Under the pieces are notes generated by a model, which ran no database searches, was not told where the DNA came from, and saw nothing but the letters and a program-made list of their open reading frames with translations. The position numbers were made by a program, and so were the translations under genes. From contig NZ_DS022294.1 in the NCBI RefSeq assembly GCF_000153765.1, positions 1,254,520 through 1,299,996 on the forward strand: 45,477 nt of DNA, read 5' to 3'. Each line of letters begins with the position of its first letter. Positions within the stretch are counted from its first letter, which is position 1. Shown here piece after piece: positions 1-45,477 of this stretch. Origin of the DNA: Mariprofundus ferrooxydans PV-1. GTDB taxonomy: Bacteria; Pseudomonadota; Zetaproteobacteria; Mariprofundales; Mariprofundaceae.

Positions 1-756
1 ATCAGCCCGGCCTATATCTCGGTCACCTACGGTGCCGGTGGTACAACGCAGGATCGAACGAAGGGGATTGTCACCCGTATCAAGGATGAGACAGGCCTCT
101 CGCCTGTGGCGCACCTGACCTGCGTTGGCGCCAGCCGGGATGAGTTGGCAGCGCTGCTTGCCGATTACCGTGCGGCCGGAATTGAAAATATCCTGGCCTT
201 GAGAGGCGATGCGCCGGAAGGGCTGGATCGATTCGAAGCGGTGGCCGGCGGCTTTTCCTATGCTACGGACCTGATTGCTTTCCTGCGCGAACAGGGTGAT
301 TTTTCCATCGCCTGCGCCACCTACCCGGAAGGACATCCGGAATCGGCCGGCGGTGTTGCCGATGATATCCGCTATCTGAAACTTAAGCAGGATAACGGTG
401 CCGATGCTGCCGTGACCCAGTATTTCTTCGATAATGATGCCTTCTTCCGCTTTCGCGATGCATGTCGCGCCGCAGGCATTACGCTGCCGATTATTCCCGG
501 CATTATGCCGATAGGTAATTATGATCAGATTGTGCGCTTCTCTTCGATGTGTGGGGCGAGTATCCCGGCATGGCTGCACGAGCAGATGCAGCCGATCAGG
601 GATGATCTGGAGGCGGTGAAAGCGCTGGGTATTGAGCTGGCTGCCAAACAGTGCCGTGAGCTGTTGCAGGCCGGTGTGCCGGGGCTGCACTTTTATACCC
701 TGAACAAATCGGAAGCGACTATCGCCATTCGCAATCAACTGACCGATCTGCTGTAG
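1..756 (+). CDS. metF: 5,10-methylenetetrahydrofolate reductase, 5'-truncated by window edge
   Basis: MetF reduces 5,10-methylene-THF to 5-methyl-THF for methionine synthesis, using FAD in the cytoplasm. The frame is open from base 1, and the first visible residues carry the family signature SVTYGAGGTTQDRT at about residues 7-20 of the fragment. So only roughly the first 30 residues lie outside the window. Further family features are the block 'YPEGHPES', the 'NGADAAVTQYFFD' substrate/FAD segment, 'PIIPGIMPI', and the C-terminal 'GVPGLHFYTLNKS'. The fragment is 251 residues and ends in TAG at 754-756. The downstream symporter gene starts 8 bases later, so the two are probably cotranscribed. 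The true start and the promoter are not visible. Confidence 0.95.
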   Translation: MSPAYISVTYGAGGTTQDRTKGIVTRIKDETGLSPVAHLTCVGASRDELAALLADYRAAGIENILALRGDAPEGLDRFEAVAGGFSYATDLIAFLREQGDFSIACATYPEGHPESAGGVADDIRYLKLKQDNGADAAVTQYFFDNDAFFRFRDACRAAGITLPIIPGIMPIGNYDQIVRFSSMCGASIPAWLHEQMQPIRDDLEAVKALGIELAAKQCRELLQAGVPGLHFYTLNKSEATIAIRNQLTDLL

Positions 757-764
757 CGCGCCGC

Positions 765-1703
765 GTGTTCTGGCAGTTTTTATCGCGCAATATGGCACTG
801 CTGACGCTGGCAGGCGCTGTGGCTGCCTATCTGTATCCGCCTGCATTCCTGATCTTTAAGGGCTATTTCCTCTGGTTTTTCGCGGCCACAATGTTTGCGC
901 TTGGCGTGGTGCTCAAGCCCGAAGAGGCCCGTGCAGCGCTCTCCCGTCCCTCACGGATAGGGCTGGGTGTCTTGTGCCAGTTCACCATTATGCCGCTGCT
1001 CGGGTTTGCCGCTGCCAGCGTGGCCGTCTGGCAGGGCGTTGATCCTGCGCTGGCGCTGGGCTTTATTATTGTCGGCTGCGCACCGGGTGCGATGGCTTCA
1101 AATGTGATCACCTATCTGGCAGGCGGCGCGGTTGCCTTCTCAATTGCCATGACGATGATCGCCACGATGTTGGCACCACTGCTGACACCGATGATGGTCG
1201 AGCTGCTGGGCAGCGCTTACATGGATATCCCGTTCTGGCCGATGATGCAGACGATTATACTGACCGTGGTGGTACCGTTGATGTTGGGGATGGCGCTACG
1301 TCGCCGGCTTGGCTCACGCTTGCTGCAGGCGGAGCAAATTGCCCCGGGTATTGCCGCGCTGGCCATTATCGTGATCTGTAGTTATGCGGTTGCCGCCAAT
1401 CATGATCGTATTGCCGAGACGCCGCTGCTGGTGATTGGTCTGGTGGTTCTGCTTAATGGATTGGGCTATCTGCTCGGTTGGCTGGCCGGTGGGCTGTTTC
1501 GCTTTGATCATAGCTATAAAATTACGCTGGCGATTGAGATCGGCATGCAAAATGCGGGTCTTGGTGTGGCGCTGGCGCTGAAGCATTTTCAGCCGGAGAC
1601 GGCACTGCCGGGCGCGCTGTTTGCCGTCTGGTGCATCATCACGGCTGCCGGTATGACACGCTGGCTGCACCGGCCGGTAATAGCGGTGCAACCGGCATGT
1701 TGA
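765..1703 (+). CDS. Bile acid:sodium symporter (BASS) family permease
   Basis: This is an integral inner-membrane protein of 312 residues with about nine or ten hydrophobic segments. Family hallmarks are 'GCAPGAMASNVITYLAGG' near residues 105-122 (equivalent to the conserved PGG-ASN motif) and 'IEIGMQNAGLGVALA' near residues 258-272. Members move small organic anions with sodium; the substrate here cannot be told from sequence (bile acids are unlikely; keto acids or pantoate are possible). The start is GTG at 765, eight bases after the metF stop. A leftward extension is not possible without overlapping metF. It overlaps the next gene by 7 bases, which supports a metF-symporter-esterase operon. 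Confidence 0.85.
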   Translation: MFWQFLSRNMALLTLAGAVAAYLYPPAFLIFKGYFLWFFAATMFALGVVLKPEEARAALSRPSRIGLGVLCQFTIMPLLGFAAASVAVWQGVDPALALGFIIVGCAPGAMASNVITYLAGGAVAFSIAMTMIATMLAPLLTPMMVELLGSAYMDIPFWPMMQTIILTVVVPLMLGMALRRRLGSRLLQAEQIAPGIAALAIIVICSYAVAANHDRIAETPLLVIGLVVLLNGLGYLLGWLAGGLFRFDHSYKITLAIEIGMQNAGLGVALALKHFQPETALPGALFAVWCIITAAGMTRWLHRPVIAVQPAC

Positions 1704-2263
1704 TTTTTATCCACGGCTTCAACAGTGCAGGCAACAGCGATAAGGGCAGTCGTCTGCGTAGTGCATTTGAGTCGATGACGGTGTTGACGCCGACCTGTGG
1801 CTTTGCACCGATTGATGCTGTGGCAATGTTGAGCGAGAAAATCGCAGAGGGACTGAAGCAGGGGCCTGTGACACTGGTCGGATCATCACTCGGTGGCTTT
1901 TATGCACCCTGTCTGGCGTACCGCTACAAGCTGCCCTGTGTGCTGATTAATCCGCTGGTGGATCAGAGTCTGTTGCGTTACGAGATCGGGCCGCAGCGCA
2001 ACTACTATACCGGTGAAACCTATGAATGGACGGCGGAGCACTGCACTCAGCTTGATAGCATGGTGGTTGATCCCGCAGCGCTGAGTATCAGGCCGTTACT
2101 GCTGCTGGATGAGGGGGATGAGCTACTGGACAGCCATATGGCTGCTGCGCATTTTGCGGGGTTGGCAGAGACCCATATGTTTCCCGGCGGCAGCCATCGC
2201 TTTGAGCATCTTGATCAGTCACTGCCGCTTATTCGCAGCTACATCGACAGGTGCGAAGTCTGA
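1697..2263 (+). CDS. YqiA-like alpha/beta-hydrolase (UPF0227 esterase family)
   Basis: The predicted protein has 188 residues when started at ATG 1697, which begins 'MLIFIHGFNSAG' exactly as YqiA-type esterases do. The frame is open further upstream to 1631, but that stretch lies inside the symporter gene and has no hydrolase similarity. The nucleophile elbow GSSLGG places the catalytic serine at about residue 64. An acid candidate lies in 'DEGDELLD' and the terminal histidine in 'GGSHRFEHL'. Family members hydrolyse short acyl or CoA esters; the natural substrate is unknown. The 7-base overlap with the symporter suggests translational coupling. The stop lies 15 bases from the convergent HD-GYP gene, and no clear terminator is visible between them. 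Confidence 0.85.
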   Translation: MLIFIHGFNSAGNSDKGSRLRSAFESMTVLTPTCGFAPIDAVAMLSEKIAEGLKQGPVTLVGSSLGGFYAPCLAYRYKLPCVLINPLVDQSLLRYEIGPQRNYYTGETYEWTAEHCTQLDSMVVDPAALSIRPLLLLDEGDELLDSHMAAAHFAGLAETHMFPGGSHRFEHLDQSLPLIRSYIDRCEV

Positions 2264-2278
2264 GCTTAGCTCTCTGTT

Positions 2279-3769
2279 TTACACCGCTTCCAGTTCATAG
2301 CCATTTTCCCGGAACAATTTGATGCAGGCATCGACTGTCGCAGGGTGATAGAGGAGGCCGCGCTTTGATTCGATCTCCTTAAGCGCTGCGTCTACGCCGA
2401 GGCCGGGGCGGTAGGGTCGATGACTGGACATGGCCTCCACCACATCAGCAACGGCAACAATAGCGGCCTCCAGGCATATGGCGTCACCCTTCAGTCCTTG
2501 AGGGTAGCCCGACCCATCCAGTCGTTCATGATGCTGGTGGGCAATGTCCGCCACCGGCCACGGGAACTCGATATCCTTTAAAATATCATATCCTATTTGG
2601 GCATGCCCCTGAATCAGGGTATATTCCAGTTCGGATAGTCTTCCGGGTTTACTCAATATTTCCGCCGGCAACTGTATCTTGCCGATATCGTGGATCTCGG
2701 CACCCAGCTCAATCCCTCGCACCTGTTCGGTACTCAGTCCCATCTCCGTGGCGATCGCAACGGCAAGTTTTGCGACGCGTTGCTGATGCCCTGCCGTATA
2801 CGGATCCCTGGCCTCAACCATGCGGGCAACGGCGGCGATGGTGCCTTCCAGGCTCTGCATAAGCTTGAGCGTGAATGTTTCAATCTCTTTATAGGCCAGC
2901 TTGCGTTCGGTGACATCGCGAATAATCAGGCTTTGATAGGTTTCACCTTTCTCCTGCCAGCTGGAGAGGGAAAGCTCGGCCGGAAACTGTGAGCTGTCCT
3001 TACGGCGTGCGATAAACTCTATCTGATCGCCGACCCGCTTGACGGACCCGGACTTCAGAAAGGAAAGAAATGTGTTCTTATCGCCCATATGAAGCGGTTC
3101 GGGCAGAATGATCGAGGCGGGTTTTTCAAGCACTTCATCCGGGGTATACTGGAAGCAGGATTCGGCAGTCTTGTTCCAGTAACAGATATTGCCGTCGGCA
3201 TCGACAATCAGGATGGCATCGGAAGCCGAGTCTGTGAGGGAGTGGAAGCGCAGCAACAGATCCTTATAAGTTTGACGCTCTTCATGCAGCATATCCACCA
3301 TGCCGGAGAGCTTTGCCAGCATAGTCGTATTGTAGATCTCCTGCAGTTTGGGTTGGGGCTCATTTTTATCCGGCGGATGAGGACTGCTTTGCTGAGCTTG
3401 TGTTGCGCCGAGCATGGATTTGACGCGCTCCAGGATCTCATCGACCCTGGCCGGTTTGCGGATGAACTCTGAGACGCCCAGCGCATCTTCCAGTTTTTTC
3501 TGATCTTTTTCGTCAAAATAACCACTGCAGAAAATAACCGGCACATCTTTGAGTCCCGGCAGGGCCTTCAGCTTCTGGCACAGTGTGAAGCCATCCATTT
3601 CAGGCATGAGCAGGTCGGTGAATATCAGGTCCGGGGTATGCTGCTTTGCAGCTTCCAGCGCTTTCTGGCCGCTTTTCTCAGCGTCAACCTCATAGCCTTC
3701 GGATAAAAAAATCTCCTTCAGCATGGATAGCCATTCGCTATTGTCGTCAACCAGCAGAATACGTGACAT
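2279..3769 (-). CDS. Response regulator with REC, PAS and HD-GYP domains (putative c-di-GMP phosphodiesterase)
   Basis: The protein has 496 residues. An N-terminal receiver domain (about 1-120) has the acidic pair D8/D9, phosphoacceptor D52 in 'TDLLMPEMDG' and the conserved lysine in 'RKPARV'. A PAS domain follows at about 175-290 ('ASDAILIVDADGNICYWN'). A full HD-GYP domain occupies about 305-490, with 'HDIGKI' for the HD pair and 'RLDGSGYPQG' for the GYP motif. HD-GYP domains degrade c-di-GMP; here activity would be set by phosphorylation and a PAS-sensed signal. No partner histidine kinase is in the window. It starts 21 bases after the gltA stop on the same strand, so it may be read through from gltA. 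Its own ribosome site is weak. Confidence 0.93.
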   Translation of the reverse strand: MSRILLVDDNSEWLSMLKEIFLSEGYEVDAEKSGQKALEAAKQHTPDLIFTDLLMPEMDGFTLCQKLKALPGLKDVPVIFCSGYFDEKDQKKLEDALGVSEFIRKPARVDEILERVKSMLGATQAQQSSPHPPDKNEPQPKLQEIYNTTMLAKLSGMVDMLHEERQTYKDLLLRFHSLTDSASDAILIVDADGNICYWNKTAESCFQYTPDEVLEKPASIILPEPLHMGDKNTFLSFLKSGSVKRVGDQIEFIARRKDSSQFPAELSLSSWQEKGETYQSLIIRDVTERKLAYKEIETFTLKLMQSLEGTIAAVARMVEARDPYTAGHQQRVAKLAVAIATEMGLSTEQVRGIELGAEIHDIGKIQLPAEILSKPGRLSELEYTLIQGHAQIGYDILKDIEFPWPVADIAHQHHERLDGSGYPQGLKGDAICLEAAIVAVADVVEAMSSHRPYRPGLGVDAALKEIESKRGLLYHPATVDACIKLFRENGYELEAV

Positions 3770-3790
3770 AGCGGCTATCCGGGTTCCATA

Positions 3791-4966
3791 TTAACGTTTC
3801 TCGATCGGGACATAAGTCTGGTCGCGCAGACCCCGGTAGATCTGGTTGGGGCGATAGAGACGACCATCCCCCAGTTGCTCTTTCCAGTGCGCCAGCCAGC
3901 CGGCAACGCGCGAGACGGCAAAGATCGGCGTGAACAGGTCGGTCGCAATGCCCAGTTTCCGATAGACGATGCCGGAATAGAAGTCGACATTCGGACAGAC
4001 ACCCTTGCTGCCCAGTGTGGATTTCGACAGCTCTTCAATATGGCGTGCAATCTCGTAGGTCGGGTCGCTTCCCATTTTTTCGGTCAGTTCAACATAGAGC
4101 TTTTGCAGCAGGGTTGCGCGCGGATCCTTGGTTTTATACACCCGGTGGCCAAGCCCGGAAATTTTTTCTTTCTTGCTTAACTTGTTATTCAAATAGGCAT
4201 CAGCTGCTTCTACTGAACCGATCTCATCAAGCATGTGCAATACATCCTCATTGGCTCCGCCGTGCAGAGGTCCCGCCAGTGCACCAATGGCAGCGCTGAT
4301 CGAGCTGTAGGGGTCTGCATGGGTGGAGGCGACGACCAGAGTGGAGAAGGTGCTGGCATTCATCGTATGTTCGGCATGCACAATCAGTGCAACATCCATG
4401 ATCCGTTCGGTCAGCGGATAGGGCTCTTCACCGGTTAGCATATAAAAGAAATTAGCGGCATGGGAGAGGTCGTCGCGCGGGGCGATCGGATCATCGCCGT
4501 GGCGCATGCGGGCATGAGCGGCGACCAGGGTAGGCATTTTGGCAATCAGGTTAACGCACACCTGATGGGCGGTTTTCGGATCCAGCCGCCCTTTTTCACT
4601 TTTTGGAAACGGATAGTACATGCCGAGCGCTGCAACGGTGGCCTGCAGAGAGTCCATCGGATGTGCCGACTCCGGAAAACATTTCATCATATCCCGGATG
4701 CGGAATTTGACGCGCCGGTGATGACGCAGCTCTTTGTCAAATGCAGCCAGCTCATCGGCAGTTGGCAATGTACCGTAGAGCAGTAACCAGGCGGTCTCTT
4801 CGAAAGAGGAGTGTTCGGCCAGTTGTTCGATATCAATGCCGCGATATTCCAGGTAACCGTGCTGGCCGTCCACATAGGATATCGATGATTCGGCAGCCGG
4901 AATGCCGGCCAGGCCCGGCGAATAGCATGCAATGCCCGATGTTGCCGTAATCTTGTTTTCCGTCAT
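3791..4966 (-). CDS. gltA: Citrate synthase
   Basis: Citrate synthase condenses oxaloacetate and acetyl-CoA to start the TCA cycle. The catalytic triad context is intact: 'GPLHGGANE' and 'GLGHRVYK' for the two histidines, and 'NVDFYSG' for the aspartate. The product is about 391 residues, the length of the short citrate/methylcitrate synthase type. From sequence alone I cannot exclude 2-methylcitrate activity, but no prp genes are nearby. A GTG at 4972 lies too close to the AAGGGGG ribosome site, so ATG at 4966 with about 8 bases of spacing is the better start. The upstream gap of about 130 bases to xerD includes the palindrome AACAAATTGTT (5043-5053), a possible operator; I could not define a convincing promoter. 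Confidence 0.93.
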   Translation of the reverse strand: MTENKITATSGIACYSPGLAGIPAAESSISYVDGQHGYLEYRGIDIEQLAEHSSFEETAWLLLYGTLPTADELAAFDKELRHHRRVKFRIRDMMKCFPESAHPMDSLQATVAALGMYYPFPKSEKGRLDPKTAHQVCVNLIAKMPTLVAAHARMRHGDDPIAPRDDLSHAANFFYMLTGEEPYPLTERIMDVALIVHAEHTMNASTFSTLVVASTHADPYSSISAAIGALAGPLHGGANEDVLHMLDEIGSVEAADAYLNNKLSKKEKISGLGHRVYKTKDPRATLLQKLYVELTEKMGSDPTYEIARHIEELSKSTLGSKGVCPNVDFYSGIVYRKLGIATDLFTPIFAVSRVAGWLAHWKEQLGDGRLYRPNQIYRGLRDQTYVPIEKR

Positions 4967-5096
4967 TGCCACTTTCCCCCTTGAATCACAGGGATCTGCC
5001 CTGCCGGTAAATCATGCCCTGCTGTGAGCGCGGGGTAAAGATAACAAATTGTTGGAAAAATGCATGTAGCTCGAAGATGGCTCTCTGTGGTAAGTA

Positions 5097-5996
5097 TCAG
5101 CCGCCCCCAAGCGGATGCGAGTGATTTACCAGGTCGTGCATGCGGGCGCGGGATACATGTGTGTAAATCTCTGTGGTTGTAACGTGAGCGTGCCCCAGTA
5201 GCATTTGGACAGCCCGCAAATCAGCCCCGTGATTCAGCAAATGCGTGGCAAAAGCATGGCGTAGCGTATGGGGTGACGGCAGCGGCATGATTCCCGCCAT
5301 GGTGGCATAGCGCTTGATGCGTAACCAGAAATTCTGGCGGGTCATGGCGTGTCCGCCGCGGCCGGCAAACAGGTACGGACTCGCCGGTTTGGCGGGGCGT
5401 AGCAGCAGCCATTGTTGCAGCCATTGGCCAGCCTCTTCGCCAAACGGAATCAACCTCTCCTTGTCGCCCTTGCCGATGACCCGCAGTAGTCCGGCATCCA
5501 TCTCCACCTGTCCGCGCGTCAGGCTGACCAGTTCGCTGACGCGTACGCCGGTGGCATAGAGCAATTCCAGCATGCAGCGGTCACGCAGTCCCACTGGATC
5601 CTCTGTTTCGGGTGCCGCCAGCAGTCGTTCGACATCGTGCTCGCTCATCATTTTCGGTAACGGTCGGCTTTTACGCAGTTTCGGCAGATGACGGGCCGGG
5701 TGATCTTCACGCAGGTTCTGATCCTGCAGCCAGGTGAACCAGGTGGAGAGAGCGCTGCGTCGACGCTGGATGGTTGTCGGCTTCATGCCGTCCCGGCCCA
5801 GTTTGGCCAGGTAGTCCAGTATTGCCTTGCCATCGGCCTGCATCAGGCTGGTGTGGTGATCGACAAAATAGCTGTCGGCATGCAGCAGGTCGCTGCGGTA
5901 GGAGCTGGTCGTCTGCGGCGACCAGCCGCGCAGCATGGCCAGCCGCTGTAGCAGGCCGGTAATCATCTCTTCGTTTTCCGTAACGGGGGTGGACAT
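5097..5996 (-). CDS. xerD: Tyrosine recombinase XerD
   Basis: The protein has 299 residues, the usual Xer length. An N-terminal SAM-like core-binding domain covers about 1-100 and the catalytic domain about 120-290. Catalytic residues are visible: R in 'LYATGVRVSEL', K in 'VIGKGDKERLIP', H-x-x-R in 'HTLRHAFATHLLNHG', H in 'LLGHAHVTTTEIYTHV' and the tyrosine nucleophile in 'IYTHV'. 'HTLRHAFATHLLNHGADLR' is typical of XerD rather than XerC. With XerC it resolves chromosome dimers at dif; no dif site was recognised in this window. The start is ATG 5996. Upstream is the repeat array and tRNA-Leu on the same strand, but nothing suggests an integrative element here, because XerD is a housekeeping recombinase. 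Confidence 0.9.
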   Translation of the reverse strand: MSTPVTENEEMITGLLQRLAMLRGWSPQTTSSYRSDLLHADSYFVDHHTSLMQADGKAILDYLAKLGRDGMKPTTIQRRRSALSTWFTWLQDQNLREDHPARHLPKLRKSRPLPKMMSEHDVERLLAAPETEDPVGLRDRCMLELLYATGVRVSELVSLTRGQVEMDAGLLRVIGKGDKERLIPFGEEAGQWLQQWLLLRPAKPASPYLFAGRGGHAMTRQNFWLRIKRYATMAGIMPLPSPHTLRHAFATHLLNHGADLRAVQMLLGHAHVTTTEIYTHVSRARMHDLVNHSHPLGGG

Positions 5997-6065
5997 GGCG
6001 CCATCTTAGTGGAGTGCATGCGCTGGTGTCATCCGGCTTGTGCTGCAGCAGGGGAGCTTCCGTCG

Positions 6066-6397
6066 CGAAAGAGGGGGAGGGTGTGACGTTACGTTGTTAT
6101 ATATGAGAAAACAGGAGGCCTGATGCGAAAGAGGTGATGACATTAAGTCACAGCTGGGGTGAGTAAGAGAGTCAAAGGCTAAAGGCCTAACGCAAAAAGG
6201 AGAGTGACATTAAGTCACGGTATTATGAGAGAAAACAGAAGCCTAACGCGAAAGAGGGAGCTGACATTAAGTCACGGTAAGGAGATAAAGGCAGCAGGCC
6301 TAACGCAAAAAGGGAGTGACATGAAGTCACGGTTTTTGAGAGAAAACAGAGGCCTAACGCGAAAGAGCCACGTGACATTAAGTCACGTGGCTCTTTC
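6066..6397. repeat. Tandem array of six ~54-67 bp units with a GTGAC-N5-GTCAC palindrome
   Basis: On the plus strand each unit reads roughly GCCTAACGCGAAAGAG, a variable 2-5 bases, TGACATTAAGTCA, then a GAGAGAAAACAGAG-like stretch. The palindromic cores are at 6084-6096 (degenerate), 6138-6150, 6205-6217, 6262-6274, 6317-6329 and 6373-6385, giving spacings of 54, 67, 57, 55 and 56 bases. The last core lies in a perfect hairpin at the 3' end of tRNA-Leu. Read on the minus strand, each unit is a short GTGAC/GTCAC stem followed by a pyrimidine run such as CTCCCTTTTTGCG, which resembles a weak intrinsic terminator. An 83-codon frame across part of the array is only a by-product of the repeat. No gene is visible between 6000 and 6400. 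Confidence 0.85.
6361..6397 (-). terminator. Perfect 16-bp hairpin 3' of tRNA-Leu (probable terminator)
   Basis: Stem arms at 6361-6376 and 6382-6397 are exact reverse complements, with loop ATTAA on the plus strand (6377-6381). It starts four bases beyond the CCA end of the minus-strand tRNA-Leu. The downstream arm on the minus strand ends CTCTTTCGCGTT, so the T-run is short. It is the last unit of the tandem array, with the stem lengthened by GAAAGAGCCAC-type flanks. Termination or tRNA 3' processing is the likely role. Confidence 0.7.
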
Positions 6398-6401
6398 TTG
6401 T

Positions 6402-6488
6402 TGGTACCGAGGACTGGAATCGAACCAGCACTTCCAAAAGGAAACTAGCACCTGAAGCTAGCGCGTCTACCAATTCCGCCACCTCGGC
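6402..6488 (-). tRNA. tRNA-Leu (anticodon CAG)
   Basis: On the minus strand this is an 87-base class II tRNA starting GCCGAGGTGGCGGAATTGG and ending CCTCGGTACCA, with CCA encoded. The acceptor stem GCCGAGG/CCTCGGT pairs with a terminal G-U. The anticodon stem is CTAGC/GCTAG around loop TTCAGGT, giving anticodon CAG. A long variable arm (TTTCCTTTTGGAAG) and the T-loop GGTTCGATTCC are present. It reads codon CUG. It lies opposite rnr, and its promoter must lie within the roughly 56 bases up to the rnr start. A hairpin follows it directly. Confidence 0.95.
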
Positions 6489-6544
6489 GTAGTATCCCGC
6501 ATGCCTTCCGCGGGAGGCGCCGAATCATAGGATGGAGTTAATTA

Positions 6545-8683
6545 GTGTCAAGAAAGAAAATGCAAGAGAGTGATAAGAAAAAGTGGCCGGGCAAAAAAGC
6601 AGGAAAACGGGGGCATGGTAGAGGCCGGGGTACGGCCGGTGAAGATCATAAGCCTGTCGCTGCAGGGGATCGTCGTCCGCCACGTCCGGGCGCAGGGGCG
6701 TCGCCTTGGGAAAACATTGCACCAAAAGGCGGGAAAGCTTCTCAGCGCTCCCATGCAGGAAAAACCGCTCAGCAATCCTATACAGGTAAGGTCTCCGCCC
6801 ATCCCGATGGTTTTGGTTTTGTTGATGTAGAAGGTCGCGAAAAGGGTTTTTTTCTGCCGCATGAAGAGATGAACGGACTGATGCATGGCGATATTGTTGA
6901 AGTGCGCCCCGTACGTAAGCGCGGCCGCGAATCGGCCGAGGTGGTTCGTATTGTCGAGCATGCATCGACGGTGCTGGTTGGACAATACCTGGTTCAGGGC
7001 AAGATTGCCGTCGTGCAGCCGCGCTCGCGCAATATGCCGCAGGCTATTCTGATTGCCCACGGTGATGCCGGCACTGCGTCAGACGGAGACTGGGTACGTA
7101 TCGAGATTAAGCGCGATGCAGGTCACGTGCGCGGCAAGGTGCAGGAGGTGCTCGGTGATAACCTCTCCCCGTCACGCCTGATTGATCTGATTGTCGCGGA
7201 GCAACAACTGGATGTGGATTTCCCGCCGGCCGTGATTGCAGAGGCAAATGCCTTTGCCGATCAGGTGCTCGAAAGCGATATCAAGGGGCGCAAGGATCTG
7301 CGTCATATCCCCTTTGTCACCATTGATGGTGAGGATGCACGGGATTTTGATGACGCTGTATGCGTACTGCCGCGCGGCGAAGGTTTTGAGGCCTGGGTCT
7401 CTATTGCCGATGTGTCGCATTACGTGCGTCCGCACTCCGCGCTGGATAAAGAGGCGCTGGCACGTTCGAACTCCTTTTATTTTCCCGATCGCGTGATTCC
7501 GATGCTGCCGGAGAAACTCTCCAACGGCCTCTGCTCGCTCAACCCGCATTTGCCGCGCCTGGGTATGACCGTGCGTATGCGTTTTGATGCCAACGGAACA
7601 CGTCGCTCCATTCATGTGTATGAGTCGGTGATTCACTCACAGGCGCGCCTGACCTATACGCAGGCGTCAGCCTGGCTGGAGGAGCGCGATGAGACGGCGG
7701 TAGAGAAGCCTGAACTTCGCGAGATGCTGGATGATGCGGCCCGCCTGTTCCGTAAGTTGGAAAAGAAGCGCAAACAGCGCGGCGCACTGGATCTGGATAT
7801 GCCTGAGGTGCGAGCGCTGCTGCAGGATGATGTGGTGGTGGATATTGTTGCTTCCGAGCGCAATATAGCCCAGCGCCTGATTGAAGAGATGATGCTGGCG
7901 GCCAATACCGCTGTGGCCGAGTATATGGATGCGCATGAGTGCGCGCTGCTCTATCGCATCCATCCTGCTCCCGAGCGGCAGGCCATCGAAACATTGAACG
8001 AATTTCTTGCACCCTTCGGTCTGTTTGTGAAGTTGCCCAAGATCAAGGAGAAGGACAGTCAGGTGCGTCCGGGCGATGTGCAACTGGTGCTGGAGCAGTC
8101 CGAGGGCAAGCCGTTTGCGCATGTGCTGCACCGACTGGTATTACGCTCGATGCAGCAGGCGAAATATACGCCGGTCAATGTCGGGCACTTCGGACTGGCC
8201 TATGACTCCTATGCCCACTTCACCAGTCCGATCCGTCGATATGCCGATCTGATTGTGCATCGTCGCCTGAAGGCGCTGATCAGAGGCGAAGATCCCAACC
8301 GCGTCCAGCCGGTCGGTACGTTGGCCGATATCGGTCTGCAAACGTCAACCCAGGAGCGCAAGCAGCAGCGGGGTGAATGGGATACGCAGGCGATGCTGGC
8401 TGCACTGTTTCACAGCAAGGATGTCGGCAAGACCATGCCGGCACGCATCTCCGGCCTGACCAAGCGGCGTATCTTTTTCGAGATTGAACCGACGATGGCC
8501 GAAGCCGGGTTGGCTGTGGATGACCTGCCCGGAGCTTTTGAGCTGGATGAAACGGGACATCGACTGGCGGCCCGTCGTGGGGGCAGCGCCTACCATCTGG
8601 GCGACCGTCTTGATGTCGTGATTGATTCAACCGACCCCGTGCGCGGACAAATCAATGTGCGTCTGGCCGGTGAGCAGGATTAG
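6545..8683 (+). CDS. rnr: Ribonuclease R
   Basis: RNase R is a processive 3'-5' exoribonuclease that degrades structured RNA and takes part in rRNA and tmRNA quality control. The 712-residue protein has a basic, lysine/glycine-rich N-terminus (about 1-75), a cold-shock/OB segment starting near 'GKVSAHPDGFGFV', and the RNB catalytic domain. That domain carries its aspartate cluster 'DGEDARDFDDAV' at about residues 261-272 and 'YAHFTSPIRRYADL' further on. A C-terminal S1 domain covers about 625-708. The start is GTG 6545, seven bases after GGAG (6534-6537). The direction is opposite to the tRNA-Leu gene; an inverted repeat TCCCGC/GCGGGA (6495-6515) lies in the shared upstream region. Confidence 0.94.
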   Translation: MSRKKMQESDKKKWPGKKAGKRGHGRGRGTAGEDHKPVAAGDRRPPRPGAGASPWENIAPKGGKASQRSHAGKTAQQSYTGKVSAHPDGFGFVDVEGREKGFFLPHEEMNGLMHGDIVEVRPVRKRGRESAEVVRIVEHASTVLVGQYLVQGKIAVVQPRSRNMPQAILIAHGDAGTASDGDWVRIEIKRDAGHVRGKVQEVLGDNLSPSRLIDLIVAEQQLDVDFPPAVIAEANAFADQVLESDIKGRKDLRHIPFVTIDGEDARDFDDAVCVLPRGEGFEAWVSIADVSHYVRPHSALDKEALARSNSFYFPDRVIPMLPEKLSNGLCSLNPHLPRLGMTVRMRFDANGTRRSIHVYESVIHSQARLTYTQASAWLEERDETAVEKPELREMLDDAARLFRKLEKKRKQRGALDLDMPEVRALLQDDVVVDIVASERNIAQRLIEEMMLAANTAVAEYMDAHECALLYRIHPAPERQAIETLNEFLAPFGLFVKLPKIKEKDSQVRPGDVQLVLEQSEGKPFAHVLHRLVLRSMQQAKYTPVNVGHFGLAYDSYAHFTSPIRRYADLIVHRRLKALIRGEDPNRVQPVGTLADIGLQTSTQERKQQRGEWDTQAMLAALFHSKDVGKTMPARISGLTKRRIFFEIEPTMAEAGLAVDDLPGAFELDETGHRLAARRGGSAYHLGDRLDVVIDSTDPVRGQINVRLAGEQD

Positions 8684-8772
8684 TACGGCTTTTCTTGCAT
8701 GGAGGCATGAACCGGCTATGCTGAGAGCCGGTTTCAATAACCATAAAATAAGATAGTGATGGTAAGGTGTTG

Positions 8773-9558
8773 ATGGGGAACTGGCAGTTTGGCATTGCGG
8801 ATGTCGCCGATATTACGGTAGTTGCTATCGTCGTATATTTCTTCCTGCGTCTGATTCGCGGCACGCGCGCGGTGCAGATGTTGATCGGCGTGGCTATTGT
8901 GGTGGTAGTTTACCAGTTAGCACGCGAGTTCGGCCTGTTTACGGTTGAATGGATATTCAGTCACTTTTTCTCGGCTTTCATCGTCATTCTGGTTGTGTTG
9001 TTTCAGCAGGAGATTCGCCGTGCCCTGATGCGGGTTGCTGTGAATCCGCTCTCGGGAGGCAGTGGCGCCGATGAGTCCACGATCGCGATGCTGGTGGAGT
9101 CCTCATTCGCTCTGGTGCATCGCGGTTGGGGTGGCCTGATTGTGATTGAGCTGGAGACAGGGCTTAGACATCTGTTTGATTCAGGCGTGGAGATGGATGC
9201 GCCCGTACAGCCGGATATGATTCAGGCGCTGTTCTGCCCTGATGCGCCCATGCATGACGGCGCCGTGGTTGTGGATGGCGGACGTGTGGTGGCAGCCAGA
9301 GTGCTGTTGCCTTTGGCTCAATCCAATGCCGTGTCGGGTGCTTATGGCACCCGTCATCGTGCCGCTGTCGGTTTGAGTGAAGAAACCGATGCGCTGGTTA
9401 TTGTGGTTTCTGAAGAAACAGGTGCGGTGCATCTGGTTGAGGAAGGTCAGATGGGTGAGGCGTTGAGCAGCAGGGCGCTGCATGATCGTCTCAAGCAGCG
9501 TCTGTCATCATTTCAGGTGAGCGCGCCGGCAAATGCAACGATTACAGGGGTTGATTGA
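8773..9558 (+). CDS. cdaA: Diadenylate cyclase CdaA (DisA_N domain, membrane-bound)
   Basis: CdaA makes the second messenger c-di-AMP from two ATP. Three transmembrane helices lie in the first ~80 residues, followed by the DAC domain. The catalytic 'DGAVVV' motif is at about residues 162-167 and the ATP-binding 'GTRHRAAVG' (RHR) at about 192-200, both intact. The protein is about 261 residues, normal for CdaA. The start chosen is ATG 8773, five bases after TAAGG; an in-frame GTG at 8767 overlaps that ribosome site. It shares a base with the ybbR start (TGATG at 9556-9560), and ybbR overlaps glmM. This reproduces the cdaA-cdaR-glmM arrangement best known from Firmicutes, where the neighbours modulate the cyclase. 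Confidence 0.92.
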   Translation: MGNWQFGIADVADITVVAIVVYFFLRLIRGTRAVQMLIGVAIVVVVYQLAREFGLFTVEWIFSHFFSAFIVILVVLFQQEIRRALMRVAVNPLSGGSGADESTIAMLVESSFALVHRGWGGLIVIELETGLRHLFDSGVEMDAPVQPDMIQALFCPDAPMHDGAVVVDGGRVVAARVLLPLAQSNAVSGAYGTRHRAAVGLSEETDALVIVVSEETGAVHLVEEGQMGEALSSRALHDRLKQRLSSFQVSAPANATITGVD

Positions 9559-10247
9559 TGCACCGTTTTATTGCGTTATTCCGACGTTATAATTTGCATT
9601 TCTGGGCTATTATGATTGCTATTGCGCTCTGGTTGCAGGTGCACGGGCAGGGTGAGGGTTCGCTGAGCATGGATGTGCCACTGCAGGTGCAGGGGCTGCC
9701 GGCGGATATGATGATTGTGAATGATTTCCCGGAGCACGTACGGGTGACTATCAAGGGGTTGCAGAGCCGGCTGAAGGAGTTGCGGCAGCAGGATTTGACC
9801 GTACCGCTGGATGTATCCGACCTGACGACGCCGGGTGTGGTTGAGCGTGGCATGCAACTATCTTCGGTGGTGTTGCCGACCGGATTGCGTATTGAGAAGG
9901 TGAAGCCGGAACGACTGCAGCTGCAGGTGGATCGCAGGGTGACACGATCTATACCGGTGCGTGCTCATTTTGAGCTACCTGAAGGATGGCAGGTGACACA
10001 AGTCAGCATAGAACCGAAGCAGGTGAAATTGACCGGGCCTGATGTCTGGCTGGAGGCGCTGCGCGAGGTGGAAACGACGGCCATTCGCCCTGAGTTGAAA
10101 GCAGGGCCAATTGAGGCAAAAACCGGCGTGGAAAGTCCGGCCGGAAAATCGATTCGCCTGGCCAACCTGAAGGTAGAGATTGTTGTGCGCGGAGTACTGG
10201 AGCGGCTACCGGCAACTGATAAAGGTGAAGGGGAGGGCGGTAAGTGA
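9558..10247 (+). CDS. YbbR-domain protein (CdaR-like regulator of CdaA)
   Basis: This protein of about 229 residues has one N-terminal membrane anchor ('LHFWAIMIAIALWLQV', about residues 11-27). Two YbbR-type beta repeats follow (about 35-115 and 120-205), with features such as 'VPLQVQGLP', 'VRVTIKGLQSRLKEL' and 'VKLTGPDVWLE'. In Bacillus and Listeria the equivalent CdaR/YbbR protein binds CdaA outside the cytoplasm and tunes c-di-AMP output; the same role is inferred here from family and synteny. ATG 9558 overlaps the cdaA stop and follows AGGGG at 9546-9550. The C-terminus overlaps the glmM GTG by four bases. Canonical proteins often have more YbbR repeats, so this is a short form. Confidence 0.82.
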   Translation: MHRFIALFRRYNLHFWAIMIAIALWLQVHGQGEGSLSMDVPLQVQGLPADMMIVNDFPEHVRVTIKGLQSRLKELRQQDLTVPLDVSDLTTPGVVERGMQLSSVVLPTGLRIEKVKPERLQLQVDRRVTRSIPVRAHFELPEGWQVTQVSIEPKQVKLTGPDVWLEALREVETTAIRPELKAGPIEAKTGVESPAGKSIRLANLKVEIVVRGVLERLPATDKGEGEGGK

Positions 10248-11587
10248 GGCGTTATTTTGGTACGGATGGGGTGCGCGGCACGGTTAATCAGGAGCCCATG
10301 TCGGCTGAATTTTCTCTGGTGCTGGGGCGAGCGGCCGGCCATGTGCTGACTCGGCATCTGGGCCATAAACCGCACATACTGATCGGCAAGGATACGCGGC
10401 TCTCCGGTTATATGATTGAATCGGCCCTGTGTGCCGGTTTGACCGCTCAGGGCATGAATGTATTGCTGGTGGGGCCCGTTCCGACGCCGGCGGTCGCCTA
10501 TCTGACCCGTAGTTTGCGGGCTGATGCCGGTGTGATGCTCTCTGCGTCACATAATCCGGCGGGCGATAACGGCATCAAGTTTTTTGCCGCCGACGGGTTC
10601 AAGCTGCCGGATGAGATTGAACTGGAGATTGAGCACTGTATTGATCATTTGCCGCCATTGCCGCCGGCATTGGAGATTGGCAAGGCTGCTCGAGTGGATG
10701 ATGCGCGGGGCCGTTATATCGAATTCCTCAAGTCGGCATTGCCGCGCGGTATGCGCTTTGATGGTCTGAAGGTGGTGATCGATTGCGCTAATGGTGCAGC
10801 TTACGATGTTGCACCGCGTATTCTACGTGAGCTCGGCTGTGAGGTGGTTGCTATGGCTGCCTCACCGGATGGTTTTAATATCAACCGGGACTGCGGCTCG
10901 ACCCACCCGGAGCGCATGACTCAGCGCGTGGTTGAATGCGGAGCCGATATCGGCCTGGCGCTCGACGGTGATGCGGATCGGCTGATTGCCTGCGATGCCC
11001 GTGGTCAGATTGTCGATGGCGACCGGGTGATTGCGATACTGGCAGAACATGCGGCAGCTCAGGGTGGGCTGACCGGTGGCGCAGTTGTGACGACACTGAT
11101 GAGCAATATGGGACTGGAGCGCTATCTCTCCGGACTCGGTCTTGCCATGCACAGAGCTGCCGTGGGTGATCGTTATGTCCTCGAGATGATGCGCGATACC
11201 GGCTGTAATATGGGCGGCGAGCAGTCAGGGCATATGATTATGCTGGATTACAATACGACGGGTGACGGCCTGATGACCGGATTGCAATTGCTGCTGGCGA
11301 TGTCCGAGCAGGGTAAGGCTCTGGCGGATATGGCTTCCGACATGCCGTTGTTTCCGCAGAAGCTGTGGAATATCGTTATGCCGGTGCGCAGGGATGTGAT
11401 GGCGGATGATGCTGTGTGTCTGTTGGTTGAGCAGGCCGAGGGGCGCCTGGGCGGTAACGGCAGGGTGAATGTGCGTATGTCCGGTACCGAGCCCAAGCTG
11501 CGTATCATGGTTGAAGCAGAGGATGAGACACTGATGCTGGATGTCGGCGAATCGCTGGTAGAGGCGATCAGCGCCCGTGTGTGTTGA
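10244..11587 (+). CDS. glmM: Phosphoglucosamine mutase
   Basis: GlmM interconverts glucosamine-6-phosphate and glucosamine-1-phosphate on the way to UDP-GlcNAc for peptidoglycan and LPS. The 447-residue length is standard. The phosphoserine loop 'MLSASHNPAGDNG' places the catalytic serine at residue 102. The metal site is 'LDGDADR', and the C-terminal phosphate-binding loop is 'RMSGTEPKLRIMVE'. The GTG start at 10244 lies within the ybbR stop (GTGA overlap), so the three genes are translationally coupled. GlmM is known to bind and inhibit CdaA in several bacteria, which makes this operon a link between wall precursor supply and c-di-AMP. It converges with yqgE; only a weak hairpin (GCGTCG/CGACGC near 11600-11630) lies between. 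Confidence 0.95.
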   Translation: MRRYFGTDGVRGTVNQEPMSAEFSLVLGRAAGHVLTRHLGHKPHILIGKDTRLSGYMIESALCAGLTAQGMNVLLVGPVPTPAVAYLTRSLRADAGVMLSASHNPAGDNGIKFFAADGFKLPDEIELEIEHCIDHLPPLPPALEIGKAARVDDARGRYIEFLKSALPRGMRFDGLKVVIDCANGAAYDVAPRILRELGCEVVAMAASPDGFNINRDCGSTHPERMTQRVVECGADIGLALDGDADRLIACDARGQIVDGDRVIAILAEHAAAQGGLTGGAVVTTLMSNMGLERYLSGLGLAMHRAAVGDRYVLEMMRDTGCNMGGEQSGHMIMLDYNTTGDGLMTGLQLLLAMSEQGKALADMASDMPLFPQKLWNIVMPVRRDVMADDAVCLLVEQAEGRLGGNGRVNVRMSGTEPKLRIMVEAEDETLMLDVGESLVEAISARVC

Positions 11588-11652
11588 TATAAGAGCCAGA
11601 GAAAAGCGTCGAATTAAAGTGGCGACGCCTGTCTGGTGATCGTCAGGTTTCT

Positions 11653-12228
11653 TCAGGCATGCCCAATCTGGCTGGATAGCTGACCACGTTCGATGCCCAT
11701 GCAACGTGCCGCGAAATCCCAGCGTTTTTCCGGTGGCTCCTGAAAAATAATCTGATGGCTGGCCGGGGCAATCAGCCAGCTGTTATCGCATAACTCCTGT
11801 TCCAGTTGCCCCGCGCCCCAACCGGCGTAGCCCAGTAACAGCATATAGTGCTCAGGGCCCTGGCCTCTGGCCAACTCTTCAAGCGCATCCCGTGATGCCG
11901 TCAGGTGCAGCTCCGGGCTTACCTGCATGGTAGAGTCATAAACATCCCAGCCATCATGCAGCAGAAAGCCCCGGAAGCCGTCCATCGGTCCGCCTTCATA
12001 TACTACCGGCTGTATCCGTTCATGGTTCTCGGCTGAACCTGTCTCGTACCGGATGCCCATGTCGTCGAAAATCTCGCCAAGAATAATATCGCGCGGTCGA
12101 TTGATGATCAGGCCAAGGCAGCCGTCCCGATCATGCTGACAGATCAGAACAACAGTATCCCTGAAATTCGGGTCCTGCAGGGAGGGTGTGGCGAGCAGAA
12201 TTTGTCCGGTGAGTCCATCAACCTGCAA
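11653..12228 (-). CDS. YqgE/AlgH family protein
   Basis: This 191-residue protein has the family features 'LTGQILLATPSLQDPNFRDTVVLICQHD' (seen in parts), 'GCLGLIINRP' and the C-terminal 'LLGYAGWGAGQLEQEL'. The family's biochemical function is not established, although AlgH was linked to alginate regulation in Pseudomonas. The start is TTG 12228, supported by AAGGAG about seven bases upstream; no ATG is placed as well. It lies 36 bases downstream of pdxA on the same strand and is likely the last gene of the lptD-surA-pdxA-yqgE series. In enterobacteria that position is held by rsmA/apaG, so the tail of the cluster differs. Confidence 0.9.
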   Translation of the reverse strand: MQVDGLTGQILLATPSLQDPNFRDTVVLICQHDRDGCLGLIINRPRDIILGEIFDDMGIRYETGSAENHERIQPVVYEGGPMDGFRGFLLHDGWDVYDSTMQVSPELHLTASRDALEELARGQGPEHYMLLLGYAGWGAGQLEQELCDNSWLIAPASHQIIFQEPPEKRWDFAARCMGIERGQLSSQIGHA

Positions 12229-12264
12229 AACAGTCTCCTTGCCTGACGGGCGCGATGTTATGAT

Positions 12265-13287
12265 TCAGGTTTTTGCAGTCGTCATGGTTGAAGCCATGCG
12301 GATGGCCGCAACCATGCTGGTGTAGGATACGCTCTGCGAGCCGACACGGTCAAGGGCGGTGCCGTGATCCACACTGGTGCGAATGAACGGTAAACCAAGC
12401 GTGATATTGACGGCATCACCGAAGCTAAGCGCTTTGAGCGGAATCAGGGCCTGATCGTGATAACAGCATACGATGGCATCAAATCGGGAGCGCTGGGAGG
12501 CGGAGAATAGCGTGTCTGCCGGTAGCGGCCCTGTGACATGGATGCCGCGCTTTTTTGCCAGCTCTGCAGCCGGAGTCAGAATGTCAATCTCTTCACGCCC
12601 GAAATGACCCTGTTCACCGGCATGCGGATTCAAACCGCACAGGCCGATATGAGGCTTCTCAATGGCAAAACGCTTACGCAGATCGTGCTCAACAATGCGC
12701 AGACCGTCCAGTGTACCATCAATCGACAGGGAAGCGGGCACATCGCTGATAGCAATATGCGTAGTGAGCAGGGCAACGCGCAACTGATCGCTGGCCAGCA
12801 TCATGACGTGATCCATATGGTCAGTGGCAAGTGATGCGTTTGACCTGGAGAGGTGAGCCAGAAACTCCGTATGCCCCGGAAACGTGAAGCCGGACTCGCG
12901 CAGCACGGCTTTCTCGATCGGGCCGGTAATCAGGGCTGCCGCTCTGTTGTCCAGGCAGGCCAGTGCCGCAGATTCAATACAGGTGATGACGGCACGGGCT
13001 GTGCCAGGGGACGGTTGTCCCGGGGTCACCGGATCCACAGCGACATTGGCGGCCAGCGGGTTCCAGCAGTGAAGGCGGGAGGTGTCAGAGCAGTCAATCT
13101 GTTGCAGATCTGCAGACTCCTTGATGATGACATCAATACCGATCAGGTCGGCGCGTTCGCGTAGCCATAATGCAGGGGCGGCAATGATACACTGTTTAAA
13201 GAGTTGCGGTGTATGTTGCCAGGCCCTGAGAATACAGTCAGTGCCGATGCCGGCAGGTTCCCCCGCCGTGATAAGTAATGGCTTCAT
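12265..13287 (-). CDS. pdxA: 4-hydroxythreonine-4-phosphate dehydrogenase
   Basis: PdxA oxidises 4-phosphohydroxy-L-threonine in pyridoxal phosphate biosynthesis, with NAD and a divalent metal. The protein has 340 residues, the normal length. It begins 'MKPLLITAGEPAGIGTD', characteristic of the family. Metal ligands sit in 'FPGHTEFLA', 'CGLNPHAGE' and 'CYHDQALIPLK'. The C-terminal 'FIRTSVDHGTALD' is typical. The ATG overlaps the surA stop by four bases, so it is translationally coupled to surA. The lptD-surA-pdxA order matches that of many gamma- and betaproteobacteria. Confidence 0.94.
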   Translation of the reverse strand: MKPLLITAGEPAGIGTDCILRAWQHTPQLFKQCIIAAPALWLRERADLIGIDVIIKESADLQQIDCSDTSRLHCWNPLAANVAVDPVTPGQPSPGTARAVITCIESAALACLDNRAAALITGPIEKAVLRESGFTFPGHTEFLAHLSRSNASLATDHMDHVMMLASDQLRVALLTTHIAISDVPASLSIDGTLDGLRIVEHDLRKRFAIEKPHIGLCGLNPHAGEQGHFGREEIDILTPAAELAKKRGIHVTGPLPADTLFSASQRSRFDAIVCCYHDQALIPLKALSFGDAVNITLGLPFIRTSVDHGTALDRVGSQSVSYTSMVAAIRMASTMTTAKT

Positions 13288-14996
13288 TTTGCCGGGACAG
13301 CGGCCATTTCTCGGGTGATTTTCCAGTCGCCGTCTGTTTTTTCCATCAGAAACAGTTTCAGGTCGCTACTGTTTGACTGGTCTGATTGGTAGTGCTGGGT
13401 AAATTCTATCCGCGCATGTGTTTTATCCAGCAGGGTAATTTTGATGTTGCTGAGCGTAATGCGGATATAGCGCTTGCCGGTGATGGCTTTGGTGCGTGCT
13501 GCCTTCCATGTTGTCAGGTCGGGAAAGCTTTTCGGGACAGTAAAATGGTTCGAGTAGTGTGAGAAATAGGCTTTGGCATCCTGCTTTTCCCAGGCACTCT
13601 TCCAACTGGCGAGTGAGGCCTTCAATTGGTTATCTGTTTGCGTTTCCTGTACTGCTTCACTGTCGCCTGACTCGATCGCTTGCGCACTGGCCTGGCTGGG
13701 ACATTTGCGGATATCAATGTTTGCCTCAGCCCTGAGTGAGGCTATCCAGCGCGGCAGCTGCTCCTGTGTTTCAACGTTGGTGAGAATCTGTTGAATCTGA
13801 TCACGATGGGCCTGCAGTGAATTCGGGTCGATATGTCGCCTGGCGACAATGCGGATAATATGAAACCCGAACGGGCTTTCAACGGGGCCGCTGGTTTCGC
13901 CCGGCTTCATGGCAAAAGCAGCTTTTTCGAAAGCAGGTACCATCGCGCCTTTTTTGAACCAGCCCAGATCGCCGCCGCGCTCAGCGCTCGGTCCTTGTGA
14001 GTCCTCTTTTGCGCGGACGGCAAACTGCGCGTCGCTGGCACCCTGCAGATCATGGGAGATGGCTTCGGCACGTTGGCGAATTTTGGCCTTGGTGGCGGCA
14101 TCAGCATAGGAAGGAACCTTTAGCAGGATATGGCGGGCGTGTACCTCATCATAGCTGACGCCTGTGTTTTGCGGGTCTTTCCAGCGTTCAGCCAGCACTT
14201 TCAAAATATGAAATCCGGATGGTGACCGAATCGGATCCGAAATTTGACCGACAGGCATCTCCAGCGCGGAAGCAAAACGTTGGGCAACGCCGCCCTGCAT
14301 AAACCAACCCATAACGCCCTGCTGTTGACGATCCGGGGACTCTGAATAGATGGCAACCATCTGGGCAAAGTCTTTGCCGGCGAGCAGCTGTTGATGAATG
14401 TTACGGATCTTCTGACGTGTTACGGCCAGTTGCTCAGGTGTGGGTTCGGAAGGCAGGGAGAGGAATAGCTGTGCCAGCTTCACCTCCCGGCGAGGTTTCG
14501 GATGCTCCAGGTATTTGCGGTAATACTCCTGCACGGCCTCTTCACTGACCTGGATTTTGCTACGAACCGCGACATTCACCAGTTTGTTCTTCAGAATCTG
14601 TTCGCGCAGGTTGCTGCGGTATTCATCATAGTGCATACCTTGCTGCTCCACCGCAGCTTTCAGCTGGTCGGGGGTCAGATTATTGCTGGCCGCCACATTC
14701 TTGATGGCATCGTCCAACTCCTCATCACTGACCTTTAACTCCAGCTTGCGCGCCTCCTGCTTTTGCAGGGTTTTAACAATGAGGCCGTCCAGGGAGCGTT
14801 GGTTCAACTCCGATGCGGCGGGGATGAATGTTGAGCCGCTCTGATGCAGTTGTGTCAACATGATTTGAGCATCCTGATCTACCTGGGAGCAGGTGATGGC
14901 TTCGTTATTGACGACAGCAGCGATCGAATCAAACTCTTCCGCCTGCGCGGGTGCGATCAATAGCAGCAAGCCTGCTAACAAGGTAATCAGATGCAT
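13284..14996 (-). CDS. surA: SurA-like periplasmic peptidyl-prolyl isomerase with extra C-terminal NTF2-like domain
   Basis: SurA is a periplasmic chaperone/isomerase for outer-membrane proteins including LptD. The start chosen is ATG 14996, with GGAGG a few bases upstream. It gives a clean signal peptide ('MHLITLLAGLLLLIAPAQA', cut after AQA). The frame is open upstream to 15140, but that part lacks signal features and runs into lptD. Domains: SurA N-terminal chaperone region (about 22-170), two parvulin-type PPIC domains (about 175-280 and 290-400), then about 450-570 a SnoaL/NTF2-like segment ('WKSAWEKQDAKAYFSHYSNHF' in outline, ending 'DGDWKITREM'). Ordinary SurA is about 430 residues and lacks this tail; similar domains end some L,D-transpeptidases (Cds6 type). 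It lies between lptD and pdxA. Confidence 0.88.
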   Translation of the reverse strand: MHLITLLAGLLLLIAPAQAEEFDSIAAVVNNEAITCSQVDQDAQIMLTQLHQSGSTFIPAASELNQRSLDGLIVKTLQKQEARKLELKVSDEELDDAIKNVAASNNLTPDQLKAAVEQQGMHYDEYRSNLREQILKNKLVNVAVRSKIQVSEEAVQEYYRKYLEHPKPRREVKLAQLFLSLPSEPTPEQLAVTRQKIRNIHQQLLAGKDFAQMVAIYSESPDRQQQGVMGWFMQGGVAQRFASALEMPVGQISDPIRSPSGFHILKVLAERWKDPQNTGVSYDEVHARHILLKVPSYADAATKAKIRQRAEAISHDLQGASDAQFAVRAKEDSQGPSAERGGDLGWFKKGAMVPAFEKAAFAMKPGETSGPVESPFGFHIIRIVARRHIDPNSLQAHRDQIQQILTNVETQEQLPRWIASLRAEANIDIRKCPSQASAQAIESGDSEAVQETQTDNQLKASLASWKSAWEKQDAKAYFSHYSNHFTVPKSFPDLTTWKAARTKAITGKRYIRITLSNIKITLLDKTHARIEFTQHYQSDQSNSSDLKLFLMEKTDGDWKITREMAAVPAK

Positions 14997-15105
14997 GAAG
15001 CCTCCAGTCGGATAAAAAAGGTGAAGTGTAGCATGTCGGAAGGCACCTGAATCAGGGTAGCTCGCATTCCGGCGGATTTTTAAACAGTGCGCAAGCATAG
15101 CGATC

Positions 15106-17238
15106 TTATGAACCGACGCTACCCAGCCCTTTGAACTCAAGCAATATGCGGAAGCCGAAATTGGATGCAGTGGTAGTGCCGCTGCGCCGATTAATGCGGT
15201 AGGCCTCCACCCCTGCAGTCCAGCAAGGATGTTTGTACTGTAACCCCAGTGTCGTCTGTTGGGAGAGCTTGAGCAGTGTATCGTACTGCCAGTTGGCGGT
15301 GGCCTGCCAGCGTGACTTCAGGTGGATACTGCCGTTGAGGTAGATCATTTGCGTGCGGGTGCTGTAGCGAGCATCGGTGAATGAGTAACCGGCATAGAGC
15401 GAGTTTCCGCCAATGCCGGTCAGACTGATATAGGAGTTGATTGTGGACCAGTAGCGATCGAAGGGATTGTACTGGCCGCTGCCATACAGGGCGATGCCGG
15501 TTGCCGGTTGCCAGATCATCTCACCCAGCAGGTTTGACAAGGGGTGGATCGGAACCTTCTTCAGGGCAGCATCGACGGTATTACGAGAGATATCATAGGC
15601 GGCGCCTGCACGGACAGTGAGCATGTCACGTGCGGCATCGCTGTTGTTATCTCTGGTTTGCAAACGATTTTCCAGAACCATGCTGACACGGTTGGTATTT
15701 TCGATTCGGTCGTAGCCGGAGAAGCGGTTGCCCGATAGCAGGTTGCTCCAGGAGACTAAGGCGAAGCCTGAATCAAAATTCGGCAGTGCGGACTGATTGG
15801 GGGCGTTGATATAATCATAGCGAAATATGGGTGAGATGACATGGCGCCAGTCACGGTTGGAACCGATCCGTTCAAAGTCGGAACGGACTTCGAGACTGGC
15901 CTCCTCTGCGGTTCTGGTCGGGCGGGAGTTGGTCAGTGCTGTTTGCTGCAGCCAGTAGCGCGTGTGTCGCACGCCGCCGCTCAATGTTGCACTGATGCCG
16001 CCGCCTTCAGATTCCCAGGGCAGTTCAACATAGGGGTGCAGATCCATGCGCCAGCCGGTTACGCCCGTTCGTCTGTCAAAGCGGGTGGTTTGCTGATCGA
16101 AATGGGCAATAAGATTCGGAAGAGCTTGCCACTGGCTGCTGCTTTGCAGGCGAGGCAGAATCTGCAGGGTGGTGGCATTGCTGGTCAGCAGCAGATCCTG
16201 CATATGTTGTGCCTGCAGAAACCAGTTGGTTCGGGTGTCGGCGACCTGCATCTGCTGGGAGAGGGTGGCGCTGCTTTGCAGGTAGCGTGAGCTGACAACG
16301 GCATTGCCGCCATAGTCGGCCAGGTAGTCGCGGTCGCTGATATGATCGGCGCTAATGTTGAACTGTGTATCTGCAGGGAGTTGCCACTGCACATCGGCTT
16401 CCAGCCGGCCTCTCAGTCTGCCGGTCACAGTGTCATGGATGCCTGCGGCGTTGAGCTTTTCATGGCCGAAGGTGGAGACGTGACGCAGTTCCGCTTCGCC
16501 CATCACGCCGCGTGCACTCATCCAGTGTGGCGTGAGTGTCGCATCCCAGTTTGCATAGGGGGCGAAATAGTAAGGGACGGCCAGCTCCGTGCCGCGCCGT
16601 TTGCCTGAGCCGAACGAGGGCATCAGCAGGCCGGATTTGCGCCGCAGCGATTGCTTCCACCAGGGGGCGTAAAGTACAGGCACCTGCCACAATTCAAGGC
16701 GGGGGTGCGTCGTGGTCAATGTGCCGTTCTCATTGTCGAGCAGGGCATGGCTGGCAGCGATGCGCCATGACTCCTCATCGGCCGGACAAGTCGAATAGAG
16801 GACATGATCCGCCTCGAATCGCTGGTCATCAATACGTTTGACATTTTCGGCCTGCAGGCGCTCGCCGCTTGGCATCGTGATGGTGGCATGTTGCATGTTA
16901 CCGGTCTTGCTCTGTGTCTGTATTTGAGCGCTGTCGGCGTGAATGGTGGCCTGCGGTGAGCGGATGACCACATGGCCGCGGGCTTCCATGATATGCTCTT
17001 TGGTGCGATAAGTGACCTCATCGGCGATCAGTGTTTCCGACGGACGTTTGATGATGACATGACCTGTGGCGATGACGACGCCGTCTGCTCCACGTGTCAT
17101 CTGATCAGCATTGATATCCACCGGAGCGGCAGTAGCAGGCATGCCGTGCAATAGCAGTAGCATGACTGTCAGTGAGAACGTCCTTAGCCGCAGGGTGCAG
17201 TGAGGAAGGTGGCGGCACAAGGCAGGCTTACCCGACAA
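15106..17238 (-). CDS. lptD: LPS-assembly protein LptD
   Basis: LptD is the outer-membrane beta-barrel that, with LptE, places LPS in the outer leaflet. The 710-residue form has a signal peptide (hydrophobic 'FSLTVMLLLLHGMPATAA'), an OstA/LptA-like N-terminal jelly-roll ('INADQMTRGADGVVIATGHV' onwards, about 42-190) and a long barrel region. The block 'VPVLYAPWWKQSLRRKSG' is typical, as is the terminal barrel strand 'NFGFRILLEFKGLGSV'. The start is uncertain: TTG at 17238 is the longest option, and TTG or other codons within the next 20 codons would still leave a signal sequence. No strong ribosome site is seen. Its gene follows ubiG by 15 bases, and surA begins 109 bases further on. Confidence 0.92.
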   Translation of the reverse strand: MSGKPALCRHLPHCTLRLRTFSLTVMLLLLHGMPATAAPVDINADQMTRGADGVVIATGHVIIKRPSETLIADEVTYRTKEHIMEARGHVVIRSPQATIHADSAQIQTQSKTGNMQHATITMPSGERLQAENVKRIDDQRFEADHVLYSTCPADEESWRIAASHALLDNENGTLTTTHPRLELWQVPVLYAPWWKQSLRRKSGLLMPSFGSGKRRGTELAVPYYFAPYANWDATLTPHWMSARGVMGEAELRHVSTFGHEKLNAAGIHDTVTGRLRGRLEADVQWQLPADTQFNISADHISDRDYLADYGGNAVVSSRYLQSSATLSQQMQVADTRTNWFLQAQHMQDLLLTSNATTLQILPRLQSSSQWQALPNLIAHFDQQTTRFDRRTGVTGWRMDLHPYVELPWESEGGGISATLSGGVRHTRYWLQQTALTNSRPTRTAEEASLEVRSDFERIGSNRDWRHVISPIFRYDYINAPNQSALPNFDSGFALVSWSNLLSGNRFSGYDRIENTNRVSMVLENRLQTRDNNSDAARDMLTVRAGAAYDISRNTVDAALKKVPIHPLSNLLGEMIWQPATGIALYGSGQYNPFDRYWSTINSYISLTGIGGNSLYAGYSFTDARYSTRTQMIYLNGSIHLKSRWQATANWQYDTLLKLSQQTTLGLQYKHPCWTAGVEAYRINRRSGTTTASNFGFRILLEFKGLGSVGS

Positions 17239-17253
17239 AGCAAACGATGACCG

Positions 17254-17958
17254 TCAGGCGGGCTTGACGGCAAAACCGAGATAGTTGACCGAGAGGTCAT
17301 CGCTGAGCGCGAAATGGTCGGACAGCAGGGCATAGCTGATGCCGCGCAGATCCCTGATTTCCAGTCGTGCGTCGCGCAGGGCGATGTTCATTTCCGAGGG
17401 TTTAATGAATTTTGCATACTCATGGGTTCCCTTCGGCAGCCAGCCGAGTACGTATTCGGCGCCGAGGATGGCCTTGATATAGGCGACGGGCGTACGGTTA
17501 AGCGTGGCGAAGAAAAACAGTCCGCCCGGCTTGATCATCGATGCACAGGCGGCCACGGTACGTGGTACATCCGGCACATGTTCCAGCACTTCCAAACAGG
17601 TCACGGCATCGTAGTGCTCTGCATGGTTGGTTGCCCAGCTCTGGGCATCATCTTCCACATACTCTACGTGGACGCCGGATTGTTCGCTATGCAGACGCGC
17701 GATGGTGAGGGCTTTCGGCGAGCGATCGATACCGGTGACGCAGGCGCCGCGGGCGGCCATGTTTTCGGCCAGCAATCCGCCACCGCAGCCGACATCAAGG
17801 ATGGCGGCATTCTGCAAGGGCAGCTGTTTGTCGATGTAGTCCAGACGAAGGGGATTAATGCGATGCAGCGGCTTGAACTTGCCAAGCGGATCCCACCACT
17901 CCTCGGCCATGGCCTCAAACTTTGCAATTTCGCTGGTATCATAATGTTGGGCATGCAT
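17254..17958 (-). CDS. ubiG: Ubiquinone biosynthesis O-methyltransferase
   Basis: UbiG performs both O-methylations in ubiquinone synthesis with SAM. The protein has 234 residues. It begins 'MHAQHYDTSEIAKFEAMAEEWWDP', where 'EIAKFEAMAEEWWDP' is a family signature. The SAM-binding motif I is 'ILDVGCGGGLLAENMA' (about 50-65). Motif 'CLEVLEHVPD' and 'FFATLNRTPVAY' follow, and the C-terminal 'LGFAVKPA' is also typical. Presence of UbiG indicates a ubiquinone-based respiratory chain. The gene diverges from the dppB-like gene; the 153-base gap (17959-18111) should hold both promoters, but I found no clear -35/-10 pair. Confidence 0.95.
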   Translation of the reverse strand: MHAQHYDTSEIAKFEAMAEEWWDPLGKFKPLHRINPLRLDYIDKQLPLQNAAILDVGCGGGLLAENMAARGACVTGIDRSPKALTIARLHSEQSGVHVEYVEDDAQSWATNHAEHYDAVTCLEVLEHVPDVPRTVAACASMIKPGGLFFFATLNRTPVAYIKAILGAEYVLGWLPKGTHEYAKFIKPSEMNIALRDARLEIRDLRGISYALLSDHFALSDDLSVNYLGFAVKPA

Positions 17959-18111
17959 GCCGACAGGCTGCGTTTGCTACCATGTGAAGGCAAGCCCAGA
18001 TTCACAGTAGCCATGTGTCCGGTGTTGATGTAGTACGGCCCCGCTGGCCGCAAACAGGCCGCCGGCATGATCCGCCTGTCACCTGACGCGAAGCTCGGTT
18101 AGTCTTCCCTC

Positions 18112-19035
18112 ATGTTCGGACGGATTGTTTTCAGCAGATTGCTGCAGGCTCTGCCCACCCTGCTCGGCGTGGCGACGCTGGTGTTTTTTCTGCTGCACCT
18201 GGTGCCCGGCGATCCGGTGGATGCGCTGCTTGGTGAAACGGCTATGCCGGCGGATCGGGAGGCATTGCGTCAGGCTCTGCATCTGGATCAGCCGATACTC
18301 TCGCAGTACAGCCACTACCTTGCCGGGCTGGTCGGTGGCGATTGGGGAAGCAGTCTCGTGGATCACCGACCTGTGCTGACGCGTATCGGCGAGCGTGTGC
18401 CGGCGACGGCCGAGCTGGCGCTGGTTAGCCTGCTGCTGGCTCTCGTACTGGCCTTGCCGTTGGGATATTGGGCAGCTCGCCATGCGGGAAAAGCAGAAGA
18501 TGTGGCCGCAATGGGTTTCTCCCTGATAGGCGTTTCGATTCCGAATTTCTGGCTGGGGCCGGTATTGATGCTGGTGTTTGCTGTCGGACTGGGCTGGTTG
18601 CCCGTTTCCGGTATGGATCAGCCAGGCTCCGTCATTCTGCCTGCGGTTACGCTGGGCACGGCCCTGGCCGCGGTTCTGTCGCGCATGGCCCGCTCTGCGT
18701 GGCTGGAGGCGATGAGCATGGATCCGGCGCGTACAGCGCGCGCTTTCGGTGTGTCCGAGCAGCGTATCTGGTGGCGGCATGCAGCCAGGCTGGCGGCGGT
18801 GCCGGTGATCACCATGTTTGCCTTGCAGCTGGGTGCAGTGCTGGGCGGTGCTGTGATTACCGAGACGGTGTTCGACTGGCCGGGGCTGGGTTTACTGACT
18901 ATTGAAGCAATTCAACAACGTGACTATCCGCTGGTGCAGGGGTGCGTGCTGATCATCGCCGGTTTTTATGTGTTGGCGAACCTGTTGGCTGACCTGCTCG
19001 GCCTGTGGCTTGACCCAAGGCAGCGTTACGGGTGA
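18112..19035 (+). CDS. DppB/OppB-type ABC transporter permease
   Basis: This 307-residue inner-membrane permease belongs to the dipeptide/oligopeptide/nickel importer family. It has about six membrane helices, an N-terminal 'RLLQALPTLLGVATLVFFLLH' start typical of DppB, the motif 'PGDPVD', and the cytoplasmic EAA loop region ('ARTARAFGVSEQRIWWRHA'). Family 'ETVFDWPGLG' follows. Its normal partner, the DppC-like permease, lies 3.3 kb downstream on the same strand (22340-23146). The two were probably adjacent before a PilZ/EAL block came between them. No substrate-binding protein or ATPase gene is visible in the window. Substrate unknown; the nearby nagZ suggests murein peptides as one possibility. 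Confidence 0.88.
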   Translation: MFGRIVFSRLLQALPTLLGVATLVFFLLHLVPGDPVDALLGETAMPADREALRQALHLDQPILSQYSHYLAGLVGGDWGSSLVDHRPVLTRIGERVPATAELALVSLLLALVLALPLGYWAARHAGKAEDVAAMGFSLIGVSIPNFWLGPVLMLVFAVGLGWLPVSGMDQPGSVILPAVTLGTALAAVLSRMARSAWLEAMSMDPARTARAFGVSEQRIWWRHAARLAAVPVITMFALQLGAVLGGAVITETVFDWPGLGLLTIEAIQQRDYPLVQGCVLIIAGFYVLANLLADLLGLWLDPRQRYG

Positions 19036-19161
19036 CGGGTAGTTGCGAGGTCGCCTTAAAGGTGTTCGGACACTGGTAGTGAGAAACGATCCTGCTTGTT
19101 TATGACGGGCATCAGGGTATAGGTTAAACGTTTGAAAGGGACTATTTACAGGTAGGGAACT

Positions 19162-19494
19162 ATGGAAAATGAGCGTCGCCGATTAGCCAGGGTCATTATA
19201 AGCAGTGAATATCCACAGGGGCAGTTTTGTCTTTATATTAACGGACAACCGGTTGGTTTGCGTGCTCTGCGGGATGTTTCGCCATTTGGTTTGTCCCTGC
19301 TGTTAGAGCTCCAGCTTACTAAAGACAGCGAGGTGACGCTGCACTACAGTAATGATGAGACCGAACTTGTCGTCAGTGGCACGGTGACATGGTGTGTGGC
19401 TGACGATATCTCCGGTTACTTCCGGGCGGGAGTCCTGCTGAACGAGGGTGCCGTGTCGGATAATACTGCGTTCTTCAAGGCTGTTACAGCCTGA
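19162..19494 (+). CDS. PilZ-domain protein (putative c-di-GMP receptor)
   Basis: A single-domain protein of 110 residues. The c-di-GMP binding signature appears as an arginine-rich N-terminus ('ENERRRLAR', equivalent to RxxxR) and 'RDVSPFGL' (D-x-S-x-x-G) at about residues 37-44. Start ATG 19162 follows TAGGGA. A possible regulatory stretch lies in the 126 bases after the dppB-like gene. It converges with the EAL response regulator (gap 30 bases), so this block pairs a c-di-GMP degrading enzyme with a receptor. The target process is unknown. Confidence 0.82.
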   Translation: MENERRRLARVIISSEYPQGQFCLYINGQPVGLRALRDVSPFGLSLLLELQLTKDSEVTLHYSNDETELVVSGTVTWCVADDISGYFRAGVLLNEGAVSDNTAFFKAVTA

Positions 19495-19524
19495 GGCCTG
19501 TTGCAGGCTATAACGAGAGAAACG

Positions 19525-21615
19525 TTATGTGCCCGGCAGGCTCTTAAGAGGGGCAGTTGTCAGAAAACCTGCCGCCGCCTGCGGTCTGCCAAAATAATAC
19601 CCCTGAAAGTAATCAGAGCCCAATGCCTCAAGTATTTCAGCCTGTTCTCTGGTTTCAACACCCTCCGCGATGATTTTCATACCCAGGTCATGGGCCATGT
19701 GAATAATATTACTTACCAGCAAGCGTGCTTTCTCACTATCGGCAACATCATCAATGAACGCCTTGTCAATTTTGAGATAGGAGGCTGGCAGGCGTCTGAG
19801 GTAGGAAAAGCACGAATAGCCAGTGCCGAAGTCATCAATGGCAAAACTGATACCCAGATCAACCAGCTGTTCCAGCAGTGTGATGATTTTCTCTATGTCA
19901 CCCGCAAAAATGGATTCGGTGATCTCCAGATGAATAGACTCCGGCGGGATGCCGAACTCCTTAACGGCGCTGAGCACCTGATCTGCCCATTCTATGCTCA
20001 GCCCCTGGACGGAGATGTTTACCGATATAAACATCGTTGGTGAGCCGCCGTTTTCGATCCATTCCCGATATTGCCGGCAGGATTCACGAAACATCCACAG
20101 GTCAATGGAGTGGATCAGCCCGACATCTTCGGCCAGGGGTATAAAGTGATATGGTGCGAGTAATCCGTGCTTGGGGTGTTGCCACCGTACCAGACTTTCG
20201 GAGCCGGCAAGTTCGCCGCTTGATGAGACAAGGGGTTGATAGAAGGCTCTGAGCTCACCGTTGTTGATGGCATGGCGCAGTTCGTTCTCAAGGCGGAGGT
20301 GATCCAGCGCTTTGCCATGCAGATGAGGGTTGTAAATGTGTGTGATATCCTCGCCTGCCTGACGGGCGATGGACTCGGCTGCGATGGCATCCTGAATTAC
20401 CTCATCTACAGCATCATTGTCTTTGGAGGGCAGGGCAATGCCGATGCTTGTTGTGCAATAAACGGTTTCATCAAAGATCGTAAAGGGCTGACCGAGACTT
20501 CTCTGAATGCACGTGCCGATTTTCAGGAGTTCGGCGCTCTCCTGTGGTATGCCTTCGAGCAGAATCATAAAACGGTTGTCTGCCAGCAGGCTGATAAAGG
20601 CAGGCTCCTTCAGCTGAGTCAGGCAGCTTTCAGTGGCGGCCACCTCATTTACTCGCCGGGCAATCGCTGAGGTAAGTTTCTCATAGCCGGCAGAACCCAG
20701 GGCGGAAGTGACTTTTTCCTTATGATTCAGGCTTAATGAAAACAGGGCCAGGTTGGCGCTGCCCGTGCGTCGTGCGTGGGCATGTACGCGTTGCAAGCGA
20801 TCCATGAAAACGGCTGCATTGGGCAGGCCGGTGATCGGATCGAACGTTTTACTGGCGGAGATATCAGCCTGTGCGCCGGTCATGCGCAGAGGGGTGCCGG
20901 TGTCGGAAAACAGTGCTCTGGCCCGGCATAGCATCCAGCGGTAGCTGCCATCTTCATGCAGGGCACGATACTCCTGTTTGACTATACGGAGCGGGTCACT
21001 CAGGTGATCGTCGACAGCCTGACGTAACGCGGCGATATCATCCGGATGCACGCGATCAAACCACTGTTTAATCGAATCAAAGGCGCAGTCCGGGGACATG
21101 CCCATCATTTCATACCAGTGATCAGAGAAGAACACCTTGCCGGTTACGATATTCCAGTCCCACAGCCCGTCATTGGCTGCTGCGAAGGCCAGCGAATAGC
21201 GCTCCTCGCTGGTTTTTACATCTTTGTAAAGGCGGCACATTTCAAGCTGCATGCGTACGCGTGAAAGCAATATGTCTTTTTGAAAAGGCTTGGTGATGTA
21301 GTCATTGGCGCCCAGTTCAAGAGCCCGGGTCACACCCTTAACCTCGGACATGCCGGTGACCATGATGACCGGCAGTTCATTGACCTGATAACGCTTGCGT
21401 ATGGACTCCAGCGTGCTGAGGCCGTCAATCTCCGGCATAATCATATCCAGCAAGACAAGATCAAAAACATGCTTGTCCAGCATGGCCAGGGCGGCGGTGC
21501 CGCCTTCGGCCTTGGATGTCCTGAATCCGATTTTGGTAAGAAACAGGGCTAACAGATCCCGATTCTTCTCGGTATCGTCAACAACGAGGATATGGGCTGT
21601 CAAATCAGTGTCCAT
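19525..21615 (-). CDS. Response regulator with REC, PAS, degenerate GGDEF and EAL domains
   Basis: The protein has 696 residues. The receiver domain (about 5-125) has phosphoacceptor D57 in 'LLDMIMPEIDG' and the lysine in 'ITKPFQKD'. A PAS domain follows (about 135-250). A GGDEF domain (about 260-420) has lost its signature: where GGDEF is expected one reads 'LADNRFMILLEG', so cyclase activity is very unlikely. The EAL domain (about 440-690) has ESL in place of EAL ('SESLVRW') but keeps 'NISVQGLS', 'LEITES', 'DDFGTGYSC', 'LKIDKAFI' and 'EGVET', so c-di-GMP hydrolysis looks plausible. It is convergent with the PilZ gene. An 8-bp inverted repeat CATGCCTT/AAGGCATG (21662-21690) lies 47 bases upstream of its start. 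Confidence 0.9.
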   Translation of the reverse strand: MDTDLTAHILVVDDTEKNRDLLALFLTKIGFRTSKAEGGTAALAMLDKHVFDLVLLDMIMPEIDGLSTLESIRKRYQVNELPVIMVTGMSEVKGVTRALELGANDYITKPFQKDILLSRVRMQLEMCRLYKDVKTSEERYSLAFAAANDGLWDWNIVTGKVFFSDHWYEMMGMSPDCAFDSIKQWFDRVHPDDIAALRQAVDDHLSDPLRIVKQEYRALHEDGSYRWMLCRARALFSDTGTPLRMTGAQADISASKTFDPITGLPNAAVFMDRLQRVHAHARRTGSANLALFSLSLNHKEKVTSALGSAGYEKLTSAIARRVNEVAATESCLTQLKEPAFISLLADNRFMILLEGIPQESAELLKIGTCIQRSLGQPFTIFDETVYCTTSIGIALPSKDNDAVDEVIQDAIAAESIARQAGEDITHIYNPHLHGKALDHLRLENELRHAINNGELRAFYQPLVSSSGELAGSESLVRWQHPKHGLLAPYHFIPLAEDVGLIHSIDLWMFRESCRQYREWIENGGSPTMFISVNISVQGLSIEWADQVLSAVKEFGIPPESIHLEITESIFAGDIEKIITLLEQLVDLGISFAIDDFGTGYSCFSYLRRLPASYLKIDKAFIDDVADSEKARLLVSNIIHMAHDLGMKIIAEGVETREQAEILEALGSDYFQGYYFGRPQAAAGFLTTAPLKSLPGT

Positions 21616-22200
21616 GATGCCGGGCGGGAGCGGTGTTGTGCAACAGATGAGAGGTGATCACCATGCCTTGTAACTGAAGAAAAAGGCATGCACTGCAATT
21701 CGTAGTCATTTGGTTTCACGGCTCCATGTGTGTATTCATATGCAGACATCATTGTCACATATTTTAGCCAGTGCCTGTTCATGGCATTCTGCCCTTTATC
21801 AGCGTACAAAGACATGATTTTTTCTTTGTTGAATCAGCGCTGTATGTGACTGCTTATGGACAGGCTGGTCAAATCATATCAACGCCTTCGGTTAAACTCA
21901 AAAAACGAAAACGGAGAGTAACAGTGTCCTGATTTAATGCATGCGTCAACGTGCAGTCATCAATGCGCCGTCTGAAAGTCAGGTCGTATGTGAGAGCTAT
22001 GCAGGGTGCGGGCGACTGAAGTAAAGCGCATGGGGGCTGATGAACCATTTGCAGCGTATATTGTCTCCCGGTACGTACTCCCCGGCCACGGGTGTCGGGA
22101 ACTAACTCCTTGTGTTTTCTTTATATATGAAGACATACTTCCTCCATATTTAATGCCATCGGTATACAACGGAACGAAGACAGGATGAGTTATGTCAGTA
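21616..22200. other. Gene-poor stretch between the EAL regulator and integrase remnant
   Basis: About 585 bases without a convincing gene. Short frames of 60-70 codons here lack ribosome sites and recognisable content. The left end should hold the promoter of the minus-strand EAL regulator. The rest is of mixed composition with AT-rich patches (e.g. around 22120-22160) and may be decayed sequence related to the integrase remnant that follows. I see no RNA gene or repeat that I can name. Confidence 0.5.
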
Positions 22201-22201
22201 C

Positions 22202-22324
22202 TCAGGCAAGGTATCGTCGACCCGCCAAGCGAATGGGATAGGCCATGTGAACATCACGGAGATTTATACGCATATGTTGCAGCAGAGTCATGGAGTAGCC
22301 CGAAGTAGGCTGGAGAGTCTTTGA
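22202..22324 (+). pseudogene. 3' remnant of a tyrosine recombinase, integron-integrase-like
   Basis: Translated in the frame ending TGA at 22322-22324, bases 22241-22321 give GHVNITEIYTHM followed by LQQSHGVARSRLESL. This matches the C-terminal box II of tyrosine recombinases, with the catalytic His in GH and the Tyr nucleophile in IYTH. The tail resembles integron integrases, which commonly end IYTHVLxxGGxGVxSPLDxL. About three residues seem deleted between GH and TEIYTH. Upstream (about 22202-22240) the frame loses similarity, and no catalytic Arg/Lys region is found. So this is the last ~28 codons of a dead gene. It abuts the dppC-like start by 15 bases. It differs clearly from the intact XerD of this window, whose C-terminus is LVNHSHPLGGG. 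Confidence 0.6.
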
Positions 22325-22339
22325 TGATCAGGAAGCTCT

Positions 22340-23146
22340 ATGTCTAGGTCGGCGGTGAGGCTGGCAGGCGTTTGTCTGTCGCTACCGTTGCTGGTGTTGC
22401 TTGCGGCAGCCATCACCGGGCAGGACGGGCACGCCATTGATCTGGATGCGGTTCTGAGAGGTATGGGCACCTCGCACCTGCTTGGTACCGATGCACTGGG
22501 GCGTGATGTGTTGGCTAGGCTGGCTGAAGGGTTGCAGCTGTCGTTGATGGTCGGCGTTATGGTGGTGCTGTTTGGCGGTATGGTCGGTATCTCTATCGGT
22601 ATGCTGGCCGGCTGGATGGGTGGCTGGCTGGACGCGTTGCTTATGCGTATTGCCGATATCGTACTTTCGTTTCCCGGCATTCTGCTGGCGATTGCGCTGG
22701 CGGCCATGCTCGGCCCCGGCGTTGATAACCTGATGATGGCGCTGGTGGCTGTCGGCTGGGTGGGTTTCGCGCGTCTGTCACGGGCGCAGGTGCTATCGTT
22801 GAAATCTTCACCATTTGTGGAGGCGGCGATCGCCAACGGTTCAGCAGTACCCTATATTGCAGTGCGTCATCTGCTACCGAATATTGCAGCGCCTCTGCTG
22901 ATCGAGGCCAGCTTCGGGCTGGCAGCGGTGATTATCGGCGAGGCGGGGCTATCGTTTCTCGGTGTCGGCGTGCAGCCGCCGGATGCCTCACTCGGCACCA
23001 TGATCCGCGAAGGCTCACGCCTGATGCTGGTCTCCCCCGCACTGGTGATCTGGCCCGGACTGGTGCTGTTTTCGCTGGTGATGGCCGTTAATCTGCTGGG
23101 CGATGCCCTGCGCGATACACTGGATGTGCGGATGGAGGGTCGATAA
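22340..23146 (+). CDS. DppC/OppC-type ABC transporter permease
   Basis: A 268-residue inner-membrane permease of the peptide/nickel importer family, partner type to the DppB-like protein at 18112. It has 'HLLGTDALGRDVLARLAEG' (a DppC hallmark), five or six membrane helices, and an EAA-type loop around 'VEAAIANGSAVPYIAVRHLLPN'-like sequence. The C-terminal 'GDALRDTLDVRM' is typical. ATG 22340 follows AGGAAG at a suitable distance. It starts 15 bases after the integrase remnant. A 33-codon frame without similarity begins right after its TAA (see 23147-23245). The physical separation from its partner permease is unusual; membrane topology and motifs look intact, so the gene is probably still functional. 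Confidence 0.87.
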   Translation: MSRSAVRLAGVCLSLPLLVLLAAAITGQDGHAIDLDAVLRGMGTSHLLGTDALGRDVLARLAEGLQLSLMVGVMVVLFGGMVGISIGMLAGWMGGWLDALLMRIADIVLSFPGILLAIALAAMLGPGVDNLMMALVAVGWVGFARLSRAQVLSLKSSPFVEAAIANGSAVPYIAVRHLLPNIAAPLLIEASFGLAAVIIGEAGLSFLGVGVQPPDASLGTMIREGSRLMLVSPALVIWPGLVLFSLVMAVNLLGDALRDTLDVRMEGR

Positions 23147-23245
23147 ATGTTTTCTGAATCAATGCCTGTAACCGCCCCAAAGCGGACATTCGAGCTTCGA
23201 GTTTTCTTATCTACAGTCAACCCTTATAGCGACGGTATTATTTAA
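23147..23245 (+). other. Short open frame directly after the dppC-like stop, possible truncated gene start
   Basis: ATG at 23147 follows the TAA of the permease directly and opens a frame of 32 codons ending TAA at 23243-23245. The tight spacing looks like the start of a coupled downstream gene, but after about eight codons the frame runs into the repeat-like motif at 23168-23192. One reading is that this is the first few codons of an operon gene cut by the arrival of the AT-rich block. Chance is equally possible; no product is recognisable. Confidence 0.25.
23168..23192 (+). repeat. Left copy of a short hairpin-forming motif flanking the AT-rich gene
   Basis: The motif contains ACCGC, CCCAAAGCGGACATTCG and an internal CCGC/GCGG pairing. 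It shares the frame 'GTnACCGC...nAAGCnGACnTTnG' with a second copy at 24093-24123. The pair bracket about 900 bases that hold a single AT-rich gene. Confidence 0.5.
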
Positions 23246-24081
23246 TGTATTACTTAGCAAAGACAACAATCCTGTTATTTAGCTTATTGCTAATGTTTGT
23301 TTTGCCTGGGTGCGCCAGTGGGCCTGCAAAGCCTAAAGTCGAAGTTCTGGAGTCAATCGGACCTTTTAATTATGAAATGAGCATTGATGACGTGCAAAGT
23401 ACTTTGAATAATAAGGGGCAGGCGGTTTTCAAAGCACTTTATGGGAAAGATTCGTATGTTCTTCTTAACTACTATTTTAATTATTTTAATAAATCATACG
23501 TATTTGCATTTAAAAACTTCAAGCTAATTGCAATAATTGAAGAGCCGGTTTTTATAGAGGCGTGGGATGCAGCTCTTAATTCAGATGATGAGCTTGGAAA
23601 CCTACCTTTTGAGCAAGGGTTAGGTAAACTGTATGAGGAACTGGTTAGCCGAAAAGAGAATATCATATATGATGACTTTGTAGACATTGAAATAAGTCAC
23701 AGGCAATGGGTTCAGAAGTCAGAAAGATCAACCTCGGCTAATGTTAGTGGTGGGCTGACAATGTTAGCCCTTATTCCTATTGTTTTACCGATGGCCCCAG
23801 TTGCACTTATGATGGCCCCAATGGAAAAAGCAAATCAGAAGTTAATTGAAAGCAATAGGAAGGTAATCTCAAGCATCCACCTGGGGGATTCTGTTGCGCA
23901 TGTAAAAGAACTTCTGGGGGAGAAAGGTTTAGCAGATCCAAAAAGTAAAAAGACAGCTTATGAAGTATTTGCACATGAACTCATCTTTGGGATTAGGGAT
24001 GGAAAGGTTGAGTGGATTAGTTCATATCAAAAATATCAGATGATTCAAAAGTTGCAGCAACTTCAAGGCTTTAGATGGTAA
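23245..24081 (+). CDS. Putative lipoprotein of unknown function, AT-rich
   Basis: The 278-residue product starts with a lipoprotein signal: a lysine, a hydrophobic stretch and lipobox LPGC (cysteine at about residue 23). It is thus expected to be anchored in a membrane facing the periplasm. Two segments, 'GPFNYEMSIDDVQSTLN' (about 38-54) and 'SIHLGDSVAHVKELLGEKG' (about 212-230), resemble the opening of SmpA/BamE-type domains, where a 'lGmt..eV...lG' motif is followed by beta strands. That similarity is weak and inferred. A hydrophobic stretch 'LTMLALIPIVLPMAPVALMMAP' in outline lies near 172-193. Codon use is strongly AT-biased (many AAA, AAT, TTA) unlike neighbours. The flanking repeat motifs support acquisition by transfer. 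I do not recognise the family. Confidence 0.75.
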   Translation: MYYLAKTTILLFSLLLMFVLPGCASGPAKPKVEVLESIGPFNYEMSIDDVQSTLNNKGQAVFKALYGKDSYVLLNYYFNYFNKSYVFAFKNFKLIAIIEEPVFIEAWDAALNSDDELGNLPFEQGLGKLYEELVSRKENIIYDDFVDIEISHRQWVQKSERSTSANVSGGLTMLALIPIVLPMAPVALMMAPMEKANQKLIESNRKVISSIHLGDSVAHVKELLGEKGLADPKSKKTAYEVFAHELIFGIRDGKVEWISSYQKYQMIQKLQQLQGFRW

Positions 24082-24092
24082 CTTTATATTGA

Positions 24093-24123
24093 GTGACCGC
24101 TTTTGGCCGGAAGCTGACGTTGG
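24093..24123 (+). repeat. Right copy of the short motif flanking the AT-rich gene
   Basis: It reads GTGACCGC, TTTTGGCCGG, AAGCTGACGTTGG with internal pairing GCTT/AAGC around TTGGCCGG. It shares ACCGC and nAAGCnGACnTTnG in the same orientation with the copy at 23168-23192. It lies 11 bases after the lipoprotein stop and 40 bases before nagZ. Confidence 0.5.
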
Positions 24124-24163
24124 AAAGCAGGGCAAACAAAAAAACAGTTGGAGAGGCTAACCA

Positions 24164-25048
24164 ATGATGCATGAACATCTGATTATCGGGCTGGAAGGCA
24201 CTGAGCTGACCGAACAGGAGCGCATCTGGTTGAAAGAGAAGCCGCCACTGGGAGTGATTCTGTTTGCGCGCAATACCGAAAGCCCTGAGCAGGTGAAGGC
24301 CCTACTGGCCGAGGTGCGGGCATGTACCGGGCAGGCGACATGGGCGGCGATTGATGAAGAGGGCGGGCGCGTCAATCGCATGCCGTGGGCGCCGTTTAAT
24401 CAGCGTCGTCATGCGGCCGAATACGGGGTGATGTACGAGCGCAATGCAGGTACTGCTGTTCAGGCTGTGTATCAGGACAGCTTTGTTGCGGGAGAGGCGT
24501 TGAAAGAACTGGGTTTTACGCATAACTGCGCGCCTGTGCTGGACCTGTTTCATGCCGACGGGCACGACATTATTGGCAAGCGGGCTTACGGGGCGGATGT
24601 GGCACAGGTGGCGGCACTGGCAACGGCCTGCATGCGTGGCCTGCATGACGCCGGAATCGAAGCGGTGGGTAAACACTTTCCGGGGCACGGGCGCGCCAAT
24701 GCCGATTCACATGTAGCGGTGCCTGAAGTGCATGCTCCGCTGGCCTCGATCCTTGAGGAGGCCGAGCCGTTTGCCCGCCTGATTGCCGAAGGATTGAAGC
24801 ATGTGATGACGGCACATGTGATTTATACCGATGCGGTTAAGGATGTGGCGACGGTTTCACCGTTCTGGGCGCGTCATGTGCTGCGCGAACGCATGGGCTT
24901 TTTCGGCTCTGTCTGGAGTGACGACCTGTGCATGAAAGGGGTGGGCGAAGATGTGCCGTCTGCGGCCTCAGCCGCATTGAAGGCCGGTTGCGATATCCTG
25001 CTCGTTTGTCTGCCTGAGGGTGTCAGGCAGATGTACGCGCACCTTTAA
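24164..25048 (+). CDS. nagZ: Beta-N-acetylhexosaminidase NagZ (GH3)
   Basis: NagZ removes GlcNAc from anhydro-muropeptides in the cytoplasm during peptidoglycan recycling. The 294-residue protein has the GH3 features 'GVILFARN', 'AIDEEGGRVNRM', and the catalytic His/Asp dyad loop 'KHFPGHGRANADSH' at about residues 168-181. The nucleophile Asp lies in 'VWSDDLCMKG'. Start ATG 24164 follows GGAGAGG at seven bases. It is somewhat shorter at the C-terminus than E. coli NagZ (about 340) but includes all catalytic elements. It is the third plus-strand gene of the disrupted dppB-dppC-nagZ series, suggesting an original link between peptide uptake and wall recycling. Confidence 0.9.
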   Translation: MMHEHLIIGLEGTELTEQERIWLKEKPPLGVILFARNTESPEQVKALLAEVRACTGQATWAAIDEEGGRVNRMPWAPFNQRRHAAEYGVMYERNAGTAVQAVYQDSFVAGEALKELGFTHNCAPVLDLFHADGHDIIGKRAYGADVAQVAALATACMRGLHDAGIEAVGKHFPGHGRANADSHVAVPEVHAPLASILEEAEPFARLIAEGLKHVMTAHVIYTDAVKDVATVSPFWARHVLRERMGFFGSVWSDDLCMKGVGEDVPSAASAALKAGCDILLVCLPEGVRQMYAHL

Positions 25049-25084
25049 TCGTTCACAGTTGCAGCAGGCCGGCTGGCCGGTGCA

Positions 25085-25468
25085 TCAGGCTTCCGGGGTG
25101 AAAACCCAGCCGCCGTGGCTGGAAAACTCCAGCCGTTCCAGGCCCATTTCTTCAAGATGTTCAATGTGCTGATTCTGACCTTTGCCTTCCAGTTTTACTG
25201 AATCGAAGCGGAGCGCTACGCTGTTGCCAACGACGTGTACAACCGTACATTCGGCCTCGATGGATAACTCATGGCGGATATGACCGAGCCGGATGGTGGC
25301 CTGACAGGAGCTGCCCGTAGCGGGTGGGTTGTTGCTGCGCAAAAACATCCCGTGCATGGCCAGGTCGATGATTTCGCCTTCAAGTGTGCTTCCATCCTGT
25401 AATGCGATGGAAGCCGTTGCGGGAACACCTTCGGATACTGGTTTTTTATTATTGGCCCGGGGCTTCAT
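25085..25468 (-). CDS. PilZ-domain protein, tandem copy 1
   Basis: 127 residues. The PilZ domain shows 'GEIIDLAMHGMFLRS' (D-x-x-x-x-G form, about residues 31-45) and 'VALRFDSVKLEG' near 84-95. A C-terminal extension (about 98-127) ends 'EFSSHGGWVFTPEA'. The N-terminal arginine pair is weak ('MKPRANNKKP'), so c-di-GMP binding is plausible but not certain. It is followed upstream by a paralogue of exactly the same length (25531-25914), with 62 bases between them. Both are minus-strand, convergent with nagZ, and likely one transcript. Confidence 0.78.
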   Translation of the reverse strand: MKPRANNKKPVSEGVPATASIALQDGSTLEGEIIDLAMHGMFLRSNNPPATGSSCQATIRLGHIRHELSIEAECTVVHVVGNSVALRFDSVKLEGKGQNQHIEHLEEMGLERLEFSSHGGWVFTPEA

Positions 25469-25530
25469 GCCGCATCTCCTTCTTGGGTCAGGGTGATATG
25501 GTCAAGTCATCTGATGCATGCTTGAGGTTT

Positions 25531-25914
25531 TCAGGGGGTGAAAATCCAGCCGCCGTGACTGGAAATTTCCAGGTGCGCCTGCTCCGGATCATCTGCATGA
25601 TCAACAACCAGTTCCTCCAGCTTGGGGGCGCTTTCCACTTTAACTGATTCGAAGCGTAGCGCTATGCCCTTTTTGTCGGTGCGGACCACCGTGCCTTCGG
25701 TGATAATCGGTAGCTCGTGCTTGAAATGGCCGAGCAGAATGCTGAGCTGGCAGCGGGTGCCCATGGGAAGGGCGGTGTCACTATGCAGAAATACGCCGCT
25801 CATGCTCAGGTCTACGACTTCAACGCCGAAGGGCTCTTTACCCTCCGGGCTCAGTACTGCCCCGACCGATACCTTGGAGCGACTGTAGTTTCTGTGGTTG
25901 TGATGCGTCTTCAT
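25531..25914 (-). CDS. PilZ-domain protein, tandem copy 2
   Basis: 127 residues from ATG 25914, which follows GGAAGAGAG. The frame continues far upstream to 26784 antisense to the symporter gene, but that part is a shadow without domain content. The PilZ features are 'HRNYSRSKVSVGAVLS' (about 7-22) and 'VVDLSMSGVFLHS' (D-x-S-x-x-G, about 33-45), then 'GIALRFESVKVE'. It ends 'ISSHGGWIFTP'. It aligns along its whole length with the neighbour at 25085-25468, sharing 'LGH-(I/F)-(R/K)HEL' and the SSHGGW-FTP tail. This copy keeps the canonical DxSxxG better than copy 1. Confidence 0.8.
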   Translation of the reverse strand: MKTHHNHRNYSRSKVSVGAVLSPEGKEPFGVEVVDLSMSGVFLHSDTALPMGTRCQLSILLGHFKHELPIITEGTVVRTDKKGIALRFESVKVESAPKLEELVVDHADDPEQAHLEISSHGGWIFTP

Positions 25915-26085
25915 ATAAAAACTCTCTTCCTGCAGTAATTGCTGCAGTGCGTTAGTTGATTCATCGTGCCGCGCAAGTTGTAATGCAATTATATGCAAAT
26001 CGGGTGCTAAAAAACAGCAAAGGTTTGCTTCCTGCGCTGACAGGCTAAGGTTGAAGCTGCAACTTATAGCTGCACACGGGGAGAT

Positions 26086-27303
26086 ATGATGAGAAGCTTT
26101 ACTGAGAATAAGCTGTTGCTGTTGATGGTAGTGGCCATTGTCGCAGGTGGCATCTCCGGCTTTGTCTGGGGCGAAGCGATGGGGTCGGTGGCATGGCTGG
26201 GAGAGCTGTTTCTTACCACACTGAAAATGCTGATCGTGCCGCTGGTTGCGGCCAGTATTATTACCGGCGTGGCCGGGCTCGGTGATGTGCGCAAGCTCGG
26301 GCGCATGGGCGGATATTCGGTTGCCTATTATGCATGTACCACGCTGATCGCAGTCGCTATCGGCCTGTTGATGGCCAATCTCTGGCAGCCGGGTGTGGGC
26401 GTGGATCTGGCATCGGGAGGCGCGGCGCCCACGCCGGCAGTCGGAGATGTCGGCATTACGGATCTGATTCTTTCGCTTGTGCATGCGAATATTATTGATG
26501 CAGCAGCCAACATGAAGTTGCTGCCGATTATTGTCTTCTGCATTCTGCTCGCAGCAGCGCTCTCCACGCTGGGTGAGAAGGGTCGGCCGGTTATTCTGTT
26601 TTTCGAGGGTCTGAATGAGGCGATGATGCGAATCGTGGAGTGGGTGATGCTGTTCGCTCCGATAGGTGTGTTTGCCCTGATCGCTTCCAAGCTGGGTTCG
26701 GCGGGTGGTGGTGACGCATTCATTGCCCAGTTGGCCGGCCTGGCCAGGTATGCGCTGGCGGTCATTTCCGGGCTGCTGACGCATGCGATAGTGCTTTCGG
26801 TCATCCTGTGGATATTTGCCCGTCGTTCCATTGCAGTCTATTTAAGACATATGGGGACGGCGCTGATGACGGCCTTCTCCACCGCCTCATCCAGTGCCAC
26901 GCTACCGCTGACGCTGGAGGGAGTGAAGCTGGCCGGTGTTGATGAGAAGGCGCGCCGTTTTGTACTGCCGCTCGGGGCCACGATGAATATGGATGGAACA
27001 GCCCTGTATGAAGCGGTGGCCGTGCTGTTTATTGCGCAGGCGTACGGTATTGATCTTAGTTTCGGCCAGCAGATGCTGGTATTGCTGACTGCCACGATGG
27101 CTGCGATTGGCGCGGCCGGGATTCCGGAAGCAGGGCTGGTGACCATGGTGATTGTGCTGGAGGCGGTGGGGCTGCCGCTCGATGGCATCGGTCTGATTCT
27201 GGCCATCGACTGGTTTCTTGATCGTTGCCGGACCACGATCAATGTTTATGGCGATGCGGTCGGCGCTGCCGTAGTCGGTCGTTTAACGCAGGAAAAACAA
27301 TAA
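26086..27303 (+). CDS. Dicarboxylate/amino acid:cation symporter (DAACS/SDF family)
   Basis: A 405-residue membrane transporter of the GltP/DctA/GltPh family, which imports glutamate, aspartate or C4-dicarboxylates with H+ or Na+. Signatures: serine-rich hairpin '[15 protein letters not shown]' (HP1), '[16 protein letters not shown]' (NMDGT metal/substrate motif in TM7), '[13 protein letters not shown]' (HP2), and '[16 protein letters not shown]' in TM8. The aspartate and arginine in '[13 protein letters not shown]' fit the acidic amino acid/dicarboxylate subgroup. NMDGT is common to both Na+ and H+ types. ATG 26086 follows a GGGGAG site. The 170-base gap upstream separates it from the minus-strand PilZ pair and should hold divergent promoters. 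Confidence 0.92.
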
Positions 27304-27437
27304 TAACGGGCTATGACCTTGCTCTGAGAGTGATGGTGTCAGATGGGCGGATGAATAAATATTTGCATGATGCGATTTCTGTCGTTATGGTTCGCCGCCC
27401 TATAAAAAGGAAAGCAGAAATAAGAGGAAGAACGTTC

Positions 27438-27707
27438 ATGTCTTTGGCGCTGGAAGAAAAAAACACAATCATTGAAAATTTTCGTCGTAATGAAGGCGAT
27501 ACCGGTTCACCGGAAGTGCAGGTTGCCCTGTTGACGGAGCGTATCAATCAGCTCGGCGGTCACTTCAAGGACAACCACAAGGACCATCACTCACGCCGCG
27601 GCCTGCTTAAAATGGTCGGTCAGCGCCGTAACCTGCTTAAATATTTGAAGAAAGAAGATTTTAGTCGTTATCGTACCCTGATCGAAAGTCTGGGACTGCG
27701 TCGCTAA
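27438..27707 (+). CDS. rpsO: 30S ribosomal protein S15
   Basis: S15 binds 16S rRNA helices 20-22 early in 30S assembly. The 89-residue length and sequence are standard ('[22 protein letters not shown]' in outline, '[21 protein letters not shown]'). The frame is open to 27225, but ATG 27438 with AAGAGGAAG upstream is the family start. The ~134-base leader after the symporter gene would carry the promoter and possibly an autoregulatory S15 site, as known in other bacteria, but I did not find a definite structure. A strong terminator follows, and then pnp, the classic rpsO-pnp order. Confidence 0.97.
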
Positions 27708-27716
27708 ACAGTTTCC

Positions 27717-27744
27717 GGCGGCCCTGAAAAGGGCCGCCTTTTTT
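27717..27744 (+). terminator. Intrinsic terminator/attenuator between rpsO and pnp
   Basis: Stem GGCGGCCCT/AGGGCCGCC (27717-27725 with 27730-27738), loop GAAA, followed by TTTTTT. Nine perfect base pairs with a T-run make this a strong intrinsic terminator, 9 bases after the rpsO stop and about 55 bases before the pnp start. Confidence 0.92.
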
Positions 27745-27800
27745 CTTTTTTGTCGCTTTGCAACCACGCCAGGGACATGCGCGTTAAAAAGGAATCCAAT

Positions 27801-29894
27801 ATGTTTGATGTTAAAAAAACGCAGGCTGAAGTTGCTGGCCGCACTATCTCATTTGAAACAGGACGCGTAGCGCGTCAGGCCGGCGGATCCATTCTGGCCC
27901 AGGTCGGCGATGTCGTCGTTCATGTTGCTGCAACCTGCGCCAAGCAGCCACTGCAGGGCGTGGATTTCATGCCGCTCACCGTTCACTATCAGGAAAAAAC
28001 CTATGCAGCCGGTCGTTTTCTCGGCGGCTTCTTCAAGCGTGAAGGTCGCCCATCCGAGAAGGAGACGCTGACCTCCCGTCTGATCGACCGCCCTATTCGA
28101 CCACTGTTCCCCAAGGGCTACTTTCATGAAACACAGGTGATTGCTACGGTCATGTCCGTTGATGAAGGCACCAATCCGGATATCGTTGCCATCAACGGCG
28201 TATCTGCCGCTCTGGCGATCTCCGATATCCCGTTCGCCGAGCCGATTGCCGCTTCCCGCGTTGGTCTGATTGACGGTGAGTTTATCCTCAACCCATCCTA
28301 TGAGCAGGTGGCTGAATCTTCGCTGGATCTGATCGTTGCCGGTACCCGTGATGCGGTGCTGATGATCGAGTCTGAAGCCAAGGAGCTCTCCGAAGAGCAG
28401 ATGATTGATGCGATCTCTTTCGGTCAGGCCGGTTATCAGCCTGTCCTTGATGCGATTGAAGAGCTGGTCAAACTGGCCGGTAAAGAGAAGCTGGTGATTG
28501 AACTGGCAGGCGGCAACTCCGATGTGCAGGACGCTGTTAATGCGGCCTTCGAAGCGGATGTCCGTGCAGCCTATGCAATTACCGACAAGTCGGCGCGTGC
28601 CGCCAAAATCGAGGCTTTCCGTGCAGCAGCGCAGGCGAAGTTTGCCGGCACTGAAGATGCACCGGGCGCATATTCATCCAATGATGTCTCTTCCGCGATG
28701 AAGAGTCTGGAAAAGAAAGTGGTGCGCCGCTCTATTATTGCCGGTAACCCGCGTATTGACGGCCGCGCTACCAATCAGGTGCGTGCCATTGATTGTCAGG
28801 TAGGCGTGTTGCCGCGTACACATGGCTCCGCGCTGTTTACCCGTGGCGAGACTCAGGCACTGGTTACCATCACGCTCGGTACAGAATCTGACATGCAGAT
28901 GACAGAGTCGCTGGAGGGCGTGGCCAAGCAGCGCTTTATGCTGCATTACAACTTCCCGCCTTACTCTGTGGGTGAAGCACGTCGCTTCGGCCCTCCGGGT
29001 CGTCGTGAAATCGGCCACGGCCGTCTGGCCCGTCGCGGTGTGGAAGCGGTACTGCCGTCCATGGAGAAATTCGGTTACGCCATTCGTTCCGTATCTGAAA
29101 TTACCGAATCCAACGGCTCATCTTCGATGGCTTCTGTTTGCGGCACCTCTCTGGCGCTGATGGATGCAGGCGTACCTGTGAAGGCTGCCGTTGCCGGTGT
29201 GGCGATGGGTCTGATTCTGGAGCAGGACGGTTATGCCGTACTGACCGATATTCTGGGTGATGAAGATCATCTGGGCGATATGGACTTCAAGGTGGCCGGT
29301 ACCCGTGAAGGTGTTACTACGCTGCAGCTGGATATCAAGATCGGTGGTCTGACCCGCGAAATCATGCAGGAAGCACTGGCACAGGCACATGCCGGTCGTA
29401 TGCATATTCTGGATGAGATGGCGAAATGCATGGAGACACCACGTGGTGCGATTGCAGATCATGCGCCGCGTATGTTCACGATGAAGGTCAAGGTGGACAA
29501 GATCCGTGAAGTGATCGGAGCCGGCGGCAAGGTGATCCGCGGTATTGTGGAAGCAACCGGTGCCAAGGTGGATATTGAGGACGACGGTACGATCAAGATC
29601 TTCGCAGTGACCGGTGATGCCGGTGAAGCGGCGAAGAAGATGATTGAAGATATCGTAGCTGAAGTTGAAGTCGGCGCGATCTATACCGGCAAGGTCGTCA
29701 AGCTGATGGACTTCGGTGCATTCGTACGTGTTGTCGGTGGTACTGACGGGCTGGTTCATATCTCCCAGATTGCCAACCATCGCGTTGAAAAAGTGGCGGA
29801 TGAGCTGAAAGAGGGTCAGGAAGTACGCGTCAAGGTGCTGGAAGTGGATCGTCAGGGCAAAATCCGTCTCTCCATGAAGGACGTTGAAGACTGA
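27801..29894 (+). CDS. pnp: Polyribonucleotide nucleotidyltransferase (PNPase)
   Basis: PNPase is a phosphorolytic 3'-5' exoribonuclease and polymerase, a core enzyme of RNA decay. The 697-residue protein has two RNase PH domains, the first around 'VAATCAKQPLQGVDFMPLTV', the second around 'GSALFTRGETQALVT'. A helical linker lies between them, then a KH domain ('KIREVIGAGGKVIRGI', about 570-585) and an S1 domain ('GKVVKLMDFGAFVRV', about 631-645). The C-terminus is short, without the extended acidic tail seen in some families. The start is ATG 27801 after AAGGAATCC; the frame open to 27750 covers only the terminator region. PNPase and the upstream RNase R lie 18 kb apart in the window. Confidence 0.96.
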   Translation: MFDVKKTQAEVAGRTISFETGRVARQAGGSILAQVGDVVVHVAATCAKQPLQGVDFMPLTVHYQEKTYAAGRFLGGFFKREGRPSEKETLTSRLIDRPIRPLFPKGYFHETQVIATVMSVDEGTNPDIVAINGVSAALAISDIPFAEPIAASRVGLIDGEFILNPSYEQVAESSLDLIVAGTRDAVLMIESEAKELSEEQMIDAISFGQAGYQPVLDAIEELVKLAGKEKLVIELAGGNSDVQDAVNAAFEADVRAAYAITDKSARAAKIEAFRAAAQAKFAGTEDAPGAYSSNDVSSAMKSLEKKVVRRSIIAGNPRIDGRATNQVRAIDCQVGVLPRTHGSALFTRGETQALVTITLGTESDMQMTESLEGVAKQRFMLHYNFPPYSVGEARRFGPPGRREIGHGRLARRGVEAVLPSMEKFGYAIRSVSEITESNGSSSMASVCGTSLALMDAGVPVKAAVAGVAMGLILEQDGYAVLTDILGDEDHLGDMDFKVAGTREGVTTLQLDIKIGGLTREIMQEALAQAHAGRMHILDEMAKCMETPRGAIADHAPRMFTMKVKVDKIREVIGAGGKVIRGIVEATGAKVDIEDDGTIKIFAVTGDAGEAAKKMIEDIVAEVEVGAIYTGKVVKLMDFGAFVRVVGGTDGLVHISQIANHRVEKVADELKEGQEVRVKVLEVDRQGKIRLSMKDVED

Positions 29895-29932
29895 AAGCAG
29901 CATTGCTGAATCAGGGTTGATCTGAATGAAGA

Positions 29933-29959
29933 GGGGCGGGCTTTTGTCCGCCCCTTTTT
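29933..29959 (+). terminator. Intrinsic terminator after pnp
   Basis: Arms GGGGCGGG (29933-29940) and TCCGCCCC (29947-29954, one G-T pair) around CTTTTG, followed by TTTTT. It lies 38 bases after the pnp stop and separates it from the M16 peptidase gene. Confidence 0.88.
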
Positions 29960-30033
29960 CGTTTGAGGATGCGGTTGTGTTGCATCAGAGGAACCGTTGA
30001 GATGCAAGGAAAAGGACAGTATGGTGATGATGT

Positions 30034-31296
30034 ATGAATAAGCCGTTTTATCAGGAGACCCGTTTGCCGGATGGCCCGCTGGTACTCAGTTGTGCTATGC
30101 CCGAAGCGCAGAGTGTGGCACTGGGTGTATTTGTCGATGTAGGCAGCCGGGATGAGGTTACTGCTCAGGCGGGCATGAGCCATGCGCTGGAGCACATGCT
30201 GTTTAAGGGTACAAAACGTATGGATGTCCATGCGCTGGCCGAAAAGCTCGATGAGCTGGGTGGCAATGCCAACGCCTTCACCTCGCGCGAGCGTACATGC
30301 TTCCACCTGCATGTGCTGCATGAGCACTGGCAGGAGTCACTGGCCGTGCTGATGGATATGGTGCTTGAGCCGGCTCTGCCTGCGGATGAGTGGCAGCGCG
30401 AACGCGAAGTGATTTATGCCGAGATGGCGATGGTTGATGATACGCCGGAAGAGTGGGTGATGGATCAGCATGTCGAGGCGCTGTTTCCGGATCATGCGCT
30501 GGGGCGTCCTGTGCTCGGTACGCATCAGGCGCTGTCAGAGATGAATGCGGACGCACTGCGCAGTTACCTGCAGCAACACTACAGTGACGGGCGCCTGCTG
30601 ATTGCTGCAGCAGGCCGGATTGATCATGCCGAGTTGGTGGATGCATTGTCCGCACTATCTTTCCCGCAGACAGACAGGGCACTGGATCGACTGCCGCCGG
30701 CGACACTGGCACGCGGGTTACAGCCGCTGGAGCGGGACGGAGAGCAGGCGCAGATGGTGCTCTCCTATCCGGGCATTACCGTGGCATCTGACGAGCGACC
30801 TGTGGCCTGGCTGGCCAATCAGATGCTGGGCGGCGGCATGAGCTCGCGCCTGTTTCGGGAAGTGCGTGAAAAGCGTGGTCTGGCTTACAGTATCGGTTCG
30901 CACCTGAGTATGCTTAGCGATACAGGCGTCTGGAGTGTGACCTGCGGCTCGGAGCCGTCGCGAGCCGACGAGTGCGCCGCGGTATTACAGGATGTACTGG
31001 GTGGTTTTGCTGCTGATATCGGTGCTGAAGAGCTGGAGAGGGCGAAGCGGCAGCTGGAAGTGCAGTTCCGTATGGGACTGGATTCGGTGGAAGGTCAGAT
31101 GCTGCACCTGGGCGGGCGACAGGATGAGGCAGTGCTGTTATCGCCGCTGCAGTGGCTGGAGAAGATACGCAGTGTGGATGTGGAAACCGTGCGCAGCTGG
31201 AGTCAGCAGAAGCTGCAGCAGGGCAAGCTGTGGAGTATTGCCGCACCTGAGTGCGCGCTGACACAGGTTTGTGATAGAATTGGCCCATCATGTTAG
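30034..31296 (+). CDS. M16-family zinc metallopeptidase
   Basis: This 420-residue protein belongs to the pitrilysin/processing-peptidase family. The inverted zinc motif H-x-x-E-H is present in '[12 protein letters not shown]' (H50, E53, H54), and the third ligand glutamate in '[11 protein letters not shown]' about 75 residues later. The second (inactive) half follows, with '[21 protein letters not shown]'-like sequence typical of the single-chain M16B type. No signal peptide is visible, so a cytoplasmic place is likely. The related YmxG/PqqL-type proteins often sit near pnp, as here. The stop overlaps the cysE start by 7 bases. Its substrate is unknown. Confidence 0.9.
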
Positions 31297-32030
31297 AAAC
31301 TATCAGAGAAGACATACATACAGCTTTTGACCGGGACCCTGCGGCGCGCTCCAACTGGGAGGTGCTGACCTGCTATCCAGGCTTGCATGCCATCTGGATG
31401 TACCGGGTAGCACACGTCTGCTGGCAGCGCGACTGGCTATGGCTGGGGCGTTTTATATCGCATGTGGCACGCTGGCTGACCGGTATCGAGATTCATCCGG
31501 GTGCGACCATTGGTCGGCGCTTTTTCATTGATCACGGCATGGGTATTGTGATTGGTGAAACGACAGAGATCGGCGATGATGTGACACTGTACCATGGTGT
31601 AACGCTGGGCGGCACGACATGGGAAAAGATCAAGCGTCATCCGACATTGGCCGATGGCGTGATAGTCGGCGCCGGCGCCAAGGTGTTGGGCGCGATCACC
31701 ATTGGCGAGCAGTCGCGCATAGGTGCTAATTCGGTCGTCTTTCACGATGTGCCGGAGCACTCCACGGTGGTTGGTATTCCGGGCACGGTGGTGGGCTCCA
31801 CCAAGTCGCTGATTGAGGATGGCAAGATCAATCTGGATCACCATCTACTGGCTAATCCGGTGGCGGAAGCACTCGGACATGTGTTGAAAATGATTGATGA
31901 TGTCAATGCACGTGTGGATACCTTTCATCCTCGCCCTACGGGCGACAAGGCGAAAGAGGTCAAGCAACTGGATGAGGATCGCGTCAGTGAGCAGGAGAAG
32001 CTGGAGCGTTTTCTCGGCGGCGGGATTTAA
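31290..32030 (+). CDS. cysE: Serine O-acetyltransferase
   Basis: CysE makes O-acetylserine for cysteine synthesis. The 246-residue protein has an N-terminal helical part ('[21 protein letters not shown]', as in EpsC-type enzymes) and a left-handed beta-helix of hexapeptide repeats ('[23 protein letters not shown]', in outline). Catalytic His sits in 'FIDHGMG', and '[11 protein letters not shown]' forms the substrate loop. The tail (about 200-246) is charged and variable. It overlaps the M16 gene by 7 bases and precedes iscR by 153 bases. Placing cysteine synthesis next to a cysteine desulfurase cluster makes sense: it feeds sulfur to Fe-S assembly. A weak hairpin with TTTTTT (32089-32110) may end this transcript. 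Confidence 0.94.
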
Positions 32031-32088
32031 GCGGACAGTCTTAAGGGCCGGTGCAGAGGGTGCCGGCGCTGGCTCCTTGGTGATGCAT

Positions 32089-32110
32089 GGCTTTGACAGC
32101 CTCGTTTTTT
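32089..32110 (+). terminator. Possible weak terminator after cysE
   Basis: Short stem GGCT/AGCC (32089-32092 and 32098-32101) with loop TTGAC, then TCG and TTTTTT. The stem is only four to five base pairs, so the call is tentative. It immediately precedes the IscR site. Confidence 0.35.
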
Positions 32111-32111
32111 C

Positions 32112-32136
32112 ATACTTGACTAAAACAGTCGGGATT
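32112..32136 (+). promoter_or_regulatory. Type 1 IscR binding site overlapping the iscR promoter
   Basis: These 25 bases fit the published type 1 IscR box (ATASYYGACTRWWWYAGTCRRSTAT) at 23 of 25 positions by my hand count, with the core GACT-AAAAC-AGTC intact; only two bases near the right end differ. It overlaps a likely promoter: TTGACT (32116-32121) and TAATAT (32138-32143) with a 16-base spacer. It lies 48 bases before the iscR ATG. This predicts autorepression by [2Fe-2S]-IscR, as in E. coli. Confidence 0.85.
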
Positions 32137-32183
32137 ATAATATCCGACCCTGATACAGGGTTATTACCCCGTGGAGGTTTGAT

Positions 32184-32684
32184 ATGCGACTGACCAGTAA
32201 AGGCCGATATGCCGTATCGGCAATGGTGGATCTGAACAAGCAGCAGAATGACGGACCGGTGACATTGGCGGCTATTTCCGAGCGCCAGTTTATTTCGCTC
32301 TCTTATCTTGAGCAGTTATTCCGCCGCCTGCGTGAAAACGGGCTGGTGCGTTCGGTGCGTGGTCCGGGTGGCGGTTATTTGCTGGCCAAGGATGCGGTGG
32401 ATATTTCGATAGCCGATATTATTCGCGCTGTGAATGAGCCGGTACGTACGACCATGTGCGAGAACGGTGTGCGCGGTTGCCATCGCGGCAATCGTTGCGA
32501 TACGCATCAGTTGTGGGAATCGCTGGGGCAGCATATTTACCGCTTTCTGGATGCAGTGAGTCTGGCCAAAGTGTGTGAGAGAGATGTGTTCCTGGATCGT
32601 ATTGATCTGGGCGATGTGGATGCCTATATGCCCGTATCCAGAACCATGCCCGATTCGGCAGTGAAAATTGAAGCGGTATCTTGA
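32184..32684 (+). CDS. iscR: Fe-S cluster assembly regulator IscR (Rrf2 family)
   Basis: IscR senses Fe-S status through a [2Fe-2S] cluster and represses its own operon. The 166-residue protein begins 'MRLTSKGRYAVSAMVDL', has the winged-helix segment 'ISERQFISLSYLEQLFRRLR', and the wing 'VRSVRGPGGGYLLA'. Cluster ligands are C92, C99 and C105 with H108 ('MCENGVRGCHRGNRCDTH'); compared with E. coli (92, 98, 104, 107) there is one extra residue between the first two cysteines. ATG 32184 follows GGAGG. A type 1 IscR box lies in its promoter. The stop lies inside the start of iscS (17-base overlap), so iscR-iscS are coupled. Confidence 0.95.
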   Translation: MRLTSKGRYAVSAMVDLNKQQNDGPVTLAAISERQFISLSYLEQLFRRLRENGLVRSVRGPGGGYLLAKDAVDISIADIIRAVNEPVRTTMCENGVRGCHRGNRCDTHQLWESLGQHIYRFLDAVSLAKVCERDVFLDRIDLGDVDAYMPVSRTMPDSAVKIEAVS

Positions 32685-33813
32685 TCATAATGCTACCTGT
32701 CCACCTGTACGCGAGGCACTGGATGCCATGTTGCAGGCGGCCTCGGAAGCATCCGGCAATCCATCCAGTTTGCACTGGGCGGGGCGGGCAGCCCGAAGGG
32801 TAGTGGATGATGCGCGCGAAGCGCTGGCCCGTTATGTCGATTGTGAATCCGGCAGTGTTGTATTCACATCCGGCGGTACTGAAAGTAATAATATAGCGAT
32901 TCACAGTGTCCTGTCGACCTGCAAGCCCGGACGCATTGTGACGACGGCGATTGAACATCCGGCTGTTTTAAAACCCCTGCAACAGTTTGTCGCAGAGCAG
33001 CCGGCTGATGCCGGCTGGGAGTTGATTCAGGTGCGTCCGGATCAGAGCGGTGTGGTATCAGCCGATCAGATGATCCGGTCCGTTTCCGATGATACGCGTC
33101 TGGTTTGTATGATGCTGGTCAATAACGAGAGTGGCGCCGTGCAGCCGGTGCAGCCGGTGGCGGCGCATTGCCGGGAGCGCGGCGTACCGATGCTGGTGGA
33201 TGCCGTGCAGGCGCTGGGTAAAGGCGATGTGCATTTTCGCCATCTGGATGTGGATTTCATGAGCTTGTCGGGTCATAAAATCGGCGGCCCGAAAGGCGTG
33301 GGGGCGCTTCTGGTCCGGCGCGGGGTAAGGTTGCACGAGTTGACGCCCGGTGGCGGGCAGGAGCGCGGCCGGCGCTCGGGTACCGAGAATGTACCGGCTA
33401 TCGCAGGCTTTGCCGCGGCGCTCGGTGTTATAGATTTTGCCGCCCAGGCACCTGTGCGCGATGCCTTTGAACAGCAGCTGAAAACAGAGATACCTGAAGC
33501 GGAAATTATTGCCGAAGATGCCCTGCGTACGGCCAATACCAGTCTGGTCGTATTGCCGGGGATGGATGGTGAAACGATGTTGATGCAGCTGGATCTGGAC
33601 GGTTTTGCCGTTGCTTCCGGCTCTGCATGCTCTTCCGGTAAACGTGAGGCATCGCATGTGCTGCTGGCGATGGGAATCCCGGATATGCGTGCGCGCAGTT
33701 CTATCCGCGTCAGTTTCGGGCCGACGAGTAGTATGGATGATGCGCAGGCGCTGGTTGCTGCACTGGTGAGTGTACGCAGGCGATTAAAAGGTATGGCAGG
33801 TTTGGCTGCCTGA
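32668..33813 (+). CDS. iscS: Cysteine desulfurase (IscS/NifS type)
   Basis: IscS takes sulfur from cysteine as a persulfide for Fe-S clusters and tRNA thiolation. The TTG start at 32668 gives 'KRYLDHNATCPPVREA', matching the family start 'YLDHNAT'; it overlaps iscR by 17 bases. PLP lysine K204 is in 'LSGHKIGGPKGVGALL', and the catalytic cysteine C321 in 'VASGSACSSGKREASHVL'. The length of 381 is between NifS and IscS (about 404); it lacks the longer C-terminal tail of IscS that contacts IscU, so a NifS-like grouping is possible. The stop overlaps the iscA-like ATG (TGATG). Confidence 0.92.
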   Translation: MKRYLDHNATCPPVREALDAMLQAASEASGNPSSLHWAGRAARRVVDDAREALARYVDCESGSVVFTSGGTESNNIAIHSVLSTCKPGRIVTTAIEHPAVLKPLQQFVAEQPADAGWELIQVRPDQSGVVSADQMIRSVSDDTRLVCMMLVNNESGAVQPVQPVAAHCRERGVPMLVDAVQALGKGDVHFRHLDVDFMSLSGHKIGGPKGVGALLVRRGVRLHELTPGGGQERGRRSGTENVPAIAGFAAALGVIDFAAQAPVRDAFEQQLKTEIPEAEIIAEDALRTANTSLVVLPGMDGETMLMQLDLDGFAVASGSACSSGKREASHVLLAMGIPDMRARSSIRVSFGPTSSMDDAQALVAALVSVRRRLKGMAGLAA

Positions 33814-34151
33814 TGGAGTCTGAAGTGATGGATGTTGAATTGACCGATGCGGCAAAAAAGCGTGTGCGCGAACTGGTATCTCAGGCCGGCTGCAAGGGGC
33901 TGCGTCTGGCAGTGAGGCCTGCCGGCTGTTCGGGACTGGAGTATCTGATGGACCTGGCAGAGGGACCTTCTGAGGGAGATCTGGTGCGTGTCTGCGATGG
34001 CTTTGAGCTGTATGTGGATGCTCCGTCCTATGCCACGGCGCTGACCGGCTTGCGGCTGGACTTCCAGCAGGACCTGTTATCGTCCGGCTTTGTCTATAAT
34101 AATCCGAATCAGAAAGGAGCCTGCGGCTGCGGCCAGTCATTTTCCGTGTAA
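33813..34151 (+). CDS. iscA: IscA/HesB-family iron-sulfur carrier
   Basis: A-type carriers accept and deliver Fe-S clusters. The 112-residue protein has the three conserved cysteines: C39 in 'VRPAGCSGLEY' and C104/C106 in 'GACGCGQSF'. The family segment 'LDFQQDLLSSGFVYNNPNQ' is present. An alternative start is ATG 33828. IscA and ErpA are hard to separate; the operon position favours IscA. It ends the iscR-iscS-iscA unit; no iscU, hscA, hscB or fdx gene follows, because a strong bidirectional terminator and a convergent gene come next. A scaffold protein must be encoded elsewhere. Confidence 0.88.
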   Translation: MESEVMDVELTDAAKKRVRELVSQAGCKGLRLAVRPAGCSGLEYLMDLAEGPSEGDLVRVCDGFELYVDAPSYATALTGLRLDFQQDLLSSGFVYNNPNQKGACGCGQSFSV

Positions 34152-34169
34152 GCTGGTTTATATCCCTGT

Positions 34170-34210
34170 GAAACAGAAAAAGGCTGCCATTGGCAGCCTT
34201 TTTCTGTTTC
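34170..34210. terminator. Bidirectional intrinsic terminator between iscA and ybiT
   Basis: A perfect inverted repeat with 20-base arms (34170-34189 and 34191-34210) around one central base. The GC part is AGGCTGCCA/TGGCAGCCT, flanked by AAAAA on the left and TTTTT on the right, so it works in both directions. It sits between the converging iscA-like and ABC-F genes, 18 bases from one stop and 4 from the other. Confidence 0.93.
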
Positions 34211-34214
34211 AGGA

Positions 34215-35804
34215 TTAAACGCCCTGGGATTTCAGATACTCTTCGTAGGTGCCATGGTAATCGACAATGCCTGCCGGAGTCAGCTCGATAATACGTGTGG
34301 CAACCGAGGAGATTAATTCACGATCGTGGCTGACAAAGATCAGGGTGCCCGGATAGGCTTCCAGTGCAGTGTTCAGGGATTCGATGAATTCCATATCCAT
34401 ATGGTTGGTCGGCTCGTCCAGCAGCATCACATTGGGGTTCTGGAACATGAACTTGCCGAACAGCATGCGTCCCTTTTCGCCACCGGATAGTGCTTTGACC
34501 GATTTCTTGATATCATTCTGGGAGAACAGCATGCGACCGAGGTTGCCGCGGATCTCCTGCTCACCGTGCTCTTCTCTTTTCCACTGTGCCATCCAGTCGA
34601 AGACGGATATATCCTCGGCAAAATCAGCCGAATGGTCCTGAGCATAGTAGCCCAGCTTTACATTCTCCGACCATTTGATTTCACCTGAAGTTGGCTTCAG
34701 ATCGTCGGCCAGACAGCGCAGTAGCGTGGTTTTGCCAATACCGTTGGAACCAATTACAGCTACCCGTTCGCCGACAGTGACCATCAGATCAAAGTTTTCA
34801 AACAGCGGACGCTCATCAAAGGCTTTGCTCAACTTCTCAAGCTTGAGTGCGACACGAAACAGTTTCTTGTCCTGATTAAAACGCATAAAAGGACTGACAC
34901 GGCTTGAAGGTTTTACTTCGTCGAGCTTGATTTTATCCAGCTTCTTGGCACGGGACTGGGCCTGCGTGGCTTTGGATGCATTAGCCGAGAAGCGGCGCAC
35001 GAAAGCCTGCAGCTCCTGAATCTCCTCTGTCTTCTTGGCATTGGCTGTCAGCAACTGCTCCTGCACCAAAGCTGCCGCTTCCATGTAGTCGTCATAGTTG
35101 CCCGGGTAAACGCGTAACTCGCCGTAGTCCAGATCGGCCATGTGGGTGCAGACACTGTTCAGGAAATGACGGTCATGGGAGATGATGATCATCGTGCCTT
35201 TCTGGGCATTGATCACTCCTTCCAGCCAGCGGATGGCATTGAGGTCCAGGTTGTTGGTCGGCTCATCGAGCAGGATGATCTCCGGGTTACCGAAGAGTGC
35301 CTGTGCCAGCAGCACACGCAATTTCATGCCGGGTGCGATAGATTTCATCAGGTTATAGTGATCATCCACCGGGATGCCCATGCTGATCAGCAGATCGCCC
35401 GCATCAGGCTCGGCACTGTAGCCGTCCAGATCGGCAAACTCGCTCTCCAGATCACCGGCACGCATGCCATCTTCTTCGCTTAGTTCATCCTGAGAGTAGA
35501 GGTGATCCCGCTCCTGTTTGATCTTCCACAGCTTTTCATGGCCCATCAGGACGGTATCGAGCACGGTAAACTCTTCAAAGGCGAAGTGATCCTGGCGCAG
35601 TTTGCCCAGTCGCTCATGCTGATCAATGCTGACAGTGCCGGCAGTAGGCACCAGATCGCCGCCGAGAATCTTCATCAGCGTGGACTTGCCGCAGCCGTTG
35701 GCGCCGATCAGTCCGTAGCGATTGCCGTCACCGAATTTTGTTGTGATGTTTTCAAACAGGGGTTTGTCCCCGAATTGCATGGTAATACCGGATGTAGAGA
35801 TCAA
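34215..35804 (-). CDS. ybiT: ABC-F family ATPase, YbiT type
   Basis: ABC-F proteins are soluble twin-ATPases that act on the ribosome. The protein has two cassettes: Walker A 'GANGCGKST' and 'GSNGIGKTT', signature-type sequences and Walker B '[12 protein letters not shown]' and '[12 protein letters not shown]', with an arm/linker of about 80 residues between. Stretches such as '[18 protein letters not shown]' and '[17 protein letters not shown]' match YbiT closely. TTG 35804 gives 529 residues starting just before '[16 protein letters not shown]', equal to the E. coli YbiT length. The frame is open to ATG 35843, but that extension has no ribosome site or family similarity. It ends at the bidirectional terminator. 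Confidence 0.9.
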
Positions 35805-36122
35805 GGCGTGTTCCGTTGTGACAGAGATTAACCATACGAACATGGAATGTGGCGATGGCTTGGAAAGAGACGCAGCTTATGGTTGTGTATGCGATATACA
35901 AGCCCGGATGCTCAATTATCCAGAGCAATCGCATTAAAACGACCCTTTATTCATGTACTGAATATTCAATCCGTAGACGTACTGCAGCTGGTCGGAATAT
36001 CGCAAGTAAGGACTTGTATCAGCTATGGGGGCTGTTGATGTTGCTTAAAAGCCCTCCTTTTAGATCTGCCTCGGTATGAATATTTTCGCGGAGTAGAGCG
36101 GCGGAGCCGTGGCCGCTAAAAT
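35805..36122. other. Intergenic region left of the insertion sequence
   Basis: About 320 bases between ybiT and the IS. Short frames of 60-76 codons here show no ribosome site or similarity. It holds the ybiT upstream region and a 13-base stretch TGCTCAATTATCC (35909-35921) that recurs on the other side of the IS at 38039-38051. A small inverted repeat AGCGGC/GCCGCT lies near 36096-36117. I see no gene. Confidence 0.5.
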
Positions 36123-36126
36123 ATTT
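36123..36126 (+). repeat. Candidate left 4-bp target duplication (ATTT)
   Basis: ATTT directly left of the IS left inverted repeat; the same four bases occur at 37874-37877 directly right of the right repeat. The sequence is AT-only, so chance is possible. Confidence 0.5.
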
Positions 36127-37873
36127 AGAGCCTCCTCAAAAACATCCATCTACCATCCAGTGGAAGCGTCCGCGAAGCGGGGATGCATGCCAGTCAAACG
36201 ATCGCCAACGCCGTCATCAAGCCTCAGCATGCCCCTGAGCCATGTTGTGCAGGCATCCATGATGGCTGATGGGCGCAAAAAAGGCAGCAAAAACCTGAGC
36301 AGGGCAATCAGGTTCATCACCAGGAAGATGCTCCGCACCCATGCCTCAGAGGTTGAAGCCAAACGGGCGCGTATTTGATTGAGCCGGTAACCGTTTTTCC
36401 CTTGCCCGAACTTGCCTTCGACAGGGATGCGACTGCGCTCATCCTCCCTGCGCTGGCGCTTGAGCTGTTTGATCTCATCCATATTCTCCGATGTAACCTT
36501 CCTTGGCCTGCCCAAAGGCCTGCCGCCAAAGCGGATGCCATGCTCCTTCAGCCACCGCCGATTCGCGCGTGTGCCGTAGATGCCATCAGCCAGCACCACC
36601 TCAGGATAAAAGCCGAAGCGCGCCTTGTATCGCTCCACCTGTGCGATCAGATCCTGTGACTCATTGAATGCATCCCAATCCAGATGATCTACAAATGCCA
36701 GTTTGCCAATCATGCTGACGCTCACCTTTGCGCCAAACTCCACCGGGCGGCCAGCCTTGCCCCGTACAATCGGCCGCACATGCGGCTGACTGATGCTGAC
36801 AATACGGTCATCACAGCGGCGGCTCTTCGTCTCATACATCCGCTTCTGCTGCGCATACACATGCTGAATAATCCAGTACTGGCGTTGAAGCTTGTGTCCT
36901 AAGGGAAACGGCATGCCGGCCTCCGCCATCAGCTCGTCCAGCATCCGCTCAATATGCCCAAGATTGCGGCGCACATACTGCAACTGCTGGCGGATGCCCT
37001 TGCGGATCAGCTTGCCGCCCGGTTTCTTGCGCTTGCTGATGGAAAGAAATACCTTGCGCGCCTGCTGCCTGTAAGTGCGCGGCTTCTTGCCGCCGGTTTG
37101 TTTGTGCAGCTCATCAATCAAGGACTCGGAGATCTCACGCGCCTCATTGAGCAGGCCGAGATCCGTCGGAAAGCGGATCATCTGGTCGGCCACCGTCGCA
37201 TCCATCAGCAGCTTGCCATGGTGTGTCACGTCCTCTGCCTGCGCATCAACCGCATCAACCGGTGCCGGTCGATCCTGGTCGGACCCATCCCCGCAGGAAG
37301 AAGGAGGTGACCCATCACCGCCGGACGTGCTGACCCGGGTTGGTTTCCGCTTCTTTTGGATATGCACCGCCCGATCCACTATCGCCTGCTCAAACGCATC
37401 AAACACTTCCGCACCCATGCGCTTGCGTATCTCCACGAACAGGCTCGGAACAAACGGCGGTGCATCCACATATGCACCAAGGCCGCAAAAAAACTGGAGA
37501 TAGGGGTTCTCCTGGATCTGCAATACTGTCTCTTCATCGCTCAGGTTCAGCTTGTGCTTGATGATCAGCGCACCGATCACCAGACGCGCAGGCTTCGCAG
37601 GCCGACCCTGCGTCGCGCTCATCACGGAATTGTAAGCCACGGCAAGATCATCCCAAGGCACAACCTCCGCCAGCTTCACCCAACGATTCTCAGAATTCAA
37701 ATCACATCCAAATGGATGAATAAAGTCCTTCAACTGAAGTTGCCGGTCACTTGTCTCTCGTATCATGTGCAAACCTTTTGCGCCAGATGCGCCCATTCCC
37801 TTGCACTTCAGACTACCATGAACATCGCTTTGTCTCAATATATCAATGGGTTGTGACTTTTTGAGGGGAATCT
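36127..37873. mobile_element. Insertion sequence, IS5/IS1182-like, about 1.75 kb
   Basis: The element carries one DDE transposase gene on the minus strand. Its ends are defined by imperfect terminal inverted repeats: left AGAGCCTCCTCAAAAA (36127-36142) and right, read inward, AGATTCCCCTCAAAAA (37858-37873), which agree at 13 of 16 positions. A 4-base duplication ATTT flanks both. The transposase frame is intact, so the copy looks recent and potentially active. It lies in a long intergenic gap between ybiT and the SPOR gene and breaks no recognisable gene. Family assignment rests on the transposase, not on a database search. Confidence 0.8.
36150..37766 (-). CDS. IS5/IS1182-like transposase (DDE type)
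   Basis: The protein has 538 residues from ATG 37766, which follows AAAGG by eight bases; the frame open to 37838 adds 24 residues of no evident value. The N-terminal DUF772-like region includes 'ARLVIGALIIKHKLNLSDEETVLQIQEN' in outline and 'NPYLQFFCGL'. The DDE core is visible: first Asp in 'LLMDATVADQMIRFPTD', second in 'VLADGIYGTRANRRWLKEHG', and Glu in 'IPVEGKFGQGKNGYRL'. The C-terminal 'LVMNLIALLRFLLP' is typical. A proline/serine-rich insertion 'SGGDGSPPSSCGDGSDQDRP' separates the N-terminal region from the catalytic core. The gene is intact. Confidence 0.9.
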   Translation of the reverse strand: MIRETSDRQLQLKDFIHPFGCDLNSENRWVKLAEVVPWDDLAVAYNSVMSATQGRPAKPARLVIGALIIKHKLNLSDEETVLQIQENPYLQFFCGLGAYVDAPPFVPSLFVEIRKRMGAEVFDAFEQAIVDRAVHIQKKRKPTRVSTSGGDGSPPSSCGDGSDQDRPAPVDAVDAQAEDVTHHGKLLMDATVADQMIRFPTDLGLLNEAREISESLIDELHKQTGGKKPRTYRQQARKVFLSISKRKKPGGKLIRKGIRQQLQYVRRNLGHIERMLDELMAEAGMPFPLGHKLQRQYWIIQHVYAQQKRMYETKSRRCDDRIVSISQPHVRPIVRGKAGRPVEFGAKVSVSMIGKLAFVDHLDWDAFNESQDLIAQVERYKARFGFYPEVVLADGIYGTRANRRWLKEHGIRFGGRPLGRPRKVTSENMDEIKQLKRQRREDERSRIPVEGKFGQGKNGYRLNQIRARLASTSEAWVRSIFLVMNLIALLRFLLPFLRPSAIMDACTTWLRGMLRLDDGVGDRLTGMHPRFADASTGW

Positions 37874-37877
37874 ATTT
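37874..37877 (+). repeat. Candidate right 4-bp target duplication (ATTT)
   Basis: Matches the ATTT at 36123-36126 on the other side of the element. Confidence 0.5.
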
Positions 37878-37925
37878 ATGCCGAGGGCACCCGAAGGGCA
37901 GAGATAGCGGAGGCGGCTTTCTTTC

Positions 37926-37953
37926 GTCCTTTCTTTGCCGCCAAAGAAAGGAC
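37926..37953. repeat. Perfect 12-bp palindrome in the region right of the IS
   Basis: GTCCTTTCTTTG (37926-37937) and CAAAGAAAGGAC (37942-37953) are exact reverse complements around loop CCGC. It sits in a purine/pyrimidine-biased stretch that resembles extragenic hairpin repeats seen in other proteobacteria. It is 156 bases downstream of the SPOR gene stop on the minus strand. There is no proper T-run on either side, so a terminator role is uncertain. Confidence 0.55.
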
Positions 37954-38109
37954 AAGTATATCTCATATACATTGCGTCAGTTCAAGGTCATTCATGTGTT
38001 CATATTGAGTGGCTACAATATATTTAATGCAATTGCCCTGCTCAATTATCCCGATAAAGCGATGAGACTTCCGCCTTGTCAGAGCGCCCGGATGGAGGGT
38101 CTAATAGGC

Positions 38110-38709
38110 CTAATAACCCCCGATCCACGGAGCGGGATACTTTTTGTCATTGACGAAGGTTTGTCCGGCCTGACGTGCAGCGCTGATTGTGGCAAATCCT
38201 TTGATGCGGACCCGGAACCAGTGGCGTCCGTCAATATTCACTTCCACTACTTCAGGATTGAAGCCTAGAGCCTTGATCTGGCTGATAAGCTCCGGCGTAT
38301 GCTCCGGTGTGGAGAGTGAAATCAGGTTCAATGCCCACGGCGGCCCCGAGTGATCGGCCGGAATGATGGCGTGATCAACCGGTGTCGCATCGGCCGGCTC
38401 GATGGCCGGCGCAGTACTATCTGTGACAAGAGGGTCGCTCGTTACTGCCGCAGCTTCACTGGAAGCAGACTCGCTTGCCGCCTGTTGCGGCTCATCGGAG
38501 GGCTGTGCAGTTGTTGGGCTCTCACTCTCGCTGATCGGTGGCTCTACGAGAGCCGGGGAAGCCGGCGATGGTGTCGGGGGAGTGGTTGTATGCTGGCCGC
38601 CGAGTGTGAACAGGAGGGCAATGATGACCACTGCACCGACAGCAGCAGCGATAAGAAAATATTGCCGGTGGTTGGTCGGGCGCTTGTCAGGAGTATGGGT
38701 ATCGGACAT
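38110..38709 (-). CDS. SPOR-domain membrane protein
   Basis: 199 residues with one membrane helix near the N-terminus ('YFLIAAAVGAVVIIALLFTL', about 17-36). A long low-complexity linker rich in Pro, Ser, Ala, Glu follows (about 40-120), then a C-terminal SPOR domain (about 122-195: 'PWALNLISLSTPEHTPELIS', 'WFRVRIKGFATISAARQAG'). SPOR domains bind denuded glycan strands at division sites. The layout (short cytoplasmic tail, one helix, disordered periplasmic linker, SPOR) resembles FtsN/DamX-type proteins. It diverges from the ACT-domain gene. A second SPOR protein lies at 42840. Confidence 0.85.
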   Translation of the reverse strand: MSDTHTPDKRPTNHRQYFLIAAAVGAVVIIALLFTLGGQHTTTPPTPSPASPALVEPPISESESPTTAQPSDEPQQAASESASSEAAAVTSDPLVTDSTAPAIEPADATPVDHAIIPADHSGPPWALNLISLSTPEHTPELISQIKALGFNPEVVEVNIDGRHWFRVRIKGFATISAARQAGQTFVNDKKYPAPWIGGY

Positions 38710-38809
38710 GCAGGATAAGTTAGACCTTTACAGTGTGATCGTCCACATTCGTTTGAACTTGTCAGCCGTGCCCCATAGGCTGAGTGTCGAGAGTCAATGG
38801 GAGGTTGTT

Positions 38810-39340
38810 ATGTCCAATGTATTGTTATCCATTTCAGGTCATGACCGGGCGGGCATCGTCCGCGATGTGGCCGATGCACTGTTGCATCTGAATGCAAACA
38901 TCGAAGACTCATCCATGACGGCACTCAGGGGCCGGTTTACGATGATGATGATTGTCAGGCTGCCGGAGGATCGCAGTCTGGGCGAACTGAAAGCGGCGCT
39001 GGCGGAGTTGGAGCGACATACTCGCCTGAGCGTACAGTCACAGGTGATCAGCGATGAGGAGGCACAAACGCCGGCGCTGCAACCGGATCATGTGATTACC
39101 GTACACGGAGCGGACCGGGTGGGCATTGTGCATGCTGTCACGGAAGCGCTGGCTGATGCTAAAGCCTCCATCGTGGATGTATCGACCGAGCAACGGGATG
39201 GTGATGAGGGCGCGGTCTATATGATGGTGCTGGAAGTTGCTGCCAAAGAGTCTGACGAGATGAATGAAGCCCTGCAGGCTGTGGCGCACCGGATTGGTGT
39301 AACGGTGGAGGTCCACAAGCTGGATGATGCAATTCTGTAA
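38810..39340 (+). CDS. GcvR-like protein with two ACT domains
   Basis: 176 residues. ACT domain 1 begins 'NVLLSISGHDRAGIVRDVADAL' (in outline, about 3-24) and domain 2 'VITVHGADRVGIVHAVTEAL' (about 94-113); each has the conserved 'G.DR.GIV..v' ligand loop. GcvR-type proteins act as regulatory partners (for glycine cleavage in E. coli) or as amino-acid sensors; here no gcv genes are near, so the ligand and partner are unknown. ATG 38810 follows GGGAGG; the frame open to 38402 is antisense to the SPOR gene. The def gene starts 11 bases after its stop, suggesting cotranscription. Confidence 0.87.
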   Translation: MSNVLLSISGHDRAGIVRDVADALLHLNANIEDSSMTALRGRFTMMMIVRLPEDRSLGELKAALAELERHTRLSVQSQVISDEEAQTPALQPDHVITVHGADRVGIVHAVTEALADAKASIVDVSTEQRDGDEGAVYMMVLEVAAKESDEMNEALQAVAHRIGVTVEVHKLDDAIL

Positions 39341-39351
39341 CCAACACGCTG

Positions 39352-39861
39352 ATGAATATGTCTGACGAAGTCATTATGCCTGATATTCTGAAGCATCCGG
39401 ATGAGCGTTTGAGACAGGTCTGTCCCGATGTCACAGATTTCGGTTCTGATCTGGAGGCGCGCTTTGCGCAGCTTGATGCCGTCATGCGTGCCGCTCCCGG
39501 CGGCGTAGGTATTGCCGCCCCGCAGATAGGCTGGCAGCAGCGAATGATTGTGATTGACTGCCGCGAAAGCCTGCGCCCATGCAAAAATAACGGTCTGTTA
39601 TGGATGAGTAATCCGGTTATTGAGTCTGTAGAAGGGAAGGCGCTGGGGCGCGAAGGCTGTCTGTCGGTGCCGGACTGGGTGGCTATGGTTGAACGTGCCC
39701 GCTCGCTGCAGGTCAGTTATGACGATGTCCACGGCGACAGACTATCGCTCGAGAGTACCGGTTTTGAGGCCAGGGTGATCCAGCATGAGCTGGATCACCT
39801 GGATGGTATCCTGTTTATTGACCGGGTGGTGTCGGCTCGCGACCTGGTCAGGCGGATGTAG
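39352..39861 (+). CDS. def: Peptide deformylase
   Basis: Deformylase removes the N-formyl group from nascent proteins. The 169-residue enzyme has all three motifs: 'GGVGIAAPQIG' (motif 1), 'REGCLSVP' (motif 2, metal Cys) and 'VIQHELDHLDG' (motif 3, HExxH). The start is ATG 39352; ATG 39358 is an alternative. It is shorter upstream than some type I enzymes but complete. It follows the ACT gene by 11 bases. No fmt gene is adjacent, unlike the common def-fmt pairing. It converges on the 52-codon gene at 39888. Confidence 0.93.
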   Translation: MNMSDEVIMPDILKHPDERLRQVCPDVTDFGSDLEARFAQLDAVMRAAPGGVGIAAPQIGWQQRMIVIDCRESLRPCKNNGLLWMSNPVIESVEGKALGREGCLSVPDWVAMVERARSLQVSYDDVHGDRLSLESTGFEARVIQHELDHLDGILFIDRVVSARDLVRRM

Positions 39862-39887
39862 GCCTCGCTTGTCAGGCTGTGGTTATT

Positions 39888-40046
39888 TTAATCCCAGTCA
39901 TAGTTGGGCTCGTCATCGCCCGGCTCGGATTGTGGCAGCCCCATCATCAGTTCCAGATCGGTAACAGGGATGTGGCCGTGTTGTTTGCTGACCCAGCTGA
40001 CGATTTCCGCATGATCTGTAATGGCTGTTTGCTCAAAGGGTGACAT
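39888..40046 (-). CDS. Small acidic protein of unknown function (52 residues)
   Basis: ATG 40046 is preceded by a perfect GGAGG seven bases upstream, a stronger site than most genes in this window have. The product is 52 residues, acidic at its C-terminus (ends 'GDDEPNYDWD'), with a soluble helical part 'DHAEIVSWVSKQHGHIPV'. The frame is open upstream to 40241, but the extension is arginine/serine-rich shadow of mutM. No domain is recognised. It lies alone on the minus strand between def and mutM. The family is unknown to me; expression is inferred only from the ribosome site. Confidence 0.6.
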   Translation of the reverse strand: MSPFEQTAITDHAEIVSWVSKQHGHIPVTDLELMMGLPQSEPGDDEPNYDWD

Positions 40047-40161
40047 GGTCGCCTCCAGTTTGGTGAGATTGATATGGAGAGAAGATGCACCGTGATTGCG
40101 ACATGAATGAGACAGGAGTATGACATTGATATGACAGTGACAAATTGCAGGCGGTGCGGGT

Positions 40162-40977
40162 ATGCCCGAACTGCCTGAGGTGGAGGTGGTACGCACGGGG
40201 CTTGAACCGTGTCTGATTGGCCGCCGTATTCTGACGGTCACCTGTCACAGGCCGAGCCTGCGCTATCCGCTACCGGATATGGGCAGCCTGTCCGGTAGCC
40301 GTATTGTGGCAGTCAGGCGCAGATCCAAGTATCTGCTGATCGAGGTCTCTGACGGTCGGGTGCTGGTCTGGCATCTGGGCATGACCGGCCAGTTTCATGT
40401 GCTGGGCAGCGAGGTATCTGCAGGAAAGCATGAGCATGTGCGCATTGATCTGGATGATGGCACCTCTCTGCGTTATCGCGATGCGCGTCGTTTCGGCTAT
40501 GCCGGACTGCTGGCCGCCGATCAGCTGGCTGAGCATCCGTGGTTTGCCACGCTGGGACCGGAGCCGTTGGGTGATGCATTTAACGGCGCATATCTGGCAG
40601 AGCTGTGTCGGGGCAGGAAGGCGCCGATCAAAACGGTGATTATGGATGCACATGTCGTGGTCGGTGTCGGCAACATCTATGCCGCTGAGTCGTTGTTTCG
40701 GGCAGGTATTCATCCGGGGCGCGCAGCAGGCCGCATTGCCGGCGCGCGTCTGGATCTGTTGGCGAGTTCTATTCGGGATGTGTTGCGTGAAGCCATCAGC
40801 GCCGGTGGCAGTACGATCAGTGATTTTGTGCGTGCCGATGGCAGGCCCGGCTATTTTGCCCATGCATTTCAGGTTTACGGGCGAAAGGGGCAGCCTTGTC
40901 TGGTCTGTGGTGAAGGAATCAGGCGCATCCAGCAATCCGGCCGCAGCAGTTTTTATTGTATTCGCTGTCAGCATTGA
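40162..40977 (+). CDS. mutM: Formamidopyrimidine-DNA glycosylase
   Basis: MutM (Fpg) removes 8-oxoguanine and formamidopyrimidines and nicks the abasic site. The 271-residue protein starts 'MPELPEVEVVRTGLEPCL'; after Met removal P1 and E2 are catalytic. The family element 'KYLLIEVSDGRVLVWHLGMTG' (in outline) follows with 'HEHVRIDLDDG' type strands, 'GNIYAAESLFRAGIHP' and the C-terminal zinc finger 'CLVCGEGI...FYCIRCQH'. All four zinc cysteines are present. The start is fixed by the required N-terminal proline. It is followed by a 144-base gap before argS. Confidence 0.96.
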   Translation: MPELPEVEVVRTGLEPCLIGRRILTVTCHRPSLRYPLPDMGSLSGSRIVAVRRRSKYLLIEVSDGRVLVWHLGMTGQFHVLGSEVSAGKHEHVRIDLDDGTSLRYRDARRFGYAGLLAADQLAEHPWFATLGPEPLGDAFNGAYLAELCRGRKAPIKTVIMDAHVVVGVGNIYAAESLFRAGIHPGRAAGRIAGARLDLLASSIRDVLREAISAGGSTISDFVRADGRPGYFAHAFQVYGRKGQPCLVCGEGIRRIQQSGRSSFYCIRCQH

Positions 40978-41121
40978 ACACTGCCGGCTCTTTTTTCAAT
41001 ACGTGTTTAGCCATAACCCGGGGCAATCCAGAGCTTCTCTGTTATCATCAGCAAGCCAGTTCGTGAAAGATGACGCTGTTATCGGTAAGATGCGCCGACT
41101 TTTGATGGCATGGAGGCATGC

Positions 41122-42840
41122 GTGAAGCAGGCACTGGAACAGGCACTAGAGCAGGCGCTGATAAAGCTGCTGCAAGATCACCCGGATGCAGCGGTTCCGC
41201 CGGTCGTATTGACGCGTCCGAAGGAGAAGGAACACGGCGACTATGCCGCCAATGTCGCCATGCCGCTGGCGCGCGTACTCAAGCAGAGCCCGCAGCAGAT
41301 TGCCGCCAATATTCTCGCTGCGGTTGTCTGGCCGGATGCTGTTGAGGCGGCCGATGTTGCCGGCCCCGGTTTTATCAATATACGTTTGAAAAAAGCCAGT
41401 GAAGCCAATGTGTTGAAGACGATTATTCAGCAGGCTGAAGAGTATGGCCGTGTTGCGGCTGCAGCCGATGCCACCAAAGTGAACCTTGAGTTTGTATCCG
41501 CCAATCCGACCGGCCCGATGCATGTCGGGCATGGCCGCGGTGCTGTTGTCGGTGATGCGCTGGCAAACTTGCTGGCGGCGACCGGCAATCATGTGCAGCG
41601 CGAATACTATATCAACGATGCAGGAGCCCAGATCGGTGTGCTGGCGGGCAGCGTCTGGTTGCGCATGCGTGAATTGAACGGCGAGCAGATTGAGTTTCCC
41701 GAGTCGGCCTATCCCGGTGAATATATTGTACAGATTGCCACTGAAGTACTGGCCGCTCACGATTATAAAACGTTGCTGGCGATGGATGAGGATGCGCGTC
41801 TGGCACTGATCGGCCAACTGGCGATTGATGCCAATATGGCGATGATCCGGGATGATCTGAATGCCATCGGTATTCACTTTGACCTCTACTTTTCGGAGCA
41901 GAGCCTGCACAACAGTGGTCGCGTGAACGAGCTGATTGAGCGACTGCAGGCAGACGGTGTGGTCTATCGCGGCACACTGCCGCCGCCGAAGGGTAAGGAG
42001 GTCTCCGACTATCAGCCGGTTGAACACCTGCTGTTCCGCACCACCGATTTCGGTGATGATGTCGATCGCCCGCTGGCCAAGCAGGACGGTACGGCGACCT
42101 ATTTTGCCGCGGATATCGCCTATCATTATGACAAGCACCTGCGCGGATTCGATCGCATGATTGATGTCTGGGGCGCGGATCACGGCGGTTATGTGACGCG
42201 TGTGCAGGCGGCGATGAAGGCGCTGATTGAGCCTGAAGCGGCATCGGCTGCGCAGCCGGATGTCATTCTGGTTCAGATGGTGAATCTGACCCGTGACGGC
42301 GTACCGGTGAAGATGTCCAAGCGTGCCGGTACGTTTGTTACCCTGCGTGAAGTGGTGGATGAGGTGGGCCGTGATGCGGTGCGCTTCAACTTTATGACAC
42401 GCCGGGTGGAATCCCAGCTCGATTTTGATCTGGAAGCGGCCAAAAAACAGAATGACGAGAACCCGGTCTATTATGTGCAGTATGCCCATGCGCGCATTGC
42501 AGCGATTCTGCGCAAGGCTAGCGATGAGGGTGTGGTGGTCGGTGAGATTGATGATGTCGATCTCTCGGTGCTCACCTCGCATGAGGAGCAGCGGCTGGTG
42601 GCGCATCTGCTGGCCTATCCGGAAGCACTGCTCCGGGCTGCAGACCGGCTGGAAGCCTATCGTGTGGCAACCTATGCAATGCGACTGGCTGCCGATTTCC
42701 ACAGCTTCTACCACAAGCATCGGGTGGTAACGGATGATAACAACCTGACAGTGGCGAGAATGCTGCTGATTCGTGCCGTTGCACAGGTGATTACGAATGC
42801 CCTGGGTATACTCGGCGTCTCTGCGCCGGATCGGATGTAA
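41122..42840 (+). CDS. argS: Arginyl-tRNA synthetase
   Basis: ArgRS charges tRNA-Arg with arginine. Class I motifs are present: HIGH-like 'PTGPMHVGHGRGAVVGDAL' (about 130-148) and KMSK 'VKMSKRAGTFVTL' (about 395-407). The C-terminal DALR anticodon-binding domain ends 'ALGILGVSAPDRM', a typical ArgRS end. GTG 41122 has GGAGG five bases upstream; the in-frame ATG at 41110 overlaps that site and so is less likely. From GTG the protein has 572 residues. The stop overlaps the next ATG (TAATG), so argS and the FtsN-like gene are coupled, the same pair order as in several gammaproteobacteria. Confidence 0.95.
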   Translation: MKQALEQALEQALIKLLQDHPDAAVPPVVLTRPKEKEHGDYAANVAMPLARVLKQSPQQIAANILAAVVWPDAVEAADVAGPGFINIRLKKASEANVLKTIIQQAEEYGRVAAAADATKVNLEFVSANPTGPMHVGHGRGAVVGDALANLLAATGNHVQREYYINDAGAQIGVLAGSVWLRMRELNGEQIEFPESAYPGEYIVQIATEVLAAHDYKTLLAMDEDARLALIGQLAIDANMAMIRDDLNAIGIHFDLYFSEQSLHNSGRVNELIERLQADGVVYRGTLPPPKGKEVSDYQPVEHLLFRTTDFGDDVDRPLAKQDGTATYFAADIAYHYDKHLRGFDRMIDVWGADHGGYVTRVQAAMKALIEPEAASAAQPDVILVQMVNLTRDGVPVKMSKRAGTFVTLREVVDEVGRDAVRFNFMTRRVESQLDFDLEAAKKQNDENPVYYVQYAHARIAAILRKASDEGVVVGEIDDVDLSVLTSHEEQRLVAHLLAYPEALLRAADRLEAYRVATYAMRLAADFHSFYHKHRVVTDDNNLTVARMLLIRAVAQVITNALGILGVSAPDRM

Positions 42841-43562
42841 TGGCTAAAAAAGATTTCGCCCATATCAAGGCGCCCAGCCGGCAGGAGAAGAAAGCCGGCC
42901 TGAACATGTTACCCTTTGCCATCGTAGCCATTGCCGGATTCTGCTTTGCTGCAGGTTACTGGACTGGCACAGCGCAGCATGATGTAAAGCCCACTGTTTC
43001 GCAGAAAGATATGGCTGCCAGACAGGCACGGCTGGATGCAAAAACAGCTGAAATCAACGTATTACAGGCCAGGATTGACGCGCTCGAAGAGCAGGTTGCT
43101 ATGTGGAAGGGCAAGGCGAAACAGGATGCGCACAGCAAAGTGGGCGATCTGCAGTTTTACACCGACCTGCCCAAACAGTCGGTGACGCCTGCGCCGGTGG
43201 TTGAGCCGGCAAAAGAGTCCGGAGAACCGGTGGAACCTTCGCCTGTCAAAGCAGATCCTCATGAGTTTGCATCGTCGGGGCAGGGGGTGGTAACGCCTGT
43301 TGCTGCAGAGCCACGGGCCGTTCTCGCCGGCTTCCGCATTCAGATCGCTTCGTTTCGCAGCAGAGTGGATGCAACCGCTTTGCAGAACAAGTTGAATAAG
43401 GCGGGTTTCAAGGCCTATGTGCAGACAGTGGATCTGGCTGAGAGAGGGCAGTGGTTCCGTACCTATGCCGGCCCATATGCCAGCAAGGCTGAGGCGGAAC
43501 AGCGTCTGCCGGCCATTGAAGCGCAGATGCATATGAAAGGGTTGCTGATTCGTGGCGGCTGA
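42840..43562 (+). CDS. FtsN-like SPOR-domain protein
   Basis: 240 residues: a short basic cytoplasmic tail ('MAKKDFAHIKAPSRQEKK'), one membrane helix ('LPFAIVAIAGFCFAAGYWTG', about 23-42), and a predicted coiled coil (about 52-92, 'AARQARLDAKTAEINVLQAR'). A Pro-rich linker follows, then a C-terminal SPOR domain (about 160-238: 'FRIQIASFRSRVDATALQNK', 'YAGPYASKAEAEQRL'). This matches the FtsN/DedD plan, and SPOR proteins recruit to division septa. Position right after argS also recalls ftsN in gammaproteobacteria. Its stop overlaps the kinase GTG by 11 bases. Confidence 0.87.
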   Translation: MAKKDFAHIKAPSRQEKKAGLNMLPFAIVAIAGFCFAAGYWTGTAQHDVKPTVSQKDMAARQARLDAKTAEINVLQARIDALEEQVAMWKGKAKQDAHSKVGDLQFYTDLPKQSVTPAPVVEPAKESGEPVEPSPVKADPHEFASSGQGVVTPVAAEPRAVLAGFRIQIASFRSRVDATALQNKLNKAGFKAYVQTVDLAERGQWFRTYAGPYASKAEAEQRLPAIEAQMHMKGLLIRGG

Positions 43563-44544
43563 AATCAGAAGCAGTTTACGGCACCAGTGGTTGCAGTCGG
43601 TGCTCGGTGAGGGTGCTGATGTCCGGCTGCTGGCCGGTGATGCATCATTCAGGCGCTATTTCAGAGTCAGCCATGCAGGTAACGACTATGTGCTGATGGA
43701 TGCGCCGCCACCGCATGAGGATGTGCGTCCGTTTATACAGGTGCGTGACTGGCTTGAGCAGGCCGGTTTGCGTGTATCCGCACTGCATGCGGCGGATGCA
43801 GAACTGGGGTTTCTGTTGCTTGAGGATTTCGGCGATATCACCTGGGCGGTTCATTTGAGCGCTGGTGGTGATGCCGATCCGATGTTTGCCGATGCGCTAC
43901 GTCAGTTGCGCCTGTTGCAGGATTCGCAGCCCGGCTTTGAGTTGCATCCCTTTGATATGGCGCGCATGCGGCGTGAATGCGATCTGTACCTGGACTGGTA
44001 TTTGCCGCAGGTAGCAGGCCTCACGCCCGATGCAGGGCAGCGGCAGGGCTTTCATGCCGCGCTGACGGATGCCTTGCAGGAGATTGAAGCATTGCCGCGC
44101 GTACCGGTACATCTGGATTATCATAGTCGCAACCTGATGCTGCCTGCCGGAAGCCTGCCGCTGGGACAGATCGATTATCAGGATGCCGTGGCAGGCCCGG
44201 TAACCTATGACCTGGCGTCGTTGCTCTATGACTGCTATCAGGATTATCCTGAATCTGTGCGCCTGCAGTGGAGTCGCAGCTTTTATCAGGCGCTGCCGGA
44301 CCAACTGGCTGCCGCCTTTGATGATTTTGATGAGTGGCACCACAAGCTCCGCCTGACCGCCATGCAACGCCATATCAAGGCGATCGGTATCTTTGCGCGA
44401 CTGGCGTATCGTGACGGCAAGCGCCAGTTTCTGGGTGAGATCCCGTTGACGCGCAAGCATCTGCTCGAAGAGCTGACGGCTCTCGGTATCGGCAAGAATG
44501 AGTGCCCGCTGCTGTTCCGTGCGCCGCAGCCACATGGCTTGTGA
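43552..44544 (+). CDS. AmgK-like aminosugar kinase (phosphotransferase, APH family)
   Basis: 330 residues. The kinase fold shows 'LLAGDASFRRYFRVSHAG' near the N-terminus, Brenner-type catalytic 'PVHLDYHSRNLMLP' (H-x-D-x-H-x-x-N) and metal-binding 'IDYQDAVAGPVTYDLASLLYD'. 'VLMDAPPPHEDVRPF' and 'VPVHLDYH' agree with AmgK, which phosphorylates the anomeric carbon of MurNAc/GlcNAc in peptidoglycan recycling. The usual partner murU (MurNAc-1-P uridylyltransferase) is not next to it; slyD follows. The start is GTG 43552 with AAGGG upstream, overlapping the FtsN-like stop. Substrate is inferred from family only. With NagZ in this window it fits a recycling route. Confidence 0.8.
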   Translation: MAAEIRSSLRHQWLQSVLGEGADVRLLAGDASFRRYFRVSHAGNDYVLMDAPPPHEDVRPFIQVRDWLEQAGLRVSALHAADAELGFLLLEDFGDITWAVHLSAGGDADPMFADALRQLRLLQDSQPGFELHPFDMARMRRECDLYLDWYLPQVAGLTPDAGQRQGFHAALTDALQEIEALPRVPVHLDYHSRNLMLPAGSLPLGQIDYQDAVAGPVTYDLASLLYDCYQDYPESVRLQWSRSFYQALPDQLAAAFDDFDEWHHKLRLTAMQRHIKAIGIFARLAYRDGKRQFLGEIPLTRKHLLEELTALGIGKNECPLLFRAPQPHGL

Positions 44545-44607
44545 ATCTGCCTGATAGTTGTCCGACGGCATCATTTGCGTAGGGTGCTGCCCCTTTAGGA
44601 GGTCGCC

Positions 44608-45087
44608 ATGCAGATTGCCGACAAGAAAGTTGTATCCATTCACTACACGCTGACCAACAGCGACGGGGCTGTAATTGATTCGTCGCGTGATGCTGAGCCG
44701 CTGGTTTATTTGCATGGTGCACAGAATATTATTCCGGGCCTGGAAGCCGCATTGGCCGGCAAGGTCAGCGGTGACGAGCTGACAGTCAGCATTGATGCTG
44801 CCGATGCCTATGGTCCATACAAGGAAGAGATGACCCAGGTGGTGCCGCGCAATATGTTTGAAGGCGTGGACGAGATCAAAGCGGGTATGGAGTTTCAGGC
44901 TGAGACATCACAGGGAGTTCAGGTGATCCGCATTGCTGCAGTCGACGGTGATGAGATTACCATCGACGGCAATCATCCACTGGCCGGCCAGGATCTGCAT
45001 TTCGATGTCAATGTGACCGACGTGCGCGAAGCAACCGAAGATGAACTGGCCCACGGCCATGTGCATACAGCAGGCTGCGATCACTAA
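44608..45087 (+). CDS. slyD: FKBP-type peptidyl-prolyl isomerase SlyD-like
   Basis: 159 residues. FKBP core parts are at about 1-70 and 118-140, with the chaperone IF insertion between ('AADAYGPYKEEMTQVVPRNMF'). 'VVSIHYTLTNSDG' and 'IPGLEAALAGKVSGDE' are family features. The C-terminus 'ATEDELAHGHVHTAGCDH' is a short metal-binding His/Cys tail, much shorter than in E. coli SlyD, but typical of the SlpA/SlyD group with nickel-binding ability reduced. ATG 44608 follows AGGAGG. A strong terminator lies 21 bases after its stop. Confidence 0.9.
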   Translation: MQIADKKVVSIHYTLTNSDGAVIDSSRDAEPLVYLHGAQNIIPGLEAALAGKVSGDELTVSIDAADAYGPYKEEMTQVVPRNMFEGVDEIKAGMEFQAETSQGVQVIRIAAVDGDEITIDGNHPLAGQDLHFDVNVTDVREATEDELAHGHVHTAGCDH

Positions 45088-45108
45088 GCGTCCTGATATT
45101 TGATGAAA

Positions 45109-45138
45109 AGGGTCGCCTGCGGGCGGCCCTTTTTTTTT
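45109..45138 (+). terminator. Intrinsic terminator after slyD
   Basis: Stem AGGGTCGCC/GGCGGCCCT (45109-45117 and 45122-45130, one T-G pair), loop TGCG, then TTTTTTTT. A strong terminator, closing the argS-ftsN-like-kinase-slyD series. Confidence 0.93.
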
Positions 45139-45304
45139 GCCCTGTAGCTGTTAATGTCCGTTTACGAAGGCATGGCCCTCAAAGGTAATGAGACATTGCA
45201 GGATCATGCATCATATGCACGTCACTGCTGTTAAAAGGAAGTTCCTACAGAGATGTGCAAGCAGAGTGACGAGAATCCGATCACCGGCAGGTAGAGCGAA
45301 TTAC

Positions 45305-45477
45305 ATGGTTATGAAACGTGCAAAGCAGAAGCAAAATATACCATCGCAATACTCTGTCCCGGAGTATATCGATCTGCTCATTGCGAATTCAGCTCATCTG
45401 AACCAAAGCTCTGCCCTGCTTGAAAAGGCATGTCAGTATGTCTGGGATGCACAGGGTGTCGATCTGCAATGCCAAGC
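45305..45477 (+). CDS. Incomplete ORF cut by the window end, unknown product
   Basis: From ATG 45305 the frame is open for 57 codons to the window edge. It begins 'MVMKRAKQKQNIPSQYSVPE' and continues with a helical stretch 'LLEKACQYVWDAQG'. The spacing of 'LLEKA..Y....Q' faintly recalls the first HD-domain helix of RelA/SpoT proteins, but this is too short to claim. Only a weak ribosome site is seen upstream. The 165 bases between the slyD terminator and this start hold its presumed promoter; I see no other feature there. Confidence 0.4.
   Translation, partial: MVMKRAKQKQNIPSQYSVPEYIDLLIANSAHLNQSSALLEKACQYVWDAQGVDLQCQ

Follow-up and report, generated by a model that had tools for sequence, protein, structure and literature searches.

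A Mariprofundaceae family of hairpin elements with coupled feet and freely varying stems at tRNA and protein-gene ends

The tandem array that lies directly 3' of tRNA-Leu(CAG) in a Mariprofundus chromosome probably belongs, on balance, to a REP-like family of Mariprofundaceae palindromes with new tags, whose stems are kept perfect and whose first hairpin (H1) appears to have been co-opted here as a terminator. The array is neither unique nor tRNA-specific. The hairpin family was previously unnoticed, and the literature searched held no account of Mariprofundus palindromes or of comparable tRNA-linked arrays. Over dozens of natural sites, the family separates what is fixed (coupled feet, perfect stem) from what is free (the stem sequence). 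It makes two questions testable: by what means small palindromic elements select and retain their sites, and whether a template switch alters both arms of a stem in one step or the change passes via GU intermediates. The 3' ends of Mariprofundaceae tRNA genes are hot spots for hairpin arrays and genomic islands alike.

The array behind tRNA-Leu(CAG) and its relatives

The window is a 45,477-nucleotide stretch of a Mariprofundus (Zetaproteobacteria) chromosome (G000:C4:1254520-1299996; G000 is the own genome). On its minus strand, tRNA-Leu(CAG) is followed by six units and then by xerC (Table 1), and the terminal A of the tRNA is the first base of the H1 5' foot. No Rfam family besides tRNA-Leu(CAG) was found in the 45-kb window. 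An earlier note on this DNA had described six units of 54–67 bp directly 3' of the tRNA. This layout was borne out by Tandem Repeats Finder (6183-6387, with period 56 at score 256 and period 111 at score 347), by unit registration, and by the positions of the conserved blocks, with GCGTTAGG at 6360, 6306, 6249, and 6193 (minus strand), its degenerate form GCATCAGG at 6126, and GCGACGG at 6066. The array is by far the best tandem repeat of the window, as scores elsewhere did not exceed 45. The claim that all six units repeat GTGAC-N5-GTCAC was slightly generous: the palindrome is exact in three units (6204, 6316, 6372), has one mismatch in two (6137, 6261), and is degenerate in the last. The unit next to the tRNA is indeed the perfect 16-bp hairpin that had been described, GAAAGAGCCACGTGAC-TTAAT-GTCACGTGGCTCTTTC. 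Folding of the minus-strand RNA, proposed in the same note, yielded −89.5 kcal/mol (z = −6.0 against shuffles), to which H1 contributed most.

Table 1. Features of the array locus (window positions) and a candidate transposase gene elsewhere in the own genome
Feature	Position	Strand	Basis or remark
tRNA-Leu(CAG)	6402..6488	-	ARAGORN; Rfam RF00005, 53.3 bits
H1: foot AACAA 6402-6398, 16-bp stem, loop TTAAT, foot GCGTTAG 6360-6354	6354..6402	-	Perfect pairing, G009 orthologue, covariation
Internal unit 2: core GTGACTTCATGTCAC, 3' arm, GCGTTAG; outer 5' arm lost	6300..6353	-	Repeat registration, unit alignment
Internal unit 3	6243..6299	-	The G009 Leu(GAG) array (L009) has the same core, 3' arm, and 3' foot
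Internal unit 4	6187..6242	-	Unit alignment
Internal unit 5, degenerate, 3' foot GCATCAG	6120..6186	-	Unit alignment
Internal unit 6, degenerate, 3' foot GCGACGG	6060..6119	-	Unit alignment
XerC-like tyrosine recombinase gene	5097..5996	-	Pfam PF00589, 5e-51; syntenic neighbour at the Leu(CAG) locus
Y1 transposase, RAYT type, DnaA-like C-terminal HTH	G000:C3:568506-569474 (L293 2007-2975)		Near an lpxK-like gene

When the repeat was searched against the own genome and related genomes, as had also been suggested, it matched three further own-genome loci (E down to 1e-38) and 20 of the 22 other Mariprofundus genomes; the array is therefore not a product of chance. None of 18 genomes outside the genus gave a match in the BLAST search. 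In the own genome, three units stand directly 3' of tRNA-Leu(TAA) (L003), and secG is followed by six or more near-identical units of 60 bp (L002). A lone hairpin comes after an elongator tRNA-Met of which this locus has only a 3' fragment, beside a phage-type integrase (L004). The units behind secG adjoin a 138-base N run (L002 1331-1468, G000:C4:620698-620835), which lies between secG and the largest array. This run probably hides tRNA-Leu(GAG) and its H1, because no Leu(GAG) gene was otherwise found in the own genome. Among the 43 tRNA genes found there, only the Leu(CAG), Leu(TAA), probable Leu(GAG), and Met sites carry H1, and many of the remaining genes end in ordinary A-stem-U terminators.

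The pattern of a tRNA end followed by AACAA, a hairpin, and GCGTTAG was present in 18 of 23 Mariprofundus genomes and in three other Mariprofundaceae, and it was found in none of 320 proteobacteria outside the class. The control, in which the pattern was read backward, gave zero in all genomes. H1 always begins at the CCA end, with the form CCA-ACAA-(14–17 bp stem)-GCGTTAG, and its hosts are tRNA-Leu (CAG, TAA, GAG, or CAA) or elongator tRNA-Met. Among the genomes searched, the hairpin family is confined to Mariprofundaceae. A viral origin was considered and rejected: pattern scans of IMG/VR gave 4 and 13 matches, which had no hairpin or tRNA context and look like chance. A CRISPR array was also ruled out, with spacers that are homologous to each other and repeats that diverge.

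Several further features were observed around these tRNA ends. The intact elongator tRNA-Met (L134, G000:C3:852219) lies ~69 kb away from its 3' fragment, which is accompanied by H1 and the phage-type integrase (L004, G000:C3:782834), and a 69-kb island is probably inserted in this tRNA gene. Similar att fragments precede H1 in many relatives. At island ends, the tRNA-Leu 3' fragments of L010, L013, L014, L032, and L034 read CGTACCA and not CGGTACCA, with one G missing. In G012:C20 (L219/L021), a CRISPR array begins right after the second hairpin unit 3' of tRNA-Leu(TAA); its repeat, TTTCTAAGCTGCCTATGCGGCAGTGAAC, is presumably type I-F-like. In G018:C19 (L030/L216), tRNA-Leu(CAA) is found at the xerC locus, where other species have tRNA-Leu(CAG), which suggests exchange between tRNA-Leu loci.

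Feet and stems

The 55 first hairpins fall into three unrelated stem classes: 38 of class A (core GTGAC-TTAAT-GTCAC; L208 belongs here and not to class B), 8 of class B (AATATT-RAT-AATATT), and 9 of class C (GCCATGGGTGTGGC). They are 43–52 nt long and comprise 51 distinct 5' arms, and 48 of the 55 stems have no mismatch. Apart from one variable base each, the feet A.CAA and GCG.TAG are near invariant over this set; the 3' foot was built into the search pattern, and the set of hairpins found by BLAST also shows it nearly always.

Despite their variable sequences, the arms remain complementary. In class A (18 orthologues and paralogues), 99.1% of the cells were paired, with 64 changes on both sides versus a single one-sided change. 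No shuffle attained this value, and slid controls were ~40% paired. Class C stems at dinG were 96.9% paired (27 two-sided versus 3 one-sided changes). When an RNA stem is under selection, it usually changes by way of GU pairs, and GU or one-sided states are almost absent from the class A stems. This scarcity therefore points to upkeep at the DNA rather than the RNA level. The stems are probably kept perfectly paired as DNA, for example via template switching, which produces multi-base compensatory changes (PMC8794818). In the favoured reading, the stem sequence itself is unimportant, and the complementarity of the arms is what is maintained. Within the feet, an AA/GC mismatch is conserved that template switching alone does not explain, so that an extra sequence constraint is needed. 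Covariation alone is no proof of a functional RNA.

The end of the dinG-like helicase gene represents a clean natural experiment, because one arm of its hairpin is coding and the other non-coding. The last codons of the gene (E-Q-D-x-stop) form the 5' arm, and wherever codon x differs, the 3' arm differs to match. The own genome also has a hairpin at this gene end, and a perfect hairpin was absent in eleven relatives with a readable dinG-like end. An apparent hairpin remnant was seen at the dinG-like end of G015. Tandem arrays at dinG comprise five units in G001 and about five in G009. At the own-genome pntB, whose product we take to be PntB from reading its sequence, a perfect class C hairpin is followed by four more units spaced 46–55 bp (a five-unit array). 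In all of these arrays, the first unit is a whole hairpin, and the outer 5' arm is missing from most of the units behind it.

The two feet are coupled, as A(A)CAA...GCG(T)TAG or A(G)CAA...GCG(A)TAG. When 1.6 Mb of own-genome sequence (53% of the total) was scanned for the pattern A(N)CAA-hairpin-GCG(N)TAG, 13 foot-tagged hairpins were found, compared to 0–3 (mean about 1) for controls with shuffled feet. Eleven of them carry the pair AGCAA/GCGATAG, one carries AACAA/GCGTTAG, and one is mixed; the remaining thirteen combinations did not occur. At the orthologous dinG site, the foot pair switches between AACAA/GCGTTAG (4 species) and AGCAA/GCGATAG (5 species), although the species do not count as independent cases. 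The variable bases that face each other are A-T or G-A. Watson-Crick pairing is therefore no explanation for the coupling, and a protein that reads both feet would fit. Several of the foot-tagged hairpins of the own genome are short, intergenic, and REP-like. An identical 30-mer, AGCAAGCGGCGCTGTCCCGCCGCGCGATAG, is present at own-genome positions C3:429201 and C4:467568 and also in G016, and thus is a dispersed repeat. Near an apparent 5S rRNA end, three short AGCAAG...CGCGATAG hairpins stand in a row (G000:C4:467519-467685, L351).

Termination, array turnover, and rival explanations

T-runs of three or more were found in 36 of the 38 class A first hairpins, including H1 of the window, and class A loci mostly lack another terminator within 160 nt downstream. 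H1 therefore probably terminates tRNA-Leu(CAG). Classes B and C have no U-tract (the longest T-run is mostly 2), which makes the terminator function secondary and specific to class A. A separate canonical terminator follows 4–44 nt further on at each of the five class B Leu(CAG) loci, and at the Leu(CAG) site of G007 (L276) the class B hairpin has apparently decayed while the downstream terminator is intact. These loci argue that H1 is an added element and that, in class A, this element appears to have assumed the role of terminator. The earlier idea of serial terminators thus survives for H1 but not for the internal units, which have decayed and lack the outer 5' arm. That every unit stops transcription or guides tRNA 3' maturation is unlikely: the T-rich class A arms, the rarity of a further terminator, and the RNA fold (z = −6) would agree with it, but same-foot hairpins without a U-tract stand before separate canonical terminators, at protein-gene ends, or between genes, and the near absence of GU or one-sided states also speaks against it. 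Compared to the orthologous locus in G009, H1 is identical at 49 of 49 positions, whereas identity is only 79%, with many gaps, in the internal units and about 80% (79.7%) in xerC. This makes the internal units look like copies that are decaying with age, with H1 as the part retained. In L021 and L224, the second unit consists of the core and 3' arm of the first hairpin without its outer 5' arm, which matches the expectation of unequal exchange between cores. Decay in relatives, which the earlier note would have taken as a sign of neutral duplication, was seen for the internal units, but H1 is kept genus-wide with compensatory change. Neutral tandem duplication of a tRNA terminator, spread among tRNA-Leu genes by gene conversion, would account for internal units that diverge about as much as the neighbouring gene, and for the make-up of the second units, and the Leu genes do resemble each other. 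It is nevertheless highly unlikely, as it gives no reason why the feet recur at dinG, at pntB, and between genes, why two unrelated classes of stem are found behind the same tRNA genes, why the first hairpin is conserved, or why tRNA-Met has one too. That the units form a phased array of sites at which a protein would bind GTGAC-N5-GTCAC or GCGTTAG in DNA or RNA is scarcely credible: the motif does recur at near-regular 54–67 bp, but the core palindrome differs by class (GTGAC..., AATATT..., GCCATGGG...) and decays in internal units, the spacing varies, and single-unit loci are common.

We also weighed an integron-derived origin, in which the hairpins are attC-like sites (single, or in integrase-less clusters), AACAA/GCGTTAG are the R''/R' boxes, and the short units are empty mini-cassettes. 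Seven of the 23 Mariprofundus genomes encode an IntI (TIGR02249) that passes the cut-off, two typical attC sites in G012 (L247) share AACAA...GCGTTAG, AAC/GTT is the attC R-box consensus (PMC2727003), and short pieces ending in GCGTTAG lie downstream in L213, L214, and L217. However, the own genome has no IntI above cut-off, and the presence of IntI is not correlated with that of the hairpins. The AAC/GTT triplets of the R''/R' boxes are present in the AACAA/GCGTTAG members and absent from the AGCAA/GCGATAG members. Because most own-genome members proved to be GCGATAG, without the GTT triplet, attC was dropped as the leading model, and we now regard it as quite unlikely. Furthermore, attC sites have extrahelical bases, L boxes, and a length of 57–142 nt (PMC2727003), whereas our 43–52 nt hairpins showed neither extrahelical bases nor L boxes, and units of 44–67 bp hold no ORF and thus no ORF cassettes. 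A strict finder detected no attC near the IntI genes of seven relatives. The two typical sites of G012 (G012:C29, 5922 and 6503 on the minus strand) are associated with small ORF cassettes, and IntI is on another contig. A different possibility, which is doubtful, is a new single-strand hairpin recombination or transposition site, whose enzyme would read only the coupled feet, a guide-like A(A/G)CAA on the 5' side and GCG(T/A)TAG on the 3' side, around any perfect stem. It would be targeted to tRNA-Leu, tRNA-Met, and a few protein genes at their 3' ends and build tandem arrays there. XerC was rejected as the cognate recombinase because other arrays have no xerC.

Candidate machinery and comparison with known systems

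According to the favoured reading as a family of REP-like elements, each element is a DNA hairpin between two conserved, coupled feet, placed intergenically or exactly at the 3' end of a gene (tRNA-Leu, elongator tRNA-Met, dinG-like, pntB). Its arms would be held complementary at the DNA level through template-switch correction of the palindrome, and/or a single-strand hairpin enzyme would recognise the folded strand together with the feet. Tandem copies would probably be produced when hairpin cores undergo unequal exchange or slip against each other, and would then decay, until one perfect first hairpin is left beside the gene. In this lineage, the 3' arm of the hairpin next to the tRNA is moreover pyrimidine/T-rich, and this hairpin would most likely serve as the tRNA terminator. 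The elements may be mobile, and a Y1/RAYT-type transposase would be the first suspect as the mobilising enzyme. RAYT-like Y1 genes are present in 20 of 23 Mariprofundus genomes, including the own genome (Table 1). In G016, two foot-tagged hairpins lie ~250–390 bp downstream of a RAYT-like gene. This was the only supportive case among 15 RAYT loci checked for flanking hairpins, and no hairpin lies immediately beside the own-genome RAYT gene. In REP systems, by comparison, the repeats flank their cognate RAYT gene. IS200/IS605 enzymes pick their cleavage sites via guide bases 5' of the palindrome (PMC8266576), and these guide bases offer a reasonable model for the coupled feet.

The earlier note knew of no described class that fits the array, and none does so neatly. 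The E. coli tyrT/rtT region likewise has tandem repeats directly 3' of a tRNA gene. The rtT repeats include the tRNA 3' end; in contrast, no Mariprofundaceae unit has tRNA sequence, and the same arrays also stand behind protein genes. The suggestion of a tRNA-derived small RNA of the rtT kind is therefore unsupported. Bidirectional intrinsic tRNA terminators resemble the class A H1 with its A-rich 5' side, T-rich 3' side, and GC stem, but the family has fixed feet with the conserved AA/GC mismatch, and two of its classes have no U-tract. With attC sites and CALIN clusters, the family shares AACAA...GCGTT outer boxes, a variable-stem hairpin, and tandem units ending in GCGTTAGGC, and integrons are present in the genus.

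The closest likeness is to the REP/RAYT REPtrons. In both cases, the elements are short palindromes whose conserved end motifs stand outside the stem; the copies are dispersed, mostly intergenic or downstream of genes, with some clusters, and RAYT-type Y1 HUH transposases are present in Mariprofundus genomes. In IS200/IS605 and in one REPtron, a foot beside the palindrome selects the cleavage site (PMC8266576), which is comparable to the coupled feet of the Mariprofundaceae hairpins. REP superfamilies are defined by an unpaired GTAG or CGTC tag at one end of the palindrome (PMC3733652), and A(A/G)CAA and GCG(T/A)TAG match neither tag; the family is therefore described as REP-like but not filed as a REP member. 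Its copy number is low (13 strict matches in the 53% of the genome scanned), whereas REP copy number is usually >100 per genome (PMC2817692). In contrast to REP, the units of this family are in direct repeat and not in opposite-orientation pairs (BIME), and their stems are hypervariable yet perfectly paired and are anchored at tRNA-Leu, tRNA-Met, and specific gene ends.
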